Origin: Pseudooceanicola marinus
Lineage (GTDB): Bacteria > Pseudomonadota > Alphaproteobacteria > Rhodobacterales > Rhodobacteraceae
Assembly: GCF_020177265.1 (NCBI RefSeq)
Contig: NZ_JAIVMC010000001.1
Location: forward strand, 186,001 to 250,000
Reading direction: 5' to 3'
DNA: 64,000 nucleotides
Part shown: in pieces, positions 1-64,000 of the stretch
How positions within the stretch are numbered: the first letter of the stretch is position 1
Layout: every line of letters starts with the position of its first letter
Notes under the pieces: generated by a model
The model's input: the letters and a program-made list of their open reading frames with translations, nothing else
Told to the model about the DNA's origin: nothing
Databases searched by the model: none
Program-made: the position numbers and the translations under genes

Positions 1-145
1 GGTCACACGCGTTCTTGACCGGATAGAGACCGATTCCGGTCTCATTGATGCCGCCTTCGACCTTGATAACGTCCTCTCAATGGACCAGATCGCCAGGGCC
101 TATGCCTGGGAAAACGTCAATTCCGGCGTTGCGGCGGTGACTTGA
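1..145 (+). CDS. dxr: 1-deoxy-D-xylulose 5-phosphate reductoisomerase, C-terminal fragment (partial)
   Basis: An open frame entering from the left edge (first full codon at base 2) ends at TGA 143-145. It encodes about 47 residues with a helical, acidic end (GLIDAAFDLDNVLSMDQIAR) that resembles the C-terminal helical domain of Dxr, the second enzyme of the MEP isoprenoid pathway. The call leans on context: dxr directly before rseP and bamA is a usual order in Rhodobacterales. The catalytic and NADPH-binding parts lie outside the window, so this is an inference from a short tail plus synteny. Confidence 0.65.
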   Translation, partial: VTRVLDRIETDSGLIDAAFDLDNVLSMDQIARAYAWENVNSGVAAVT

Positions 146-176
146 GAGCTTTTCAAATAGGAAGACGTAGACCTTT

Positions 177-1535
177 ATGACCAGTTTCCTGCCAGAGTTC
201 GGCAACGCCCTTTACGTGATCATCGCCTTCGTCGTCGCCCTGTCGATCATCGTCGCGATCCATGAATACGGCCATTACATCATCGGCCGCGTGTCGGGCA
301 TCAAGGCAGAGGTCTTCTCCCTGGGATTCGGCCCCGTCCTGTTTTCCCGCGTCGACCGTCACGGCACCCGCTGGCAGCTGGCCGCGCTGCCCTTCGGCGG
401 CTACGTGAAGTTCCTGGGCGATGGTGATGCGGCCTCCTCCGGTCCCGATGAGGAGGCGATTTCGCGCCTCAGCGCAGAGGATCGCCGGCACACCATGCTG
501 GGCGCGCCGCTCTGGGCACGTTCGGCCACCGTGGCGGCGGGGCCGGTCTTCAATTTCATCCTGTCGATCCTGCTGTTCGCCGGTCTCTTCCTGGCACGGG
601 GCCAGGTGGCCGAGCCGCTGGCCGTGGGAGAGCTGCGCCCGCTGCCGCCCGCGCTGTCGCAGGGCGCCGATCTGCGCCCAGGGGATGAGATCCTGGCCAT
701 CGGTGGCGTCGACCTGCCGGGAATGGACGATGCCGAGGGCATGTCCGGCTTCTCCGACGCGCTGCCGCAGGCGGCCCAGCTGGACTACCGCCTGCGCCGC
801 GATGGCCAGGAGGTGACGGTGCCCGGCCCCTATCCCTATCCGCCCATCGTGCTGCAACTGGCGCCCAACTCGGCCGCCTATGACATCGGCATGAAACCGG
901 GCGACGTGATCACCGGCATCGACAGCACGCAGATCTTCGCCTTCGACCAGCTGAAGACACGGGTCGAAGGCTCCGAAGGGGCGACTCTGCTGCTGGATGT
1001 CTGGCGGCCCGAGACCGGGGAGACCCTGGAATTCGCCCTGACCCCGCGCCGGGTCGATGAACCCGCGCCCGAAGGCGGCTTCCGCACCGAATGGCGGATC
1101 GGCATTGCCGGGGGCATGGCCTTCGACCTGGCGACCGAACGGGCCGGGGTTCTGGAGTCGCTCCGGGGCGGGGTGCTGCAGACCTGGGGCGTGATCACCA
1201 GCTCGCTGTCTGGCATCTGGCATATGATCACCGGGGCGATTTCGTCCTGCAACATGTCCGGCCCGATCGGCATCGCCAAGACCTCCGGCGCGATGGCCAG
1301 CCAGGGCACCACCAGCTTCCTGTGGTTCGTCGCGGCCCTGTCCACGGGCGTGGGCCTGCTGAACCTATTCCCGGTGCCGATCCTGGACGGCGGGCACCTG
1401 GTCTTCCATGCCTACGAGGCCGTGGCGGGCAAGCCGCCGTCGGACGGTGCGCTGCGGGTTCTGATGGCCGTCGGCCTGACCATCGTGCTGTCGGTTATGG
1501 TCTTTGCCCTGACCAACGACGTTTTCTGCCCCTGA
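177..1535 (+). CDS. rseP: RIP site-2 zinc metalloprotease RseP
   Basis: 452-residue inner-membrane intramembrane protease of the site-2 family, which cleaves anti-sigma factors and signal-peptide remnants within the membrane. The first membrane helix carries the zinc motif HEYGH at residues 29-33. A central region with PDZ-type glycine motifs (around LRPGDEILAIGG and MKPGDVITGI) suggests two PDZ domains. The C-terminal helix has the conserved NLFPVPILDGGH segment that supplies the third zinc ligand. It begins 31 nt after the dxr stop. The position between dxr and bamA fits a role in envelope homeostasis. The length is normal for the family. Confidence 0.95.
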   Translation: MTSFLPEFGNALYVIIAFVVALSIIVAIHEYGHYIIGRVSGIKAEVFSLGFGPVLFSRVDRHGTRWQLAALPFGGYVKFLGDGDAASSGPDEEAISRLSAEDRRHTMLGAPLWARSATVAAGPVFNFILSILLFAGLFLARGQVAEPLAVGELRPLPPALSQGADLRPGDEILAIGGVDLPGMDDAEGMSGFSDALPQAAQLDYRLRRDGQEVTVPGPYPYPPIVLQLAPNSAAYDIGMKPGDVITGIDSTQIFAFDQLKTRVEGSEGATLLLDVWRPETGETLEFALTPRRVDEPAPEGGFRTEWRIGIAGGMAFDLATERAGVLESLRGGVLQTWGVITSSLSGIWHMITGAISSCNMSGPIGIAKTSGAMASQGTTSFLWFVAALSTGVGLLNLFPVPILDGGHLVFHAYEAVAGKPPSDGALRVLMAVGLTIVLSVMVFALTNDVFCP

Positions 1536-1704
1536 CGTCCGGGGGCGTCCCGACGGATCGGCGGCCCCCTCCCGGCAGAGGTCATTTCCTGACTCGGCAA
1601 GGGCGGGGGCGCTCCGCCTGATTTTTGCCGCATTCCGATGGGATAACTGTGCGCGATTGCGGGCCCGAGGGGCCCAAGTCGCGTACGGGAAAGGTTGGAA
1701 CGAA

Positions 1705-1836
1705 ATGACGCTTCTTCAGAAAAGCTACCGTGGCCTGTCGGTGCTGTTCGAACTGAACGTCGATCTGTTGCTCTACGCGGGGCTGACGGCGCTGGCGCTT
1801 TCGGCGGGTGCCTACATGGGCCAGATCCTGTTCTGA
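1705..1836 (+). CDS. small single-pass membrane protein (43 aa)
   Basis: A 43-codon frame lies in the gap between rseP and bamA. The protein starts MTLLQKSYRG and then has one hydrophobic stretch, about residues 18-42, rich in Leu, Ala and Gly, predicted as a single transmembrane helix. The basic N-terminus would face the cytoplasm. It is followed 73 nt later by a hairpin with a T run, so it could form a short transcript or be the last gene of the dxr-rseP unit. The upstream Shine-Dalgarno is weak (AAGGTTGGAA). I do not recognise the family. The hydrophobic design and position beside envelope genes make it plausible as a real gene. Confidence 0.5.
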   Translation: MTLLQKSYRGLSVLFELNVDLLLYAGLTALALSAGAYMGQILF

Positions 1837-1909
1837 GCGGCCTTTGGCCGGGCCCTGGCGGGCGCTGAAACGGCCATCTCTTCCCCACTTCGGACCCGGG
1901 CCTAACCCG

Positions 1910-1940
1910 ACGCGCGCGGCGACACGTCCCGCGCGTTTTC
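1910..1940 (+). terminator. intrinsic terminator before bamA
   Basis: ACGCGCG at 1910-1916 pairs with CGCGCGT at 1930-1936, extended by inner GG/CC pairing, and TTTT follows at 1936-1939. It would separate transcription of rseP and the small membrane gene from bamA. Confidence 0.65.
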
Positions 1941-1945
1941 CTGTT

Positions 1946-1974
1946 TTGACAAGCGGTTATTAACCCGATACTCA
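1946..1974 (+). promoter_or_regulatory. candidate bamA promoter
   Basis: A perfect TTGACA sits at 1946-1951, directly after the terminator. The matching -10 is not clean: GATACT (1967-1972, 15-nt spacing) or TACTCA (1969-1974, 17-nt spacing). If the second is used, transcription would start about 8 nt before the first ATG of bamA, which favours the second ATG at 2009. Confidence 0.4.
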
Positions 1975-1987
1975 CGTCTTAACTGGG

Positions 1988-4357
1988 ATGTCTGACTGGG
2001 TTTGGAATATGACGAATACCTTTGGAGCCGGGGCTGCCACCTCCGTTCGCCGCAACAAATTTTCCTTGCCTCTGGCAGCTGCGATTTTCGCCATTGTTTC
2101 AGGCGTTTCTCTCACCGCGCCGGACGCGGTGCTGGCACAGAGCTACCGGTTCAACGCGGTCGCCATCGAAGGCAACCAGCGGATCCCCGACGCCACCGTC
2201 GTCTCCTACGCGGGAATCGGGCGCGGTGAGGCCGTCACGGCGGCAGAGCTGAACGACGCCTACCAGAACATCGTCAATTCCGGTCTCTTCGAGACCGTCG
2301 AGCTGACGCCGCGCGGCGGCACCCTGGTCATCAACGTCACCGAATACCCGACGATCAACCGCATCTCCTTCGAGGGGAACCGCCGGATCAAGGACGATGC
2401 CCTGACGGAAATCGTGCAGTCGACCTCCCGCCAGGTCTTCTCGCCGACCCGGGCCGAGGCCGATGCCGCGCTGATCTCCGAGGCCTATTCCCAGCAGGGC
2501 CGGCTGGCGGCGCGCGTCACCCCGCGCATCATCCGCCGTTCGGACAACCGCGTCGATCTGGTGTTCGAGGTCTTCGAGGGCGACAACGCCGAGGTCGAAC
2601 GGATCTCCTTCGTCGGCAACACCGTCTATTCCGACCGTCGCCTGCGCCAGGTGCTGGAATCGAAACAGGCCGGTCTGCTGCGGGCCTTCTTCCGCTCGGA
2701 CACCTTCGTGGCCGACCGGATCGAGTTTGACCGCCAGGTGCTGAACGATTTCTACCAGTCGCGCGGCTACGTCGACTTTCGGATCACCGGCGTCTCTGCC
2801 GAGCTGTCGCCCGAGCGCGACGGCTACGTCCTGACCTTCAACGTTCAGGAAGGGCAGCCCTTCGAGTTCGGTCAGATCACCACGGTCAGCGAATATGAAG
2901 GCGTCGACGCGGCACCCTACCAGGAGGCCCTGCGCATCAAGCCGGGCCAGACCTATACCCCCACCGATGTCGAAAACTCGATCACCCGGATGGAGCGCCT
3001 GGCCGTGCGCCAGGGCCGCGACTTCCTGCGGATCGAGCCGCGCATCACCCGCAACGACCGCGATCTGACGCTGGATGTGGAATTCGTCCTGTCGCGCGGC
3101 CCGCGGGTCTTCGTCGAGCGGATCGACATCGAGGGCAACACAACCACCCTGGACCGCGTGATCCGCCAGGAGTTCCGCATGGCCGAGGGCGACCCCTTCA
3201 ATCCGCGTGAGATCCGCCAGACCGCGGAGCGCATCCGCGCGCTCGGGTTCTTCTCGACCGCCGACGTGAACGCGCGCGAGGGCACCCGCCCGGACCAGGT
3301 CATCCTCGACGTGGATGTCGAAGAGGCGCCCACCGGCTCGCTGTCCTTCGGCGGGACCTATTCGACCACCGACGGTTTCGGGCTTCAGGTCGCCTTCCAG
3401 GAACGCAACTTCCTGGGCCGGGGCCAGACCCTGGGGGTGACGGTGTCGGGTGTCAGCTCGAACACCAACTACTCGATCAACTTCGTTGAACCGCGCCTGC
3501 TGGGCCGGGATCTGCGGCTGAACTTCGGCCTGTCCTACAGTGAGTCCGAATCCGATTATTCGGACTACAACGCGATCAGCGGCTCCTTCACCACGGGCCT
3601 GACCTTCCCGCTGAGCGAACAGTCGAGCCTGAACCTGAACTACAAGCTGAACGCGCGGGACATCAATCTCGACGACGACAGCGATGTTGGCCCGCTGCTG
3701 CGGGCCGAGGCGGAAGAGGATCTGCGCTATTCTTCCTCCGTGGGCTACACCTATGCCTATGACACGCGCCTGACGGGGCTGAACCCGAACGCCGGCATCC
3801 TGCTGGAATTCGGCCAGGACTTCGGCGGGGTCGGCGGCGACGTGGAATTCATCCGCTCCACCGCGCGGGCGATCGCGCAGACCGCCGTCTGGAACGAGGA
3901 AGTGACCCTGCGGGCCACCTTCCGCGCCGGCAACATCTCGATGCTGGGCAGCAGCGATTCCATCGCGACCGACCGCTATCGGATCGGGTCGTCGATCATG
4001 CGGGGCTTCACCCCCGACGGGATCGGCCCGCGGCAGTATTCGCCCGGCAACTACGACGATGCCCTGGGAGGCACCACCTACGCCGTGGCGCAGTTTGATG
4101 CCGAATTCCCGCTGGGCCTGCCCGAAGAACTGGGCATCACCGGTGGTGTCTTCTACGACGTCGGCTCCGTCTGGGGGCTGGATCAGTCGGCCAGCGATGT
4201 CTTCTACGAGGACTTCTCGCTGCGCCAGGTCGTCGGTGTCTCGCTGTTCTGGGATACGCCGGTCGGGCCGCTGCGCTTCAACTGGACGACGGCGTTGCAG
4301 AAGGAAGACTTCGACGAGGAGCAGACCTTCGACCTCTCCATCCGGACGGATTTCTGA
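1988..4357 (+). CDS. bamA: outer membrane protein assembly factor BamA
   Basis: 789-residue Omp85-family protein that folds and inserts beta-barrel proteins into the outer membrane. A basic N-terminus and hydrophobic core end at a cleavage-like AVLAQS, giving a signal peptide. Five POTRA repeats follow (recurring patterns such as ISFEGNRRIKDD and IDIEGNTTTLD), then a barrel of alternating aromatic and charged strands. The end, LSIRTDF, finishes with the aromatic C-terminal residue typical of barrel proteins. ATG 1988 and ATG 2009 (MTNTFGAG) are both possible; the latter gives a more usual leader and fits the promoter better. It heads the bamA-ompH-fabZ-lpxA-lpxI-lpxB run. Confidence 0.95.
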   Translation: MSDWVWNMTNTFGAGAATSVRRNKFSLPLAAAIFAIVSGVSLTAPDAVLAQSYRFNAVAIEGNQRIPDATVVSYAGIGRGEAVTAAELNDAYQNIVNSGLFETVELTPRGGTLVINVTEYPTINRISFEGNRRIKDDALTEIVQSTSRQVFSPTRAEADAALISEAYSQQGRLAARVTPRIIRRSDNRVDLVFEVFEGDNAEVERISFVGNTVYSDRRLRQVLESKQAGLLRAFFRSDTFVADRIEFDRQVLNDFYQSRGYVDFRITGVSAELSPERDGYVLTFNVQEGQPFEFGQITTVSEYEGVDAAPYQEALRIKPGQTYTPTDVENSITRMERLAVRQGRDFLRIEPRITRNDRDLTLDVEFVLSRGPRVFVERIDIEGNTTTLDRVIRQEFRMAEGDPFNPREIRQTAERIRALGFFSTADVNAREGTRPDQVILDVDVEEAPTGSLSFGGTYSTTDGFGLQVAFQERNFLGRGQTLGVTVSGVSSNTNYSINFVEPRLLGRDLRLNFGLSYSESESDYSDYNAISGSFTTGLTFPLSEQSSLNLNYKLNARDINLDDDSDVGPLLRAEAEEDLRYSSSVGYTYAYDTRLTGLNPNAGILLEFGQDFGGVGGDVEFIRSTARAIAQTAVWNEEVTLRATFRAGNISMLGSSDSIATDRYRIGSSIMRGFTPDGIGPRQYSPGNYDDALGGTTYAVAQFDAEFPLGLPEELGITGGVFYDVGSVWGLDQSASDVFYEDFSLRQVVGVSLFWDTPVGPLRFNWTTALQKEDFDEEQTFDLSIRTDF

Positions 4358-4365
4358 GGACCGGC

Positions 4366-5169
4366 GTGTCGACATTTTCCACCTTTTTCGGGGCCCCGGT
4401 CCGGCTTGCGCTGGCCGGGGCCCTTGCGTTTTCCCTGCTGGGCGCAGCGCCGTCGATGGCGCAGGGCCAGGCCGCGCAGCAGTTGCGCTCCCCGGTGCTG
4501 GTCATCGACAGCGAACGGCTCTTTTCCGAAAGCGACTACGCGCAGCAACTGGCCGAGGAGCTGGAGGCCCGCGCCGCCGAGATCGCGGCGGAGAACCGGC
4601 GGATCGAGGCCGAGCTGGCGGAGGAAGAACGCACCCTGACGGAACGTCGGGCGGAGATGGATCCGCAGGCCTTCCGGGACCTGGCCGATGCCTTCGACGA
4701 GAAGGTGATCCGCATCCGCCGCGAACGCGACCTGGAGGCGCAGGGCCTTGGCGAGGACAGCGAGGCGATCCGGCGGGAGTTCCTGGTGTCCGTCGAACCC
4801 GTTTTGGATCGATTGATGCAGGAGGCCGGGACTGCGGTGATCCTCGAACGTCGCACGGTCTTCGTGACGCGGGAAGCGGTGGATGTGACCGATGAGGCCA
4901 TCCGCCGGATCGATGCCGCCCTTCTGTCGCGGCCGGAGGACGGCGCCGACACGGACAGGGGCACCGACGCCGAGACTGACCCCGAGGCCGGGATCGGATC
5001 AGAGCCTGCGCAGCAACCCGGTGCCGCGCCCGAGGGGCCGACCGAAGGTGCGCTGACCGGCGGCAGCCTGACGGAAGACGGGCTGACCGAAGGCGTCACG
5101 GCGCCCGACGGCGGTGTCTTGCCGGAGGTGCCGGAGCAGGCGCCCGCAGGGGCGACCTCCGGCGACTGA
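4366..5169 (+). CDS. skp: OmpH/Skp-family periplasmic chaperone with extended tail
   Basis: 267 residues, starting at GTG 4366 eight bases after bamA. A signal peptide (hydrophobic to about residue 32, ending SMAQGQ) precedes the core LVIDSERLFSESDYAQQLAEEL, typical of OmpH. A long charged coiled-coil region rich in Glu, Arg and Ala then forms the tentacle helices. Skp proteins hold unfolded outer-membrane proteins in the periplasm for BamA, so the adjacency is functional. It is longer than E. coli Skp (about 160 aa) because of a roughly 75-residue acidic, Thr/Pro/Gly-rich low-complexity tail from about residue 190. Confidence 0.88.
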   Translation: MSTFSTFFGAPVRLALAGALAFSLLGAAPSMAQGQAAQQLRSPVLVIDSERLFSESDYAQQLAEELEARAAEIAAENRRIEAELAEEERTLTERRAEMDPQAFRDLADAFDEKVIRIRRERDLEAQGLGEDSEAIRREFLVSVEPVLDRLMQEAGTAVILERRTVFVTREAVDVTDEAIRRIDAALLSRPEDGADTDRGTDAETDPEAGIGSEPAQQPGAAPEGPTEGALTGGSLTEDGLTEGVTAPDGGVLPEVPEQAPAGATSGD

Positions 5170-5321
5170 GCTGCCCCACGGGTTGGGTGGCGCCGCGCAT
5201 CCGCCAGTAGGGCGCCTGCCGCTTGCCGCCGCGCGGGTGACTTGCTAGGGACACAGGGACACGGGGCTTCCCCGGAGGCGCCCCAGGGGCGCGCCCCCGG
5301 GACCGCATGAGGAAAGATTTC

Positions 5322-5798
5322 ATGACCGAGACGCTGCAAACCGCCGATATCGCTCGTATTCAGCGTATTATTCCGCACCGCTATCCCTTCCTGCTGGTCG
5401 ACAAGGTCGTCGACATCGACGGCTACAGCTCGGGGCGGGGCATCAAGAACGTCACCATGAACGAACCGCATTTCCAGGGGCATTTCCCGGGCAAGCCGAT
5501 CATGCCCGGCGTGACCATCGTCGAGGCGATGGCCCAGACCGCCGGCGTCATGGTGGGCGCGGCCCTCGGCCTGGAAGACAAGAACGCGCTGATCTACTTC
5601 ATGTCGATCGAGAAGGCGAAGTTCCGCCGCATGGTCGTGCCCGGCGACGTGCTGGAGCTGCAGGTCGAAACCCTGCGCGGCAAGCCCGGCGCGAAGATGT
5701 GGAAATTCGGCGGCAAGGCGACCGTGGACGGGGACCTGGCCTGCGAGGCCGAGTTCATGGCCATGCTCGATCTGCCAGCCGACGCGGTCGAGGGCTGA
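5322..5798 (+). CDS. fabZ: 3-hydroxyacyl-[acyl-carrier-protein] dehydratase FabZ
   Basis: 158-residue hotdog-fold dehydratase that removes water from 3-hydroxyacyl-ACP in fatty acid elongation and supplies 3-hydroxyacyl chains shared with lipid A synthesis. The motif [15 protein letters not shown] carries the catalytic histidine (H54), with the paired Glu at 68. I chose ATG 5322 because GAGGAAAG sits just upstream; the in-frame ATG at 5307 would include that ribosome site. Downstream, lpxA starts four bases after the stop. No lpxD lies between the OmpH gene and fabZ. Confidence 0.95.
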
Positions 5799-5801
5799 GC
5801 C

Positions 5802-6602
5802 ATGGCGATCAGCCACGAAGCCATCGTGCACCCCTCCGCCCATGTCGAGGATGGTGCCGAGATCGGCCCCGGCGCGCGGATCGGTCCCTTCTGCCACATC
5901 GGCGCCAAGGCCGTGATCGGCCCCCGGGTCGAGCTGATGAGCCATGTGGTGGTGCAGGGCCGGACCGAGATCGGGGAAGAGACGCTGGTGCATCCCTTCG
6001 CGGTGCTGGGCGGCATTCCCCAGGACCTGAAGTTCAAGGGCGAGGAAACCTCGCTGGTCATCGGCAAGCGCAACCGCATCCGTGAACACGTGTCGATGAA
6101 CACCGGCACCGAAGGCGGTGGCGGCGTGACCCGCGTGGGGGACGATGGGCTGTTCATGGCGGGGTCCCACGTGGCCCACGACTGCCAGGTCGGCAACCAT
6201 GTCATCATCGTCAACAACGCCGCCTTGGCGGGCCATTGCGTGATCGAGGACGAGGTCATCATCGGTGGCCTCTCGGGCGTGCACCAATGGGTGCGCATCG
6301 GCCGCGGCGCGATCATCGGCGCGGTGACCATGGTCACCAATGACGTGATCCCGCACGGGCTGGTGCAGGCGCCGCGGGGCCATCTCGATGGTCTGAACCT
6401 GGTCGGCTTGAAACGGCGCGGCGTCGCGCGGTCGGACATCACCGCTCTGCGCGCCGCCTTCCAGATGCTGGCCCAGGGCGAAGGTGCCTTCCAGGATCGC
6501 GCCCGCCGCCTGGGCGAAGAAACCGAAAGCGCCTATGTGCGCGAGATCGTCGATTTCATCACTGGCGAAAGCGACCGCTCCTTCCTGACCCCGGGCGGTT
6601 GA
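5802..6602 (+). CDS. lpxA: acyl-ACP--UDP-N-acetylglucosamine O-acyltransferase LpxA
   Basis: 266 residues, first enzyme of lipid A synthesis, transferring a 3-hydroxyacyl chain from ACP to UDP-GlcNAc in the cytoplasm. The N-terminal two thirds are a left-handed beta-helix of hexapeptide repeats (IGPGARIGPFCHIGAKAVIG). The catalytic His lies in SHVAHDCQVGNH, about residue 126. The C-terminal helical domain trimerises. The length matches the family. It sits between fabZ and lpxI with almost no spacing, so these genes are likely co-transcribed. Confidence 0.95.
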   Translation: MAISHEAIVHPSAHVEDGAEIGPGARIGPFCHIGAKAVIGPRVELMSHVVVQGRTEIGEETLVHPFAVLGGIPQDLKFKGEETSLVIGKRNRIREHVSMNTGTEGGGGVTRVGDDGLFMAGSHVAHDCQVGNHVIIVNNAALAGHCVIEDEVIIGGLSGVHQWVRIGRGAIIGAVTMVTNDVIPHGLVQAPRGHLDGLNLVGLKRRGVARSDITALRAAFQMLAQGEGAFQDRARRLGEETESAYVREIVDFITGESDRSFLTPGG

Positions 6603-6603
6603 G

Positions 6604-7485
6604 ATGGCGCTCTTCGGCAGGCGGGGCGGGGGCCGCGCGGCCCCCGCGCAGGACAGAACGGCGGCAGATGCGCCAGACGGGCGCCTCGCGATCATCGCCG
6701 GCGCTGGCGCGCTGCCCGTGGCCCTTGCCGAGGCCGAGCCAGAGGCCTTCCTCGTCTCCCTTGCGGGCATCGCCTGTGACCTGCCGGAAGAGCGGCTGAC
6801 CCGCTACCGCTTCGAGAAGCTTGGCAGCCTGTTTCGTGGGTTGAAGGACGCGGGCGTGACCCGCGTGGTCCTGGCGGGCAGCCTGGCGCGACCCGATTTC
6901 GACAAGACGGCGCTGGACGCCAAGATGCTGATGCTCGCCCCGCGCCTGCTGAAAGCCATGGGGCAGGGCGGGGACGACAGCCTGTTGCGGCTGGTGATTT
7001 CCATCTTCGAAGAAGAAGGCTTCGCCGTTCAGGGCGCCCATGAGGTCCTGCCTGATCTGATCGCGCCCACGCCCGGCCTTCTGGCCGGTCCCGCGCCAGA
7101 CGCCCAGCTCCGCGCCGATGCCACCCGAGGGGCGGAGATCCTAGCCCATATGGCGTCGCTGGACATCGGCCAGGCCTGTGTGGTGGCGGGTGGGCTGTGC
7201 CTTGGGATCGAGACACTTCAGGGCAGCGACGCGCTTCTGCGTTACGTGGCGACGACGCCCGAGCCCCTGCGGCGTGCGCCGGGCGTTTTCGTCAAGCGCC
7301 CCAAGGCCGGACAGGACCTGCGCGTCGACATGCCCGCCATCGGCCCCGCCACGGTCGAGGGGGCCCATGCAGCGGGCTTGGCGGCCATCGCCATCGCCCC
7401 GGGGGCCGTGCTGCTGCTGGACCGCGCGGCGATGCTGGCCCGGGCAGAGGATCTGGGCGTCACCATCTGGGTGCAGGAGGCATGA
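6604..7485 (+). CDS. lpxI: UDP-2,3-diacylglucosamine pyrophosphatase LpxI
   Basis: 293 residues of the DUF1009/LpxI family, which hydrolyses UDP-2,3-diacylglucosamine to lipid X and replaces LpxH in alphaproteobacteria. After a charged Gly/Ala/Arg-rich leader, the first domain starts LAIIAGAGALPVALAE. The C-terminal domain contains KRPKAGQDLRVDMPAIGP and AIAPGAVLLLDR, characteristic of the family. It starts one base after lpxA and its stop overlaps the lpxB start (ATGA), placing the pyrophosphatase exactly between the steps it links. Confidence 0.93.
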   Translation: MALFGRRGGGRAAPAQDRTAADAPDGRLAIIAGAGALPVALAEAEPEAFLVSLAGIACDLPEERLTRYRFEKLGSLFRGLKDAGVTRVVLAGSLARPDFDKTALDAKMLMLAPRLLKAMGQGGDDSLLRLVISIFEEEGFAVQGAHEVLPDLIAPTPGLLAGPAPDAQLRADATRGAEILAHMASLDIGQACVVAGGLCLGIETLQGSDALLRYVATTPEPLRRAPGVFVKRPKAGQDLRVDMPAIGPATVEGAHAAGLAAIAIAPGAVLLLDRAAMLARAEDLGVTIWVQEA

Positions 7486-8639
7486 TGCGCATCTTCGTCA
7501 TCGCGGGCGAGCCCTCGGGCGACAACCTCGGCGCCGCCGTTATGGCCGGGCTGAAGGAGCTGACGGGTGGCCAGGTCACCTTCGAGGGCGTGGGCGGCCC
7601 GGCGATGGAGGCCGAGGGCCTCACCTCGCGCTTTCCCATGTCGGAACTGTCGGTCATGGGGCTGGCGGAGATCCTGCCGAAGTATTTCCACCTGAAACGC
7701 CGAATCCGGGAATGCGCCGAGGCGGTGCTGGCCGATCCGCCGGATCTGCTGCTGACCATCGACAGCCCCGATTTCTGCCTGCGCGTGGCCAAGCTGGTGA
7801 AGGCGAAGTCGGACGTCCGCACAGTTCACTACGTCGCCCCCACGGTCTGGGCCTGGCGGCCGAAACGCGCCGTGAAGATGGCCCGCGTCATCGACCAGGT
7901 CCTGGCGCTTTTCCCCTTTGAGCCGCCGCTGATGCAGGCCGCCGGGATGGAATGCGATTTCGTCGGCCATCCGATCGCCACCCAGCCGATCGCCACGGTC
8001 GAGGAGGTGCACGACTTTCGCGTCCAAAGCGGCATCGGGGACGCCCCGGTCCTGCTGGTGCTGCCCGGCTCGCGCAGCGGCGAGGTCGCGCGCCTGGCGC
8101 CGGTCTTCGGCCCCGTGCTGCGCGACCTGCGCGCCCGCCACCCGGAACTGCGCTTCGTCCTGCCCGCCGCTGCCCATGTGGCTCCGCTGGTGGAGGAGCT
8201 GACGCGCGACTGGCCCACGGGGCTGATGATCCTCGACCCGCGCGACGCCGACCCGGCGGAATTCGCCCGGATCAAGCGCGCCGCCTTCCGGGCCGCCGAC
8301 CTGGCGCTGGCGGCCTCGGGCACCGTCTCGCTGGAGCTGGCCGCCAATGACACGCCGATGGTCATCGCCTACGACATGGCGCCGCTGACGCGGATGATCA
8401 TGCAGCGGATGCTGATCACCGACACGGTGACCCTGGTCAACCTGGTCTCCGACACGCGGGTGATCCCCGAGTTCATCGGCGATGACTGCGATGCAACGAA
8501 GATCGCCCCGGCCTTGTCCGCCGTGCTGGAGGATCCGACCGACCAGTTCGAGGCCCTCGACGTCACGATGGATCGCCTGGGCCGCGGCGGCGAGGCCCCG
8601 GGCCTGCGCGCCGCTCGCGCCATCCTCGCCCGTCTCTAG
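7482..8639 (+). CDS. lpxB: lipid-A-disaccharide synthase LpxB
   Basis: 385-residue GT-B glycosyltransferase (GT19) that condenses UDP-2,3-diacylglucosamine with lipid X to form the lipid A disaccharide at the inner membrane. The N-terminus MMRIFVIAGEPSGDNLGA is diagnostic. VHYVAPTVWAWRPKR and the C-terminal ASGTVSLELA segment are the other conserved blocks. ATG 7482 overlaps the lpxI stop, and ATG 7485 is an equally possible start. It is the last gene of the lipid A run and is followed by a hairpin shared with the convergent mnmA. Confidence 0.95.
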   Translation: MMRIFVIAGEPSGDNLGAAVMAGLKELTGGQVTFEGVGGPAMEAEGLTSRFPMSELSVMGLAEILPKYFHLKRRIRECAEAVLADPPDLLLTIDSPDFCLRVAKLVKAKSDVRTVHYVAPTVWAWRPKRAVKMARVIDQVLALFPFEPPLMQAAGMECDFVGHPIATQPIATVEEVHDFRVQSGIGDAPVLLVLPGSRSGEVARLAPVFGPVLRDLRARHPELRFVLPAAAHVAPLVEELTRDWPTGLMILDPRDADPAEFARIKRAAFRAADLALAASGTVSLELAANDTPMVIAYDMAPLTRMIMQRMLITDTVTLVNLVSDTRVIPEFIGDDCDATKIAPALSAVLEDPTDQFEALDVTMDRLGRGGEAPGLRAARAILARL

Positions 8640-8687
8640 GAAGGGGGCAGAGCCCCCCACGCCCCTTTTGCCGGGCCCCAAAAGGCA

Positions 8688-8716
8688 GAACGCGCGCCCC
8701 TGAGGGACGCGCGTTC
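8688..8716. terminator. hairpin between convergent lpxB and mnmA
   Basis: GAACGCGCG at 8688-8696 pairs exactly with CGCGCGTTC at 8708-8716, with further CCC/GGG pairing inside. There is no strong T run on either side, so it is terminator-like, possibly acting in both directions. Confidence 0.5.
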
Positions 8717-8738
8717 CTTCGTTCCTCTGGCGCCAAGG

Positions 8739-9884
8739 TCAGTGCCCGCGCCAGATCCAGCCACCGCCAAGGATGCGGCTGCTTTCGGTTTCGTAGAACA
8801 CGCAGGCCTGGCCGGGAGAAATGCCTTCCTCGGCACTCAGCAGCTCCACTTCCGCCTCGGTCTCGCTGATCGGGCGCAGGATGGCCTCGCGCGGGGGGCG
8901 GGTGGAGCGGACCTTGACCGAGATGTGATGCTCGGCCTTGTCGGTCATCTTGCCGTCGCCCAGCCAGTTGATCTCCCGCACCGGCACGCGGCGGGTGGCC
9001 AAGAGCTCCTTCGGGCCGACGATCACCTGCTTGGCGTCGACGTCCAGCTTCACCACGTAAAGCGGCTCGCTCAGCCCACCGATGCCCAGGCCGCGGCGCT
9101 GGCCGATGGTGTAGTGGATCACGCCCTCATGCGTGCCCAGCACCCGTCCGTCCGCATGGACGATCTCGCCCGGTTCCGCCGCGCCGGGGCGCAGTTTCTC
9201 GATCACGGACGCATAGTTTCCGTTCGGGACAAAGCAGATGTCCTGGCTGTCGGGCTTGTCCGCCACGGCCAGGCCGTATTGCGCCGCCAGCTCGCGGGTG
9301 GCGTCCTTCGACGGCAGATGGCCCAGCGGGAAGCGCAGGAAGGCGAGCTGTTCGGGGGTGGTCGAGAAGAGGAAATAGCTCTGGTCGCGGTTCGCATCGG
9401 CCGCGCAATGAAGCTCCGGTCCGGTCTCGCCCATCTTGCGCTGGATGTAGTGGCCGGTGGCCATGCAGTCGGCATCCAGGTCCTTCGCCGTCTCCAGCAG
9501 GTCCTTGAACTTCACCCGCTCGTTGCAGCGGATGCAGGGCACGGGGGTGGCGCCCGCCAGGTAGCTGTCGGCAAATTCGTCGATCACCGCATCCTGGAAG
9601 ATGTTTTCGTAATCAAGGACATAGTGGGGGAAGTTCATCTCCTCCGCGACGCGGCGCGCATCGTGGATGTCGATGCCGGCACAGCAGGCGCCCTTCTTGG
9701 CCAGGGCCGCGCCGTGGTCGTACAGCTGCAGCGTCACGCCCACGACGTCATAGCCTTCCTCGGCCAGTTTCGCCGCCACGACGGAACTGTCGACGCCGCC
9801 GGACATGGCGACGACCACGCGGGTCTCGGACGGGGGCTTGGCGAAGCCCAGGGAATTCAGCTCGGGTGCGGTGTCCAGTGCCAT
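8739..9884 (-). CDS. mnmA: tRNA-specific 2-thiouridylase MnmA
   Basis: 381 residues. It adds the 2-thio group at U34 of tRNA Lys, Glu and Gln, using ATP and persulfide sulfur. The PP-loop motif SGGVDSS is at residues 28-34. The two catalytic cysteines are visible in [10 protein letters not shown] and DICFVPNG. The C-terminal beta-barrel ends [11 protein letters not shown]. It is a single gene on the - strand facing lpxB and divergent from sciP. The length is slightly above the E. coli enzyme owing to an N-terminal leader of about 20 residues. Confidence 0.94.
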
Positions 9885-10056
9885 GGGTGCTCCTGATCGG
9901 CCGGGGATGGGGGAGAGGGACGACTCGTCGGCCCGGCTCGAAGATCAAGAGAATATAGGAAAATGCGACACACTCTCAACCCGCCGTTTCACCAGCCGTT
10001 AAAACCCGCCCCAAAGAATGGCGGGGATCTACTGAGGGCCAGTGAGGGCCGGAGCG

Positions 10057-10335
10057 ATGTATCTGAAGAAAGTCCAGGGGCCGCGGGCGGTGACCCTGCC
10101 GGATGGCCGGGTGATGACGCGGGCGGATCTGCCGCCGGCGACGACCCGTCGCTGGGTTGCCTCGCGCAAGGCGGCCGTCGTGCGGGGGGTGGTCCATGGT
10201 CTTATATCCCAGGACGAGGCGCTTGAGAGATACTCGCTCTCACCGGAGGAATTTCTGGAGTGGGTCAGCGCGGTCGCCAACCATGGCGAGGAGGCGCTGA
10301 AGGCGACGGCATTGCAGAAGTACAGACAATCTTAG
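10057..10335 (+). CDS. sciP: SciP-family (DUF1153) CtrA regulator
   Basis: 92 residues, starting at the ATG before MYLKKVQGPRAVTLPDG; a longer frame from 10042 adds only MRAGA. The conserved core TRRWVASRKAAVVRGVV and the region LISQDEALERYSLSPEEFLEW form the helix-turn-helix of DUF1153. In Caulobacter, SciP binds CtrA and blocks activation of CtrA-dependent promoters. The gene sits 95 bp upstream of ctrA in the same direction, so inhibitor and target are genetically paired here. The function is inferred from family and neighbourhood. Confidence 0.9.
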   Translation: MYLKKVQGPRAVTLPDGRVMTRADLPPATTRRWVASRKAAVVRGVVHGLISQDEALERYSLSPEEFLEWVSAVANHGEEALKATALQKYRQS

Positions 10336-10373
10336 GTTGTTGGCCGCAAAGGGTATTTCCCGGTAACCAGAGG

Positions 10374-10380
10374 TTAACCA
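10374..10380 (+). promoter_or_regulatory. possible CtrA half-site upstream of ctrA
   Basis: TTAACCA lies 50 bp before the ctrA start and matches the TTAACCAT-type half-site of the CtrA motif. Another TTAAC occurs at about 10413. Autoregulation of ctrA is known in Caulobacter; here it is inferred from the motif only. Confidence 0.35.
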
Positions 10381-10430
10381 AATGCCGTCACGATCCAAGG
10401 CAACCAGGGGATTAACGGAGAGAACTCGGC

Positions 10431-11150
10431 ATGCGCGTGCTTTTGGTAGAAGATGATCCGACCACCTCAAAGAGCATCGAATTGATGCTGACCCATGCCA
10501 ACCTGAACGTCTATACGACCGACCTGGGCGAAGAGGGCATCGACCTTGCCAAGCTCTATGACTACGACCTGATCCTGCTCGATCTGGGCCTTCCGGACAT
10601 GAACGGGCATGAGGTGCTGCGCCAGCTGCGCCTGGCGCGGATCGAGACGCCGATCCTGATCCTCTCGGGCGCCGATGATACCGAGAGCAAGCTGAAGGGC
10701 TTCGGCTTCGGTGCCGATGACTACCTGACGAAACCCTTCCATCGCGAGGAACTGGTGGCGCGGATCCATGCGATCATCCGGCGCTCCAAGGGGCATTCCC
10801 AGTCGATCATCCGCACTGGCCGGATCGAGGTGAACCTGGATGCCAAGACGGTGGAGGTGGGCGGCAAGCCGGTGCATCTGACCGGCAAGGAGTACCAGAT
10901 GCTGGAACTGCTGTCTCTGCGCAAGGGCACGACCCTGACCAAGGAAATGTTCCTGAACCATCTCTACGGCGGCATGGATGAACCGGAGCTGAAGATCATC
11001 GACGTCTTCATCTGCAAGCTGCGCAAGAAGCTGTCGACCGCCACTGAAGGCGACAACTACATCGAAACCGTCTGGGGCCGCGGCTATGTGCTGCGTGATC
11101 CCGAGCCGGAACAGATGGACGAGAAGAGGATCGCGCTCGGCGCTGGCTGA
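10431..11150 (+). CDS. ctrA: cell cycle response regulator CtrA
   Basis: 239-residue OmpR-type response regulator. The N-terminal receiver domain has the acidic pocket EDD at 7-9, the phospho-acceptor D51 (LILLDLGLP) and the KPF motif. The C-terminal winged helix includes [17 protein letters not shown] and [14 protein letters not shown]. CtrA controls cell cycle and division genes in Caulobacter, and motility, gene transfer agents and stress traits in Rhodobacterales, where it is often not essential. The preceding sciP encodes its likely inhibitor. The length and motifs are fully typical. Confidence 0.96.
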
Positions 11151-16034
<4,884 letters not shown>

Positions 16035-16166
16035 GGCGCCCCCCGTATTCGGAGACGATGCCGCCCGTCCTTTCGCCAGGAAGAGACGGCGCTCCCCTCT
16101 GTTCTGGTCTCACTAAGAACGGGCTAACACCTTGATGTTCCGATGAAACCCCTTTTGTTCTCAAAT

Positions 16167-16181
16167 GTTCTTAAAAAGTTC
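16167..16181 (+). promoter_or_regulatory. LexA (SOS) box, GTTC-N7-GTTC
   Basis: GTTCTTAAAAAGTTC is an exact match to the alphaproteobacterial LexA operator GTTC-N7-GTTC. A third GTTC at 16157-16160 is spaced N6 from the first half-site, giving a GTTC triplet. The box lies 73 nt before the start codon of a 40-codon gene and 132 bp after recG, in an A/T-rich stretch suited to a promoter. Confidence 0.8.
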
Positions 16182-16254
16182 TTTACGTGCGCCCGAGAAT
16201 CTGAGAACAAAGGGGCAACTCAGAGGAATGACACCGATCGCAAGGAGCCAAGAC

Positions 16255-16377
16255 ATGCTGAAAGACTTCATCCAGGTTGCCCGCCGTTCGCCTTCGGCGT
16301 TGGTTCAGGATCTTTTCGGGGCCGCGGCCCTGGTCGTGCTTCTTCTGGGCTCACTCTACCTGCCGGCTCTGACCTGA
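16255..16377 (+). CDS. SOS-box-controlled small membrane peptide (40 aa)
   Basis: 40-residue protein with an amphipathic, charged N-terminal half (MLKDFIQVARRSPSALVQD) and one hydrophobic helix, about residues 20-39, ending LYLPALT. It is predicted as a single-pass inner-membrane peptide with its N-terminus in the cytoplasm. AAGGAG at 16242-16247 is a strong ribosome site 7 nt before the ATG; a longer frame from 16165 would translate through the SOS box and is rejected. A strong terminator at 16512-16543 closes the unit. I do not recognise the family. Size, topology and LexA control recall SidA, the SOS-induced division inhibitor of Caulobacter, but no sequence relation is claimed. Confidence 0.72.
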   Translation: MLKDFIQVARRSPSALVQDLFGAAALVVLLLGSLYLPALT

Positions 16378-16511
16378 GCCGTTTCTGCCTGCAAATCGCG
16401 AGGGGCGCGCCGGATCCCCATCCCACGGGTCGGATCGCCTGTCCGCCCGGCCGGGTCTGCCTCATCCCCCGGTGCGCGTCCCTCAGTCCCAAGCGATCTG
16501 CATCCTTGCCG

Positions 16512-16543
16512 CCGCCGTCCCTCGGGACGTGCGGCGGTTTTTT
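16512..16543 (+). terminator. intrinsic terminator of the SOS peptide unit
   Basis: CCGCCG at 16512-16517 pairs with CGGCGG at 16532-16537, an inner TCC/GGA stem closes the loop, and six T follow at 16538-16543. It is a strong rho-independent terminator 134 nt after the peptide gene. Confidence 0.85.
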
Positions 16544-16631
16544 GTCTGACGCGCTTCTGCGCACGGTACTTTGGCCCGGGCGGGGCCATGGCGGTGCCTC
16601 GCAGCCGATCGGGGAGCGGCCAAGCCCCCGC

Positions 16632-18053
16632 TCAGAACCGGTAGGCCAGGCGCAGCCCGCCCCAGTGACGATTCTTGACGAAGATAGGCGCCGAGAGGTC
16701 CTTCATCAGTACGTAGTCGCCGCCGCCCATGTCGCGCCGGTAGACCTGCATCAGGAAGGGTTCCTTGTTGCGCCCGGCCTTCAGCCCGACGCGGTCGTCA
16801 AAGATGCGGCGGTTGCGGCAATGGGCCGTGTTCCAAACCGGATCGTCGGATTGCGGATGCGAGAACTTGCGGTTGTGGGTCGGCAGGTAGCCATTGCGAT
16901 CCACCGCGGCGCAGAAGGCGACCTTGTCGTCCAGCGCCAGCGCCTCTTCCAGGATTTCGGGCAGCAGCAGGTCGGTCAGCCGCGTGAAGCGGGTGGTGAC
17001 CTGTTCCGGGTCGCTGTTTGGCACCGGGCGATACTCGGTGTCGAAGAGATCGTCGAAACTGATACGTTCCTCGTCCACGGCCTCCTCGAAGGCGGCGCTG
17101 ATGCGGCGCGCCCGCGCCTGCACATCGGCGATGAAGGGGCCATCCTCGGTGTCGCCGCCGGCCGAGATGGAATCCTGCACCAGCGCCTCGGACAGGTCGC
17201 GCAGCACCTGCAGGCGATGGTGAACATCATCCACACCATCGGCACTGTCCTGGACGCTGTTGAACATGCTCTCGATCCGCGGGGTGTAGTCGCGCAGGGC
17301 CGCGTCCGCCTCCACAGCATCGTCGCGCACCAGTTTCATGCGGGTGACGGAGCGGTCCATCGCCTCCTTCACGGCGCCATTCATCTCGGCCACCTTGTCG
17401 CCGGTATGCGACAGCTCCCGCGAGGTGGCGGAAACCTGGCCGGTTTCCTGTTGCAGCGTGGTGATCCAGTCCACGAGCCGCTGGATGTTGTCGCTGATCG
17501 TCTCGGCGGTGGCGCCGGTCTGCTGCGACAGCTGGTTGATCGCATCGGCCACGACCGAGAACCCCTGGCCGGCGGTGCCGGCGCGGGCCGCCTCGATCTT
17601 GGCATTGATCGCCAGCATGTTCACCTGGGCGGCGATGTCGGCGATCTGATCGTTGCTCTGCTGGACGTCCTCCAGCACGCTTTCCACGTCCTGGGTGCGG
17701 GTGGCCAGGGTCAGCACCCAGGTCAGAACCTCGCGTGACTGCCGGCCCGCGACATCCGCCATGCCGAGCGCCTTGTCGAAACTGGCCTGGGTCTCTTCCA
17801 GCTGGGCGCAGGAATCGCGGATCGTGGTCATCACGGCCGCATTCATCTGCAACACCTGGCCCGTGCCCTCGCGCACCGTCTTCAGTTGCCGCAACAGCTG
17901 TTCGGTCTGCTGGGTCAGATCCTCCAGGAAGCCGTCGACATCGACTATTTCCTGGCCGAGCGCGGAGGCATTGCGGGCCAGCCGGTCGAGGGAGACACCG
18001 GCGGGCCGGGGGGGATCGGCGTCACGGGAGGGGAAGCTTGGGTCGTGTTGCAT
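16632..18053 (-). CDS. soluble methyl-accepting chemotaxis-type sensor
   Basis: 473 residues with no signal peptide or membrane segment, so cytoplasmic. Long coiled-coil helices occupy residues 20-300. The MCP signalling tip is at about 137-185 (NMLAINAKIEAARAG, GFSVVADAINQL), the site that engages CheA/CheW. The C-terminal 130 residues form a separate sensor-like module with NGYLPTHNRKFSHPQ, CRNRRIFDDRVGL and the terminal NRHWGGLRLAYRF. This module is found at the end of other alphaproteobacterial chemoreceptors and resembles a PAS/Cache-like input domain. The order, signalling part first and input last, is the reverse of classical receptors. The ligand is unknown. No che genes are nearby. 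Confidence 0.82.
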   Translation of the reverse strand: MQHDPSFPSRDADPPRPAGVSLDRLARNASALGQEIVDVDGFLEDLTQQTEQLLRQLKTVREGTGQVLQMNAAVMTTIRDSCAQLEETQASFDKALGMADVAGRQSREVLTWVLTLATRTQDVESVLEDVQQSNDQIADIAAQVNMLAINAKIEAARAGTAGQGFSVVADAINQLSQQTGATAETISDNIQRLVDWITTLQQETGQVSATSRELSHTGDKVAEMNGAVKEAMDRSVTRMKLVRDDAVEADAALRDYTPRIESMFNSVQDSADGVDDVHHRLQVLRDLSEALVQDSISAGGDTEDGPFIADVQARARRISAAFEEAVDEERISFDDLFDTEYRPVPNSDPEQVTTRFTRLTDLLLPEILEEALALDDKVAFCAAVDRNGYLPTHNRKFSHPQSDDPVWNTAHCRNRRIFDDRVGLKAGRNKEPFLMQVYRRDMGGGDYVLMKDLSAPIFVKNRHWGGLRLAYRF

Positions 18054-18110
18054 CTGGGGCCGCTGCTGGTTGCGCGACCTCAGACCTAGGGGGCAAACCC
18101 TGCGATGCGG

Positions 18111-18560
18111 TTAAGCGCAGTCGCTGGCCTCGGCCTGCTCCAGGGCTTCGGACAGGGCCTCCAGCGCCAGCAGGATCGAGGCATGGCGGTTCTTGTACTC
18201 GCGCGCGGGCTGCAGCACCTCCAGCCCGTCGAAGGGCGCGTCAGGCACCGGGCCGCCGTCCTTCAGCATGGCGCGCAGCTGATCGCGGGCCGTCAGGATT
18301 TCCGCCTTGGTGCGGCCGATCACGGCGCCGCCCACGACGCTGGCGGACGCCTGGCCCAGGGCGCAGGCGCGCACCTCCTGGCCGTAGCGGGCGATCTTGC
18401 CGCCCTCGACATCCACGTCCACCGTCACGGTGGAGCCGCAAAGCGGCGCGCGTTTCTTCACCGTGGCATCGGGGTCGGTCAGCCGGTCCTGGTGGGGGAT
18501 CTCGGCCGCCAGCGCCAGGATGCGCGAGGAATAGAGTTTGATCAGGTCAGTCTCGCTCAT
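18111..18560 (-). CDS. IscU/NifU-N-like iron-sulfur scaffold family protein
   Basis: 149 residues, starting MSETDLIKLYSSRIL; a longer frame from 18584 adds eight residues. The fold matches the IscU/NifU N-terminal family: C41 in APLCGSTVTVDV, C66 in RACALGQASASVV, and the C-terminal helix YKNRHASILLALEAL. In canonical IscU the first motif is CGD and the helix has HCS; here these are CGS and HAS, so the Asp and third Cys ligands are missing. An extra Cys is at position 148. The assembly role is therefore family-based inference. The gene is divergent from hisI. Confidence 0.75.
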   Translation of the reverse strand: MSETDLIKLYSSRILALAAEIPHQDRLTDPDATVKKRAPLCGSTVTVDVDVEGGKIARYGQEVRACALGQASASVVGGAVIGRTKAEILTARDQLRAMLKDGGPVPDAPFDGLEVLQPAREYKNRHASILLALEALSEALEQAEASDCA

Positions 18561-18662
18561 GGAGCATCCTTTCCGGCGCGGCACGGCGGCGCTGGTTCTT
18601 CAGGGCGTTTCCTCCTAGATAGGCCGCAACGGCCCCATGGGAAAGGGGCGGAAAGGACACCC

Positions 18663-19022
18663 ATGCGCTTTGACCCGAGCAATCTGAAATTCGACGACAA
18701 GGGGCTGATCCCCGCCATTGCCCAGCAGGAGGGCACCGGCGAGGTGCTGATGATGGCCTGGATGAACGCGGCCTCGATCGAGAAGACGCTGGAGACGGGC
18801 CATGTCACCTACTGGTCGCGCTCGCGCCAGAGCTTCTGGGCCAAGGGCGAAAGTTCCGGCCACGTGCAGAAGCTGGTGGAACTGCGGGTGGATTGCGACC
18901 GCGATTGCCTGCTGCTGATCGTCGATCAGACGGGCCCGGCCTGCCATACCAACCGCCGCAACTGTTTCTACACCGCCGTGCGCGACGGCGAGGAGGTGGT
19001 GATCGCCGACCCGATGGTGTGA
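18663..19022 (+). CDS. hisI: phosphoribosyl-AMP cyclohydrolase HisI
   Basis: 119 residues, third step of histidine synthesis: opening of the purine ring of phosphoribosyl-AMP. The motifs MMAWMNAASIEKTLETGHVTYW... and WAKGESSGHVQ are conserved. The metal and catalytic region VDCDRDCLLLIVDQTGPACH holds the zinc cysteines. ATG 18663 gives the usual length; the frame is open far upstream but antisense to the scaffold-protein gene. It is a stand-alone hisI without hisE, as in other alphaproteobacteria. Confidence 0.95.
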   Translation: MRFDPSNLKFDDKGLIPAIAQQEGTGEVLMMAWMNAASIEKTLETGHVTYWSRSRQSFWAKGESSGHVQKLVELRVDCDRDCLLLIVDQTGPACHTNRRNCFYTAVRDGEEVVIADPMV

Positions 19023-19029
19023 TCGTGCC

Positions 19030-19911
19030 TCAGCCTGTCGGGGCTGGGGGCAGACCGACCATCTTCATGACCTCCGCCGGCGTCCGGCCGTCCTCCCGGT
19101 AAAGCCGGATGGCGCGGGCGTCGTCGCGTTTCGCCAGCCGCTTGCCGCCCGCGTCGCGGATCAGCCGGTGGTGATGGTACACGGGCGTCGGCAGGCCCAG
19201 CAGGCGGTGCAGCAGGGCGTGGATGGGCGTGGCCTCGAAGAGGTCCGCGCCGCGGACCACCTCCGTCACGCCCTGGGCCGCGTCATCCACCACCACCGCC
19301 AGGTGATAGGAGGTGCCCATCTCGCGCCGCGCCAGCACCACGTCCCCGATCTTGTCGATCATCCGGCGCAGGGCGATCTCCTGCCGGCCGTGCTCGCCAT
19401 TGGGGCCGCGGCCGGTCTCGGTGAAATGCAGGGCTTCGTAGCGGCAGGCGCGTTCCATCGCGGCGGCCATGTCCAGGCGCAGAACGGCCTCGGGCAGGGG
19501 CCCTGTGGGCGGCGTCGCGGGGCGGCAAGTGCCGGGATAGACGATGCCGTCGGGGCCGACGACCGGGTCGCCCCCTTCCTGCGGGGCGCTGGCGGCGGCG
19601 GCGATGTCACGGCGGGTGCAGCTGCAGGGATAGAGCAGCCCCATGTCCCACAGCCGCTGCAGGGCCGCGCGATAGGCCGGCATGCGCTCGGACTGGCGCA
19701 TCACCGGTTCGGGCCAGCTGAGACCCAGCCAGTGCAGGTCCTCGTAGATCAGCTCTTCCCATTCCGGACGCGCGCGACTCAGGTCGATGTCCTCGATCCT
19801 GAGCAGGAACGTGCCGCCCTCTGCCTGCGCCCGGCGGGCAGCGGTGAGCGCAGAAAAGGCGTGGCCCAAGTGCAGGGGGCCCGTGGGCGAAGGGGCAAAG
19901 CGGGTGATCAT
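19030..19911 (-). CDS. gluQ: glutamyl-Q tRNA(Asp) synthetase
   Basis: 293 residues, a truncated glutamyl-tRNA synthetase that attaches Glu to queuosine at position 34 of tRNA(Asp). FAPSPTGPLHLGHAFSAL contains the HIGH-type motif (HLGH). KRLAKRDDARAI is the KMSKS-type motif. The cysteines in YPCSCTRRDI and PGTCRP match the zinc site of the family. The anticodon-binding domain of full GluRS is absent, which separates it from gltX. It converges on hisI with only seven bases between stops. Confidence 0.93.
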   Translation of the reverse strand: MITRFAPSPTGPLHLGHAFSALTAARRAQAEGGTFLLRIEDIDLSRARPEWEELIYEDLHWLGLSWPEPVMRQSERMPAYRAALQRLWDMGLLYPCSCTRRDIAAAASAPQEGGDPVVGPDGIVYPGTCRPATPPTGPLPEAVLRLDMAAAMERACRYEALHFTETGRGPNGEHGRQEIALRRMIDKIGDVVLARREMGTSYHLAVVVDDAAQGVTEVVRGADLFEATPIHALLHRLLGLPTPVYHHHRLIRDAGGKRLAKRDDARAIRLYREDGRTPAEVMKMVGLPPAPTG

Positions 19912-20075
19912 GGCGACCCACCCTAGAAAGCGGGCCGGCGCATCACAAGACGGGGCGGCTCACAATTCCGGAATTCCTCCATATTGGCACGGGTGCGGTC
20001 GGGGCAAGCTGGAGCGGGCCTCTCCCCCGCGCAAGGTGCGCGTCCCTTGGCCCATGCATTTAACGGAGTAATATC

Positions 20076-20621
20076 ATGACTTTGAAACACATTTTAAATC
20101 CATTCCTCACCGCTCTCTGCCTGGCCAGCCCCGCCGCCGCGCTGGAGCTGACCAGCGCCGACATTGCCGACGGCAGCACCGTCGAGATGCCCTTCGTCTT
20201 TGATGGCTGGGGCTGCGAGGGGCAGAACATCTCGCCCGAGCTGAGCTGGTCCGACGCCCCCGAGGGGACACAGAGTTTCGCCCTGATGGTGCATGACCCG
20301 GATGCGCCCACGGGCGGGGCCGGGTTCTGGCACTGGATCGTGCTGGACATCCCCGCCGAGGTCACGGGCCTGGCGCAGAACGCCAGTGCCGAGGGGATGC
20401 CCGAGGGCACGCGGGTCATCGCCAACGACTATGGCGTCGAAGGGTGGGGTGGCCCGTGCCCGCCGCAGGGCGATGACCCGCATCGCTACAACGTGACGCT
20501 TTATGCGCTGCCCGAGGCGAAGCTGCCGGTGCCCGCGGGGGCGTCGAAGGCCGTGGTCGGTTTCACCGTCAACGCCACGGCCCTGGCCAAGGCCAGCTTC
20601 CAGGCAACCTACGGGCACTGA
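20076..20621 (+). CDS. secreted YbhB/YbcL-type PEBP protein
   Basis: 181 residues with a signal peptide (MTLKHILNPF... to AAALELTS, cleavage about residue 22). The PEBP/Raf kinase inhibitor-like fold is shown by CEGQNISPELSWSDAP, MVHDPDAPTGGAGFWHWIVLDIP and GGPCPPQGDDPHRYNVTLYAL, which line the anion-binding pocket. The bacterial function is not settled. The ribosome site GGAGTAAT precedes the ATG. It ends close to a bidirectional terminator. Confidence 0.88.
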   Translation: MTLKHILNPFLTALCLASPAAALELTSADIADGSTVEMPFVFDGWGCEGQNISPELSWSDAPEGTQSFALMVHDPDAPTGGAGFWHWIVLDIPAEVTGLAQNASAEGMPEGTRVIANDYGVEGWGGPCPPQGDDPHRYNVTLYALPEAKLPVPAGASKAVVGFTVNATALAKASFQATYGH

Positions 20622-20656
20622 GGTGCCGCAGCCTTGCGCAGGAGGCCGGAAACAGG

Positions 20657-20684
20657 AAGGGCGGCCCCAACCGGGGCCGCCCTT
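20657..20684. terminator. bidirectional terminator
   Basis: A perfect 12-bp stem (AAGGGCGGCCCC at 20657-20668 with its complement at 20673-20684) and a 4-base loop lie between convergent genes ending at 20621 and 20716. The A/T ends give short tails on both strands. Confidence 0.8.
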
Positions 20685-20715
20685 CGTGCGTCGTTTCGAT
20701 AGAGCGGACCAGCCG

Positions 20716-21336
20716 TCAGCGGCGGCGGATCACCATCACGCGCGAGATCGTGTCGAGCCCTTCCAGGTGCGGTCCGTCCTCGGAGAACTCCAGCACGGCT
20801 TCTGAGCTGTTCACGGTGCGGTCGAGGGCCTGCATGTATTCGTCGTCTTCCAGCGTGTGCTGGTTGTAGCTCAGCGCGAGGCGGCCGCCTGACGGCAGGG
20901 CCATGACGATCGCCGGCAGGCAGGAGGCGGGGGCGGCGCCATGGGAAATCGCGCCCACGGCCGTCACCAGGCGATAGCGGGACACCAGGCCCGGATCGGG
21001 GTTGCCGAAGGGCAGGGTCACCAGCTTCTCGTAGACGCCTTTCGCCTCGGCCATCTTCAGCATGCCTTCGGAGACATCGGCGCCGTGCAGGCGCTTGAAG
21101 CCGGCATTGGCCAGCTCCTCGCCGGAGATACCGGTGCCGCAGCCGAAGTCGAGGACCGGAGTGGTCAGGTCGCCTTCCTTGACGCAGGATTTCAGGGCAT
21201 CGACGAGCCGACCAGGGGTCAGGTAGTTGTTCCGTTCGAGCTCGCTGTCGTAGCTCTCGGCCCACTGGTCGTAAACGTCGCGTTGCTTTTCGGCGTCATC
21301 AACGCCGTAGATTTTATCCAGATAATTTTGAGACAT
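20716..21336 (-). CDS. class I SAM-dependent methyltransferase
   Basis: 206 residues from ATG 21336 (MSQNYLDKIYGVDD); the open frame extends much further upstream only as antisense read-through of other sequence. VLDFGCGTGISGEEL is the SAM-binding motif I, and ADVSEGMLKMAEAKG follows as motif II. The N-terminal segment YDQWAESYDSELERNNY is typical of small cytoplasmic methyltransferases of the Methyltransf_11/25 type. The substrate cannot be told. It is downstream of trmFO on the same strand, separated by a hairpin, so probably an independent transcript. Confidence 0.87.
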   Translation of the reverse strand: MSQNYLDKIYGVDDAEKQRDVYDQWAESYDSELERNNYLTPGRLVDALKSCVKEGDLTTPVLDFGCGTGISGEELANAGFKRLHGADVSEGMLKMAEAKGVYEKLVTLPFGNPDPGLVSRYRLVTAVGAISHGAAPASCLPAIVMALPSGGRLALSYNQHTLEDDEYMQALDRTVNSSEAVLEFSEDGPHLEGLDTISRVMVIRRR

Positions 21337-21473
21337 GCCCCCTATATGGCCCAAGAGGACGGAAAGTTCCACCCACAGGTCCGGCGCGTCGCGTGCAGGG
21401 ATGCACAAGTCCGGCAAAAGGGGCTTGGAAACAAGGGCGGACAGGACGTGGCCGGGGCCCGAGGGCCTGTCGT

Positions 21474-21501
21474 CCGACACCCGGCGCGGGCCGGATGTCG
21501 G
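21474..21501 (-). terminator. hairpin after trmFO
   Basis: CCGACA at 21474-21479 with TGTCGG at 21496-21501, and CCGGC at 21481-21485 with GCCGG at 21490-21494, form a strong stem just past the trmFO stop. There is no T run, so termination is inferred from position. Confidence 0.5.
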
Positions 21502-21509
21502 GAGGGGTC

Positions 21510-22892
21510 TTACTCGGCCGGGCTGGCCTCGGCGCCGGTCACGGTCGTCTGCAGCCAGTCGGTCCAGAGAGATTTCGCGCGGTCGGTGTAGGCCTTGTAG
21601 CGGTCCTTGCGGCCACGCCGCCCGCCCTTCAGGCCCTCGACCGGGGGGAACAGCCCGAAGTTCACGTTCATCGGCTGGAAGGTCTTGGCCTCCGCGCCGC
21701 CGGTGATGTGGGTGACCAACGCACCCATGGCGGTTTCCGCCGGCACGGGCGGCAGGGTCTTGCCGGTGATCTCGGCCACGGCCAGGCGCCCGGCCAGCAG
21801 GCCCATGGCGGCGCTTTCCACGTAGCCTTCGACGCCGGTGATCTGGCCCGCGAAACGGATGTTGGGACGCGAGCGCAGGCGCATCTCGCCGTCCAGCAGG
21901 GTGGGCGAGTTGAGGAAGGTGTTGCGGTGGATGCCGCCCAGACGCGCGAAGCTGGCGTTCTCCAGCCCGGGGATCATCTTGAACACCTCGGTCTGGGCGC
22001 CGTACTTCATCTTCGTCTGGAAGCCGACGATGTTGTAGAGCGTGCCCAGCTTGTTGTCGCGGCGCAGCTGCACCACGGCATAGGCCTTTTCGTCGGGCTT
22101 GTGGGCATTGGTCAGGCCGACGGGTTTCATCGGCCCGTGGCGCAGGGTCTCGCGCCCGCGCTCTGCCATCACCTCGATCGGTAGGCAGCCGTCGAAGTAG
22201 CCGGCGGTTTCGCCCTCGTGGAACTCGGTCTTGTCGGCGGCCAGCAGGGCGTCGATGAAGGCTTCGTACTGGTCCTTGGTCATCGGGCAGTTGAGGTAGG
22301 CCTTTTGCTCTTCCTCCGTTTCGCCCTTGTCGTAGCGCGATTGCATCCAGGCCGTGTCCATGTCGATGCTGTCCGCATAGACGATGGGGGCGATCGCGTC
22401 GAAGAAGGCCAGGCTTTCGGCGCCGGTCTCGGCGCGGATCGCCTCGGCCAGGGCGCCGGAGGTCAGCGGGCCGGTGGCGATGATCCAGTGGCCGTCCTTG
22501 GGCAGTTCGGAGATCTCGCCTTCCTCCACCGTCACCAGCGGATGGGCGCGCAGGGTAGCGGTGACCTCTTCGGAGAAGGGGTCGCGGTCGACGGCCAGTG
22601 CGCCACCGGCGGGCAGGCGGTGACGGTCGGCGGTCTGCATGATCAGGCCCCCGGCCGCGCGCATTTCCCAATGCAGCAGGCCGACGGCGTTCTGTTCGCT
22701 GTCGTCGGAGCGGAAGGAGTTGGAGCAGACCATCTCGGCCAGGTTGCCGGTCCGGTGGGCGAAGGTTTCCACCTGCGGGCGCATCTCGTGGATGACCACG
22801 GGGATGCCGGCCTGGGCGGCCTGCCAGGCGGCCTCCGACCCGGCCATGCCGCCGCCGATGATGTGAAGAACGTCTGAAGGGCTGTGTGTCAT
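21510..22892 (-). CDS. trmFO: methylenetetrahydrofolate--tRNA-(uracil-5-)-methyltransferase TrmFO
   Basis: 460-residue FAD/folate enzyme that makes m5U54 in the T-loop of tRNA, used instead of TrmA. The FAD-binding motif [14 protein letters not shown] is at residues 10-23. [29 protein letters not shown] is the family signature with the catalytic Cys. [28 protein letters not shown] is the conserved C-terminal block. The length is normal. It forms, with mnmA in this window, a second tRNA-modification function. Confidence 0.95.
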
Positions 22893-23388
22893 GGGCGCGA
22901 TCTAGGCGAAGTGAGGGCGTTTGGCTAGTCCCCGGTTGCGGGAGGCCGAGCTCTGCCTCCGCGGCTGCTCGGCGACTCCCCCGGGATGTTCTGGGCAAAG
23001 GTAAGCAGGGGGGATGGTACCCGGCGGGCACGCGTCTGGGTGGGGCAGATGGTGAGCCGCGCAGCAGTCTTCGGGGGGAGTTGCGAGCGGGTCACCGGGT
23101 CCCTGGTCGAATGCCAGAGAGAGCTGGCCTGGAGGGGGGAGACGGTGACCCGAACTCGCGCGTTCGTGCGGCGCGTATCCCGCGCGCCTTGGTCCACAAG
23201 GGGTAGCGGATCCGCTTGCGGCGTGAAAGTGGCGAATCCGGAACAAGACTGGACGCGATACGGAAACGATCGGGGCCGACGGCCCGGGATCGGTGCGGAA
23301 CCTGCGTCAAGGGGCCGTCTTTTCGCCCCGCTTGCGGCGGCAACCGCGCCGAAGCGGGGCGGGCGTCGTCGTGGTCTGTCGTGGGGGG
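22893..23388. other. 496-bp intergenic region, trmFO to enoyl-CoA hydratase
   Basis: No supported protein gene. Several frames are open on both strands, but their translations are Arg/Pro/Gly-rich and without family character. A strong hairpin lies at 23324-23361. The unusual length for this compact genome leaves room for a small RNA or a decayed gene, but nothing else is visible. Confidence 0.4.
23324..23361 (-). terminator. hairpin after enoyl-CoA hydratase gene
   Basis: CGCCCCGCTT at 23324-23333 pairs with AAGCGGGGCG at 23352-23361, and the loop holds a further GCGG/CCGC stem. It lies 27 bp past the stop of the - strand gene and is followed on that strand by AAAAG rather than T, so a terminator role is probable but not sure. 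Confidence 0.5.
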
Positions 23389-24177
23389 TCAGTCGCGGGC
23401 CCAGCCGGGGCTGCGCTTTTCCAGGAAGGCCTGGATGCCCTCGTCGGTGTCGCCGTCCAGCATGTTCTCGACCATGGCGGCGCCGGTGAAGGCATAGGCG
23501 CTGTCCAGGTCCATCTCCATCTGGCGGTAGAAGGCCGACTTGCCGATGCGGATCGCGGTCGACAGTTTCGCCGCGACCTTCCGTGCCATGGCCATGCCTT
23601 CCTCCTCCAGCGCCTCATGGGGCACGGCGCGGTTGATCAGCCCCAGCTCGGCGGCGCGGGCGCAGTCGATCATCTCGCCGGTGGTCAGCATCTCGAAGGC
23701 CTGCTTGCGGGGGATGTTGCGCGACAGGGCCACCATGGGGGTGGAACAGAAAAGGCCGATGTTCACCCCGTTGACGCCAAAGCGGGTGCCCTCGGCGGCA
23801 ATCGCCATGTCGCAGGAGGCAACCAGCTGGCAGCCGGCGGCGGTGGCGATCCCGTGGGGCAGGGCGATCACCGGCTGGGGCAGGTCGCGCAGCCCGGTCA
23901 TCACCGCGGCGCAGCGGGTGAAGAGGTCGGCGAAATAGGCCGCGCCCGCGTCCTCGGCCTGGCGACCCGCCTGCATCTCCTTCAGGTCGTGGCCGGCGCA
24001 GAAGGCCCGGCCGGCGCCCGACAACAGGACGACGCGCGTCTCGCGGTCCTCCTTCAGCGCGGCGATCTCGGCGCTCAGCGCCGCCAGCATCGCATCGCTC
24101 AGCGCGTTCAGCCGGTCCGGTGCGTTCAGGGTCAGCCGGGCGATCCCGTCCGTGTCGTGACGTTCCAGAAGTGTCAT
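23389..24177 (-). CDS. enoyl-CoA hydratase/isomerase family protein
   Basis: 262 residues of the crotonase fold. ATG 24177 is preceded by GGAGGAGACAAG, a strong ribosome site. The N-terminal RLTLNAPDRLNALSDAMLAAL, the oxyanion-hole segment RAFCAGHDLKEM and the region HGIATAAGCQLVASCDMAIAAEGTRFG are characteristic. Family members hydrate or isomerise acyl-CoA thioesters; the exact substrate cannot be assigned from sequence alone. It is divergent from a hotdog thioesterase gene whose start is 57 bp away, suggesting related acyl-CoA handling. Confidence 0.88.
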   Translation of the reverse strand: MTLLERHDTDGIARLTLNAPDRLNALSDAMLAALSAEIAALKEDRETRVVLLSGAGRAFCAGHDLKEMQAGRQAEDAGAAYFADLFTRCAAVMTGLRDLPQPVIALPHGIATAAGCQLVASCDMAIAAEGTRFGVNGVNIGLFCSTPMVALSRNIPRKQAFEMLTTGEMIDCARAAELGLINRAVPHEALEEEGMAMARKVAAKLSTAIRIGKSAFYRQMEMDLDSAYAFTGAAMVENMLDGDTDEGIQAFLEKRSPGWARD

Positions 24178-24233
24178 CTTGTCTCCTCCCTCTCCTGCTG
24201 GAACTCTAGGGCGGTTACGCGAGGGAGGAAAGC

Positions 24234-24680
24234 ATGACGCTGGCAATGACGCGGGAGGACCTGATGGCCTTCCTGAAGGAGGCCTTTCCCCAGGTCTCGG
24301 ACGACTACGTGGTCGACCATGTGGAGGAGAAGCTGATCCGGGTGCGCCTGGTGGTGGATGACCGGCACCTGCGGCCGGGGGGCACGATCTCTGGGCCGTC
24401 GATGTTCTCGTTGGCCGATGTGACCGTCTACCTTGGCGTGCTCGCGATGATAGGGCCGAAGGCGCTGGCGGTGACCACGAATTGTTCGATCGACTTCATG
24501 CGCAAACCGGCGGCGGGGCAGGACCTGGTGGCCGAGGCGCGGCTGCTGAAACTGGGGCGGGTGCTGGCCGTGGGGGACGTGGTGATTTGGTCGGATACCG
24601 GGCCGGAGGCCGCGGAGGCGGGCCGCCTGTCCCCCGTGGCACGGGCCACGCTGACCTATTCCATCCCGCCGGAGCGTTAA
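24234..24680 (+). CDS. PaaI-type hotdog thioesterase
   Basis: 148 residues with the hotdog fold of PaaI/YdiI thioesterases. HLRPGGTISGPSMFSLADVTVYLG is the central helix region with the active-site acidic residue (Asp in LADV). TTNCSIDFMRKPAAGQDLVAEARLLKLGR is the paired beta-strand block. It likely cleaves acyl-CoA in the cytoplasm. ATG 24234 (MTLAMTRED) and ATG 24246 (MTRED) are both possible. It is divergent from the crotonase gene. Confidence 0.85.
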   Translation: MTLAMTREDLMAFLKEAFPQVSDDYVVDHVEEKLIRVRLVVDDRHLRPGGTISGPSMFSLADVTVYLGVLAMIGPKALAVTTNCSIDFMRKPAAGQDLVAEARLLKLGRVLAVGDVVIWSDTGPEAAEAGRLSPVARATLTYSIPPER

Positions 24681-24760
24681 CGGGAGGCGATTTTTTGGGG
24701 TATCTTAATACCTAAATTTCAAGTCATTGATATGACGTGTGAAATTGGAGTTTGTGGCGC

Positions 24761-24788
24761 TTGACTGGACCGTTCGCGGCTGTATAAC
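24761..24788 (+). promoter_or_regulatory. promoter of rplM-rpsI
   Basis: TTGACT at 24761-24766, 16 bp, then TATAAC at 24783-24788: a near-consensus housekeeping sigma-70 promoter, 67 bp before the rplM start. Confidence 0.75.
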
Positions 24789-24802
24789 CCGCCCATCACT
24801 TC

Positions 24803-24829
24803 GCCCGCGGGTCTTTCGATCTCGCGGGC
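24803..24829 (+). promoter_or_regulatory. hairpin in the rplM leader
   Basis: GCCCGCG at 24803-24809 pairs with CGCGGGC at 24823-24829, and an inner GGTC/GATC stem closes a TTTC loop. It lies in the 5' untranslated region between the promoter and rplM, a place where ribosomal-protein operons often have autoregulatory structures. The regulatory role is inferred. Confidence 0.4.
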
Positions 24830-24854
24830 TGCCAATTTCCAAAGGGCACCCGAC

Positions 24855-25316
24855 ATGAAAACCTACTCTGCAACTCCGGCAGATATCGACAAGAAGTGGA
24901 TCATCATCGACGCCGAGGGCGTGGTGCTGGGCCGTCTTGCCTCGATCATCGCCATGCGTCTGCGTGGCAAGCACAAGCCGTCCTTCACTCCTCACATGGA
25001 CATGGGCGACAACGTCATCGTGATCAACGCTGACAAGGTCCAGCTGACCGGCAAGAAGCGCGCAGACAAGCGCTACTACTGGCACACCGGCTTCCCGGGC
25101 GGCATCAAGGATCGCACCTACGGCCAGATCCTGGAAGGCGAGCACCCCGAGCGCGTCGTGACCCTGGCGGTCAAGCGCATGCTGCCGGGCAACCGCCTGT
25201 CGCGCCAGCAGATGACCAACCTGCGCGTCTACGCCGGCTCCGAGCACCCGCACGAGGCGCAGTCGCCCGAAGTGGTGGACGTGAAGTCCATGAACTCCAA
25301 GAACACCCGGAGCTGA
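24855..25316 (+). CDS. rplM: 50S ribosomal protein L13
   Basis: 153 residues. [30 protein letters not shown] matches the L13 N-terminus, and [32 protein letters not shown] is the conserved core. L13 is an early-assembly protein of the large subunit. It is co-transcribed with rpsI, 5 bp downstream, as in most bacteria. The length is slightly above E. coli (142) because of the C-terminal tail [15 protein letters not shown]. Confidence 0.97.
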
Positions 25317-25321
25317 TAACG

Positions 25322-25810
25322 ATGGCTGATCAAGTGAATTCCCTGGAAGATCTGAAGGACGCCGTCGCCGAAGAGGGTGTGGTGACCGAGATCGAAACCC
25401 CGCGCGAACCCGTTCGGGACGAGCTGGGCCGCTCCTACGCCACCGGCAAGCGGAAGGACGCCGTCGCACGCGTCTGGATCAAGCCGGGCTCCGGCAAGGT
25501 CGTGGTGAACGGCAAGGAGATGAAGGTCTACTTTGCTCGCCCCGTTCTGCAGCTGATCCTGAACCAGCCGTTCCAGGTTGCCGGTGTGGAAGGCGAGTTT
25601 GACGTCTACGCCACCGTCAAGGGCGGCGGTCTGACCGGCCAGGCCGGTGCGGTCAAGCACGGCATCTCCAAGGCCCTGCAGCTGTACGATCCCTCGCTGC
25701 GTGGCGCCCTGAAGGCCGCCGGGTTCCTGACCCGCGACAGCCGTGTCGTCGAGCGTAAGAAATACGGTAAGCGCAAAGCCCGCCGTTCGTTCCAGTTCTC
25801 CAAGCGTTAA
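25322..25810 (+). CDS. rpsI: 30S ribosomal protein S9
   Basis: 162 residues. The S9 core begins at about residue 38 with [21 protein letters not shown]. The extreme C-terminus is the basic tail [17 protein letters not shown], whose last Arg/Lys residues reach the P-site tRNA. An acidic N-terminal extension of about 35 residues ([19 protein letters not shown]) is typical for alphaproteobacteria. It is followed by an intrinsic terminator. Confidence 0.97.
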
Positions 25811-25832
25811 TCGCTTCGGGATCGAGACTGCG

Positions 25833-25859
25833 AAAGGCCGCCCCCAGGGCGGCCTTTTT
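25833..25859 (+). terminator. intrinsic terminator of rplM-rpsI
   Basis: AAAGGCCGCCC at 25833-25843 pairs with GGGCGGCCTTT at 25847-25857 across a three-base loop, and the T run continues to 25859. Confidence 0.9.
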
Positions 25860-26004
25860 GCTTTGGCCTGGCGGGGGCTGTCCTCCGCAACCGGCTGTGG
25901 CGTCATGCACATCGATTTTACTTGTGCCAGGGGCGGCGGTAGGTTTGAAAACGCCTGACGCGCCCGGCTTTTCCCGGGGGCGCAAGTTGCCCGAAGGTCC
26001 TGCC

Positions 26005-26676
26005 ATGTCCCCTGATCCCTCCGCCGGGTCCATCATCGACCCGGTCGCAGCCTATTACGACCTGTCCGATGTCGCCCCCCTGACCCAGGGCAAGAGCCGG
26101 ATCGTCTACCAGCACCCGGCCTTCGACAGCCTGTTGATCAAGGTCGTCCGCCCCGGCTGCCGGGACGAGGAGCGGTTCGAGAACGCGCGCCCGCGCCGCT
26201 ATTCGGTCTGGCGGTTCGGCGGCATGCGGGTCTGGGCGCGGGAATACGATGAATATATCGCCCTGCTCTGGCGTTCACGCGAGCTGCCCGACTACATCTC
26301 GCGCTATTTCGGTTTCTGCCAGACCAACTTCGGCCCCGGCATGGTGGTGGAAAAGGTCCTGGGGCCGGACGGATCCATGGCGCAGACGCTGGAGAGCCTG
26401 CTGAAGGAGGGGCGCCTGGAGGCGGATCGCCTGCACCGGCTGGTGGATCGCTTCTTCGATGACCTGATCGCCAGCGACGCGGTGGTCAGCGGGCTGCACC
26501 TGGGCAATATCGTCCTGCGCGAAGGGCCGAACGAGAAGTTCGTGCTGATCGACGGGCTGGGGGATATCGTGCTGATCAAGACGAAGATGTTCTCGCGCTG
26601 GCTGCGCACTCGGTCGCTGAACCGTCGGCGCGCGACCTTCCACCAGCAGATCGACCGGAAACTGGCCCGCGCCTGA
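26005..26676 (+). CDS. YrbL-family protein
   Basis: 223 residues resembling the PhoP-regulated YrbL family, a small protein-kinase-like fold of unknown activity. Supporting segments are PLTQGKSRIVYQHP (glycine-loop-like), LLIKVVRPG (with a lysine in kinase position), WRFGGMRVWAREYDEYIAL and HLGNIVLREGPNEKFVLIDGLGD, which resembles the kinase catalytic and DFG regions. The start at ATG 26005 removes an upstream extension that runs into the rpsI terminator. It is convergent with the tetR gene; regulation cannot be seen here. Confidence 0.75.
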   Translation: MSPDPSAGSIIDPVAAYYDLSDVAPLTQGKSRIVYQHPAFDSLLIKVVRPGCRDEERFENARPRRYSVWRFGGMRVWAREYDEYIALLWRSRELPDYISRYFGFCQTNFGPGMVVEKVLGPDGSMAQTLESLLKEGRLEADRLHRLVDRFFDDLIASDAVVSGLHLGNIVLREGPNEKFVLIDGLGDIVLIKTKMFSRWLRTRSLNRRRATFHQQIDRKLARA

Positions 26677-26691
26677 GGCCGCGCGAGGGCC

Positions 26692-27312
26692 CTAGCGGTC
26701 GCCCTCGATCAGGCCCAGGCCGCGCAGGTAGACGCCGATCCCGGTTTCCAGCAGATCCTCGGGCGGGAAGGGGCTTTGCCGCCCCGGAGAGTTCCGTGCG
26801 AAAAGCTCGACGACGCCGTGGCTCATCGCCCAGATATGGGCGGTGAACATCGAGGCAGGCGGGCGTTTCTCCGGCGGGATATGCTGCGACAGGTCATGGG
26901 CGGCCTGTTCCATCACCTCCCAGGCGCGGCGGGCGACGGCGGCCAGTTCCGGCGTGCGGTTGACCGAGATGCCGCTTTCGAACATCGCGATGTAATGGCC
27001 CGGATACTTGCGCGCGAAGGCCAGGTAGGCGCGGCCCGTGGCCTCAAACGCTGCCAGGGCCGAGGGCTGGCCCTTCTCGTAGGCGTAGTGGATCACGTCG
27101 GCGAAGATCTCGTAACCCTGCCGCGCCGCCTCGGCGATCAGGTCCTCGCGGCCCTCGAAATGGCGGTAGACGGCGGCGGGCGTCACGCCGGCCTGCTTCG
27201 CCGCCTCCGACAGGGTGAACCCGGTCGGGCCCTTCGCCTCGATCAGGGACAGCGCGGCCTCGACCAGCGCCTGGCGCAGGTTGCCGTGGTGATAGCCGCG
27301 TTTCTTAGACAT
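26692..27312 (-). CDS. TetR/AcrR-family transcriptional regulator
   Basis: 206 residues from ATG 27312 ([21 protein letters not shown]). The N-terminal helix-turn-helix is clear: [35 protein letters not shown]. The C-terminal ligand and dimer domain matches the TetR_C_33-like class. The gene overlaps the end of ppk2 by 8 bp, so the two are likely translated from one mRNA. Its ligand and targets are not visible; local autoregulation would need an operator upstream of ppk2, which I did not find. Confidence 0.88.
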
Positions 27313-28174
27313 CCCAGATCTCGGGGCCTCCGACGATCTGGTCATCGGGCAGGCCGATCGCCTTCGGATCCTTGGAGGCGTAGGGCAGGTGCAGCAGAAC
27401 CTGGCGGATGGCCGCCAGCCGCGCGCGCCGCTTGTCGTCCGAGCGCACGACGGTCCAGGGCGCGGCATGGCTGTGGCTGCGGCCCAGGGTTTCCACGATG
27501 GCGGCGGAATAGGCGTCCCAGCGGGCCAGGCCCTTCACGTCGATCTCGCTCAGCTTCCACTGTTTCAGCGGATCCTTCTCGCGATCCAGGAAACGGCGCA
27601 GTTGTTCGGCCCGGCCGACGTTCAGCCAGAACTTGAAGATATGAATGCCGTCCTCGGCCAGCATGGCCTCGAACTCGTTCACTTGGCTGAAGAAATGCTC
27701 GCGCTGCGCGGTGGTGCAGAAATCGAAGACATGCTCGACCACGCCGCGGTTGTACCAGGACCGGTCGAAGAAGGCGATTTCGCCAGCGGCGGGCAGGTGC
27801 GAGATGTAGCGCTGGAAATACCACTGCCCGCGTTCGGTGTCCGAGGGTTTTGGCAGCGCCACGACACGCGCCCCGCGCGGGTTTAGGTACTCGCGGAACC
27901 GCTTGATGGTGCCGCCCTTGCCGGCCGCGTCGCGCCCTTCGAAGACGCAGAGGATGCGCGCACCGCTGTCCTTGGCCCAGGCCTGCATCTTCACCAGCTC
28001 GATCTGCAGCGCCTCTAGCTCCTTCTCGTAGGACTTGCGCGGCATGCGTTCGCTGTAGGGGTAGGAGGGATCCAAGATGTCGTCCTTGTCCCCGCGCCGG
28101 ATGGCGTTGCGCACGGGTTCGGGCGCGTCGGTGTCGTAGAAGGCGCTGATCGCCCCGTCGAAGGGAAGGTCCAT
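27305..28174 (-). CDS. ppk2: polyphosphate kinase 2 (PPK2 family)
   Basis: 289 residues. Walker [17 protein letters not shown] is at about 78-93 and Walker [11 protein letters not shown] at 136-144; both are PPK2 signatures, with a lid region rich in Arg ([15 protein letters not shown]). PPK2 enzymes use polyphosphate to phosphorylate GDP or ADP, or the reverse. A single PPK2 domain of this length fits the class I group. The start ATG 28174 was chosen for the family N-terminus; the longer frame upstream is Arg/Pro-rich. It is co-transcribed with the TetR gene. Confidence 0.92.
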
Positions 28175-28319
28175 CGGAAAAATCCTTTTCCCTCTATATG
28201 GCGGGCCGGGCTGCGCGGCGCAATCCGCGCGTTGCGGCAGGGCTGCGCGCGCGGTCGGTTGGATCGGGTCGGGGCAGAGCCGGGCTGCGCCCGCCGCGAG
28301 AGGGCGGGCGCATGGGGCC

Positions 28320-29285
28320 TCAGACGGGAACGTCGGCGGCCAGCTCGTCGTCGTATTCGGCAAAGCCGATCAGGGTCGGGTCATAGGGCGTGGTCTGGTA
28401 GATCTGGTTGATCCAGTTGCCGTAAAGCAGATGCGCATGGCTGCGCCAGCGGTTCAGCGGCTTGCGGCTGGGGTCGTCGCCGGGGAAGTAATTCACCGGG
28501 GTCAGGATACCTGCGCCGCTGGCCACGTCGCGCTCGTACTCCTGCTTCAGCGTGTCGCTGTCATACTCGAAGTGGTTGAAGACATAGAGGGCGCGGTGCT
28601 CCGGGTCTTCCACCAGGCAGGGGCCGGTGTCGGCATTGCCCAGCAGGGTGCGCAACCCGCCGCCCGCGGCCCGGATGTCCTCTTCGCGCATCTCTGTCCA
28701 GCGGCTGACCGGCACGACCAGCCGGTCGGAGAAGCCGTTGAGGAAGACCGAGGAAGGATCCAGGTTCTCCTGCGGGTAGCAGCCGAAGCTTTTTTCCGGC
28801 AGCAGGTGCTTGGGCACGCCGTGGAAGTAATGGATCATCGCCATGCCACCCCAGCAGACGCCGAAGGTGGCGTGCACATGGGTCTGGGTCCACTCGAAGA
28901 CCCGGGTCAGCTCATCCCAGTAGGTGACATCCTCGAACTCCAGATGCTCTATCGGGGCGCCGGTGATGATGAAGCCGTCGAACTTCTCGCCAGAGGCCTC
29001 GATCTCCTCGAAGGTCTGGTAGAAGCTCTCCATGTGCTCGGCCGCGGTGTTGCGGCTGCGATGCTCCGTCATGCGGATCAGCGACAGCTCGATCTGCAGG
29101 GGCGTGGATCCGATCAGCCGGGCGAACTGGGTCTCCGTCTGGATCTTCTTCGGCATCAGGTTCAGCAAACCGATCCTCAGAGGGCGAATGTCCTGGCGGG
29201 CCGCCTGATCCTCCGACATGACCATCACGCCTTCTTTCGTCAGAACGTCGAAAGCGGGCAGGTCGTTGGGGATCTTGATGGGCAT
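28320..29285 (-). CDS. metA: homoserine O-acyltransferase MetA (probably acetyl-CoA-using)
   Basis: 321 residues, first step of methionine synthesis from homoserine. The catalytic triad is C144 (FGVCWGGMA), H238 and E240 ([11 protein letters not shown]). The residue aligned with E. coli Gly111, which sets acyl specificity, is Glu113 here ([10 protein letters not shown] versus TGAPLGLVEF), which in characterised homologues goes with acetyl-CoA rather than succinyl-CoA. The RBS AGGAG is inside a 20-nt leader shared with the trehalase gene. No SAM-II-type riboswitch is seen in the 39-bp gap to the upstream ATPase gene. Confidence 0.93.
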
Positions 29286-29288
29286 GCT

Positions 29289-29308
29289 GGCTCCTGTGGC
29301 TCGGTTGC
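29289..29308 (-). promoter_or_regulatory. 20-nt leader motif shared with trehalase gene, upstream of metA
   Basis: Read on the - strand, GCAACCGAGCCACAGGAGCC ends exactly 3 nt before the metA ATG and includes the Shine-Dalgarno. The same 20 bases, with the same 3-nt spacing, precede the trehalase gene (57973-57992). A GCGGC-CCCC-GCCGC hairpin lies just upstream here. The function is unknown. Confidence 0.6.
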
Positions 29309-29324
29309 ACGCGGCGGGGGCCGC

Positions 29325-30197
29325 TCAGATATGTTCGCTTTCGCGCCGTTCAAGCGCGTCCGCGATCAAGACTTCGAAATCCTCGGCGCTTTTGACGGCG
29401 GCCACTTCGTCGGCCAGCACGGTCACGCCGCGGCGCGCCATGGCCGCGTAGCGCGGTTGCCGATGGGCCAGGGCACGGGCATATGTCCAGCGCACGAAGG
29501 CGTCCGGGTCGACCTCGTCCTCGGCCTCGCCGGTCTCGGCCCGGTATTGTTCCCAGGCGGCGCGCAGAAACACGGGGTCGTAATACATGGGTTTCGGTGC
29601 GCGGTCAAAACGGCGGACAAGTTCCTCCGTATGGGCGTCGTCGCCCTTGATCCAGACCATCAGCGCGGTGTCTTCGAGAACGTTCAGAAGCTCGTCCTCG
29701 GGATCCCAGGGGTCCACCACTTCACAGATCGAGCCGCCGCTGTCGCAAACGAAATTCGGATAGCCGTAGAGGTCGATGGCGCGCCGGGCGAAGCGGGGCG
29801 TGTCCATCAGCGAGTAGATCTCGGCCAGGCGGTGCTGCTCCTGCCGGATCATGTATTCCTCGAAGGGCAGACCGCCCTTGGCCGGGTCGCCGGGCTTGCC
29901 CAGGTAGGCCGACAGCGGCTTGAGGTTGTTGAAGGTGATGTTGGAGCCGATGAAGATCGAATCCGTCATCAGCAGGTCACGCAGGAAGGGGATCTGCATC
30001 GCGTGGCGCTTGGCATTGTCGGCGATATGTTCGCCCATGTAGCCGGTGCCGATGCGGTAATCGATCGAGAAGTGGAACCAGGTGCCCGCATCGCGCAGCA
30101 GGTTCGACACATGGGTCTTGCCCAGTCCCGACATGCCGAAAAGAAGAACGCGCTTCTCGGTGGCGTCCAGCCACTCCTGTCCGGATTTGTAAATCAT
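29325..30197 (-). CDS. P-loop ATPase of unknown role upstream of metA
   Basis: 290 residues from ATG 30197, preceded by GAAAGGGGC; the frame is open to 30260. A nucleotide-binding loop is visible in LLFGMSGLGKTHVSNLL, near residue 20. Later, NFVCDSGGSICEVVDPWDPEDELL and TALMVWIKGDD carry acidic patches that may act as Walker B or catalytic residues. I recognise no substrate. The short gap (39 bp) to metA on the same strand suggests one operon, but nothing else ties it to methionine. Confidence 0.7.
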   Translation of the reverse strand: MIYKSGQEWLDATEKRVLLFGMSGLGKTHVSNLLRDAGTWFHFSIDYRIGTGYMGEHIADNAKRHAMQIPFLRDLLMTDSIFIGSNITFNNLKPLSAYLGKPGDPAKGGLPFEEYMIRQEQHRLAEIYSLMDTPRFARRAIDLYGYPNFVCDSGGSICEVVDPWDPEDELLNVLEDTALMVWIKGDDAHTEELVRRFDRAPKPMYYDPVFLRAAWEQYRAETGEAEDEVDPDAFVRWTYARALAHRQPRYAAMARRGVTVLADEVAAVKSAEDFEVLIADALERRESEHI

Positions 30198-30356
30198 TTC
30201 GCCCCTTTCGCGATCTTCTGCGTCGGCAGTGTCGTCTGGATGTCCGGTCGCCGCCTCCACCCGCCGGGGAATACGACCTGAAAATCGTTAGGGGAGAGCG
30301 TGGCGCGGGTCAAATCGGAAACGCCGGAAAGGGGACGTGTCAGGCCGCTGAACGCG

Positions 30357-30388
30357 AAAACGCCCCCGGCCCGACTGGACCGGAGGCG
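30357..30388 (-). terminator. intrinsic terminator after first FadL-like gene
   Basis: On the - strand, CGCCTCCGG (30388-30380) pairs with CCGGGGGCG (30369-30361) with one wobble, then TTTT at 30360-30357. It is a classical terminator about 20 nt past the stop. Confidence 0.8.
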
Positions 30389-30409
30389 TCGATGCGCGGC
30401 AGGGCGCGA

Positions 30410-31570
30410 TCAGAAGGTGTAGGCGACCTTCAGGCCGAAGGCCGTCGCGTCGTTGTCCTCAAACGGGGCCACCGGGGTGCCGCCGGGCGCGGCAGTTGCA
30501 TCACCGACCCAGATCTTGCTGACACCACCGGAGACCTCGAAGGCCTCGGTGACCTTGTAGGACAATCCGATGGACAGGGAGGTCTTCCCGGTCGAAGGCG
30601 CCAGCGGCGAGACCAGCGTGTCGCCCTCCGCCTCGTAGCCCACCATGATCGAGCCGGCCAGTTTCGGGGTGAACCGACGGCCGATGCCGAGGTTGTAGGT
30701 GGTGGTATCGCTCAGATCCACGAGGTCGGGACCATAGGTCGGGTCGATCTTGAATTCCGAGTGCTTTACGTAGCGGATCGAGCCCATGATCAGCGTGTCG
30801 GCGGCGATGCCCGACTGGAACTCCAGGTTCCAGCTTTCGGGCGTCTTCACGTCCAGGGTGCTTTCCAGCGGGCCGGCGATCTGCGACCCCGGAGGGCCCG
30901 CGAGGTTCGGCACGTTGCGCTCGATCGTGTCGAAGTCATGTTCGATGGACGAATTGTAGGTCAGCGCCACGCGGAGGGCGATGTCCGGGATTTCATAGGC
31001 GGCCCCAAGGACGTAGCCGACGCCCGTGCCGTCCTCCAGCTTCACGTTGTAGCCGTTCAGGTTGGCGGGGTTCTGCGGCGGGTTGTAGGCGTAGGCCGCG
31101 CCACCCAGCGTGATGTCCCCGGTTGCCTTCTGGAAGCGCAGACCGCCGAAGACGCTGACGCGATCGGTCGCCTGGAACTTCGCCAGCAGGGTCAGCGCAT
31201 CGACGTCCGCCTGGGCTGTCGTGCCGGCGAGAAGGGCGGGGGTCGTCAGGCCGCCTCCAGCGTAGTCGTATTCGATATCTGCGCCGAAGGGCTTGTCGTA
31301 GATCATCGCCACCGACAGCTTGTCGGTCACGTCCATTTTCAGCGCGAAGCTGGGCAGGGTGAAATCGCCTGCGACATTTCCGGTGGCGTTGCCGAAGGCG
31401 TCCGCGCCAGACAGCGAGGGGCTGGCCGAGCCGAAGCTCAGCTCGAAACGGTTGCCTTCGCCGTACAGCACCATCGCCGATTGCGGCGTGCGTTCGATGC
31501 CCCCGGCATAGGCCGAGGTGGCGGTGGTGGCGGCAAGCAGCACCAGCAGGGCGCTCGACTTGAATTTCAT
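30410..31570 (-). CDS. FadL/OmpP1-type outer membrane transport protein (copy 1)
   Basis: 386 residues with a signal peptide (MKFKSSALLVLLAATTATSAYAG). The mature N-terminus GGIERTPQSAMVLYGEGNRFELSFG matches the hatch start of the FadL/TodX family. The rest alternates aromatic and polar strands with regular Thr/Asp-rich turns and ends VAYTF, the barrel terminus. FadL proteins carry long-chain fatty acids or other hydrophobic compounds across the outer membrane. It is a clear paralogue of the next gene (same GGIERT...QSAM start). The substrate is unknown. Confidence 0.88.
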   Translation of the reverse strand: MKFKSSALLVLLAATTATSAYAGGIERTPQSAMVLYGEGNRFELSFGSASPSLSGADAFGNATGNVAGDFTLPSFALKMDVTDKLSVAMIYDKPFGADIEYDYAGGGLTTPALLAGTTAQADVDALTLLAKFQATDRVSVFGGLRFQKATGDITLGGAAYAYNPPQNPANLNGYNVKLEDGTGVGYVLGAAYEIPDIALRVALTYNSSIEHDFDTIERNVPNLAGPPGSQIAGPLESTLDVKTPESWNLEFQSGIAADTLIMGSIRYVKHSEFKIDPTYGPDLVDLSDTTTYNLGIGRRFTPKLAGSIMVGYEAEGDTLVSPLAPSTGKTSLSIGLSYKVTEAFEVSGGVSKIWVGDATAAPGGTPVAPFEDNDATAFGLKVAYTF

Positions 31571-31873
31571 GGTAAACTCCTCCCGTTTGCAGAGTATCCT
31601 CTGCCTGGGGCCACTATTCGCGCCAAAGTGGACCCAATCAATCGGCTGTGCCAGATGACGTTGGGGGAAGCTTAGGTAAACTGCGGTTTTTCGGCGGGGC
31701 CTGTGGCCCGCTTGCAATAGGTCCGGTGTGGGGGCGGCGTTTTACCGTCCCGGGGGCTGCATTACCCGGCAGAGGTCGGGCGGACGGCAACGTCCTTTCC
31801 GCAGCGCAGCATCGTTTCATTCCGCGCTGCGGCGCCCGCCGTTTCCCGGCGGGCGCCCTGTCGGTCGCTAGCC
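31571..31873. other. intergenic between the two FadL-like genes
   Basis: 303 bases with no supported gene. It holds GGGAGGAGTTTACC just before copy 1 (ribosome site) and a hairpin at 31831-31857 that belongs to the end of copy 2. Confidence 0.5.
31831..31857 (-). terminator. hairpin after second FadL-like gene
   Basis: A perfect 11-bp stem, GGCGCCCGCCG (31831-31841) with its complement (31847-31857), 16 bp past the stop of copy 2. There is no T run; a terminator role is inferred. Confidence 0.6.
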
Positions 31874-32977
31874 TCAGAAGGTGTAGGCCATCTTCAGACC
31901 GACGCCGGTCAGGCTGTTGTCCTCGAACCGGCCCATGCTGGTGCCACTGACCGTGGCGTTGGCATCGCCGTAGAGGCGGTAGGTGATCCCGCCCGAGATC
32001 TCCAGCGCCTCTGTTGCCTTGTAGCTCAGCCCCAGCGACAGCTGCTTGTAGCCGTTGTAGGGCGACAGCGACGACACGTTTTCGCTGCCTTCCGGCTCAA
32101 AGGCATAGGTGACCGAGCCGGAGAGCTTCTGGGTGAACGCCCGGCCGATACCGATCCGGTAGGTCGTCGTATCGCGCAGACTGACAAGCTCCCGATCAAA
32201 CACCTCGGGTCGCAGCTGGAACGCCGAATGTTCCACCCAACGGGCCGAGGCCATCAGCAGGGTGCGCTGGTTCAGGCCGGTCTGGAACTCCAGGTTGACC
32301 GACTGCGGCGTCACGCTCTTGGTCTGGCTGGTCGGTCCGGCCGAGGCGCCTCCAAAGCTCTCGTCGGTGTCGTAGCTGTGCTCAACCTCCGAGTTGTAGG
32401 TCAGGGCCAGGCGCAGCGCCATCTCCGGGATTTCATAGGCCGCACCGAGGACATACCCCGTGCCCCAGTCGTCGCCGAAGGACACCTCGTAGGGGGTCGG
32501 CGCCGGGGCGAGGACGAGGTTGTAGGGCGTGCCGTCCAGCACGGTCGAGCCGCCGGATTCCTGCACCCGGATCCCGCCGAAGACGCTGACCCGGTCGGTC
32601 GCCTGGTACTTCGCCAGGAAGGTGTAGGCCTTTGTTTCCGCCATGCCGGCCTGGCCGGACAGGAACACGCTGTCGCCGTCGTCATAGACCACGTCGGAGC
32701 CGAAGGGCTTGTCGTAGATGAAGGCCAGAGCGACCGTCTCGCTGACATCCATCTTCAAAGCGAACGAGGGCGAGGTGAAGTCGTTGGCGATATCGCCGGA
32801 CCCCAGGCTGTCGTTCATCACGCCGGTCAGTTTCGGCATCACGCGGCCAAAGCTCAGCTCCACCCGGTTGCCGTCCGAGAACAGGATCATGGCCGATTGC
32901 GTGGTGCGTTCGATCCCGCCAGCCTGCGCGGCGGATGCGCCAAGAAGCGCCAGAAGGGCGCCTGTATAGAGTTTCAT
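31874..32977 (-). CDS. FadL/OmpP1-type outer membrane transport protein (copy 2)
   Basis: 367 residues with a signal peptide (MKLYTGALLALLGASAAQAG) and the same mature start GGIERTTQSAMILFSDGNRVELSFG as copy 1. Shared landmarks include FALKMDV, AFIYDKPFG, DRVSVFGGIR, GYVLGAAYEIPEMALRLALTYNSEVEHSYDT and the end KMAYTF. It is about 20 residues shorter than copy 1. The two are tandem duplicates with separate upstream regions and separate hairpins, so they may be induced under different conditions. The preceding 365 bp is A/T-richer than the surroundings. Confidence 0.88.
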   Translation of the reverse strand: MKLYTGALLALLGASAAQAGGIERTTQSAMILFSDGNRVELSFGRVMPKLTGVMNDSLGSGDIANDFTSPSFALKMDVSETVALAFIYDKPFGSDVVYDDGDSVFLSGQAGMAETKAYTFLAKYQATDRVSVFGGIRVQESGGSTVLDGTPYNLVLAPAPTPYEVSFGDDWGTGYVLGAAYEIPEMALRLALTYNSEVEHSYDTDESFGGASAGPTSQTKSVTPQSVNLEFQTGLNQRTLLMASARWVEHSAFQLRPEVFDRELVSLRDTTTYRIGIGRAFTQKLSGSVTYAFEPEGSENVSSLSPYNGYKQLSLGLSYKATEALEISGGITYRLYGDANATVSGTSMGRFEDNSLTGVGLKMAYTF

Positions 32978-33342
32978 GGTTTTCCTCCCTTGACGGACAT
33001 TGCTCCCGTGTCCGCCGTGGGGAAATATTATTGCGTGATTATTTTCCTATCAATTGTCCTGTGCGTAATTTGCCATTCGCCTGTGGTTGACGTAGCGGAA
33101 TGCCGCGCAATATGTGGCGGCTTTGCAATAATCTCTGGAATGCAGCGGAAATAGATCTGCGCCATTTTCCGAAATGCGGAATGGCGAATGGTTTTGCCCG
33201 AATTGCACGTATTGATGGCAATCGCGTGTTTAACCGAGAATCTCCCATTTGACGCGCATTGGCGTCTTTTGAGCGTGGACCGTGACGCCGGTTAGGTGGC
33301 GTCGTCGCGCAGATTGCGCATTGCCGGTCACTGACGCGCGTC
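32978..33342. other. A/T-richer intergenic region upstream of FadL copy 2
   Basis: 365 bases without a supported gene, visibly richer in A/T than the surroundings (runs such as GAAATATTATTGCG and ATTATTTTCC). It holds the ribosome site of copy 2 and an inverted repeat, CGCCATT at 33160-33166 with AATGGCG at 33180-33186. It probably contains the promoter and control sites for FadL copy 2. Confidence 0.45.
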
Positions 33343-34212
33343 TCACCGCGCGCGCGTCTCGCCCCGAATGTTGAGGTAGTTGCCGACAAAGATGATCGCG
33401 GCTCCGGCCAGCACCCACAGATCGAAGGGTTCGTTGACGAAGATCGCCCCGAGGATCGCCGCCAGCGGCAGCCGGGTGAAGTCGATGGGGACGACCACCG
33501 TAGCCGGGGCGAAGCTGAGCGCGGTGGTCACGCAGAAATGCGCAAACAGGCCGCAGCATCCCACCAGCACCAGCAGCGGCAGCGTGTCCAGCGTGGGGAA
33601 GGCGAAGTCGAGGTCATAGCCGCCGCAGAGGAAACCGAAGACGGTCTGCGTCACCGTCATCCAAAAGATGATCGACAACGTTGGCACGTCGCGGGTCAGC
33701 CGTTTGGTAGTGACCATGGTGATGGCAAAAGCGATGGCCGCACAGCCCGCCGCGAGGATGCCGGGCGACAGGCTTTCGGCGCCGGGGCGGGTGACCACGA
33801 GGATCCCGATGAACCCCAGTCCGGCGGCCAGCACGCGCATCGGCGTCAGGCGTTCGCCCAGCACCAGCGGCGACAGCACCAGCACCCACAGGGGCGAGGT
33901 GAACTCCAGCGCGAAGACCTGGGCCACGGGGATGACCGCCACGGCGAAGAACCACAGGTTCTGGCCGGTAAAGTGGGCGATGTTGCGCCCGATGTGCAGG
34001 CCCATGCGCCGGGTGTCGATCAGCCCCCAGTCCCCGCGCAGGCTGATGACGGCCACCATGATGATGACCCCGGTGACGGACCGCCAGGTCATGATCTCGA
34101 AGGTGTCCAGGCTGCTGCTGAGGGCGCGCCCGGCAAAGGCCATGGTCAGGAAGCTGGCCACCGCGCCGCTCATCCACAGGACGGCACGCAGGATGTCTTG
34201 GCGGGTTGTCAC
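33343..34212 (-). CDS. DMT-superfamily (EamA) transporter
   Basis: 289 residues with ten hydrophobic segments in two five-helix halves, the EamA repeat design. The second half includes WVLAGAAIIFVGNYLNI at the end of the last helix. EamA proteins export amino acids, metabolites or nucleotides; the substrate is not predictable. The GTG start at 34212 follows AAGGAG with 7-nt spacing; the longer ATG frame from 34269 would hide this site. The C-terminus is RGETRAR. It stands alone on the - strand. Confidence 0.85.
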   Translation of the reverse strand: MTTRQDILRAVLWMSGAVASFLTMAFAGRALSSSLDTFEIMTWRSVTGVIIMVAVISLRGDWGLIDTRRMGLHIGRNIAHFTGQNLWFFAVAVIPVAQVFALEFTSPLWVLVLSPLVLGERLTPMRVLAAGLGFIGILVVTRPGAESLSPGILAAGCAAIAFAITMVTTKRLTRDVPTLSIIFWMTVTQTVFGFLCGGYDLDFAFPTLDTLPLLVLVGCCGLFAHFCVTTALSFAPATVVVPIDFTRLPLAAILGAIFVNEPFDLWVLAGAAIIFVGNYLNIRGETRAR

Positions 34213-34299
34213 GGGGGCGCTCCTTGAATGGTCAAGGGACCTTTTGGCCCGGCTGGGGCGGGGGTGCAAGCCTGTCGCCGCCCCGGCGCCAGGTCGCCG

Positions 34300-35565
<1,266 letters not shown>

Positions 35566-35622
35566 GGAAGGGGTCCGCGAATAGGGGGATGACCCGGGCC
35601 TAGCACGCGGGGGGTGACAAGG

Positions 35623-36336
35623 CTATTGCGCGTCGCTGTCGCGGCGCCAGATCTGCACCGTCACCGGCAGGTGGTCCGACGCGATGCGGGCGGGCTGGGC
35701 GCGATGGGCCGTCACCGGCCCGGCCATCAATCCGCCGCCGATACCGAAGCGGTCCAGCGGCGCCACGGCCCGTGGCGCCGGGTAGGAGGGCGGCGAGGGC
35801 AGCAGGTCTACCATGCCCAGTTCCGCGTCCAGGTCTGCCGCCGATCCCCAGGCGTTGAAATCGCCGGCGATCAACACGGGCATCGGCGCGCGATCCTCCA
35901 GCGCCCGGCGCAGCGCGGCGCATTGCATGCGGCGCGACCGTGCCACCAGGCCCAGGTGGGTGCCGATCACCCGCAGCGGGCCCAGGGCCGTGTCGAACTC
36001 GGCCAGGATGGCGCCGCGCGGCTCCAGCCCCGGCAGGTCCATGCGGTCCGTTGCCGTGACGCGGATCCCCTCGGGGCGGTAGAGCATGGCGTTGCCGTGC
36101 CAGCCCAGCGACTGCGCCGTGCCGAAGGGCACGATCTGCCAGCCTTCGGCGCGGATCATGTCATGGGGCAGGGCGGCGGGACGCGGCGGCAGGCGCTTGT
36201 CGGCCTCCTGCAGCACGACGATCTGCGCTTCGGTGTCCTCGATCACCTCCAGCACCCGCCGGGGGTTGCGCCGAAGGTCCAGTCCGACACATTTCTGCAG
36301 GTTGTAGGTTGCGATCCGCAGCGTCACGTCTTTCAT
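35623..36336 (-). CDS. endonuclease/exonuclease/phosphatase family protein
   Basis: 237 residues. The EEP fold motifs are in order: IATYNLQKCVG (Asn of the first motif), VVLQEADKRL (metal-binding Glu), GTHLGLVA, IAGDFNAWGS (catalytic Asp/Asn) and the final IASDHLPVTVQI (catalytic Asp-His). No signal peptide, so cytoplasmic. The phosphodiester or phosphoester substrate cannot be assigned. It is divergent from the DUF2238-like gene, 38 bp apart. Confidence 0.88.
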   Translation of the reverse strand: MKDVTLRIATYNLQKCVGLDLRRNPRRVLEVIEDTEAQIVVLQEADKRLPPRPAALPHDMIRAEGWQIVPFGTAQSLGWHGNAMLYRPEGIRVTATDRMDLPGLEPRGAILAEFDTALGPLRVIGTHLGLVARSRRMQCAALRRALEDRAPMPVLIAGDFNAWGSAADLDAELGMVDLLPSPPSYPAPRAVAPLDRFGIGGGLMAGPVTAHRAQPARIASDHLPVTVQIWRRDSDAQ

Positions 36337-36374
36337 GGGACATGATGTGACATCCCCCCGGCGGAGCTTCCAGC

Positions 36375-37034
36375 ATGTTTTCCGAACAATCCCTCGTGAC
36401 GCGGCTGATCTGGATTTCGCTGCTCTTTTCGATAGCGGAATCCCTGGTGCTGGGCCGATGGTCCCTGGCCTTCATCGCTGCCGTGACCCTAGGGCTGTCG
36501 ATGACGCCGCTTTACGTCGCGCGCTGGATGCACGTGCGCGTCCCGCCCAGCTTCATGGCGGCGGTGGTGCTGTTCGTCTGGGGCACGATCTTCCTCGGGG
36601 AAGTCTTTGATTTCTATAACCGTTACTGGTGGTGGGACATCGTCATGCACGGCGGGTCGGCCATCGGTTTCGGCCTGATCGGCACGGTACTGGTGCTGAT
36701 CATGTTCCAGGGCGACCGCTACGCCGCGCCGCCGATTGCCATCGCTTTCTTCGCCTATTGCTTCGCCGTGTCGATCGGCGCCAGCTGGGAGGTGTTCGAG
36801 TTCTCCATGGATCAGCTGTTCGGCACCAACATGCAGAAGTCCGGGTTGCGGGACACCATGGGCGACCTGATCGTCGACCACGTGGGCGCGATCCTTGGCG
36901 CCTCCGCGGGTTTTGCCTACCTCAAGGGGCAGGAACGCGGCGGGCTGACGCGGATGATAGACGACTTCGTCAAGCGGAACCCGCGCTTCTTCAAGAAGCT
37001 GAAGGACTGGCAGCACAAGCACGACGACACGTAG
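36375..37034 (+). CDS. DUF2238/YjdF-like membrane protein
   Basis: 219 residues with about six hydrophobic helices. A conserved polar set typical of the family is seen: GEVFDFYNRYWWWDIVMHGGSA, GASWEVFEFSMDQLFGTNMQ and DTMGDLIVDHVGAILGA, whose Asp, Glu and His residues cluster in the membrane. The C-terminal 40 residues are basic and cytoplasmic (FVKRNPRFFKKLKDW). The function of the family is not known. It stands alone between the EEP gene and selO. Confidence 0.78.
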   Translation: MFSEQSLVTRLIWISLLFSIAESLVLGRWSLAFIAAVTLGLSMTPLYVARWMHVRVPPSFMAAVVLFVWGTIFLGEVFDFYNRYWWWDIVMHGGSAIGFGLIGTVLVLIMFQGDRYAAPPIAIAFFAYCFAVSIGASWEVFEFSMDQLFGTNMQKSGLRDTMGDLIVDHVGAILGASAGFAYLKGQERGGLTRMIDDFVKRNPRFFKKLKDWQHKHDDT

Positions 37035-37166
37035 GGCTAGGCCGGCTCAGGAGCGTGCGGTGGGTCGCGACCGGCGCCACCTCCGATACGGGAGGCGGCG
37101 CGGCCCGTTGTCCCGCGGGAGGTCAACTCGGGCCACGTCGCTTCTAGGACTGGCCGGCGTCGCGCC

Positions 37167-38594
37167 TCAGGTCCCGCAGAAGGTCGTCTCGACCTCTTCA
37201 CCCGGCGCCGCGGGCTGTGCCAGGTCGGCGTTCTCGCCCGACAGGGTAAAGGGCGTCTGAAGGACCTGGGTCAGCCGGTGGAAGGGCGCCATGTCGCCGA
37301 TCTGGGCCGCGGCCAGGGCCTCCTCGACGCGGTGATTGCGCGGAATGACAGCCGGGTTGGTCGCCTGCATCCGCTCCTGCGGCAGGCTTTCGCTGGTGAT
37401 CCGTGCCTCCCATTCCCTGCGCCAGGCGGCGAAACCGGCGCCATCGTCAAAGAGGCGTTCGGCCTGGGCCACGTCCAGTGACAGGGCGCGGAAGCTGTTG
37501 GTGAAATCTGCCCCCTGGTTCTGCAACAGTGCCAGCCAGGCCTCGATCAGCGGGCGATCCGCCTCACGCGCATCGGCCAGGCCCAGCTTCTGCCCGAAGC
37601 GCCGCAGGGTCGCCGCGTCGATCAGCGCGGGCATGGCATGCACGGCTTGGGTGTAGATCTCCACCATCGCTTCGGCGTCTTCTTCCAGCAGCAGCAGGGC
37701 CGAGGCCAGCTGCGCCATGTTCCAGGGCAGGACGTGGCGCTGGCTGTCGTAGGCATAGCGCCCCTGCCGGTCGATGGAGGAGAAGACGGTCTGCGGGTGG
37801 TAGGCCTCCATGAAGGCGCAGGGGCCGTAGTCGATGGTCTCGCCGGAAATCGTCGTGTTGTCGGTGTTCATCACGCCGTGGATGAAGCCAAGCGACAGCC
37901 ATTGTGCCACCAGTTCGGCCTGCCGGGCGATGACGCCCTTCAGGAAGGCCAGCGGGCTGTCCGCCTGAGGATCGTGGCGGGCGATGGCATGGTCCAGCAG
38001 GACCCGCATCCGTGCAGCGTCACGGCGGCCCGCGAAGAACTCGAAATGACCGACGCGCAGGTGCGAACTGGCCACCCGGGTCAGCACGGCGCCGGGCAGG
38101 GCGGTTTCACGGTAGACCGTGTCGCCGGTGGCCACGGCGGCCAGCGACCGGGTGGTGGGCACGCCCAGGGCCGCCATGGCCTCGCTGACGATGTATTCGC
38201 GCAGCACCGGCCCCATGGGGGCCAGTCCGTCGCCGCCACGGGAAAAGGCCGTGCGCCCTGATCCCTTCAGTTGCAGGTCCCGGCGTTGGCCCTGGGTATC
38301 CACCACCTCGCCGATCAGCAGGGCGCGTCCGTCGCCCAGCTGGGGCGAGAAGCCGCCGAACTGGTGCCCCGCGTAGGCCTGGGCGATGGGTTCGGCGCCC
38401 TCGGGCAGGGCATTGCCGGAAAAGCACTGCGCCAGCTCCGTCTCGGTGGGGGTGCCGCCCATGCCCAGCTCGGCGGCCAGGGGGGCGTTGAAGGCCAGCA
38501 GCTCCGGAGCGGGAGCCGGGCGCGGTTCCTGGCGCAGGAAGAACCCCTCGGGCAGGGAGGCGAAGGAATTGTCGAAGGGGAAGGTGATGCTCAT
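37167..38594 (-). CDS. selO: SelO-family protein adenylyltransferase (AMPylase)
   Basis: 475 residues, pseudokinase fold that transfers AMP to Ser/Thr/Tyr of proteins. The signatures are AYAGHQFGGFSPQLGDGRALLIGE, LKGSGRTAFSRGGDGLAPMGPVLREYIVSEAM, HGVMNTDNTTISGETIDYGPCAFME (catalytic and metal Asp D245 and D255) and the terminal TFCGT. It ends in Cys-Gly-Thr with no selenocysteine, as in bacterial forms. Cysteines 259 and 473 could form the redox disulfide described for E. coli SelO. Confidence 0.93.
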   Translation of the reverse strand: MSITFPFDNSFASLPEGFFLRQEPRPAPAPELLAFNAPLAAELGMGGTPTETELAQCFSGNALPEGAEPIAQAYAGHQFGGFSPQLGDGRALLIGEVVDTQGQRRDLQLKGSGRTAFSRGGDGLAPMGPVLREYIVSEAMAALGVPTTRSLAAVATGDTVYRETALPGAVLTRVASSHLRVGHFEFFAGRRDAARMRVLLDHAIARHDPQADSPLAFLKGVIARQAELVAQWLSLGFIHGVMNTDNTTISGETIDYGPCAFMEAYHPQTVFSSIDRQGRYAYDSQRHVLPWNMAQLASALLLLEEDAEAMVEIYTQAVHAMPALIDAATLRRFGQKLGLADAREADRPLIEAWLALLQNQGADFTNSFRALSLDVAQAERLFDDGAGFAAWRREWEARITSESLPQERMQATNPAVIPRNHRVEEALAAAQIGDMAPFHRLTQVLQTPFTLSGENADLAQPAAPGEEVETTFCGT

Positions 38595-38662
38595 GAGGGA
38601 AAGCTAGGTCTTCGCTGTGCCTTTTGCCAGCCCGCCCGGGCAAACCCGGGCGCGTCAGGCGA

Positions 38663-39109
38663 TCAGAAGGCGCGGGAGAAGCTCAGCGCGCCCTCGGTGG
38701 TGCGATAGCCCGCAGCGCGCGCCAGCCGCGCCAGGGCGTGGTCGGGGCTAGGCACCTGAAGGCGCAGGCGCCGCAGCCCGGCGGCCGAGAGGGCGCGGGG
38801 CAGGGTCGACAGGAGTTCGCCGCCGATGCCGCGTCCGCGGATCGCGGGGCGCACCCAGATTTCGTCCAGTTCCGCCGACAGACCGCCGGCCACCAGCGAC
38901 CAGCCGAAGCTGATCGCGGCATAGCCGATGGGCGCCCGCGCCGGGCCGGCGATGTAGATCGCCCCGTGCGGTGCACCTTCGAGGATCGGCGCCATCGCCT
39001 CGCGCAGCGCCCATTCCTCGCTCTGCAGGCCCAGTTCCGTATGGCAGGCCCGCAGCATCGGCAGCAGCCGGGTCTCGTCGCCCTCACGGGCCAGGTGCAG
39101 CACCGTCAC
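38663..39109 (-). CDS. GNAT-family N-acetyltransferase
   Basis: 148 residues starting at GTG 39109, which overlaps the stop of the nucleoside hydrolase gene (GTGA). The acetyl-CoA-binding motif is DEIWVRPAIRGRGIGGELLSTLPRAL, with the Q/RxxGxG/A pattern as RGRGIGG. The C-terminal strand YRTTEGALSFSRAF closes the fold. The acceptor is unknown. Translational coupling to the nucleoside hydrolase suggests a shared condition of use. Confidence 0.85.
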   Translation of the reverse strand: MTVLHLAREGDETRLLPMLRACHTELGLQSEEWALREAMAPILEGAPHGAIYIAGPARAPIGYAAISFGWSLVAGGLSAELDEIWVRPAIRGRGIGGELLSTLPRALSAAGLRRLRLQVPSPDHALARLARAAGYRTTEGALSFSRAF

Positions 39110-40050
39110 AGACGCGCCAGCCTTTCGGTCAGCAGATCGAAGAAACCTTGCGCGTCGACATCGCCGATGAACAGCGCATTGGCCGGCCGGTCGGTGACCC
39201 GCCACCAGTCGGCGACGGTCATGCCCAGGGTCAGCTCGGAGCGGGTTTCGATCTCGACGTTGATGTGGCGGCCGGTGAACAGCTCGGGCTTCAGCAGGTA
39301 GGCGGTGACGCAGGGGTCATGCAGCGGCCCGCCGTCGGAGCCGTATTTCTCGGTGTCGAAACGTTCGAAGAAGTCGATCATCTCGGCCACGCCGATGCCC
39401 ACCTTGCTGCCCAACTCGCGGATCGCCTCGATCCGGGGCGGTGTGCAAAGCACCTTGTGGGTGACGTCCAGCGGCATGACGACGATCGGCACGCCGGATT
39501 TGAACACGATGTCCGACGCCTCGGGGTCGACCCAGATGTTGAATTCCGCCGCCGGGGTGATGTTGCCCACCTCGAAGTAGGCGCCACCCATCAGGACGAT
39601 TTCCTGCACTTTCTCGACGATGTCGGGGGCCTTCTCGAAGGCGGTGGCGATGTTGGTCAGCGGGCCCATGGGGCAGAGGGTGACGGTGCCCGCGGGTTCG
39701 GTGCGCAGGGTGTCGATGATGAAGTCGACGCCGTGCTTGTCCTGCAGGGGCATGACCGGTTCAGGCAGCGGCGGTTCCGGCCCGTCGAGACCGGTCTTGC
39801 CGTGCACGTGCTCGGCGGTGTGCAGCGGCCGCTTCATCGGCGCGTCGCAGCCGGCATAGACCAGGATGTCGGGGCGGTCGGCCAGTTCACAGACCTTGCG
39901 GGCGTTCACGCCGGTCAGCGACAGCGGCACGTTGCCGGCCACGGCAGTGATTCCCAGCAGCTCGATCTCTTCCGGGCTGGCCAGGGCCAGCAGGATGGCA
40001 ACGGCATCGTCCTGCCCGGGATCCGTGTCGATGATGATCTTGCGCGCCAT
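39106..40050 (-). CDS. inosine-uridine-preferring nucleoside hydrolase family protein
   Basis: 314 residues. The N-terminal DTDPGQDDAVAILLAL has the calcium-binding aspartate cluster. Later conserved blocks are TVTLCPMGPLTNIATAF and GPLHDPCVTAYLL, with the family DP. It hydrolyses the N-glycosidic bond of nucleosides for base and ribose salvage in the cytoplasm. The start ATG 40050 removes 21 unrelated upstream residues. It is in an operon with the GNAT gene. Confidence 0.92.
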   Translation of the reverse strand: MARKIIIDTDPGQDDAVAILLALASPEEIELLGITAVAGNVPLSLTGVNARKVCELADRPDILVYAGCDAPMKRPLHTAEHVHGKTGLDGPEPPLPEPVMPLQDKHGVDFIIDTLRTEPAGTVTLCPMGPLTNIATAFEKAPDIVEKVQEIVLMGGAYFEVGNITPAAEFNIWVDPEASDIVFKSGVPIVVMPLDVTHKVLCTPPRIEAIRELGSKVGIGVAEMIDFFERFDTEKYGSDGGPLHDPCVTAYLLKPELFTGRHINVEIETRSELTLGMTVADWWRVTDRPANALFIGDVDAQGFFDLLTERLARL

Positions 40051-40213
40051 GTGTCTTTCCTTGGTCGTCCTCGTGTCGCGCGGACCATGTGGCCGCGCGG
40101 CGGGATTGTCCATGGCATGTGCGCGGGGCCGGCGGAAATCCCTCTGGCCGGGTCAGAGGCCGCGGCGAGGCTGGGCGATCTGCGCCTTCAGCGGGCCGCG
40201 GCATAAGGAGGGC

Positions 40214-40243
40214 GCTGGCACGACGGAGTTCCGCCGCGCCAGC
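40214..40243 (-). terminator. hairpin after substrate-binding protein gene
   Basis: A 13-bp stem (two G-U pairs) joins 40214-40226 with 40231-40243 around a 4-base loop, 9 bp past the stop of the - strand gene. There is no T run. Confidence 0.5.
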
Positions 40244-40252
40244 CCTGTGCGA

Positions 40253-41260
40253 TCAGCCGTCGAAATCGACTTCCTCGATCAGACGCAGCGCGTCGGGGCG
40301 CAAGTTCGCCAGCTCGATCAGCGGCACGTCATCGGGGGTGAAGCTGCCCCAGCTTGCCACCAGCTCGGAGGCCTCGATGCCCGGCACGATCGGGTATTCG
40401 TAGTTCTTCTCGGCATAGATCTGCTGCGCCTCGGGGGAGACGAGGAATTCCATGAAGGTCAGCGCGTTGTCGCGGTTGGGCGCGGATTGCGTCATGGCGA
40501 TGCCCGAGACGTTCACGTGGGCGCCGCCCTCCTCGAAGTGGGGGAAGACGATGCGCACGGAGTTGGCCCACTCCTGCTGCTCGGGGTCCTCCAGCATCTT
40601 GCCCATGTAGTAGGTGTTGCCCAGCGAGATGTCGCATTCCCCGGCCCAGATCGCCCGCACCTGGGCGCGGTCGTTCCCCTGCGGCTTGCGTGCAAGGTTG
40701 CTCTTCACGCCTTCCAGCCAGGTCTTCGTGGCCTCTTCGCCGTGATGGGCCAGGTAGGCCGAGACCAGGGCGACATTGTAGGCATGGGTGCCGGAACGGG
40801 TGCAGATGCGGTCATTCCACTTGGGGTCGGCCAGATCCTCATAGCTTTCCAGCTCGCCGTCAGCGACGCGCTCCTTGCTGGCATAGACGACACGGGCGCG
40901 GGTGGTCACGCCCCACCAATGGCCGTCGGGGTCGTGCAGAGCGGTTGGGATCGCCTCGCGCAGGACCTCGCTGTCGACGGCCTGGGTGACGCCGGCGTCA
41001 ACGATGGCCGACAGGCGCGCGATGTCCACGGTCAGCACCAGATCGGCAGGAGAGCGCATGCCCTCGGCCTTCAGCCGTTCCACCATGCCCTGTTCCAGGT
41101 AGGCGATGTTGACGTCGATCCCGGTTTCCTCGGTGAAGGCCTCGGCCAGGGGGGCGATCAGCTCGGGCTGACGGTAGGAATAGATGTTCAGCTCGTCCGC
41201 CATGGCGGGCACGGTCAGGGCGGCAAGGGTCACGAGGGTGGTGGTGGAACGCAGGAACAT
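40253..41260 (-). CDS. iron(III)-type ABC transporter substrate-binding protein
   Basis: 335 residues with a signal peptide (MFLRSTTTLVTLAALTVPAMAD), periplasmic. The start ELNIYSYRQPELIAPLAEAFTEETGIDVN and the later NTYYMGKMLEDPEQQEW and YAEKNYEYPIVPGI are typical of FutA/AfuA-type ferric iron binders, with a tyrosine pair in NTYY likely to bind the metal. No permease or ATPase gene is next to it, so its partner must be elsewhere. A promoter with TTGACC lies upstream in an A/T-rich stretch. Confidence 0.88.
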   Translation of the reverse strand: MFLRSTTTLVTLAALTVPAMADELNIYSYRQPELIAPLAEAFTEETGIDVNIAYLEQGMVERLKAEGMRSPADLVLTVDIARLSAIVDAGVTQAVDSEVLREAIPTALHDPDGHWWGVTTRARVVYASKERVADGELESYEDLADPKWNDRICTRSGTHAYNVALVSAYLAHHGEEATKTWLEGVKSNLARKPQGNDRAQVRAIWAGECDISLGNTYYMGKMLEDPEQQEWANSVRIVFPHFEEGGAHVNVSGIAMTQSAPNRDNALTFMEFLVSPEAQQIYAEKNYEYPIVPGIEASELVASWGSFTPDDVPLIELANLRPDALRLIEEVDFDG

Positions 41261-41296
41261 GGGCCTCTCCGGGTCGCATACTGTTGACTGCGCCCG

Positions 41297-41326
41297 GTTA
41301 TGGCGAAGGGCCTACCCGCCGGTCAA
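41297..41326 (-). promoter_or_regulatory. candidate promoter of the substrate-binding protein gene
   Basis: On the - strand TTGACC (41326-41321), 18 bp, then CATAAC (41302-41297). The A/T-rich upstream stretch ACTTATTCTTTTAAT could hold an iron-responsive operator, but no consensus is firm enough to name. Confidence 0.45.
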
Positions 41327-41360
41327 TACCCGATTAAAAGAATAAGTTTTCTGACCTGAC

Positions 41361-42197
41361 TCACTCGGCCGCCTTCGCAGCCTTCTCGGCGGCCTTGGCG
41401 GCGTCCCACAGGGCATCCATCTCCGCCAGATCGCTTTCGGTCGGGCTGCGGCCCTGGGCGGTCAGCGCATCCTCGACGGCGTTGAAACGGCGGGTGAACT
41501 TGGCGTTGGCGGCGCGCAGGGCCTCTTCGGGGTCGACACCCAGGTGGCGGCCGAGGTTTGCCATGACGAACATCAGGTCGCCGTATTCCTCCGCCACCTC
41601 GGCCTGGGTCAGCTCGTCGCGCGCCTCGACCAGCTCGGCGGCCTCCTCGGCGATCTTGTCGACCACCTCGCCAGTCTGCGGCCAGTCGAAGCCGACACGC
41701 GCGGCGCGCTTTTGCAGCTTCACCGCGCGCATCAGGGCGGGCAGCCCCATGGCCACGCCGTCGAGCACACGGGTTTCCTTCTTGGCGGCGCGTTCGGCGG
41801 CCTTGATCTTCTCCCAGTCGACGGTCTGCTGCGCCGCCGACTTGTCGCGGCTCTCATCTCCGAAGATATGGGGATGACGGAAGATCATCTTCTGGGCCAC
41901 GGTCTCCGCCACGCGGTCGAAATCGAACAGCCCTTCTTCCTCGGCCATCTGCCCGTGGAAGACCACCTGCAGCAACAGATCGCCCAGTTCTCCCTCCAGC
42001 TCATCCCAGGCGCCGCGCTGGATCGCATCGTCGACCTCATAGGCCTCCTCGATGGTGTAGGGCGCGATGGAGGCGAAGGTCTGCTCGATATCCCAGGGAC
42101 ACCCCGCGTCGGGGTCGCGCAGGCGGCGCATGATCTCGCGCAGGCGGGGCAGCCCTGCCGGAACGTCATGGATGGGATCGCGGGCTTGATCGGCCAT
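41361..42197 (-). CDS. mazG: nucleoside triphosphate pyrophosphohydrolase MazG
   Basis: 278 residues from ATG 42197 (MADQARDPIHDVPAG); the same frame is open much further upstream but antisense to the amidohydrolase gene. Two MazG repeats are seen: CPWDIEQTFASIAPYTIEEAYEVDDAI and ELGDLLLQVVFHGQMAEEEG in the N half, then EEAAELVEARDELTQAEVAEEYGDLMFVMAN in the C half, with the EExxE/ExxD metal sites. It hydrolyses abnormal NTPs and may limit stress nucleotides. Confidence 0.93.
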   Translation of the reverse strand: MADQARDPIHDVPAGLPRLREIMRRLRDPDAGCPWDIEQTFASIAPYTIEEAYEVDDAIQRGAWDELEGELGDLLLQVVFHGQMAEEEGLFDFDRVAETVAQKMIFRHPHIFGDESRDKSAAQQTVDWEKIKAAERAAKKETRVLDGVAMGLPALMRAVKLQKRAARVGFDWPQTGEVVDKIAEEAAELVEARDELTQAEVAEEYGDLMFVMANLGRHLGVDPEEALRAANAKFTRRFNAVEDALTAQGRSPTESDLAEMDALWDAAKAAEKAAKAAE

Positions 42198-42260
42198 TGC
42201 AGCGCCTCGTGCTTTGGGATTTCCTGCAACCTGACGAGTGAACCCCAAGGAGTCCAGACC

Positions 42261-43430
42261 ATGCCCGTGGTCAATCGCATCGCCGGTCTCGCCGAGGAAA
42301 TGGAAGGCTGGCGCAAGCATCTGCATACCATCCCCGAGATCGGGTTCGACTGTTTCCAGACCGCCGCCTACGTGGCCGGCAAGCTGCGCGAGTTCGGCGT
42401 GGACGAGATCCACGAAGGCATCGCCAAGACCGGCATCGTGGCGATCATCGAAGGGCGGCAGGCGGGGCCCACCATCGGGCTGCGCGCCGACATGGACGCC
42501 TTGCCGATGCAGGAGGAAACGGGGCTGGACCATGCCTCGACCCACGAGGGCGCCATGCACGCCTGCGGCCACGACGGCCATACCACCATGCTGCTGGGCG
42601 CGGCGAAATACCTGGCGGAGACGCGCAACTTCGCGGGCCGTGTCGCGCTGATCTTCCAGCCGGCGGAAGAGGACGGCGGTGGTGGGGGCCGGATGGTCGA
42701 GGCCGGCGTCATGGACCGGTTCGAGATCGCCGAGGTCTACGCGCTGCACAACGCGCCCGGCGAACCGCTGGGCCGGTTCCGCACCGCACCCGGCGCGATG
42801 ATGGCGGCGGTGGACACGATCCATATCCATATCACCGGCGTCGGCGGCCATGCGGCGAAACCCCATGTGACCCGCGATCCCATCGCCGCTGCCGTGGGTA
42901 TCTACACCGCCATCCAGACCGTGCTGTCGCGCAACCACGACCCGCTTCAGGACCTGGTGGTCTCGATCACCCAGATCCACACCGGCTCGGCTGAGAACGT
43001 GATCCCCGAAAAGGCCTATATCAACGGCACCGTGCGCACCTATGATCCAAAGGTGCAGGACATGGTCGAGGAGCGCCTGCGCGAGATCGTGGCGGGGCAG
43101 GCGGCGGCCTATGGCGTCGAGGCGGAACTGATCTACGAACGCTGGTATCCGGCGACCATCAATACGGCCGACAAGGCCGAGTTCGCCGCCCGCGTGGCCC
43201 GCGACGTGGCCGGGGAGGAGGCCGTTGTTGTCAATGATGAACGCCAGATGGGGGCCGAGGATTTCTCCTTCATGCTGAACGCCCGCCCGGGCGCCTACCT
43301 GTTCCTGGGCCAGGGCGACACCGCCCCGGTCCATCACCCGAAGTTCGATTTCAACGACGCGATCGCGCCGGTGGGGGCCAGTTTCTTTGCCCGTACCGTG
43401 GAGACCGCGCTGCCCCTGAAGGAGGCGTGA
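42261..43430 (+). CDS. M20-family amidohydrolase (hippurate hydrolase-like)
   Basis: 389 residues from ATG 42261, preceded by AAGGAG. The M20D features are GLRADMDALPMQEETG, HACGHDGHTTMLLGAA (metal ligands), FQPAEEDGGGGGRM and the C-terminal GAEDFSFML. The dimerisation lid has ITGVGGHAAKPHVTRDP. It likely removes an acyl or amide group from an amino acid derivative. Agmatinase starts one base after it, so the pair is probably co-transcribed and linked in nitrogen compound breakdown. Confidence 0.9.
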   Translation: MPVVNRIAGLAEEMEGWRKHLHTIPEIGFDCFQTAAYVAGKLREFGVDEIHEGIAKTGIVAIIEGRQAGPTIGLRADMDALPMQEETGLDHASTHEGAMHACGHDGHTTMLLGAAKYLAETRNFAGRVALIFQPAEEDGGGGGRMVEAGVMDRFEIAEVYALHNAPGEPLGRFRTAPGAMMAAVDTIHIHITGVGGHAAKPHVTRDPIAAAVGIYTAIQTVLSRNHDPLQDLVVSITQIHTGSAENVIPEKAYINGTVRTYDPKVQDMVEERLREIVAGQAAAYGVEAELIYERWYPATINTADKAEFAARVARDVAGEEAVVVNDERQMGAEDFSFMLNARPGAYLFLGQGDTAPVHHPKFDFNDAIAPVGASFFARTVETALPLKEA

Positions 43431-43431
43431 C

Positions 43432-44400
43432 ATGGCCCTCGAAGATGCCAAAACCCAGGTGGACCAGGCCTTTACCCGCGAAACCTCACGCGGTTTGAGC
43501 TATGAAAACGCCTTCGGCGGCGCGCCCAGCTTCCTGCGGCGGCGCTACACCAAGGACCTGTCGGGCTTTGACCTGGCGGTGACCGGCGTGCCCTTCGACC
43601 AGGCGGTGACCAACCGCACCGGCACGCGCCTTGGGCCCCGCGCCATCCGCGAGGCGTCGACCCTGCAACCCTACGACCCGCCCTATGGCTGGGGCTTCGA
43701 CCCGCTGGGGGAGTTCGCCATCGCCGATTACGGCGACCTGGCCTTCGACTACGCCAAGGTGGCGGAGTTTCCGGAAACCCTGACCAACCACATCCGCAGG
43801 ATCCTGGCTCAGGGCGCTGGCTCGGTCACCCTGGGGGGCGATCACTACATTTCATTCCCGATCCTGAAGGCCTATGCGGAGAAATACGGGCCGCTGTCGC
43901 TGATCCATTTCGATGCGCATAGCGATACCTGGCGCGATGACGACATGGAGCGGATCGACCACGGCACAATGTTCTACAAGGCGATCAAGCTGGGCCTTAT
44001 CGACCCCGCGCGCTCGGTCCAGGTGGGGATCCGCACGGTGAACGAGGATGGGGCGTTTGGGATGAACATCATCGACGCGCCGGAGGTGCACGAGATCGGG
44101 CCGAAAGCCGTCGCCGCCCGGGTGCGCGAGATCGTCGGCGATTACCCGGCCTACCTCAGTTTCGACATCGACTGCCTCGACCCGGCCTTCGCGCCTGGGA
44201 CCGGCACCCCGGTCTGGGGCGGGCTGAGCTCCGCTCAGGCCGCCGCGATCCTGCGCCAGATCGCCGGCGTCAACCTGATGGGCGGCGACATTGTCGAGGT
44301 CTCTCCGCCCTTCGACACCACCGGGGCCACCGCCATCGCCGGGGCCCATGTGGCGATGGAGATCATCGCGCTCTGGTGCTGGACGCGGCGCAAGGACTGA
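43432..44400 (+). CDS. speB: agmatinase/ureohydrolase
   Basis: 322-residue ureohydrolase. Manganese-binding motifs are LGGDHYISFP, HFDAHSDTW and FDIDCLDPAFAPGTGTP. The expected reaction is agmatine to putrescine plus urea, although related guanidino compounds are possible because subfamilies share the motifs. It is linked to the M20 amidohydrolase by a one-base gap. The C-terminal WCWTRRKD is short. The length matches SpeB. Confidence 0.88.
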   Translation: MALEDAKTQVDQAFTRETSRGLSYENAFGGAPSFLRRRYTKDLSGFDLAVTGVPFDQAVTNRTGTRLGPRAIREASTLQPYDPPYGWGFDPLGEFAIADYGDLAFDYAKVAEFPETLTNHIRRILAQGAGSVTLGGDHYISFPILKAYAEKYGPLSLIHFDAHSDTWRDDDMERIDHGTMFYKAIKLGLIDPARSVQVGIRTVNEDGAFGMNIIDAPEVHEIGPKAVAARVREIVGDYPAYLSFDIDCLDPAFAPGTGTPVWGGLSSAQAAAILRQIAGVNLMGGDIVEVSPPFDTTGATAIAGAHVAMEIIALWCWTRRKD

Positions 44401-44501
44401 GGCCGGGCAGGGGGCAAGGATCGGGGCATGTCCTAGCAAGGTGCGGCCCGGCACGGGCCAAGGCTTGACCAGGGCCGCGCTTTAGGGGACAGCTTCGCTC
44501 C

Positions 44502-45551
44502 ATGATTTCCGAAGACAGGCTGGCCCGTATCATCGGGCGATACGAATACATCGAGGCGCAGATGGCCGAGGGCGGGGGCGACTTCGCCGCGCTGGCCCGC
44601 GAATACGCCGAGCTGAAGCCGGTGGTGGAGGCCGTGCGCGCCTACCAGGCCCTCGAACAGGAGCTGGCCGAGGCCGAGGCGATGCTCTCGGACCCGGAGA
44701 TGCGGGCCCTGGCCGAGGAGGAACTGCCCGGCCTGCGCCAGCGCCTGCCAGAGATGGCGCAATCCCTGCGCATCGCCCTGCTGCCGCGAGATGCCGCCGA
44801 CGCCCGACCCGCCATGATCGAGATCCGCCCCGGCACGGGCGGTGACGAGGCCGCGCTCTTTGCCGGTGACCTGCTGCGCATGTACCAGCGCTATGCCGAG
44901 GCGAAGGGCTGGCGCTTCGAGATCGTCGAACAGCAGCTGACCGAGCTTGGCGGCATCAAGGAGCTGACGGCGGCTGTGCGCGGCGACGGTGTCTTCGCCC
45001 GGCTGAAGTTCGAAAGCGGCGTGCACCGGGTGCAGCGTGTGCCTACGACCGAAAGCGGCGGGCGCATCCACACCTCCGCCGCCACCGTGGCCGTGCTGCC
45101 CGAGGCGGAGGAGGTCGACATTCGCATCGACCCGAACGACATCCGCATCGATACCATGCGCGCCTCGGGCGCCGGGGGGCAGCACGTGAACACCACGGAT
45201 TCGGCCGTGCGCATCACCCACGTGCCCACGGGGATCGTCGTGACCTCTTCGGAGAAATCCCAGCACCAGAACCGCGCCATCGCCATGCAGGTGCTGCGCA
45301 ACCGCCTGTTTGACCTGCAGCGCCAGCAGGCCGCCGACGAACGCGCCGCCGACCGCAAGGCCCAGGTCGGCAGCGGCGACCGCAGCGAGCGGATCCGCAC
45401 CTATAATTTCCCCCAGGGGCGCATGACGGACCACCGCATCAACCTGACCCTCTACAAGCTGGAGCAGATCCTGCAGGGCGACCTGGACGAGGTGATCGAC
45501 GCGCTGATCGCCGATCACCAGGCCCGGCTGCTGGCGGAGGATGACGCATGA
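44502..45551 (+). CDS. prfA: peptide chain release factor 1
   Basis: 349 residues, terminating translation at UAA and UAG. The stop-codon-reading PxT motif is Pro-Thr-Thr at 181-183 ([14 protein letters not shown]), where many RF1 have PAT. The peptidyl hydrolysis motif GGQ is at 225-227 (GAGGQHVN). The rest of domain 3 ([17 protein letters not shown]) is typical. The stop overlaps the prmC start, the gene whose product methylates the GGQ glutamine. Confidence 0.96.
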
Positions 45552-46387
45552 CCGAGACACGTCTGGCTTTGGCGCAGGCGGTGGCAGACCTGCGCGCCGC
45601 CGGTATCGACTATCCGGCCCGAGACGCCCGTTGGTTGCTGGCCCACGTCCTGGGGATGACGCCGGATCGGCTGTCGATCGACATGCCTGCCGATCTGGGC
45701 GCTGCAGAGCCCGCTTTTGGCGAGGCCATCGCCCGCCGCGCCGCGCGCGAGCCGGTCAGCCACATCACCGGCAGGCGGTTCTTCTGGGGGCAGCTCTTCC
45801 ATGTCACGCCCGACGTGCTGGACCCGCGCCCGGAAACCGAGGAGCTGGTGGCCGAAGGGCTTTCCGGCCCTTTCACCCGCGTTCTGGACCTGGGCACCGG
45901 GTCGGGCTGCATCCTGCTGAGCCTGCTGGCGGAACGTGAGGCGGCGACGGGCCTGGGGGTCGATCTGTCGCCGGAGGCGCTGGCGGTGGCCGAGCGCAAC
46001 CGCACCGAGCTGGAGCTGGAAGAGCAGGCCGAGCTGGCGGTGTCGGACTGGTTTGCAGACGTCGAGGGGACGTTCGATCTGATCGTGGCGAACCCGCCCT
46101 ATATCACCGAGGCGGAGATGGCCGAGCTGGCACCCGAGGTGCGGCGCGAACCGGCCATGGCGCTGACCCCGGGGGGCGACGGGCTGTCGGCCTACAGGAT
46201 CATCGCCGCAGGCGCGGGGGCGCACCTGGCCCCCGGCGGGCGGCTGGCAGTGGAGATCGGCTGGCAGCAGGGCGAAGACGTGGCGGAAATTTTTCGCGCC
46301 GCCGGCCTTGAAGAGATCGGCATTCGCACCGATCTTGATGGCAGGGACAGGGTCGTCAGGGCCCGGGCACCACATAGCCCGGTCTAA
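45548..46387 (+). CDS. prmC: release factor glutamine methyltransferase PrmC
   Basis: 279 residues. It methylates the GGQ glutamine of release factors with SAM. The SAM motif [16 protein letters not shown] is at about 112-127, and the catalytic NPPY at 182-185 (VANPPYIT). The N-terminal helical release-factor-binding domain and PRPETEELV are present. Its start overlaps the prfA stop by 4 bp, a translationally coupled enzyme-substrate pair. Confidence 0.95.
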
Positions 46388-46600
46388 AGTCGCACAATCT
46401 GCGTAAAACTGTCACTTCCCCCTTGTCTTCATCATCCCGGCATGGTTAGTCGGGACTATCCGGGCCTGAGGCCGCGTCGTTTTTCCAACCGCGCCCCCCG
46501 GATGCCAAGCCAGAGAGAAGCCGCTCGCAAAGATCCGACGCAGGATGCGCCGAGACAGCGCAGCGGCACCTAGACAGAACAAGGCTGGACAGCTGACCTT

Positions 46601-47386
46601 ATGAGATCTTCGAAATCACGTTCGCGCAGCAAGTCGCGCAACCGTTCCGTCGGCAATATCGTCAACCGCGTCTTCGACTCCTCGGGGCCGGAGGGCAAGG
46701 TGCGCGGCACGCCGCAGCAGATCATCGAGAAGTACAACCAGCTGGCACGCGATGCACAGCTGGCCGGAGATCGCGTCGCGACCGAGAACTTCCAGCAGCA
46801 TGCGGAACACTACCTGCGGATGCTGGGCGAAGCCCAGAAAGAGCAGGACAACCGCCGCGAGCAGCAGGAACAGGAAAACCGTCAGCGCCAGGCCGAACGG
46901 GACCGTGAACGCGCCGCCCGCCAGGAGCAGCGCGACAACGGTGGCGACGATGGCAAGGGCGACGGGAAATCTGACGACCGCGGCCGCAAGGGGCAGGACA
47001 ACCGCGCCGACGACGGCCAGAAGGGCCAGGACGACGGCAAGGCGCAGGACGGCAAGAGCCAGGACAAGCCGCAGGCCCAGCCCGAGGCCGCCGAGGGCGA
47101 CAAGCCCGAGAAGAAGCCGCGCAGCTCGCGGTCGCGCAGCCGCAAGGGCGGTTCGGGCGACGACAACGTCGAGGCCGCGCCGAAGCCGTCCCGTGGGCGG
47201 AACGCCAAGTCCGGCAATTCCGACGACATCATCGAGATGAGCGGTGACGACAGCTCGATGCTGGTCGAAACCCCCGAGGATGCCGGCACCAAGCCCGCCC
47301 CGCGCAAGCGCAGCCCCAAGAAGCCGGCCGCCGATGCCCAGGTCGAGACGCCGAACGAAGAGGGGTCCGCCGCCGTCGAAGGCTGA
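46601..47386 (+). CDS. DUF4167 domain protein
   Basis: 261 residues. The N-terminal 85 residues hold the DUF4167 domain, starting SRSKSRNRSVGNIVNRVFDSSGPEG and including GTPQQIIEKYNQLARDAQLAGDRV and FQQHAEHYLRML. The remaining two thirds are low complexity, strongly charged (Gln, Arg, Asp, Lys) and likely disordered. The basic, repetitive composition suggests RNA or nucleic acid binding, but no function is established to my knowledge. It follows prfA-prmC after 213 bp and ends at an intrinsic terminator. Confidence 0.85.
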   Translation: MRSSKSRSRSKSRNRSVGNIVNRVFDSSGPEGKVRGTPQQIIEKYNQLARDAQLAGDRVATENFQQHAEHYLRMLGEAQKEQDNRREQQEQENRQRQAERDRERAARQEQRDNGGDDGKGDGKSDDRGRKGQDNRADDGQKGQDDGKAQDGKSQDKPQAQPEAAEGDKPEKKPRSSRSRSRKGGSGDDNVEAAPKPSRGRNAKSGNSDDIIEMSGDDSSMLVETPEDAGTKPAPRKRSPKKPAADAQVETPNEEGSAAVEG

Positions 47387-47407
47387 GCGATCCGGATTAC
47401 AGATGCA

Positions 47408-47435
47408 AAAGGGCGGTCCCGCGGGGCCGCCCTTT
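47408..47435. terminator. terminator between DUF4167 gene and rsmA
   Basis: AAAGGGCGGTCCC at 47408-47420 pairs with GGGGCCGCCCTTT at 47423-47435, with one G-T pair. It follows the + strand gene by 22 bp and faces rsmA from the other side. Confidence 0.8.
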
Positions 47436-47536
47436 CTCGTGGGGTCAGGGGATCTTGCCGGCGCGGCGCGTCCCATCTTCTCTTTGCCGAAAATATCCCC
47501 GTGCGCGCGGGGGCTGGCCCCGCCGGTCACCACCGC

Positions 47537-48379
47537 TCAGACGGCGGCGACGTTCCGGGCCAGGGCGCAGAACTGCTCCAGCGTCACGGTCTCTGCCCGG
47601 TCGGTCGGCTTGATGCCCGAGGCCAGCAGCCTGTCCTCCAGGTCAGGCGCCAGCCCCTTCAGGGCCGCACGCAGCATCTTGCGGCGCTGATTGAAGGCCT
47701 TGGCCACCACGCGCTCCAGCACCTTGGGATCGGCGGGATAGCGGGGCTCGGGCAGGGCGGTCACATGGACCACGGCCGAGGAGACCTTGGGCGGCGGGGT
47801 GAAAGCCTCGGGCGGCAGCGAAAGCGCGATGCGCGCCTCGGCCCGCCAGGACACCAGCAGCGCCAGTCGGCCATAGGCCTTGGAGCCGGGTTGCGCCACG
47901 ATGCGTTCGGCAACCTCGCGCTGGAACATCAGGGTCAGGCTCTCCCAGAAGGGTGGCCATTCCGGTGGGGTCAGCCAGCGCACCAGTAGTTCGGTGCCCA
48001 CGTTGTAGGGCAGGTTGGACGCCACGCGGATCGGCGGCGTCAGATGCTCCAGCGGGTCGATCTCCAGGGCGTCGCCCTCGATCACCTGCAGGCGGCCCGG
48101 ATACTGCGCCCCGATCTCGGCCAGGGCGGGCAGGCAACGGGCGTCCTTCTCGATCGCCAGCACCTTGCGCGCGCCCTCGGCCAGCAGGCCGCGGGTCAGG
48201 CCGCCAGGGCCGGGGCCGACCTCCAGCACGTCGCAGCCCTCAAGATCCCCGGCCTGGCGGGCGATCTTGGCGGTCAGGTTCAGATCCAGGAGAAAGTTCT
48301 GGCCCAGCGACTTTTTCGCCGCCAGGCCATGGGTCGCGATCACTTCGCGCAGGGGCGGTAGCCCGTCGATGGCAGCCAT
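47537..48379 (-). CDS. rsmA: 16S rRNA (adenine(1518)-N6/adenine(1519)-N6)-dimethyltransferase
   Basis: 280 residues (KsgA), dimethylating two adjacent adenines near the 3' end of 16S r[22 protein letters not shown] is the N-terminal signature. The SAM motif [14 protein letters not shown] and the catalytic [11 protein letters not shown] follow. The C-terminal helical domain ends with [12 protein letters not shown]. It is the last gene of the lptF-lptG-lptD-surA-rsmA run, 3 bp after surA, without pdxA between them. Confidence 0.95.
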
Positions 48380-48382
48380 TTC

Positions 48383-49651
48383 TTACTCGACGATGCGCGC
48401 TTCGGAGCGCAGCTGAGCCAGGTAGCCCTCGGCGTAGGAGCCCAGGCGGGCGTTCTGCAGCTGGGTCCGCACGGCGTTGCGGTCGATCTCGTCCTCGTCC
48501 GGCACGCCTTCGGGGGTGCGGTTGCAGAGCATGAGCAGGACCAGGGTCTGGCCGTTGTTGCGCGTCAGCGCGGTGGACACCTCGTTGTCATCGAGCTTCG
48601 CCAGTTCCATGCCGATGTCCTGCGGGATCTCGGAGGGGGCGAGGGTCACACGCTCCAGCACCTCTTCAGGCTGGCCCTTGGCCACGCCGTAGAGGTCATC
48701 GCAGGTATCGATCTCCGCGCGGATCTTCGCGGCGGTGGACATGGCGTCCTCGGACCGGCCCCCGGCAATGTAGTAGCTGGCGTATTCGATTTCCGAGTAG
48801 CCCTGGCGGGAGGCGCTGGCCTCCTGGATGGCGCGCAGCTGGAACAGGGCCAGCGCGCCGTCGATCTCGATCGGCTGGGTGACCTGTCCGGGGCTGAGGG
48901 CCATGATCTGCGGCCGCAGGGCGGGCGGCAGGTTGGCGGCGCTCATCCAGTTGACGCGACCGCCCTGGTCCCGGCTGGGGGCGGCGGAATACTGACGCGC
49001 GGCCTGGGCGAAGGCATCGACGGTGGTGATCTGGGAAATCTGGTTGGCAACCTGCGCCGCCTGCTGCGGGTTGCGCGCGGTCGGCACGAAGATCTCGGAG
49101 ATCAGCACCTGCACGCCGCTTTCCTGGCCGCGGGTGGCGATGGCGCGGTCAATCTCTTCCTCGGTCACCGACACGCGGCTGGCGAAGAGGCCGCGCACGA
49201 CCTGGCGCCAGACCACATTGGAGGCGACGAAATCTCGGAAGGTCTGCTGCGATACGCCTTCGCCCGACAGTGCCTGGATGAACTGCGGCAGCTCCATGTT
49301 GGCGCGGCCGGCGAATTCGGTCATGCCGGCCTCGACCTCCTCCGCGTCGGCGGTCAGCCCGAAACGGTCGGCGGCGCCAGCCTTCAGGCGGTCCTCGATC
49401 AGCTGTTCGCGGGCCAGGTCCTGCGGGTTGCCCGGCGCGTTGAACACCTGCAGCATCCGTGCCCGCTGGTCCAGCTCGTAGCCGGTGATGACCTTGTCGT
49501 TGACGCGGATCACCGGGCCGAAGTTCTGGGCCTGGCCGGGCAGCACCTGGCCCAGGGTCAGGGCGAGGCCCAGCACCGCGGGACGCGCCAGGGCGCGGAC
49601 CTGCGAAAGGGCCTTGCGGAGATGCGGGCGGGTCTGTGCGGATCTGATCAT
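48383..49651 (-). CDS. surA: SurA-type periplasmic peptidyl-prolyl isomerase/chaperone
   Basis: 422 residues with an N-terminal signal region (hydrophobic LGLALTLGQVLPGQAQ). The chaperone N-domain VIRVNDKVITGYELDQRARML is followed by one parvulin-like domain (VQVLISEIFVPTARNP ... FAQAARQYSAAPSRDQGGRVNW). Further sequence to the end is a second, more degenerate domain. SurA escorts outer-membrane proteins, LptD among them, whose gene lies upstream in the same operon. Confidence 0.9.
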   Translation of the reverse strand: MIRSAQTRPHLRKALSQVRALARPAVLGLALTLGQVLPGQAQNFGPVIRVNDKVITGYELDQRARMLQVFNAPGNPQDLAREQLIEDRLKAGAADRFGLTADAEEVEAGMTEFAGRANMELPQFIQALSGEGVSQQTFRDFVASNVVWRQVVRGLFASRVSVTEEEIDRAIATRGQESGVQVLISEIFVPTARNPQQAAQVANQISQITTVDAFAQAARQYSAAPSRDQGGRVNWMSAANLPPALRPQIMALSPGQVTQPIEIDGALALFQLRAIQEASASRQGYSEIEYASYYIAGGRSEDAMSTAAKIRAEIDTCDDLYGVAKGQPEEVLERVTLAPSEIPQDIGMELAKLDDNEVSTALTRNNGQTLVLLMLCNRTPEGVPDEDEIDRNAVRTQLQNARLGSYAEGYLAQLRSEARIVE

Positions 49652-49818
49652 TGCCTCAAGTCTCTTTCTGCCCTGGCCGGGCCATCTGCCGGGACCGGCC
49701 GGGGCGCCTGCCGTGGCTGCGCTGGCCGTCTTGCCCTATCTATATCGTTTTCGCGTCTCGTCTCAATCGCTTCCTGCCCCGGACGTGCCGTTCTTCGCCT
49801 GCGTCTTTCTCCGGCGGC

Positions 49819-51999
49819 CTAGCTGCAGGATTTCGCCCGGGCGCTGCCGCCCGAGGAGGCGGAGAAGCCGCGCAGGCCGATGGTGAAGCTGAAGTCGGTG
49901 GAGGGCGACAGCACGGTGGAGGAGGCGAAGCTGCGCGACATGGCGACCGAGACATCGACGCATTCGTTCGACCAGGTCACGCCCAGCCCGGCCTCGGCCA
50001 GGCGGTCATCGGCCACGTCGTAGCGGAAGTTGGCGGAGGTCAGCCAGCTGTCGTTCCAGCGGTAGTCGCCGTCGAGCAGCCATTCGGAGATCACGTTGGG
50101 CCGGTCTTCCGCCAGATCGTTGCCCAGCCAGACATAGGCGGCGGCGATGGCGGCGCGATCATTCTCCCAGGCGGCGCGGGCCTCGGCCTTGGACGGGTCG
50201 AGCGCGTCGGAGAAGAGCCCGCGGGCCGCCAGCGACCAACCGTCCGGGCCCGCGATCTGCCCGGCCACCAGCAGGTCCGAGACCTCGCCGCTGAGACCGG
50301 AGGTGGTCGAGAAGGCCGGGTCGGGGTTTTCCTGCACCACCTGGCCCAGCACCAGCCGGCCTTGCCAGCCGGAGGGATCATAGTGGGCCCAGGAGATGCC
50401 GTAGGCGCCGCGCCAGCCCCGTTCGCGCCGGTCGGGCGCGGTGAAACGGGTCAGGCCCAGCAGGTTGCCTTCGTCGAATTCCAGCCGGGTGCTTTCGTCG
50501 TTGGCCACCTCCAGGTCGCTCCCGCCGGACCAGGCGATCTGGGCCACCGGCTCGATCACCTGTGTCGCCCCTGCGGCGGTCGACCGCGACATGGGCCAGC
50601 GCAGGGTCAGCGCGGTGGTCGGCGTCACACCGGTCTGATCGGAGGGCAGGGTCACGTCCTGCACGGTGTGGAAGGCGTCCGCGGCGACGCCGGTCATCAC
50701 CTCGGCACGGATCCCGGCGGGCAGGGTGAACCAGCGCCGCCAGTCGGCGCTGACAGTCAGCCGGGTGACATCGCGCCCGTCGACCACGCTGTCGGCATCG
50801 GGCCCGTCGGTGTCATCGCGGGAATAGCGGACATGGCTGTGCGCCTCGGTGCGCAGTCGCAGCTCGCCCCCGGTGCGGTCGGGGAAGAAACGGCGTTCAT
50901 AGCTGGCATCGCCGATGATCGAGGGCAGGGTGGAATTGTCCTCGTCCTCGCGCAGCGAATAGTAATGCGTCAGCGCCACCGAGGCCCATTCGTCGCGCCG
51001 CGCCCGTTCCACCGCCAGCCGGCTGTCCAGCCGGTCCTTGTCGGAATAGTTGTAGTCGTTCAGGTAGGCGTCATCCGCCACCGCCTCGATGTCGAAGCTC
51101 AGGACGTAATCCCGCGGCAGGTCGAACCGCCCCGCGGCCTCGATATACCCGCGCGCGTCCTCGTCGGTCATCAGGTCATCGCTGGACAGCGCCCCGGAGA
51201 TGCCTATGGCGCCGGTGCGGAAGGCCTGGCGATAGCGGAACTCCAGCGTCTTGGTGTTCTGCGACACGTAGGGCGTCAGCAGCAGGTCGCGCTGGTCGTC
51301 GATGGCCCAGAAGTAGGGCAGTTTCAGCCCGGTCCCCAGCAGGGAGTTCCGCTTGATCGAGGGGATCAGGAAGCCCGTGGCGCGGGTCTGGCTGGGATCG
51401 GGCATGCGCAGGTGCGGCAGGTAGAGCAGCGGCACGCCCATCACCTCGAACCGCGCCTCGTCGAAATAGAGCTGGCCCTCCGCCTCGTCGTGGGTCACCC
51501 GCTTGGCGCGGATCTGCCACAGCGGCGGCTTGCCGGTCTCGCAGACCTGGCAGGAGGATACGGTGGCCTTGTAGAGCGAGTTGTAGCGATCCTCGCTGCG
51601 GCTCAGCTGCGCGGCGGCCAGTTGCACCTGGCTGGACAGCATCATGCGCGCGCCCGAGAGAAGCCCGTTGCGCAGCTCGGCGTCCAGTTCGGCGGCATCG
51701 GCCACGATCAGCGTGTCGCCCCCTTCCTCGGTGATGCGGATCGGGCCGTCGACCTGCAAGGTGCCCTCGGCCTGGTCGAAGCTGATGCGCGTGGCGGTCA
51801 GGCGGGTGCCGCCCTGAAGCGCCTCGACATTGCCCTCGGCCACGATGCGGTCGTTGCCCGCAAGATAAACCTGGTCGGCGATCAGCATCGCCGGATCGGC
51901 CGCCAGGGCCGGGCGCGGCAGCGTGGTCAGGGCCGCAAGGGCCAGCGCCAGGGCGGCGGCACGGGGAGCGTGGCGCAGGCGGGCAAAGGGGGCGGCCAT
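49819..51999 (-). CDS. lptD: LPS-assembly protein LptD
   Basis: 726 residues, outer-membrane barrel that, with LptE, inserts LPS into the outer leaflet. The signal peptide (to LPRPALAADP) is followed by the jellyroll/OstA domain (MLIADQVYLAGNDRIVAEGNVEAL) and then the barrel. Four cysteines are present: C150 and C153 (SSCQVC) and C680 and C725, allowing N-C disulfides although the N pair is CxxC rather than E. coli's wide spacing. The start abuts the lptG stop. surA lies downstream. Confidence 0.93.
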   Translation of the reverse strand: MAAPFARLRHAPRAAALALALAALTTLPRPALAADPAMLIADQVYLAGNDRIVAEGNVEALQGGTRLTATRISFDQAEGTLQVDGPIRITEEGGDTLIVADAAELDAELRNGLLSGARMMLSSQVQLAAAQLSRSEDRYNSLYKATVSSCQVCETGKPPLWQIRAKRVTHDEAEGQLYFDEARFEVMGVPLLYLPHLRMPDPSQTRATGFLIPSIKRNSLLGTGLKLPYFWAIDDQRDLLLTPYVSQNTKTLEFRYRQAFRTGAIGISGALSSDDLMTDEDARGYIEAAGRFDLPRDYVLSFDIEAVADDAYLNDYNYSDKDRLDSRLAVERARRDEWASVALTHYYSLREDEDNSTLPSIIGDASYERRFFPDRTGGELRLRTEAHSHVRYSRDDTDGPDADSVVDGRDVTRLTVSADWRRWFTLPAGIRAEVMTGVAADAFHTVQDVTLPSDQTGVTPTTALTLRWPMSRSTAAGATQVIEPVAQIAWSGGSDLEVANDESTRLEFDEGNLLGLTRFTAPDRRERGWRGAYGISWAHYDPSGWQGRLVLGQVVQENPDPAFSTTSGLSGEVSDLLVAGQIAGPDGWSLAARGLFSDALDPSKAEARAAWENDRAAIAAAYVWLGNDLAEDRPNVISEWLLDGDYRWNDSWLTSANFRYDVADDRLAEAGLGVTWSNECVDVSVAMSRSFASSTVLSPSTDFSFTIGLRGFSASSGGSARAKSCS

Positions 52000-53115
52000 C
52001 TATCCGTCCTCCATCTGTAGCAAAAGCCCTGTGGACAGCAGCAGCGCCGCCACAGGGGGCGCCCAGGCGGCCAGGAGGACGGGGATCTGCCCGTTCTCGC
52101 CCAGCACCTGCGCGAAGTTGCGAATGTAGTAAAGGGTGAAGCCCAGCAGGATGGCGATCAGCACCGATTGCCCGGTCTTGCCAAAGCGCGCGGGACGCAT
52201 GGTGAAGGCCGCCGAAACCACGACCAGCGCCAGCAGGAACAGAGGGCGGGCCAGTTCCATGTTGAACCATACGGCATGTCGCCGGGCGGAGAACCCGGCC
52301 TGTTCGAGTTGCGAAATATAGGAGGGAAGCTCCCAGACCGGGATCGCCGACGGGTCGCCGAAACTGTCGCGGATGCGCTCCTCGGTCAGGGTCGAGGGCA
52401 GGGAGTAGTGGCCGTGGGTTTCAGCCTCGGCCTCGGGGTTGATGCCGTTGGCGAGAGGCCAGATCTTCACATTGTCCAGCTCCCAGGCGCCCTGCACCAG
52501 TTGCGCATGGCCGGCCTCGATGCGGCGCAGCGGGCCGCCTTCCTCGCCATTGGGGCCGAGCGGCGCGTAGGAGATCATGGTGACGTCGTAAAGTTCGGTC
52601 GCCTGCGGGTTGGACCGCGCGGCGCGGATCACCGTCTGCCCCTCGTCACCGCCCTGGCGCAGCCACAGCCCCTCGGCGGAGACCGACAGCGTGTCGCGCC
52701 CGCCCGAGCGGTAGCCCTCGGAGACGTCGTTGTAGCGTTTCGACGTGGAGGCGACGATCGGGTTGAACATGGCCACGGCCACGATGCCGATCACCAGCGC
52801 CACGCCCAGGGGCGCCAGCAGGGTCTTCAGCGCCGAGCGCCCGGTGGCGCGGGCCACGACCAGTTCCGAGGACCGCGACAGGCTGATGAACAGCGCCACC
52901 GTCGCCAGGATCATGATCAGCGGCAGGATTTCATACAGGCCGCGCGGCGCGTTCAGCAGCACCAGGCCAATGATCTGGCCCAGGTTCACGTCATAGCTGG
53001 ACATCCGCCGCACCTGTTCCGCCAGGTCGATCATCGACGACAGCAGGAAGAAGATGCCGAAGACCATGGCAAAGCTGCGGGCGAAGCGGCGGGCGAAATA
53101 GGCGTGCAGGATCAT
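52000..53115 (-). CDS. lptG: LPS export ABC permease LptG
   Basis: 371 residues with six membrane helices in two groups separated by a periplasmic jellyroll domain (about residues 100-260). The N-terminal ILHAYFARRFARSFAMVFGIF and SSMIDLAEQVRRMSSYDV, and the end helices, match the YjgP/YjgQ family. It forms, with LptF and the ATPase LptB, the transporter that lifts LPS from the inner membrane. Its start overlaps the lptF stop by 4 bp. lptB itself is not in this window. Confidence 0.93.
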   Translation of the reverse strand: MILHAYFARRFARSFAMVFGIFFLLSSMIDLAEQVRRMSSYDVNLGQIIGLVLLNAPRGLYEILPLIMILATVALFISLSRSSELVVARATGRSALKTLLAPLGVALVIGIVAVAMFNPIVASTSKRYNDVSEGYRSGGRDTLSVSAEGLWLRQGGDEGQTVIRAARSNPQATELYDVTMISYAPLGPNGEEGGPLRRIEAGHAQLVQGAWELDNVKIWPLANGINPEAEAETHGHYSLPSTLTEERIRDSFGDPSAIPVWELPSYISQLEQAGFSARRHAVWFNMELARPLFLLALVVVSAAFTMRPARFGKTGQSVLIAILLGFTLYYIRNFAQVLGENGQIPVLLAAWAPPVAALLLSTGLLLQMEDG

Positions 53116-54275
53116 GCGGCCGCCCCCAGCCCGGTGTCACCCCGCGGGCGGCGCGGACGGCGGGCGCGGCCGGCCCACCACAGCAGCAGGATGGAGATCA
53201 CCATCCCCGTGGCCGAGGGCAGGTACAGCAGTGGCCAGAGCGTGCCATCCCGGCGCACGGTGTCGGTCACGTTGCCCTCGACGAATTTCACCACCACCAG
53301 CAGCAGGATGGCGAAGATGATCTGCCGCCAGACCCCGAAGCGGGAGAAACTGCCGATCTGCAGCGCCGAGAATCCGATCAGCGCCGCCACCAGGCACAGC
53401 AGGGCCTGGGCGATGCGGTCGTTGCCCTCCTCGATGGCGCGGCCGGGGGTGGACCTGGTGCGCAGCGCCGCCTCTTCCGGGGTCAGCAGCAGCTCGAAGG
53501 TCGACAGGTCGCGCAGCCCGTAGCGTACCGCGCCCGAGGTGTCGATCAACGCGCCGAGATCGTAGGCGAAGTCCTGGAAATGGGTGGTGTAGAGGCGATT
53601 GGTGGCCAGGGTCAGGCTCTGCGCCAGCCCGTCGATCATCACCAGCTTCGGATCGGCCGGCAGCTCCGGGTCCTCGTTGGCATTGACCAGGTAGGCGCGG
53701 GCGGCGGAGAAGGTCTGCACCTCCTCGCTGTCGCGGCGATCGGACAGGAAGACATCGTGCAGCGTGCCGTCGGCGTCGATCGCCCGGATGTAGAATGTGA
53801 TGCCCGCCGCCGGGTGCAGGAAGGTGCCCTCCGTCAGCATCCGCGCGGTGACGTTCTGCGAAATCTCCTGGTCGCGCCGCTCGATCTCCGCATGGCTCAT
53901 CGGCACCAGCAGATGGGTCAGCATCGACATCATCAGCGCGGTGATCAGGCCGAACCACAGGACCGGGCGCGCCAGTCGCCAGGGAGAGAACCCGGTGGCC
54001 TGCATCACCACCAGTTCGGATTCGGAGCTGAGCCGGTTGGTCACGTAGACGGCGGCGGCGAAGACGGCCATCGGCAGGATCTGCCGGATCACGTTGGGCA
54101 GGGTCAGCGCGGTGTATTCCAGGAAGACGGCGGCGGATTGCCCGTCCGCGATGAGCTGATCGAACAGACGCACGGCCGAGTTGATCCAGTAGATCGCCAC
54201 CAGGACCAGGGCGAAGAACCCGAAGAGCATCATCAGCTGCGACAGGATATATCTGTCGAATCGCGCCACGCGCAC
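53112..54275 (-). CDS. lptF: LPS export ABC permease LptF
   Basis: 387 residues of the same YjgP/YjgQ family. The first helices (RFDRYILSQLMMLFGFFALVLVAIYW) are followed by NRLSSESELVVMQATGFSPWRLARPVL, then the periplasmic jellyroll and three further helices. It is the first gene of the lptF-lptG-lptD-surA-rsmA run and divergent from pepA, a common order in proteobacteria. LptF and LptG form the heterodimeric permease. Confidence 0.93.
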   Translation of the reverse strand: MRVARFDRYILSQLMMLFGFFALVLVAIYWINSAVRLFDQLIADGQSAAVFLEYTALTLPNVIRQILPMAVFAAAVYVTNRLSSESELVVMQATGFSPWRLARPVLWFGLITALMMSMLTHLLVPMSHAEIERRDQEISQNVTARMLTEGTFLHPAAGITFYIRAIDADGTLHDVFLSDRRDSEEVQTFSAARAYLVNANEDPELPADPKLVMIDGLAQSLTLATNRLYTTHFQDFAYDLGALIDTSGAVRYGLRDLSTFELLLTPEEAALRTRSTPGRAIEEGNDRIAQALLCLVAALIGFSALQIGSFSRFGVWRQIIFAILLLVVVKFVEGNVTDTVRRDGTLWPLLYLPSATGMVISILLLWWAGRARRPRRPRGDTGLGAAA

Positions 54276-54559
54276 CCCCCAAGGCGGCCGCGTCTCGTCG
54301 GCCCTTCGTTCTTTGATCTATTCGGTCCGCCGCAGCAGACACAGGCAGCAGCGGGTCGCCCCCCGGCGCTCCGCGTGGAGGAAAGTCTAGCGGGTTTCCC
54401 CGGCCGGGAAAACTGCATTCTGGTCATTGCGGCAGTGGCAGGCTAGCTTCGCCGCAAAGCCGGGGACGGCGGGCGCCGGGCGGGCCGGGACGCGGCCCGC
54501 GTCTTGCTGCCGTCCGCCCAAAGACCCGGCCGCTCACCTGATCCGGAAGGAAGACACCC

Positions 54560-56029
54560 GTGACTGATCCCGTTGTCCTGACATTCGCCGAAACCGATCT
54601 GACCGACCTGGCCACGCGTCCGGGCCGCATTGCCCTGGTGATCGAACCCGAGGGCAAGATGACGGCGCCGGTGCGGCGGGTGAACAAGCTGACGCGCGGC
54701 GCCATTTCGCGGCTGACCGAGGCCGAGAGCTGGGCCGATCGCAAGCCGGGGGAGGTGATCACCCTGGCATGGCCCCAGGGCCTCGCCGCCGAGGCGCTGG
54801 ACGTGGTGATCCTGCCGAAGAAGCCTGAGGCGGCGCTGGCACGACGCACCGGCGCCAAGCTGGGCAAGTTGCTGGACAAGGCGGGCATGCTGGTTCTGGC
54901 GGGCAACCTCAAGGCGCCCGAAGAGCTGGCCCTGGGCCTGAGCCTGCGCGCCTACGATTACGACGCGCAGAAGACCACCAAGGCCGATCCCAAGGGCGCC
55001 GTCACAATGATGTGCGCCGCGCCGCTGCCGGAGGCGGGGGCCGTGGACGCGCTGGCCCAGGGCGTCTTCTTCACCCGCGATCTGGTCAATGCCCCGGCCA
55101 ACGTGCTGACAACGCAGGCCTTTGCTGACCAGCTGGCCGAGCTACACTCTCTGGGTCTGGAGGTCGAGGTTCTGGAGGAACCGGCCCTGCGCGAGCTGGG
55201 CATGGGCGCCCTGCTGGCCGTGGGCGAGGCCTCGGTCACGCCGTCGAAGGTGGTGGTGATGCAGTGGAAAGGGGGGGCAAAGGATGCCGCGCCCCTGGCC
55301 CTGGTCGGCAAGGGCGTGGTCTTCGACACCGGTGGCATCAGCCTGAAACCCGTGGGCGGCATGGAAGACATGACCATGGACATGGGCGGCGCGGGCACCG
55401 TCGCCGGCGTGATGAAGACCCTGGCCTTGCGCAAGGCCCAGGCCAATGTCGTGGGCCTCGTGGGGCTGGTCGAGAACATGCCCGCGGGCAATGCCTATCG
55501 CCCCGGTGACGTGCTGACGACGATGAAGGGCGACACGGTCGAGGTGATCTCCACCGACGCAGAGGGGCGCCTCGTCCTGGCCGACGTGATGTGGTACGCG
55601 CAGGATCGCTTCAAGCCTGCGGGGATGATCGACCTGGCCACGCTGACCGGGGCTGCGATCATCGCCCTGGGTCATGAGATGACAGCGGTCTATGCCAACG
55701 AGGACGACTTCTGCGGTGAGTTCCTGAAGGCGGCGGGCAGCGAAGGCGAAGGTGCTTGGCGGATGCCGCTGGCGCAGGGCTACGACGACCAGCTGAAAAG
55801 CCGCATCGCCGACATGAAGAACCTCGGCGGGCGCCCCGCGGGCTCGGTCACCGCGGCGCAGTTCCTGAAACGCTTCGTGAAGGACGAAACGCCCTGGATC
55901 CACCTCGACATCGCCGGCACCGCCTCGATCAAGGCGGGCACGGATCTGGCCCCCGCCGGGGCCACCGGCTGGGGTGTTCTGGCGCTGAACCGGCTGGTTG
56001 CCGACGCCTTTGAACGCGGGGAGGGCTGA
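54560..56029 (+). CDS. pepA: leucyl aminopeptidase (cytosol aminopeptidase)
   Basis: 489 residues of the M17 family, GTG start at 54560 with a GGAAGGAAG ribosome site. The metal-binding core is GKGVVFDTGGISLKP (with the family Lys and Asp), DMGGAGTVAGVM and NTDAEGRL-like STDAEGRLVLADVM. The C-terminal LDIAGTASIKAG is conserved. It is a hexameric cytoplasmic enzyme releasing N-terminal Leu and other residues. holC starts 4 bp later, as in many proteobacteria. Confidence 0.95.
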   Translation: MTDPVVLTFAETDLTDLATRPGRIALVIEPEGKMTAPVRRVNKLTRGAISRLTEAESWADRKPGEVITLAWPQGLAAEALDVVILPKKPEAALARRTGAKLGKLLDKAGMLVLAGNLKAPEELALGLSLRAYDYDAQKTTKADPKGAVTMMCAAPLPEAGAVDALAQGVFFTRDLVNAPANVLTTQAFADQLAELHSLGLEVEVLEEPALRELGMGALLAVGEASVTPSKVVVMQWKGGAKDAAPLALVGKGVVFDTGGISLKPVGGMEDMTMDMGGAGTVAGVMKTLALRKAQANVVGLVGLVENMPAGNAYRPGDVLTTMKGDTVEVISTDAEGRLVLADVMWYAQDRFKPAGMIDLATLTGAAIIALGHEMTAVYANEDDFCGEFLKAAGSEGEGAWRMPLAQGYDDQLKSRIADMKNLGGRPAGSVTAAQFLKRFVKDETPWIHLDIAGTASIKAGTDLAPAGATGWGVLALNRLVADAFERGEG

Positions 56030-56033
56030 GCCC

Positions 56034-56498
56034 TTGGGCGAGGTCTATTTCTACCACCTGACCCGGTCCACCGTGGACGGGGCGCTGCAGAACCTGCTGC
56101 CGCGCGCGCTGGCCGCCGGCTGGCGCGTGGCGGTGCGCGGGCAGGATGCCGACCGGCTGAACTGGCTGGACCAGAAGCTGTGGCTGGGGCCCGAAGAGGG
56201 GTTCCTGCCGCATGGCCAGGACAAGGATCCCCATGCAGAGCTGCAACCCGTCCTGCTGACCCTCGGCCAGCCCGCCAATGCGCCGGATTGCCTGGTGACC
56301 ATCGACGGCGCCGCGCTGGAACCCGAAGAGGTGAGCGGCGTGAAACGGGCCTGCATCCTGTTTGACGGGCATGACGACCCCGCGGTGCAGCAGGCCCGCG
56401 TGCAGTGGAAAGCCCTGACCGGCGCGGGCTGCGCCGCCGTCTACTGGTCCGAGGAATCCGGCCGCTGGGAAAAGAAGGCGGAGAGCGCGGGGAAATAG
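56034..56498 (+). CDS. holC: DNA polymerase III chi subunit HolC
   Basis: 154 residues. EVYFYHLTRSTVDGALQNLLPRALAAGWRVAVRG and LWLGPEEGFLPHG are chi subunit signatures, and the C half has VKRACILFDGHDDPAVQQAR. Chi links the clamp loader to SSB at the replication fork. The natural start is TTG 56034 (LGEVYFYH), because GGGGAGGG ends before it; the next upstream ATG (55998) is inside pepA. Pairing pepA-holC is common in proteobacteria. Confidence 0.9.
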   Translation: MGEVYFYHLTRSTVDGALQNLLPRALAAGWRVAVRGQDADRLNWLDQKLWLGPEEGFLPHGQDKDPHAELQPVLLTLGQPANAPDCLVTIDGAALEPEEVSGVKRACILFDGHDDPAVQQARVQWKALTGAGCAAVYWSEESGRWEKKAESAGK

Positions 56499-56511
56499 GC
56501 ATCGCGCGCCC

Positions 56512-57969
56512 TCAGGCGGCGCGCTCCGCCGCCAGCGCGATGTAGACCCCGTTGCTCCATCCGAAACCGTCCTGAAGCTCGTATTCGCCGCCCCCGCTGG
56601 GGGCCAGAGGGTCCAGGACGTTGTATTTCTCGACGAACTTTCCGGTGGCGTTGAAGACGGCATCGCAGGTCGCCAGCCAGCGGTCGCGGAGCGTGTCCGC
56701 CAGCCCATGATGGCCGTAGTGGCGCAGCCCCTGCACCGCGATCCATTGCAGCGGCGCCCAGCCGTTCGGGCTGTCCCATTGCTGGCCACTGTCGATGTCG
56801 GTGGTCACCAGCCCGCCGGGCCGCAGCAGATGCGCCTCGGCCCAGGCGGCGGCTTGGTCGGCCTGGGCCTGGCTCGCGGCCCCGGCCCAGAGCGGGAAGA
56901 GACCGGCGGCACTGGTCACCGACAGCAGCCCCTCGTCCCGGTGCAGGTCGAAGAAATAGCCACGCTCGGGGCAGAAGCAATGATCGCGGATCGCCGCCGC
57001 GCGTCGCTCGGCCGTGGCCTCCATGGTCGCCGCGTCCTCGTCGCGCCCCGCGGCCCCGTAGGCCTCTGCCAGCAGCCGCTCCATCTCCAGCAGGATCGCG
57101 TTCAGGTCGACGGGGAAGATTTCCGTCGTGCGGATCGTGCCCAGGTCCATCGGGTCCTTCAGCCAGCGGGAGGAGAAGTCCCAGCCGCTTTCGCAGGCGG
57201 CGCGCAGGTCGCGGAAGAAGCCTAGATGGCGGCTGGCGTGTTCGGTCCAGTCCAGGTCGGTGCCGTACATCTCGATCCGGGGGCCGGTGCCCTCGTCCCA
57301 GTAGGTCGTCAGATCGCCGGTGCCCCGGTGCGGCGCGCAGAAATAGGCATACTCCCGGGCCATGGGCGCCAGGTAATGTTGCAGCACGCCCGCCCGGTCG
57401 CCGATGGCGTCACCGTAATCGGCGACCATGCTGGCGAAGAAGGGCGGCTGCGAGCGGGTGAGGAAGTAGCTGCGGAAGCCATTGGGGATGAAGCCGAACT
57501 GCCCGATGGCATGGGCGAAATTGTCCAGCATGTCGCGCACCAGCGCCTGGCGCCCGCTGCGCAGCAGGCCGAGGCAGGTGAAGTAGCTGTCCCAGTAATA
57601 AGCCTCCTGGAACCGCCCGCCGGCGATCACGTAGGGGTGCGGCAGCGGCACGCGGGTCGAGCGTTCGGCGGGGTCGTCGGCGGGGCGGGTCAGATGCGGC
57701 CAGACCGCCTCTAGGTGCTGCGCCGCGCCGTGGGCCGGATCGGTGCGATAGCTTTCGCCCGCGGGCGTCGCGGGGCGGAACCAGGCGGCGTAGAAGGCGC
57801 GCAGGTCCGGTGCGCCACTTGCCGCAGCCTTCGCCGCGGCATAGGCGGCGCGGATCTCCTCGGCGGGGGCCAGCAGGATCGAGTCGGAGATGACCTTTTC
57901 ATCCGGCCAGAGGCCGGAGACATGCAGGTCGACGAACAGCTCCTTCAGGCTCTGGTCGAGGTATTCCAT
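56512..57969 (-). CDS. treF: trehalase, GH37, cytoplasmic type
   Basis: 485 residues without signal peptide, hydrolysing trehalose to glucose. Both family signatures are present: GGRFQEAYYWDSYF and QQWDSPNGWAPLQ, followed by the glycine-rich EYELQDGFGWSNGV near the end (in GGGEY). It faces the holC gene. Its ribosome site lies in a 20-nt leader identical to that of metA. No trehalose transport or synthesis genes are next to it. The absence of a signal peptide suggests use of internal trehalose or imported sugar. Confidence 0.9.
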   Translation of the reverse strand: MEYLDQSLKELFVDLHVSGLWPDEKVISDSILLAPAEEIRAAYAAAKAAASGAPDLRAFYAAWFRPATPAGESYRTDPAHGAAQHLEAVWPHLTRPADDPAERSTRVPLPHPYVIAGGRFQEAYYWDSYFTCLGLLRSGRQALVRDMLDNFAHAIGQFGFIPNGFRSYFLTRSQPPFFASMVADYGDAIGDRAGVLQHYLAPMAREYAYFCAPHRGTGDLTTYWDEGTGPRIEMYGTDLDWTEHASRHLGFFRDLRAACESGWDFSSRWLKDPMDLGTIRTTEIFPVDLNAILLEMERLLAEAYGAAGRDEDAATMEATAERRAAAIRDHCFCPERGYFFDLHRDEGLLSVTSAAGLFPLWAGAASQAQADQAAAWAEAHLLRPGGLVTTDIDSGQQWDSPNGWAPLQWIAVQGLRHYGHHGLADTLRDRWLATCDAVFNATGKFVEKYNVLDPLAPSGGGEYELQDGFGWSNGVYIALAAERAA

Positions 57970-57972
57970 GGG

Positions 57973-57992
57973 GGCTCCTGTGGCTCGGTTGC
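57973..57992 (-). promoter_or_regulatory. 20-nt leader motif shared with metA, upstream of trehalase gene
   Basis: The same 20 bases as at 29289-29308, again ending 3 nt before the ATG and holding the AGGAG Shine-Dalgarno. Sequence beyond the 20 bases diverges apart from C-rich similarity, which argues for a constrained element. Confidence 0.6.
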
Positions 57993-58118
57993 GTGCCGGA
58001 GGGGCGGTAGCGTGTGATCCGAGCCTATCGGCTGCGCGGGCGGAAGGGCAACCGAGGGCCGGGCGGAGGGCGGCTCGGCACCACGGGGCCGGCGCGTGAT
58101 GCCGGCGCAAGAGGCAGG

Positions 58119-58151
58119 ACGCCCGCAGCCTTCCGTGCGGGCTGCGGGCGT
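58119..58151. terminator. hairpin after hflX
   Basis: A perfect 12-bp stem (ACGCCCGCAGCC at 58119-58130 with its complement at 58140-58151) and 9-base loop lie 40 bp past the hflX stop. The tail on the - strand is CCTGCCTC, not T-rich. Confidence 0.6.
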
Positions 58152-58190
58152 GCCAATCGTTGTGTGAAGATCAGGCCGGCGGCCGGGGTC

Positions 58191-59465
58191 TCACAGCGCC
58201 CAGAACCGCTCCGCCTGGCGTGCGGTCCACAGCAGGTCCAGCTCCACCCCGTCCTCGGTTTGGCGTTCCGCCTGCACGATGCCTTCCTTGAAGGCCCAGG
58301 CGCGGCGCTTGCCGTCGGAGTAGGGCAGGACCACCGTCTCGCGCCGGCGGTCGGCGTCCAGCGCGCGGGTGACCTCGGTCAGCATCGCGTCGAGGCCCGC
58401 GCCGGTGATGGCGGAGATCGGCAGGATCTTGGGATCGCGGTCGGCCGCCGTCAGCAGCCGCGCCTCTTCGTCCTCAGGCAGCAGGTCGATCTTGTTCCAG
58501 ACCTCCAGCACCGGCACGTCCTCGCTGAGGCCCAGGTCGGTCAGGATGTCCTCGACATCGGCCTTCTGTTCGCGGGTCTCGGGGTGCGAGATGTCGCGCA
58601 CGTGCAGCACCAGGTCTGCCTCCAGCACCTCTTCCAGCGTGGCGCGGAAGGCCGCGACCAATTGCGTGGGCAGGTCGGAGATGAAGCCCACGGTGTCGGA
58701 AAGGATCACCTCGGCCCCGGTTTCCAGCTTCACCCGGCGCATGGTCGGGTCCAGCGTGGCAAAGAGCATGTCCTTGGCCAGCACGTCCGCCCCGGTCAGC
58801 CGGTTGAACAGCGTGGATTTCCCGGCGTTGGTGTAGCCCACCAAGGCGACGATCGGGAAGGGCACCTTGGCGCGCGAGGCGCGGTGCAGCTCGCGCGTCT
58901 TCACCACCTTTTCCAGCTGGCGGCGCAGGCGCACCATCTGGTCGTCGATGGCGCGGCGGTCCGCCTCGATCTGGGTTTCGCCGGGACCACCGACGAAGCC
59001 GAGGCCACCGCGCTGGCGTTCCAGGTGGGTCCAGGCGCGCACCAGGCGGGTCCGCTGGTAGCCGAGGGCGGCCAGTTCCACCTGAAGCACGCCCTCGCGG
59101 GTGCGCGCGCGGTCCGAGAAGATTTCCAGGATCAGCCCGGTGCGGTCCAGGATCTTCACGTCCCAGGCCTTCTCCAGGTTGCGCTGCTGCTTCGGCGACA
59201 CGGGGCCGTCGATCAGCACCAGTTCGGCCTCGGCCGCCTTCAGCGTCGCCTTCAGCTCTTCGACCTTGCCGGATCCGAAAAGGGTTTTGGGTTGGGGCGT
59301 TGCGATCCGCACCAGCTGTTCGCCCACCACGTCGAGTCCGGGCAGGGCATGGGCGAGGCTCACGGCCTCCGCCAATGCGTAAAGGGGCGCGTGACGCGCC
59401 TCTTCTCCCTTGAACTCGGGATGGATCACGAAGGCGCGGGTCGGCGCCGTCTCATGTCCGATCAA
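58191..59465 (-). CDS. hflX: ribosome-associated GTPase HflX
   Basis: 424 residues. The N-terminal HflX domain ([29 protein letters not shown], then FGSGKVEEL) precedes the G-domain with [20 protein letters not shown] (G1), [10 protein letters not shown] (G3) and VWNKIDLL (G4). HflX splits stalled or stressed ribosomes. Its ATG overlaps the hfq stop (ATGA), so it is translationally coupled to hfq as in many proteobacteria. A hairpin follows. Confidence 0.94.
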
Positions 59466-59701
59466 TTGTCGCCGTCGCCTTCATAGAGGGAAATGGGCTG
59501 CGAGGGCATGATGGTCGAGATCGCATGCTTGTAAACCAGCTGTGCCTGGCCGTCGCGGCGCAGCAGCACGCAGAAATTGTCGAACCAGGTGATCACGCCC
59601 TGAAGTTTCACGCCGTTGATCAGGAAAATCGTTACCGGAACCTTGGTTTTCCGAACGTGGTTCAGGAATGCGTCCTGAAGGTTCTGTCTATCGGAAGCCA
59701 T
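59462..59701 (-). CDS. hfq: RNA chaperone Hfq
   Basis: 79 residues from ATG 59701 ([20 protein letters not shown]). Sm1 is [27 protein letters not shown] and Sm2 is the YKHAIST signature. The C-terminus ([15 protein letters not shown]) is short, as in alphaproteobacteria. A hexameric ring pairs small RNAs with target mRNA. It is coupled to hflX by a 4-bp overlap. The upstream AAAGGCGTAA ribosome site is moderate. Confidence 0.97.
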
Positions 59702-59836
59702 TCTTGTTACGCCTTTTTTTCGTTTATTATTTGCCGTTCGCGGCTCTTGCAGAATTAACGCATCGAGTATGGGGGCCATACGGGGAAGATTCCACCCCCG
59801 ATCTTTGGGTTTTCAACGCCCGAACGCGCGATTGCG

Positions 59837-61390
59837 TCAGTCCCGCCACAGGTCCGGGTTGAAAAGCGCCAGAATGGCCAGCAATTCCAGCCGCCCCATG
59901 ATCATCACCGCACAAAGCGTCAGCTTGGCGGCGCTCGACAGCTCCAGCAGGGCCACCGGTTCGGCGCCGCCCGTCACCGTCAGCTGCCCGGCATTGGCCA
60001 GGGCCGCGACCGACAGCACCGTGGCCTCCTCGAAGTTGATCCCGAAGAGCGCCAGCAGGGTCATCGAACTGGCCAGCACGATGGCGAAGAGCATGAAGAA
60101 GACCCAGGCCTGGAAGGCGCCGTGGCGGCGGATACGGCGCCCGGTTATGCCGCTGCCCGAGACCGAAGAGGGGTGCACAAGCCGGTCCATCTCGCGCCGC
60201 CCCTGGAGGTAGAGCGTGTAGACCCGCAGCAGTTTCACGCCCCCCGCGGTCGTGGCCACGCCGCCGCCGATCATCGACAGCCCCATCAGGACCATGCCCG
60301 GCGTCGTCAACCCCGACCAGTCCTGCGCGGTCTGCCACTGCTGGCTTTCCCAGCCGGTCGTCGTCAGGAAAGACAGCACGGTGAAGACCGCGCCCCAGAG
60401 CGCGCCGAAGCCCAGCCCCAGATCATCGGCGGCCTGCACGTCGAAGGCCCCGATCCAGTGACGCAGGAACAGCAGCAGCGGCACCACGGCGACCAGCGAC
60501 AGGCCGACGCGGAACTCCGGGTCCTTGTGCAGGCCGATGCGCGCCGTCACCGTGTCCGAGGAGAACGCCACGCGTGACAGGGCAAACAGCAGGAAGAGCG
60601 CGATGAAGACCTCGCCAAGCACGCCCGAGCCCGAGTGCGACGGGCCGCCCACGGGGCTGATGCCCGAGGTCGACATGGTGGCCATGGCATGCATCAGCGC
60701 GACCAGCGGCCGGTCGCCGGCGATCAGCAGCAGCACGCAAAGCGCGAAGGTCAGCCCGACGTAGATCGGCCCCAGCTGGATCGCGCCGCGGATCACCCGG
60801 CGCATGACGCCGGCGCGCTGGAAGCGGGCCATGCGGGTCGTCGTCTCGTCCCGGCCGGCGGCGGTGATCTCGAACCCGCCGAGCGACAGCGGCGCCATCA
60901 CGGCGGCGGCGCAGACCCAGATCATGAAGCCGCCCATCCAGGCCACCTGGGCTCGCCACAGGTGTAGCGGCGCGTTCAGCCGGCGCGGATCGTCGAAGAA
61001 GGTCATGCCGGTGGTGGTGAAGGACGATACCATCTCCACGTAGGCGTTGATGAAGTGAGTGTTCGGCAGGCTCTCGGCAAAGGGCACGGCCAGCAGCAGC
61101 GGCAGCACCAGGAAGGCCGCGAAGAGCGACAGAAGCGCCAGCAGATCGGCGCGGCCCGTCGTTTCCTCGGGGCGGGCGCCGCGCGCGAGACCGATCATCA
61201 CCGCCAGCGCGGTGCCCAGAAGCGCGGTGTAGAAAAAGTGCCGCGCGGTGGAGAAATCCTCGACCCCCAGGGCCAGGCCCGCCGGCACCAGCATCGACAG
61301 CGACAGCAGCGCGAACAGGACGAGGAACAGGGGCTGCCCCTCCAGGAGGGGACGCAGCCCGCGGGCATTGGACGGGGAGGCGGCGCGCAC
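59837..61390 (-). CDS. trkH: Trk-type potassium uptake membrane protein TrkH
   Basis: 517 residues with about 10 membrane segments. Selectivity-filter-like regions include SFTTTGMTFFDDP, TMSTSGISPVGGP and TTTGWESQQWQ, with a later NAGQLTVTGG. TrkH and TrkA together import K+. The start is GTG 61390. trkA lies 10 bp upstream on the same strand, and hfq follows 135 bp downstream; this order is common in alphaproteobacteria, where the ntr genes often precede trkA. Confidence 0.92.
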   Translation of the reverse strand: MRAASPSNARGLRPLLEGQPLFLVLFALLSLSMLVPAGLALGVEDFSTARHFFYTALLGTALAVMIGLARGARPEETTGRADLLALLSLFAAFLVLPLLLAVPFAESLPNTHFINAYVEMVSSFTTTGMTFFDDPRRLNAPLHLWRAQVAWMGGFMIWVCAAAVMAPLSLGGFEITAAGRDETTTRMARFQRAGVMRRVIRGAIQLGPIYVGLTFALCVLLLIAGDRPLVALMHAMATMSTSGISPVGGPSHSGSGVLGEVFIALFLLFALSRVAFSSDTVTARIGLHKDPEFRVGLSLVAVVPLLLFLRHWIGAFDVQAADDLGLGFGALWGAVFTVLSFLTTTGWESQQWQTAQDWSGLTTPGMVLMGLSMIGGGVATTAGGVKLLRVYTLYLQGRREMDRLVHPSSVSGSGITGRRIRRHGAFQAWVFFMLFAIVLASSMTLLALFGINFEEATVLSVAALANAGQLTVTGGAEPVALLELSSAAKLTLCAVMIMGRLELLAILALFNPDLWRD

Positions 61391-61400
61391 CGGCCCGGTC

Positions 61401-62777
61401 CTAGAAGTAGTCGATGGAGACCTGCAGCAGGCGCTCCACCTCCGGCACGTCCGCCGACAGCGCGAAGAGGACGATGGTGTCGCCCTCGTCGATCACCAGA
61501 TCGGCCTGCGGGCGCAGGACCTTCTCGCCCTTCAGCACGGCACCGACCAGCACGCCTTCGGGGAAGGCGATGTCGCGGATGGGTTTGCCGGACATGGGCG
61601 AGGTCGACAGCACCTCCGCCTCGATGACCTCGGCCTCGGCGTCGCCGATGGAATAGACGCCGCGCACGCGCCCGTGCCGGATGTGGCGCAGGATCGAACT
61701 GACGGTGGTGGCGCGCGGGTTGATGTAGGCGTCGATGCCCAGGGGACCCATCAGCGGCACCAGGGTGGGGTCGTTGATCAGGGCGATGGCCATCGGGCAG
61801 CCCAGGTTCTTGGCCCGCACGGCGGCCAGCATGTTGGTCTTGTCGTCATCGGTGATGCACAGCACCGCGTCGGCGCGGGCGATGCCCGCCTCGGCCAGCA
61901 GCGCGCTGTCGAGCCCGTCGCCGTTCAGCACGATGGTCCGTTCCAGCACGTCGGCGGCCCGTTCGGCCACCTTGCGGCTTTTCTCGATCACCTTGGCGCG
62001 GATGCGGCGGCTCTGGCTTTCCAGCCGCTTGGCCACGGTCTGGCCGACGTTGCCGCCGCCCAGGATCACCACGCGGTCCTGTTGCTTGTTCGACTTGCCG
62101 AAGACCTCCAGGCAGCGCGACACGTCCTCGGAATGGACGCAGACATAGCATTCGTCTGCGGGGAAGATCTGGTCGTCGGCCTCGGGCGCGAAGAGGCGCC
62201 CGTCGCGGCGGATGCCCACGACCACGGCCCGCAGGGTCGAGAAGAGGTCGGTCAGCTGGCGTAGGGGCGTGTTGACCACCGGGCAGTCGCCGTCGATCTG
62301 GATCCCAAGAAGCTGCGCGCGCCCGCCGAGGAACTGTTCCACGTCGAAGGCCGCCGGCGCCGCCAGGCGCTGCAACGCGGCCTCTGCCACCTCCAGCTCG
62401 GGCGAGATCACAACGTCGATCGGCATGTGGTCGCGGCGGTAGAGGTCGGAATAGATGGCGTCGAGGTAGCTGCGCGCCCGCAGGCGGGCGATCTTGCGCG
62501 GCACCGAAAAGACCGAATGCGCCACCTGGCAGGTGACCATGTTCACCTCGTCCGAAAAGGTGGCGGCGATGATCATGTCGGCGTCGCGCGCGCCGGCCTG
62601 GTCCAGGATATCGGGGTAGGAGGCAAAGCCCGCGATCCCCCGCACGTCCAGCGTATCCGTTGCGCGCCGCACCAGGTCGGGGTTGTTGTCGACGACGGTC
62701 ACGTCGTTGTTTTCACCGGAAAGATGCCGCGCGATCTGCCAGCCGACCTGGCCCGCACCGCAGATGATGACTTTCAT
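61401..62777 (-). CDS. trkA: Trk system potassium transporter TrkA
   Basis: 458 residues with two RCK units. The N-terminal Rossmann motif MKVIICGAGQVGWQIARHL and the second at VVILGGGNVGQTVAKRL bind NAD(H)/nucleotide, each followed by a TrkA-C domain. It gates TrkH in the cytoplasm. The full length with two repeats matches the family. It is co-transcribed with trkH. Confidence 0.95.
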   Translation of the reverse strand: MKVIICGAGQVGWQIARHLSGENNDVTVVDNNPDLVRRATDTLDVRGIAGFASYPDILDQAGARDADMIIAATFSDEVNMVTCQVAHSVFSVPRKIARLRARSYLDAIYSDLYRRDHMPIDVVISPELEVAEAALQRLAAPAAFDVEQFLGGRAQLLGIQIDGDCPVVNTPLRQLTDLFSTLRAVVVGIRRDGRLFAPEADDQIFPADECYVCVHSEDVSRCLEVFGKSNKQQDRVVILGGGNVGQTVAKRLESQSRRIRAKVIEKSRKVAERAADVLERTIVLNGDGLDSALLAEAGIARADAVLCITDDDKTNMLAAVRAKNLGCPMAIALINDPTLVPLMGPLGIDAYINPRATTVSSILRHIRHGRVRGVYSIGDAEAEVIEAEVLSTSPMSGKPIRDIAFPEGVLVGAVLKGEKVLRPQADLVIDEGDTIVLFALSADVPEVERLLQVSIDYF

Positions 62778-62971
62778 GGGTCCCGATCCCGTCTTGTCGC
62801 TCGTGTCGCCGAACGTCCGTTCTGAATGACCTGCATGGCAGGTTGCCCCAAAAGGGTCAATTCAATTCCCCCGCCGCGGCGGGCGGGGGCGGCGGCAGGG
62901 CCAATGGATGGGCCGCGATGGGCCGGAAACGGGCGCGGGGCAGGGCGCAGGAGCGCAGGCCGTGGGGGCGG

Positions 62972-64000
62972 TTAGCGCGCCGGGCGCAGGCGGGTGACGC
63001 CCACGGCGGCGGCGCGCGCCAGTGCCTCGTCCAGCGACATGGGGATGTATTCCCCGCGCCGCCAGCGTTCGCCGAGGTCGTCGTAGTGGCGCGACAGGAA
63101 ATGCCCCGACTGTCCCGTGGCGGTGATGAAGACCGAACTGTCGGGATCGGCGAAATCGTAGACCCCACGGTAGCCCGCGCCATGCACGTTCAGGTAAGGG
63201 TTCGGCCCGGTGCCCTTGGTCAGCCCGCGCATCAGCGTGTTGTCCCCGCCCGAGGTGCTTTGGCGGATGTTGACGAAATGGCGCAGCACCGGCACCTCGC
63301 CCAGGACCGGGTGGTCGTGGGTCGCCTGGTGCAGATCACCCCAGCGGAGGCTTTCCAGGTTCTCGCCGTAGCGTTCCGAGATCTCCAGCAGGGCGGCATC
63401 CAGCGCCTGGCGCGAGACGTCGGCGCAGGTTTCGGTCACCGTGGATTGCAGGACGTCGCACCAACGCGCGGCGCCGTCGATGTCGCGGAAGACCCGCTCG
63501 ATGAAGACCGGATCGACATGGGTGAAGTCATCGGCCACCGGGCCCAGTTCGTCGCGGATCAGCTTCTCCTGCAGGGTGCGCAGCCAGGTGGCGTACAGCA
63601 GCGGCTCGGGCAGATGTTCGTTCATCTCGCCGTTCCAGTTGGCCAGCAGGGTCAGCGCATCCTGGCGCAGCCGTTCCGGCGTGCCTTCGGGGGCCGCATC
63701 GCCGGTGAACCACAGGTCGCGGCCGATGAGCGGCAGCAGCGACCGGGCGGTGAAGGAGACGGTATCCAGCTGCGCCTCGATGAAGCTGTCGCGGGTGTGC
63801 ACCTGCCGCGTCTGCATCAGGCGCTGCCAGCGATGGATGCGCTGCGTGTCGCCCCAGTCGAAGCTGACGTGCTCGGGGAAGGGGCGGTCGACGAACTTGT
63901 TGTTGGTATTGCCCAGCAGGCCACCCTCGGGGTCGATGAACTCCGGGTTGTCCTCGTAGGGCAGCAGGCCTTGCCAGCGGTTTTCCGGCTTCCAGCCCAG
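62972..64000 (-). CDS. penicillin acylase family protein (partial, C-terminal part)
   Basis: The frame runs in from the right edge and stops at 62972, giving the last about 342 residues. LLGNTNNKFVDRPFPEHVSFDWGDTQRI (in the part past 63817) and the later RDSFIEAQLDTVS, PVLRHFVNIRQSTSGGDNTLMRG and FITATGQSGHFLSRHYDDL are typical of the beta-subunit of Ntn-hydrolase penicillin amidases. The nucleophile Ser at the autocleavage point and the alpha-subunit lie outside the window, so activity cannot be judged. The substrate may be an acyl homoserine lactone or other amide. Confidence 0.85.
   Translation of the reverse strand: MGWKPENRWQGLLPYEDNPEFIDPEGGLLGNTNNKFVDRPFPEHVSFDWGDTQRIHRWQRLMQTRQVHTRDSFIEAQLDTVSFTARSLLPLIGRDLWFTGDAAPEGTPERLRQDALTLLANWNGEMNEHLPEPLLYATWLRTLQEKLIRDELGPVADDFTHVDPVFIERVFRDIDGAARWCDVLQSTVTETCADVSRQALDAALLEISERYGENLESLRWGDLHQATHDHPVLGEVPVLRHFVNIRQSTSGGDNTLMRGLTKGTGPNPYLNVHGAGYRGVYDFADPDSSVFITATGQSGHFLSRHYDDLGERWRRGEYIPMSLDEALARAAAVGVTRLRPAR

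Follow-up and report, generated by a model that had tools for sequence, protein, structure and literature searches.

Organization of the locus downstream of recG

The features of the locus and their positions in the window (the whole stretch of DNA analyzed, 64,000 nucleotides in length) are listed in Table 1. Comparisons were based on 57 non-redundant loci, from which two loci without the peptide (L072 and L074) and repeat retrievals of one place had been removed; these loci are mostly top-scoring matches and not a random sample. As described in the initial annotation, the unit lies directly behind recG: the RecG C terminus is encoded upstream of the peptide gene, on the same strand and 96 to 239 nt before the ATG, in 57/57 loci. 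An MCP-like gene follows downstream at 24 of the 57 loci only, whereas the recG-linked unit is found at all 57.

Table 1. Features of the recG-linked unit and its surroundings (positions refer to the window)
Feature	Position	Strand	Remarks
ligA	11383-13947		
recG, 696 aa	13944-16034	+	Pfam RecG_wedge, DEAD, Helicase_C, RecG_dom3_C
GTTC-N6-GTTC-N7-GTTC operator array	16157-16181	+	N6/N7 triple in 54/57 loci
LexA-type box, canonical GTTC-N7-GTTC	16167-16181	+	third GTTC at 16157-16160
TTTAC, conserved, putative -35-like element adjoining the box	16182-16186	+	consensus GTTCTTtAC over 55 loci
Second, reversed LexA-type half-site pair GAAC-N7-CAAC	16205-16219	+	GAAC-N7-NAAC in 57/57 loci
Shine-Dalgarno sequence AAGGAG	16242-16247	+	loosely defined SD-like motif in 57/57 loci
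40-aa peptide with a single predicted membrane helix, MLKDFIQVARRSPSALVQDLFGAAALVVLLLGSLYLPALT	16255-16377	+	ATG 16255; stop 16375-16377
Conserved structured RNA: outer stem, inner hairpins with C-rich loops, terminator	16382-16543	+	
RNA leader UUUCUGCCUGC, largely single-stranded, candidate seed	16382-16392	+	
C-rich loop CCUGUCC of the RNA	16438-16444	+	
C-rich loop UGCCUCAUCCCC of the RNA	16458-16469	+	
Conserved bulge AGUCCCAAG, 3' side of the RNA outer stem	16485-16493	+	
Rho-independent terminator, hairpin and T-run	16508-16543	+	hairpin 16508-16538, T-run to 16543
Convergent gene with MCP signalling domain	16632-18053	-	3' neighbour of the unit

The GTTC-N7-GTTC box with its additional upstream GTTC, the AAGGAG site followed by a 40-codon frame, and the terminator, all described initially, were found at the positions given in Table 1. 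The terminator hairpin with its T-run was seen both in single-sequence folding and with the covariance model described below; it is absent from the output of the terminator scan, whose two matches both fall inside the ORF. The initial description as a complete LexA-controlled peptide unit stands in so far as the unit is self-contained and carries a LexA-type operator, but the second operator and the structured RNA had been overlooked.

A conserved small gene encoding a predicted membrane peptide

All 57 loci possess an ATG start codon, and the deduced peptide comprises 40 amino acids in 49 of them and 39 to 42 in the remainder. Pairwise distances by codon position over the 57 loci are 0.42, 0.27, and 0.60. 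For the five closest pairs, dN/dS ranges from 0 to 0.14; among the 25 closer pairs listed, 16 have values below 0.2 and the maximum is 0.48. A check for frameshifts and synonymous-site bias, as suggested in the initial annotation, revealed no frameshift in the 57 loci and the presence of such a bias. The 40-aa ORF is almost certainly a real gene; judged from the sequence comparisons it is under purifying selection, and its translation is predicted. A longer frame of 70 aa from position 16165 was rejected: it would begin within the operator, and the relatives in the alignment start where the 40-aa frame does.

D19, G22, L34, and P37 do not vary in an alignment of 30 peptide members. In 47 of the 57 peptides, the net charge over the first 18 residues lies between +1 and +4, and 54 are free of charges after residue 20. 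The single membrane helix predicted at the outset agrees with the peak 17-residue hydropathy of the peptides, which lies between 1.75 and 3.14, and with an AlphaFold2 model featuring helices at residues 2 to 11 and 13 to 39 (mean pLDDT, 86.7). The model and the charge distribution suggest an N-in, C-out orientation with one membrane helix. Searches with the 30 members gave no match in Pfam or the PDB and weak matches only in NCBIfam and PHROGs (best E value, 0.041); as far as these four libraries go, the peptide family is without a name. A mobile origin of the unit was rejected, as the window peptide had no match among plasmids and the DNA none among phages.

A structured RNA between the stop codon and the terminator end

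The stop codon of the peptide gene is followed by a structured RNA of about 160 nt, extending to the end of the terminator, that shows strong covariation. A covariance model built from seven sequences (R1) matched the window at 16382 to 16542 with an E value of 9e-15 and 55 of the 57 loci with E<1e-9, seven of these being members of the model; the two loci without a match (L015 and L061) were kept in the set. In the resulting 55-row alignment, which was fitted to the structure and hence leans towards it, 92.3% of the cells are paired (96.6% in helix 8, the terminator helix), two-sided changes occur in 35 of 41 pairs, and the covariation score is 0.422, compared with 0.149 after shuffling and no more than 0.093 when the structure was slid. 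Folding of single sequences with the terminator removed is unaffected by this alignment bias and gave z values below -2 in 43 of 53 loci (mean, -2.96), four of the 57 loci having no terminator by pattern and thus being left out of the folding and pairing counts. The stretch from stop codon to terminator adopts a like fold in all loci folded. Taken together, the presence of a conserved structured RNA in the unit is practically beyond doubt.

G-U cells exceed A-C cells by 137 to 33 (88 to 29 when the terminator helix is left out), which favours the plus strand, the one that carries the peptide gene. This bias, together with the occurrence of the MCP-like gene at fewer than half of the loci, led us to reject the RNA as a part of the convergent downstream gene. 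No terminator was noticed between ORF and RNA, and both probably belong to the same transcript. Rfam 15 gave no match for 20 of the loci and four matches for window positions 16000 to 16700 at E<=10, all of them far below gathering. EcpR1, an sRNA of Rhizobiales, was rejected, being located, according to the accessible part of its description, at another locus, divK-pleD (PMC4414408). Elsewhere in the window, a weak covariance-model match was seen at 30357 to 30416 on the minus strand (E=0.003), perhaps a terminator-like hairpin.

The C-rich motifs and the leader are predicted to be unpaired with mean probabilities of 0.56 to 0.86, compared with 0.40 overall. The RNA may be an equal or even the main product of the unit, and the chances that it acts in trans appear evenly balanced. 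It might also act only in cis. The peptide would then be the sole effector, a SidA-like SOS division inhibitor, and the 3' RNA an element governing the stability or the timing of decay of its mRNA, with no target of its own. The LexA-type operators and the one-helix peptide fit such a unit, as does the precedent of SidA, a 29-aa, SOS-induced inhibitor in the inner membrane of Caulobacter crescentus that, in the part of the source available, interacts with FtsW (PMC4211646). Against it, the fold that has been kept is a branched one, in which several C-rich motifs are conserved and for the most part unpaired; we consider this explanation unlikely. A terminator hairpin by itself would give mRNA stability, and many pairing RNAs keep unpaired C-rich motifs.

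Distribution of the unit in the Rhodobacteraceae

The tblastn search proposed in the initial annotation found the peptide in 37 of 100 relatives. A profile built from 30 members (A1) matched 347 of 394 genomes of the same family at E<=0.01, corresponding to 346 of 393 genera, and seven further family genomes carry the unit although the profile missed their peptide. Five matches were obtained in 385 genomes of the class, all from the family of the window, the Rhodobacteraceae; in the genomes searched, the peptide sequence is confined to this family. A rebuilt covariance model (R2) detected 300 of the 394 family genomes by the RNA alone, under stricter filters and with some of the genomes having supplied model sequences. 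Those R2 matches that were compared by eye with the peptide matches start just behind the peptide. Among 289 genomes of the class, strong R2 matches occurred in four only, all of the same family. Matches of the RNA model beyond the family were not accepted as relatives: 21 of 25 matches lay outside but were weak (E>=1.6e-5), and the four inspected (L085 to L088) resemble chance matches.

Of 40 family genomes without a match to the peptide profile, R2 also detected 16 at E<=0.01. In six of these 16 (L091 to L095 and L102; the matches L103 to L106 and L109 to L111 were left out of this count), the end of recG and a divergent peptide of 39 to 40 aa are present, and a perfect GTTC- or GAAC-N7 box occurs in five of the six, the box of L091 being degenerate. 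Since these units, found through their RNA, carry divergent peptides, RNA and peptide stay associated also at loci where the peptide has diverged. By its sequence signatures, the unit appears common to most sampled genera of the Rhodobacteraceae, usually as a single copy per genome.

A LexA DNA-binding domain was matched in 29/29 unit-bearing control genomes and in 33 of the 40 family genomes without a detected unit, one of these matches (G029) being weak. Because LexA is present in these 33 genomes, some lineages can probably do without the unit, or it goes undetected there. The seven genomes without a match to the domain (G050, G054, G120, G183, G228, G255, and G293) have no detected recG-linked unit either; this co-loss of unit and LexA is weak evidence, because several of the unit-less genomes are incomplete. 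One genome counted as unit-less, G280, has a match to the promoter pattern described below at an unlisted place.

The distribution also bears on the reading of the peptide as a type I-like membrane toxin of the TisB/DinQ type that would depolarize the membrane and bring about dormancy after damage. A short hydrophobic peptide, as type I toxins have, is present in the unit, and the small size, the single helix, and the SOS-type promoter are consistent with such a function. In addition, base pairing between the Shine-Dalgarno region and the coding sequence is predicted with a mean probability of 0.56, a value obtained without a control. TisB and DinQ of Escherichia coli resemble it in being short peptides of the membrane with a link to DNA damage; in the parts of the literature available they are described with RNA partners, in contrast to the usually single, syntenic copy found here. 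Toxin-antitoxin modules are often patchily distributed. The unit, however, is near-universal in the family, usually present in one copy, and linked to recG at 57/57 loci, the window peptide has no plasmid match, and a fold-back of the 3' RNA onto its own Shine-Dalgarno sequence was not supported, with a mean pairing of 0.07 over 53 loci. A toxin thus seems quite unlikely.

Two facing LexA-type operators precede the gene

The conservation of the box at orthologous loci, which the initial annotation had named as a check, was confirmed: GTTC-N7-GTTC is present in 55 of the 57 loci, and the two box-less ones (L073 and L075) had been retrieved with a pattern of different spacer length. In these two loci, from Ruegeria sp. 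EL01 and an uncultured Sulfitobacter, the promoter is the same except that the spacer separating the second GTTC from the third is shorter by one base. Start to start, box 1 and the second box are 38 nt apart in 52 loci; in three loci, the distance is 39 nt. Over 55 loci, the promoter consensus reads tttGTTC.CaAAtGTTCt.AaAAAGTTCTTtAC, followed by 12 variable bases and then AtaTGaGAACAAAg.ggCAACa; a promoter scan gave no match to the sigma-70 consensus. By eye, an inverted repeat was read around the operators (approximately 16149 to 16163 and 16201 to 16214).

Within the 64-kb window, one box was observed versus 1.3 expected, which is not above chance, and significance of the box from the window by itself was rejected accordingly; genome-wide, 83 GTTC-N7-GTTC boxes compare with 41 for the reversed pattern. 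The box is counted as significant because it is conserved across loci, not because it is rare in the window. In the same genome, perfect boxes are located upstream of lexA (GAACAGCAGTAGAAC), recA (GAACAAGAGGCGAAC), and a Y-family polymerase gene taken as imuB (GAACAAATCGGGAAC).

The promoter pattern alone matched 201 of 295 family genomes, compared with 13 hits of a reversed control pattern, and 27 of the 30 loci retrieved in this way have the peptide 50 to 200 nt downstream. In genome G034, one match away from the locus is situated approximately 180 nt upstream of that genome's LexA domain. A further unit, in genome G323 (L271, G323:C25:79000-80900), was reached by the promoter pattern only and missed by the peptide and RNA searches, which therefore undercount; it consists of the end of recG, a GTTC array, a divergent peptide roughly 42 aa in length, and C-rich motifs downstream.

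Other arrays of this type were seen in passing. At L142 (approximately 1558 to 1584; G000:C7:312058-312083), two overlapping GTTC-N7-GTTC boxes share a common half-site in the genome of the window, beside a 406-aa ORF without Pfam match; this is a second candidate LexA array of the genome. At L143, two perfect boxes (1453 and 2158) surround a likely imuA-imuB cassette, one located 17 nt before the Y-family polymerase gene and the other upstream of a 212-aa ORF without Pfam match. A study of LexA in Dinoroseobacter predicts sites at lexA, recA, dprA, and others; recG is absent from its main text as far as accessible (PMC6473078).

The N6 spacing, the triple array, and the degenerate second box deviate from a plain LexA box and could point to another repressor reading the GTTC array, with the unit lying outside the SOS response. 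Yet lexA, recA, and the imuB-like gene of the same genome carry this type of box, the second box is fully canonical (GAAC-N7-GAAC) in the divergent loci L092, L093, L094, and L102, and LexA accompanies every unit-bearing control genome while the seven genomes without it are all among those lacking a detected unit. Another repressor is thus highly improbable. LexA control of the unit, in turn, is held to be very likely because the operators are conserved and the same box occurs at lexA, recA, and the imuB-like gene.

The ftsZ ribosome-binding site as a candidate target of the RNA

The ftsZ ribosome-binding site contains CAGGCGGA, which is identical in 29/29 relatives examined (L152 to L180), and this region would seem more conserved than an ordinary Shine-Dalgarno sequence needs to be. 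In 12 of the 29, AGGCAG occurs within 110 nt around it. For the genome of the window, an 11-nt pairing of the RNA leader with this site is predicted. Among 959 gene starts, ftsZ comes joint third for pairing with the leader; these starts were called with a simple script over 1.2 Mb, and doubtful ORFs are among them. The rank is post hoc, because the leader was singled out after the ftsZ sequences had been viewed. For the four other segments, ftsZ ranked between 72nd and 534th of the 959.

Over 29 genomes, the pairing of leader and ftsZ has a median percentile of 0.16 (mean, 0.19), reaching 0.05 or less in seven, against a background taken throughout from the gene starts of the window's genome; these genomes are not independent, because the leader and the ftsZ site are both conserved. 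Shuffled leaders gave a mean percentile of 0.55 against the same background. When the pairing was compared with shuffled ftsZ sites, the mean z value over 25 genomes was -0.68, as opposed to +0.58 for the unit's own start region. The complementarity to ftsZ is modest outside the clade of the window. The pairing is only suggestive, a lead rather than evidence of regulation, and that ftsZ is a target of the RNA must be regarded as unlikely.

These data also touch on the notion that the locus serves RNA production only, as an SOS-induced sRNA locus like DinR of Klebsiella, with the peptide as a minor accessory. The covariation-supported conservation of the RNA and the rank of ftsZ in the window's genome agree with it, but the pairing is weak in other genomes, and the peptide frame is kept in 57/57 loci with purifying selection in close pairs, which renders this option improbable.

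Comparison with known systems and proposed function

By analogy, SidA for the peptide and Klebsiella DinR for the RNA appear to be the best counterparts. SidA acts through FtsW/FtsN according to the accessible part of its description (PMC4211646). It shares with the peptide the nature of a tiny inner-membrane protein under SOS-type control in an alphaproteobacterium, the helix being predicted in the present case. It differs in length (29 versus 40 aa) and in having FtsW/FtsN as its target, the likeness here being one of description; moreover, the part of that source available mentions no 3' RNA, and profile A1 finds no such peptide outside the window's family in the 385 class genomes. DinR of Klebsiella pneumoniae is, as described in the part of the report available, the LexA-controlled 3' end of the dinI mRNA, which is released by RNase E and represses ftsZ (PMC10907235). 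Common to both are an RNA at the 3' end of the mRNA of a small gene with LexA-type control, a Rho-independent terminator, and a possible pairing with the ftsZ ribosome-binding site. DinR, however, is Klebsiella-specific and its action was shown on ftsZ, whereas the present RNA is family-wide, accompanies a membrane peptide instead of DinI, and has a predicted pairing. Within the same family, Pos19 of Rhodobacter sphaeroides is likewise a short stress-type transcript combining an ORF (150 nt) with RNA activity, compared here by description; by the available part of the source it is controlled by RpoE in oxidative stress (PMC5036791), in contrast to the LexA-type operators of our unit.

Among the papers listed by full-text searches, with preprints, most subscription papers, and supplements lying outside their scope, none dealt with the peptide or the RNA, and none described division arrest after DNA damage in Rhodobacteraceae. 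The text of a list of Paracoccus sRNAs does not contain recG in its accessible part (PMC5107571), and the RNA may still be part of such lists. Whereas its components are of known kinds, the combination of peptide and RNA in one family-wide locus is new. Of the features that characterize dual-function (coding) sRNAs, an ORF under purifying selection and a conserved structured RNA with a terminator were observed.

The gene, the operators, their co-conservation, and the fold and strand of the RNA are supported in silico. We give an even chance to the reading that the unit produces a LexA-repressed, damage-induced transcript with two conserved products, a SidA-like peptide and an SOS sRNA. LexA binding, induction, cotranscription, and the activities and targets of both products are what we infer for it. 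LexA dimers on the two facing operators, one by the -35 region and the other about 38 nt further on, would shut the promoter, and cleavage of LexA stimulated by RecA would open it, as the operators suggest. A single transcript would then extend from promoter to terminator. Its translation would yield a peptide of about 40 aa with a mostly positive, helical N terminus in the cytoplasm and one membrane helix, predicted to insert into the inner membrane and to end in LP near the periplasmic face. Like SidA, the peptide may dock on an inner-membrane partner, most likely of the late divisome, and division would be held during repair. Division arrest is proposed because of the analogy with SidA; that the peptide acts on division is plausible though tentative. 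The RNA with its C-rich loops, either free or as the 3' end of the mRNA, would function as an SOS sRNA through base pairing with ribosome-binding sites that are rich in G; ftsZ is the leading candidate for a target.

Irrespective of mechanism, one peptide family and one RNA family are added that the searched libraries lack, and the unit suggests that SOS regulons contain very short ORFs and 3' RNAs which escape notice. How the Rhodobacteraceae arrest division after damage can be tested directly in laboratory strains with this unit, which is near-universal and linked to recG and combines LexA-type operators, a membrane peptide, and a covarying RNA. A two-pronged checkpoint, in which the peptide stalls the late divisome while the sRNA shuts off translation of ftsZ and possibly other genes, appears rather unlikely; if true, the unit would encode a dual-function SOS RNA and represent the counterpart of the Rhodobacteraceae to SulA and SidA.
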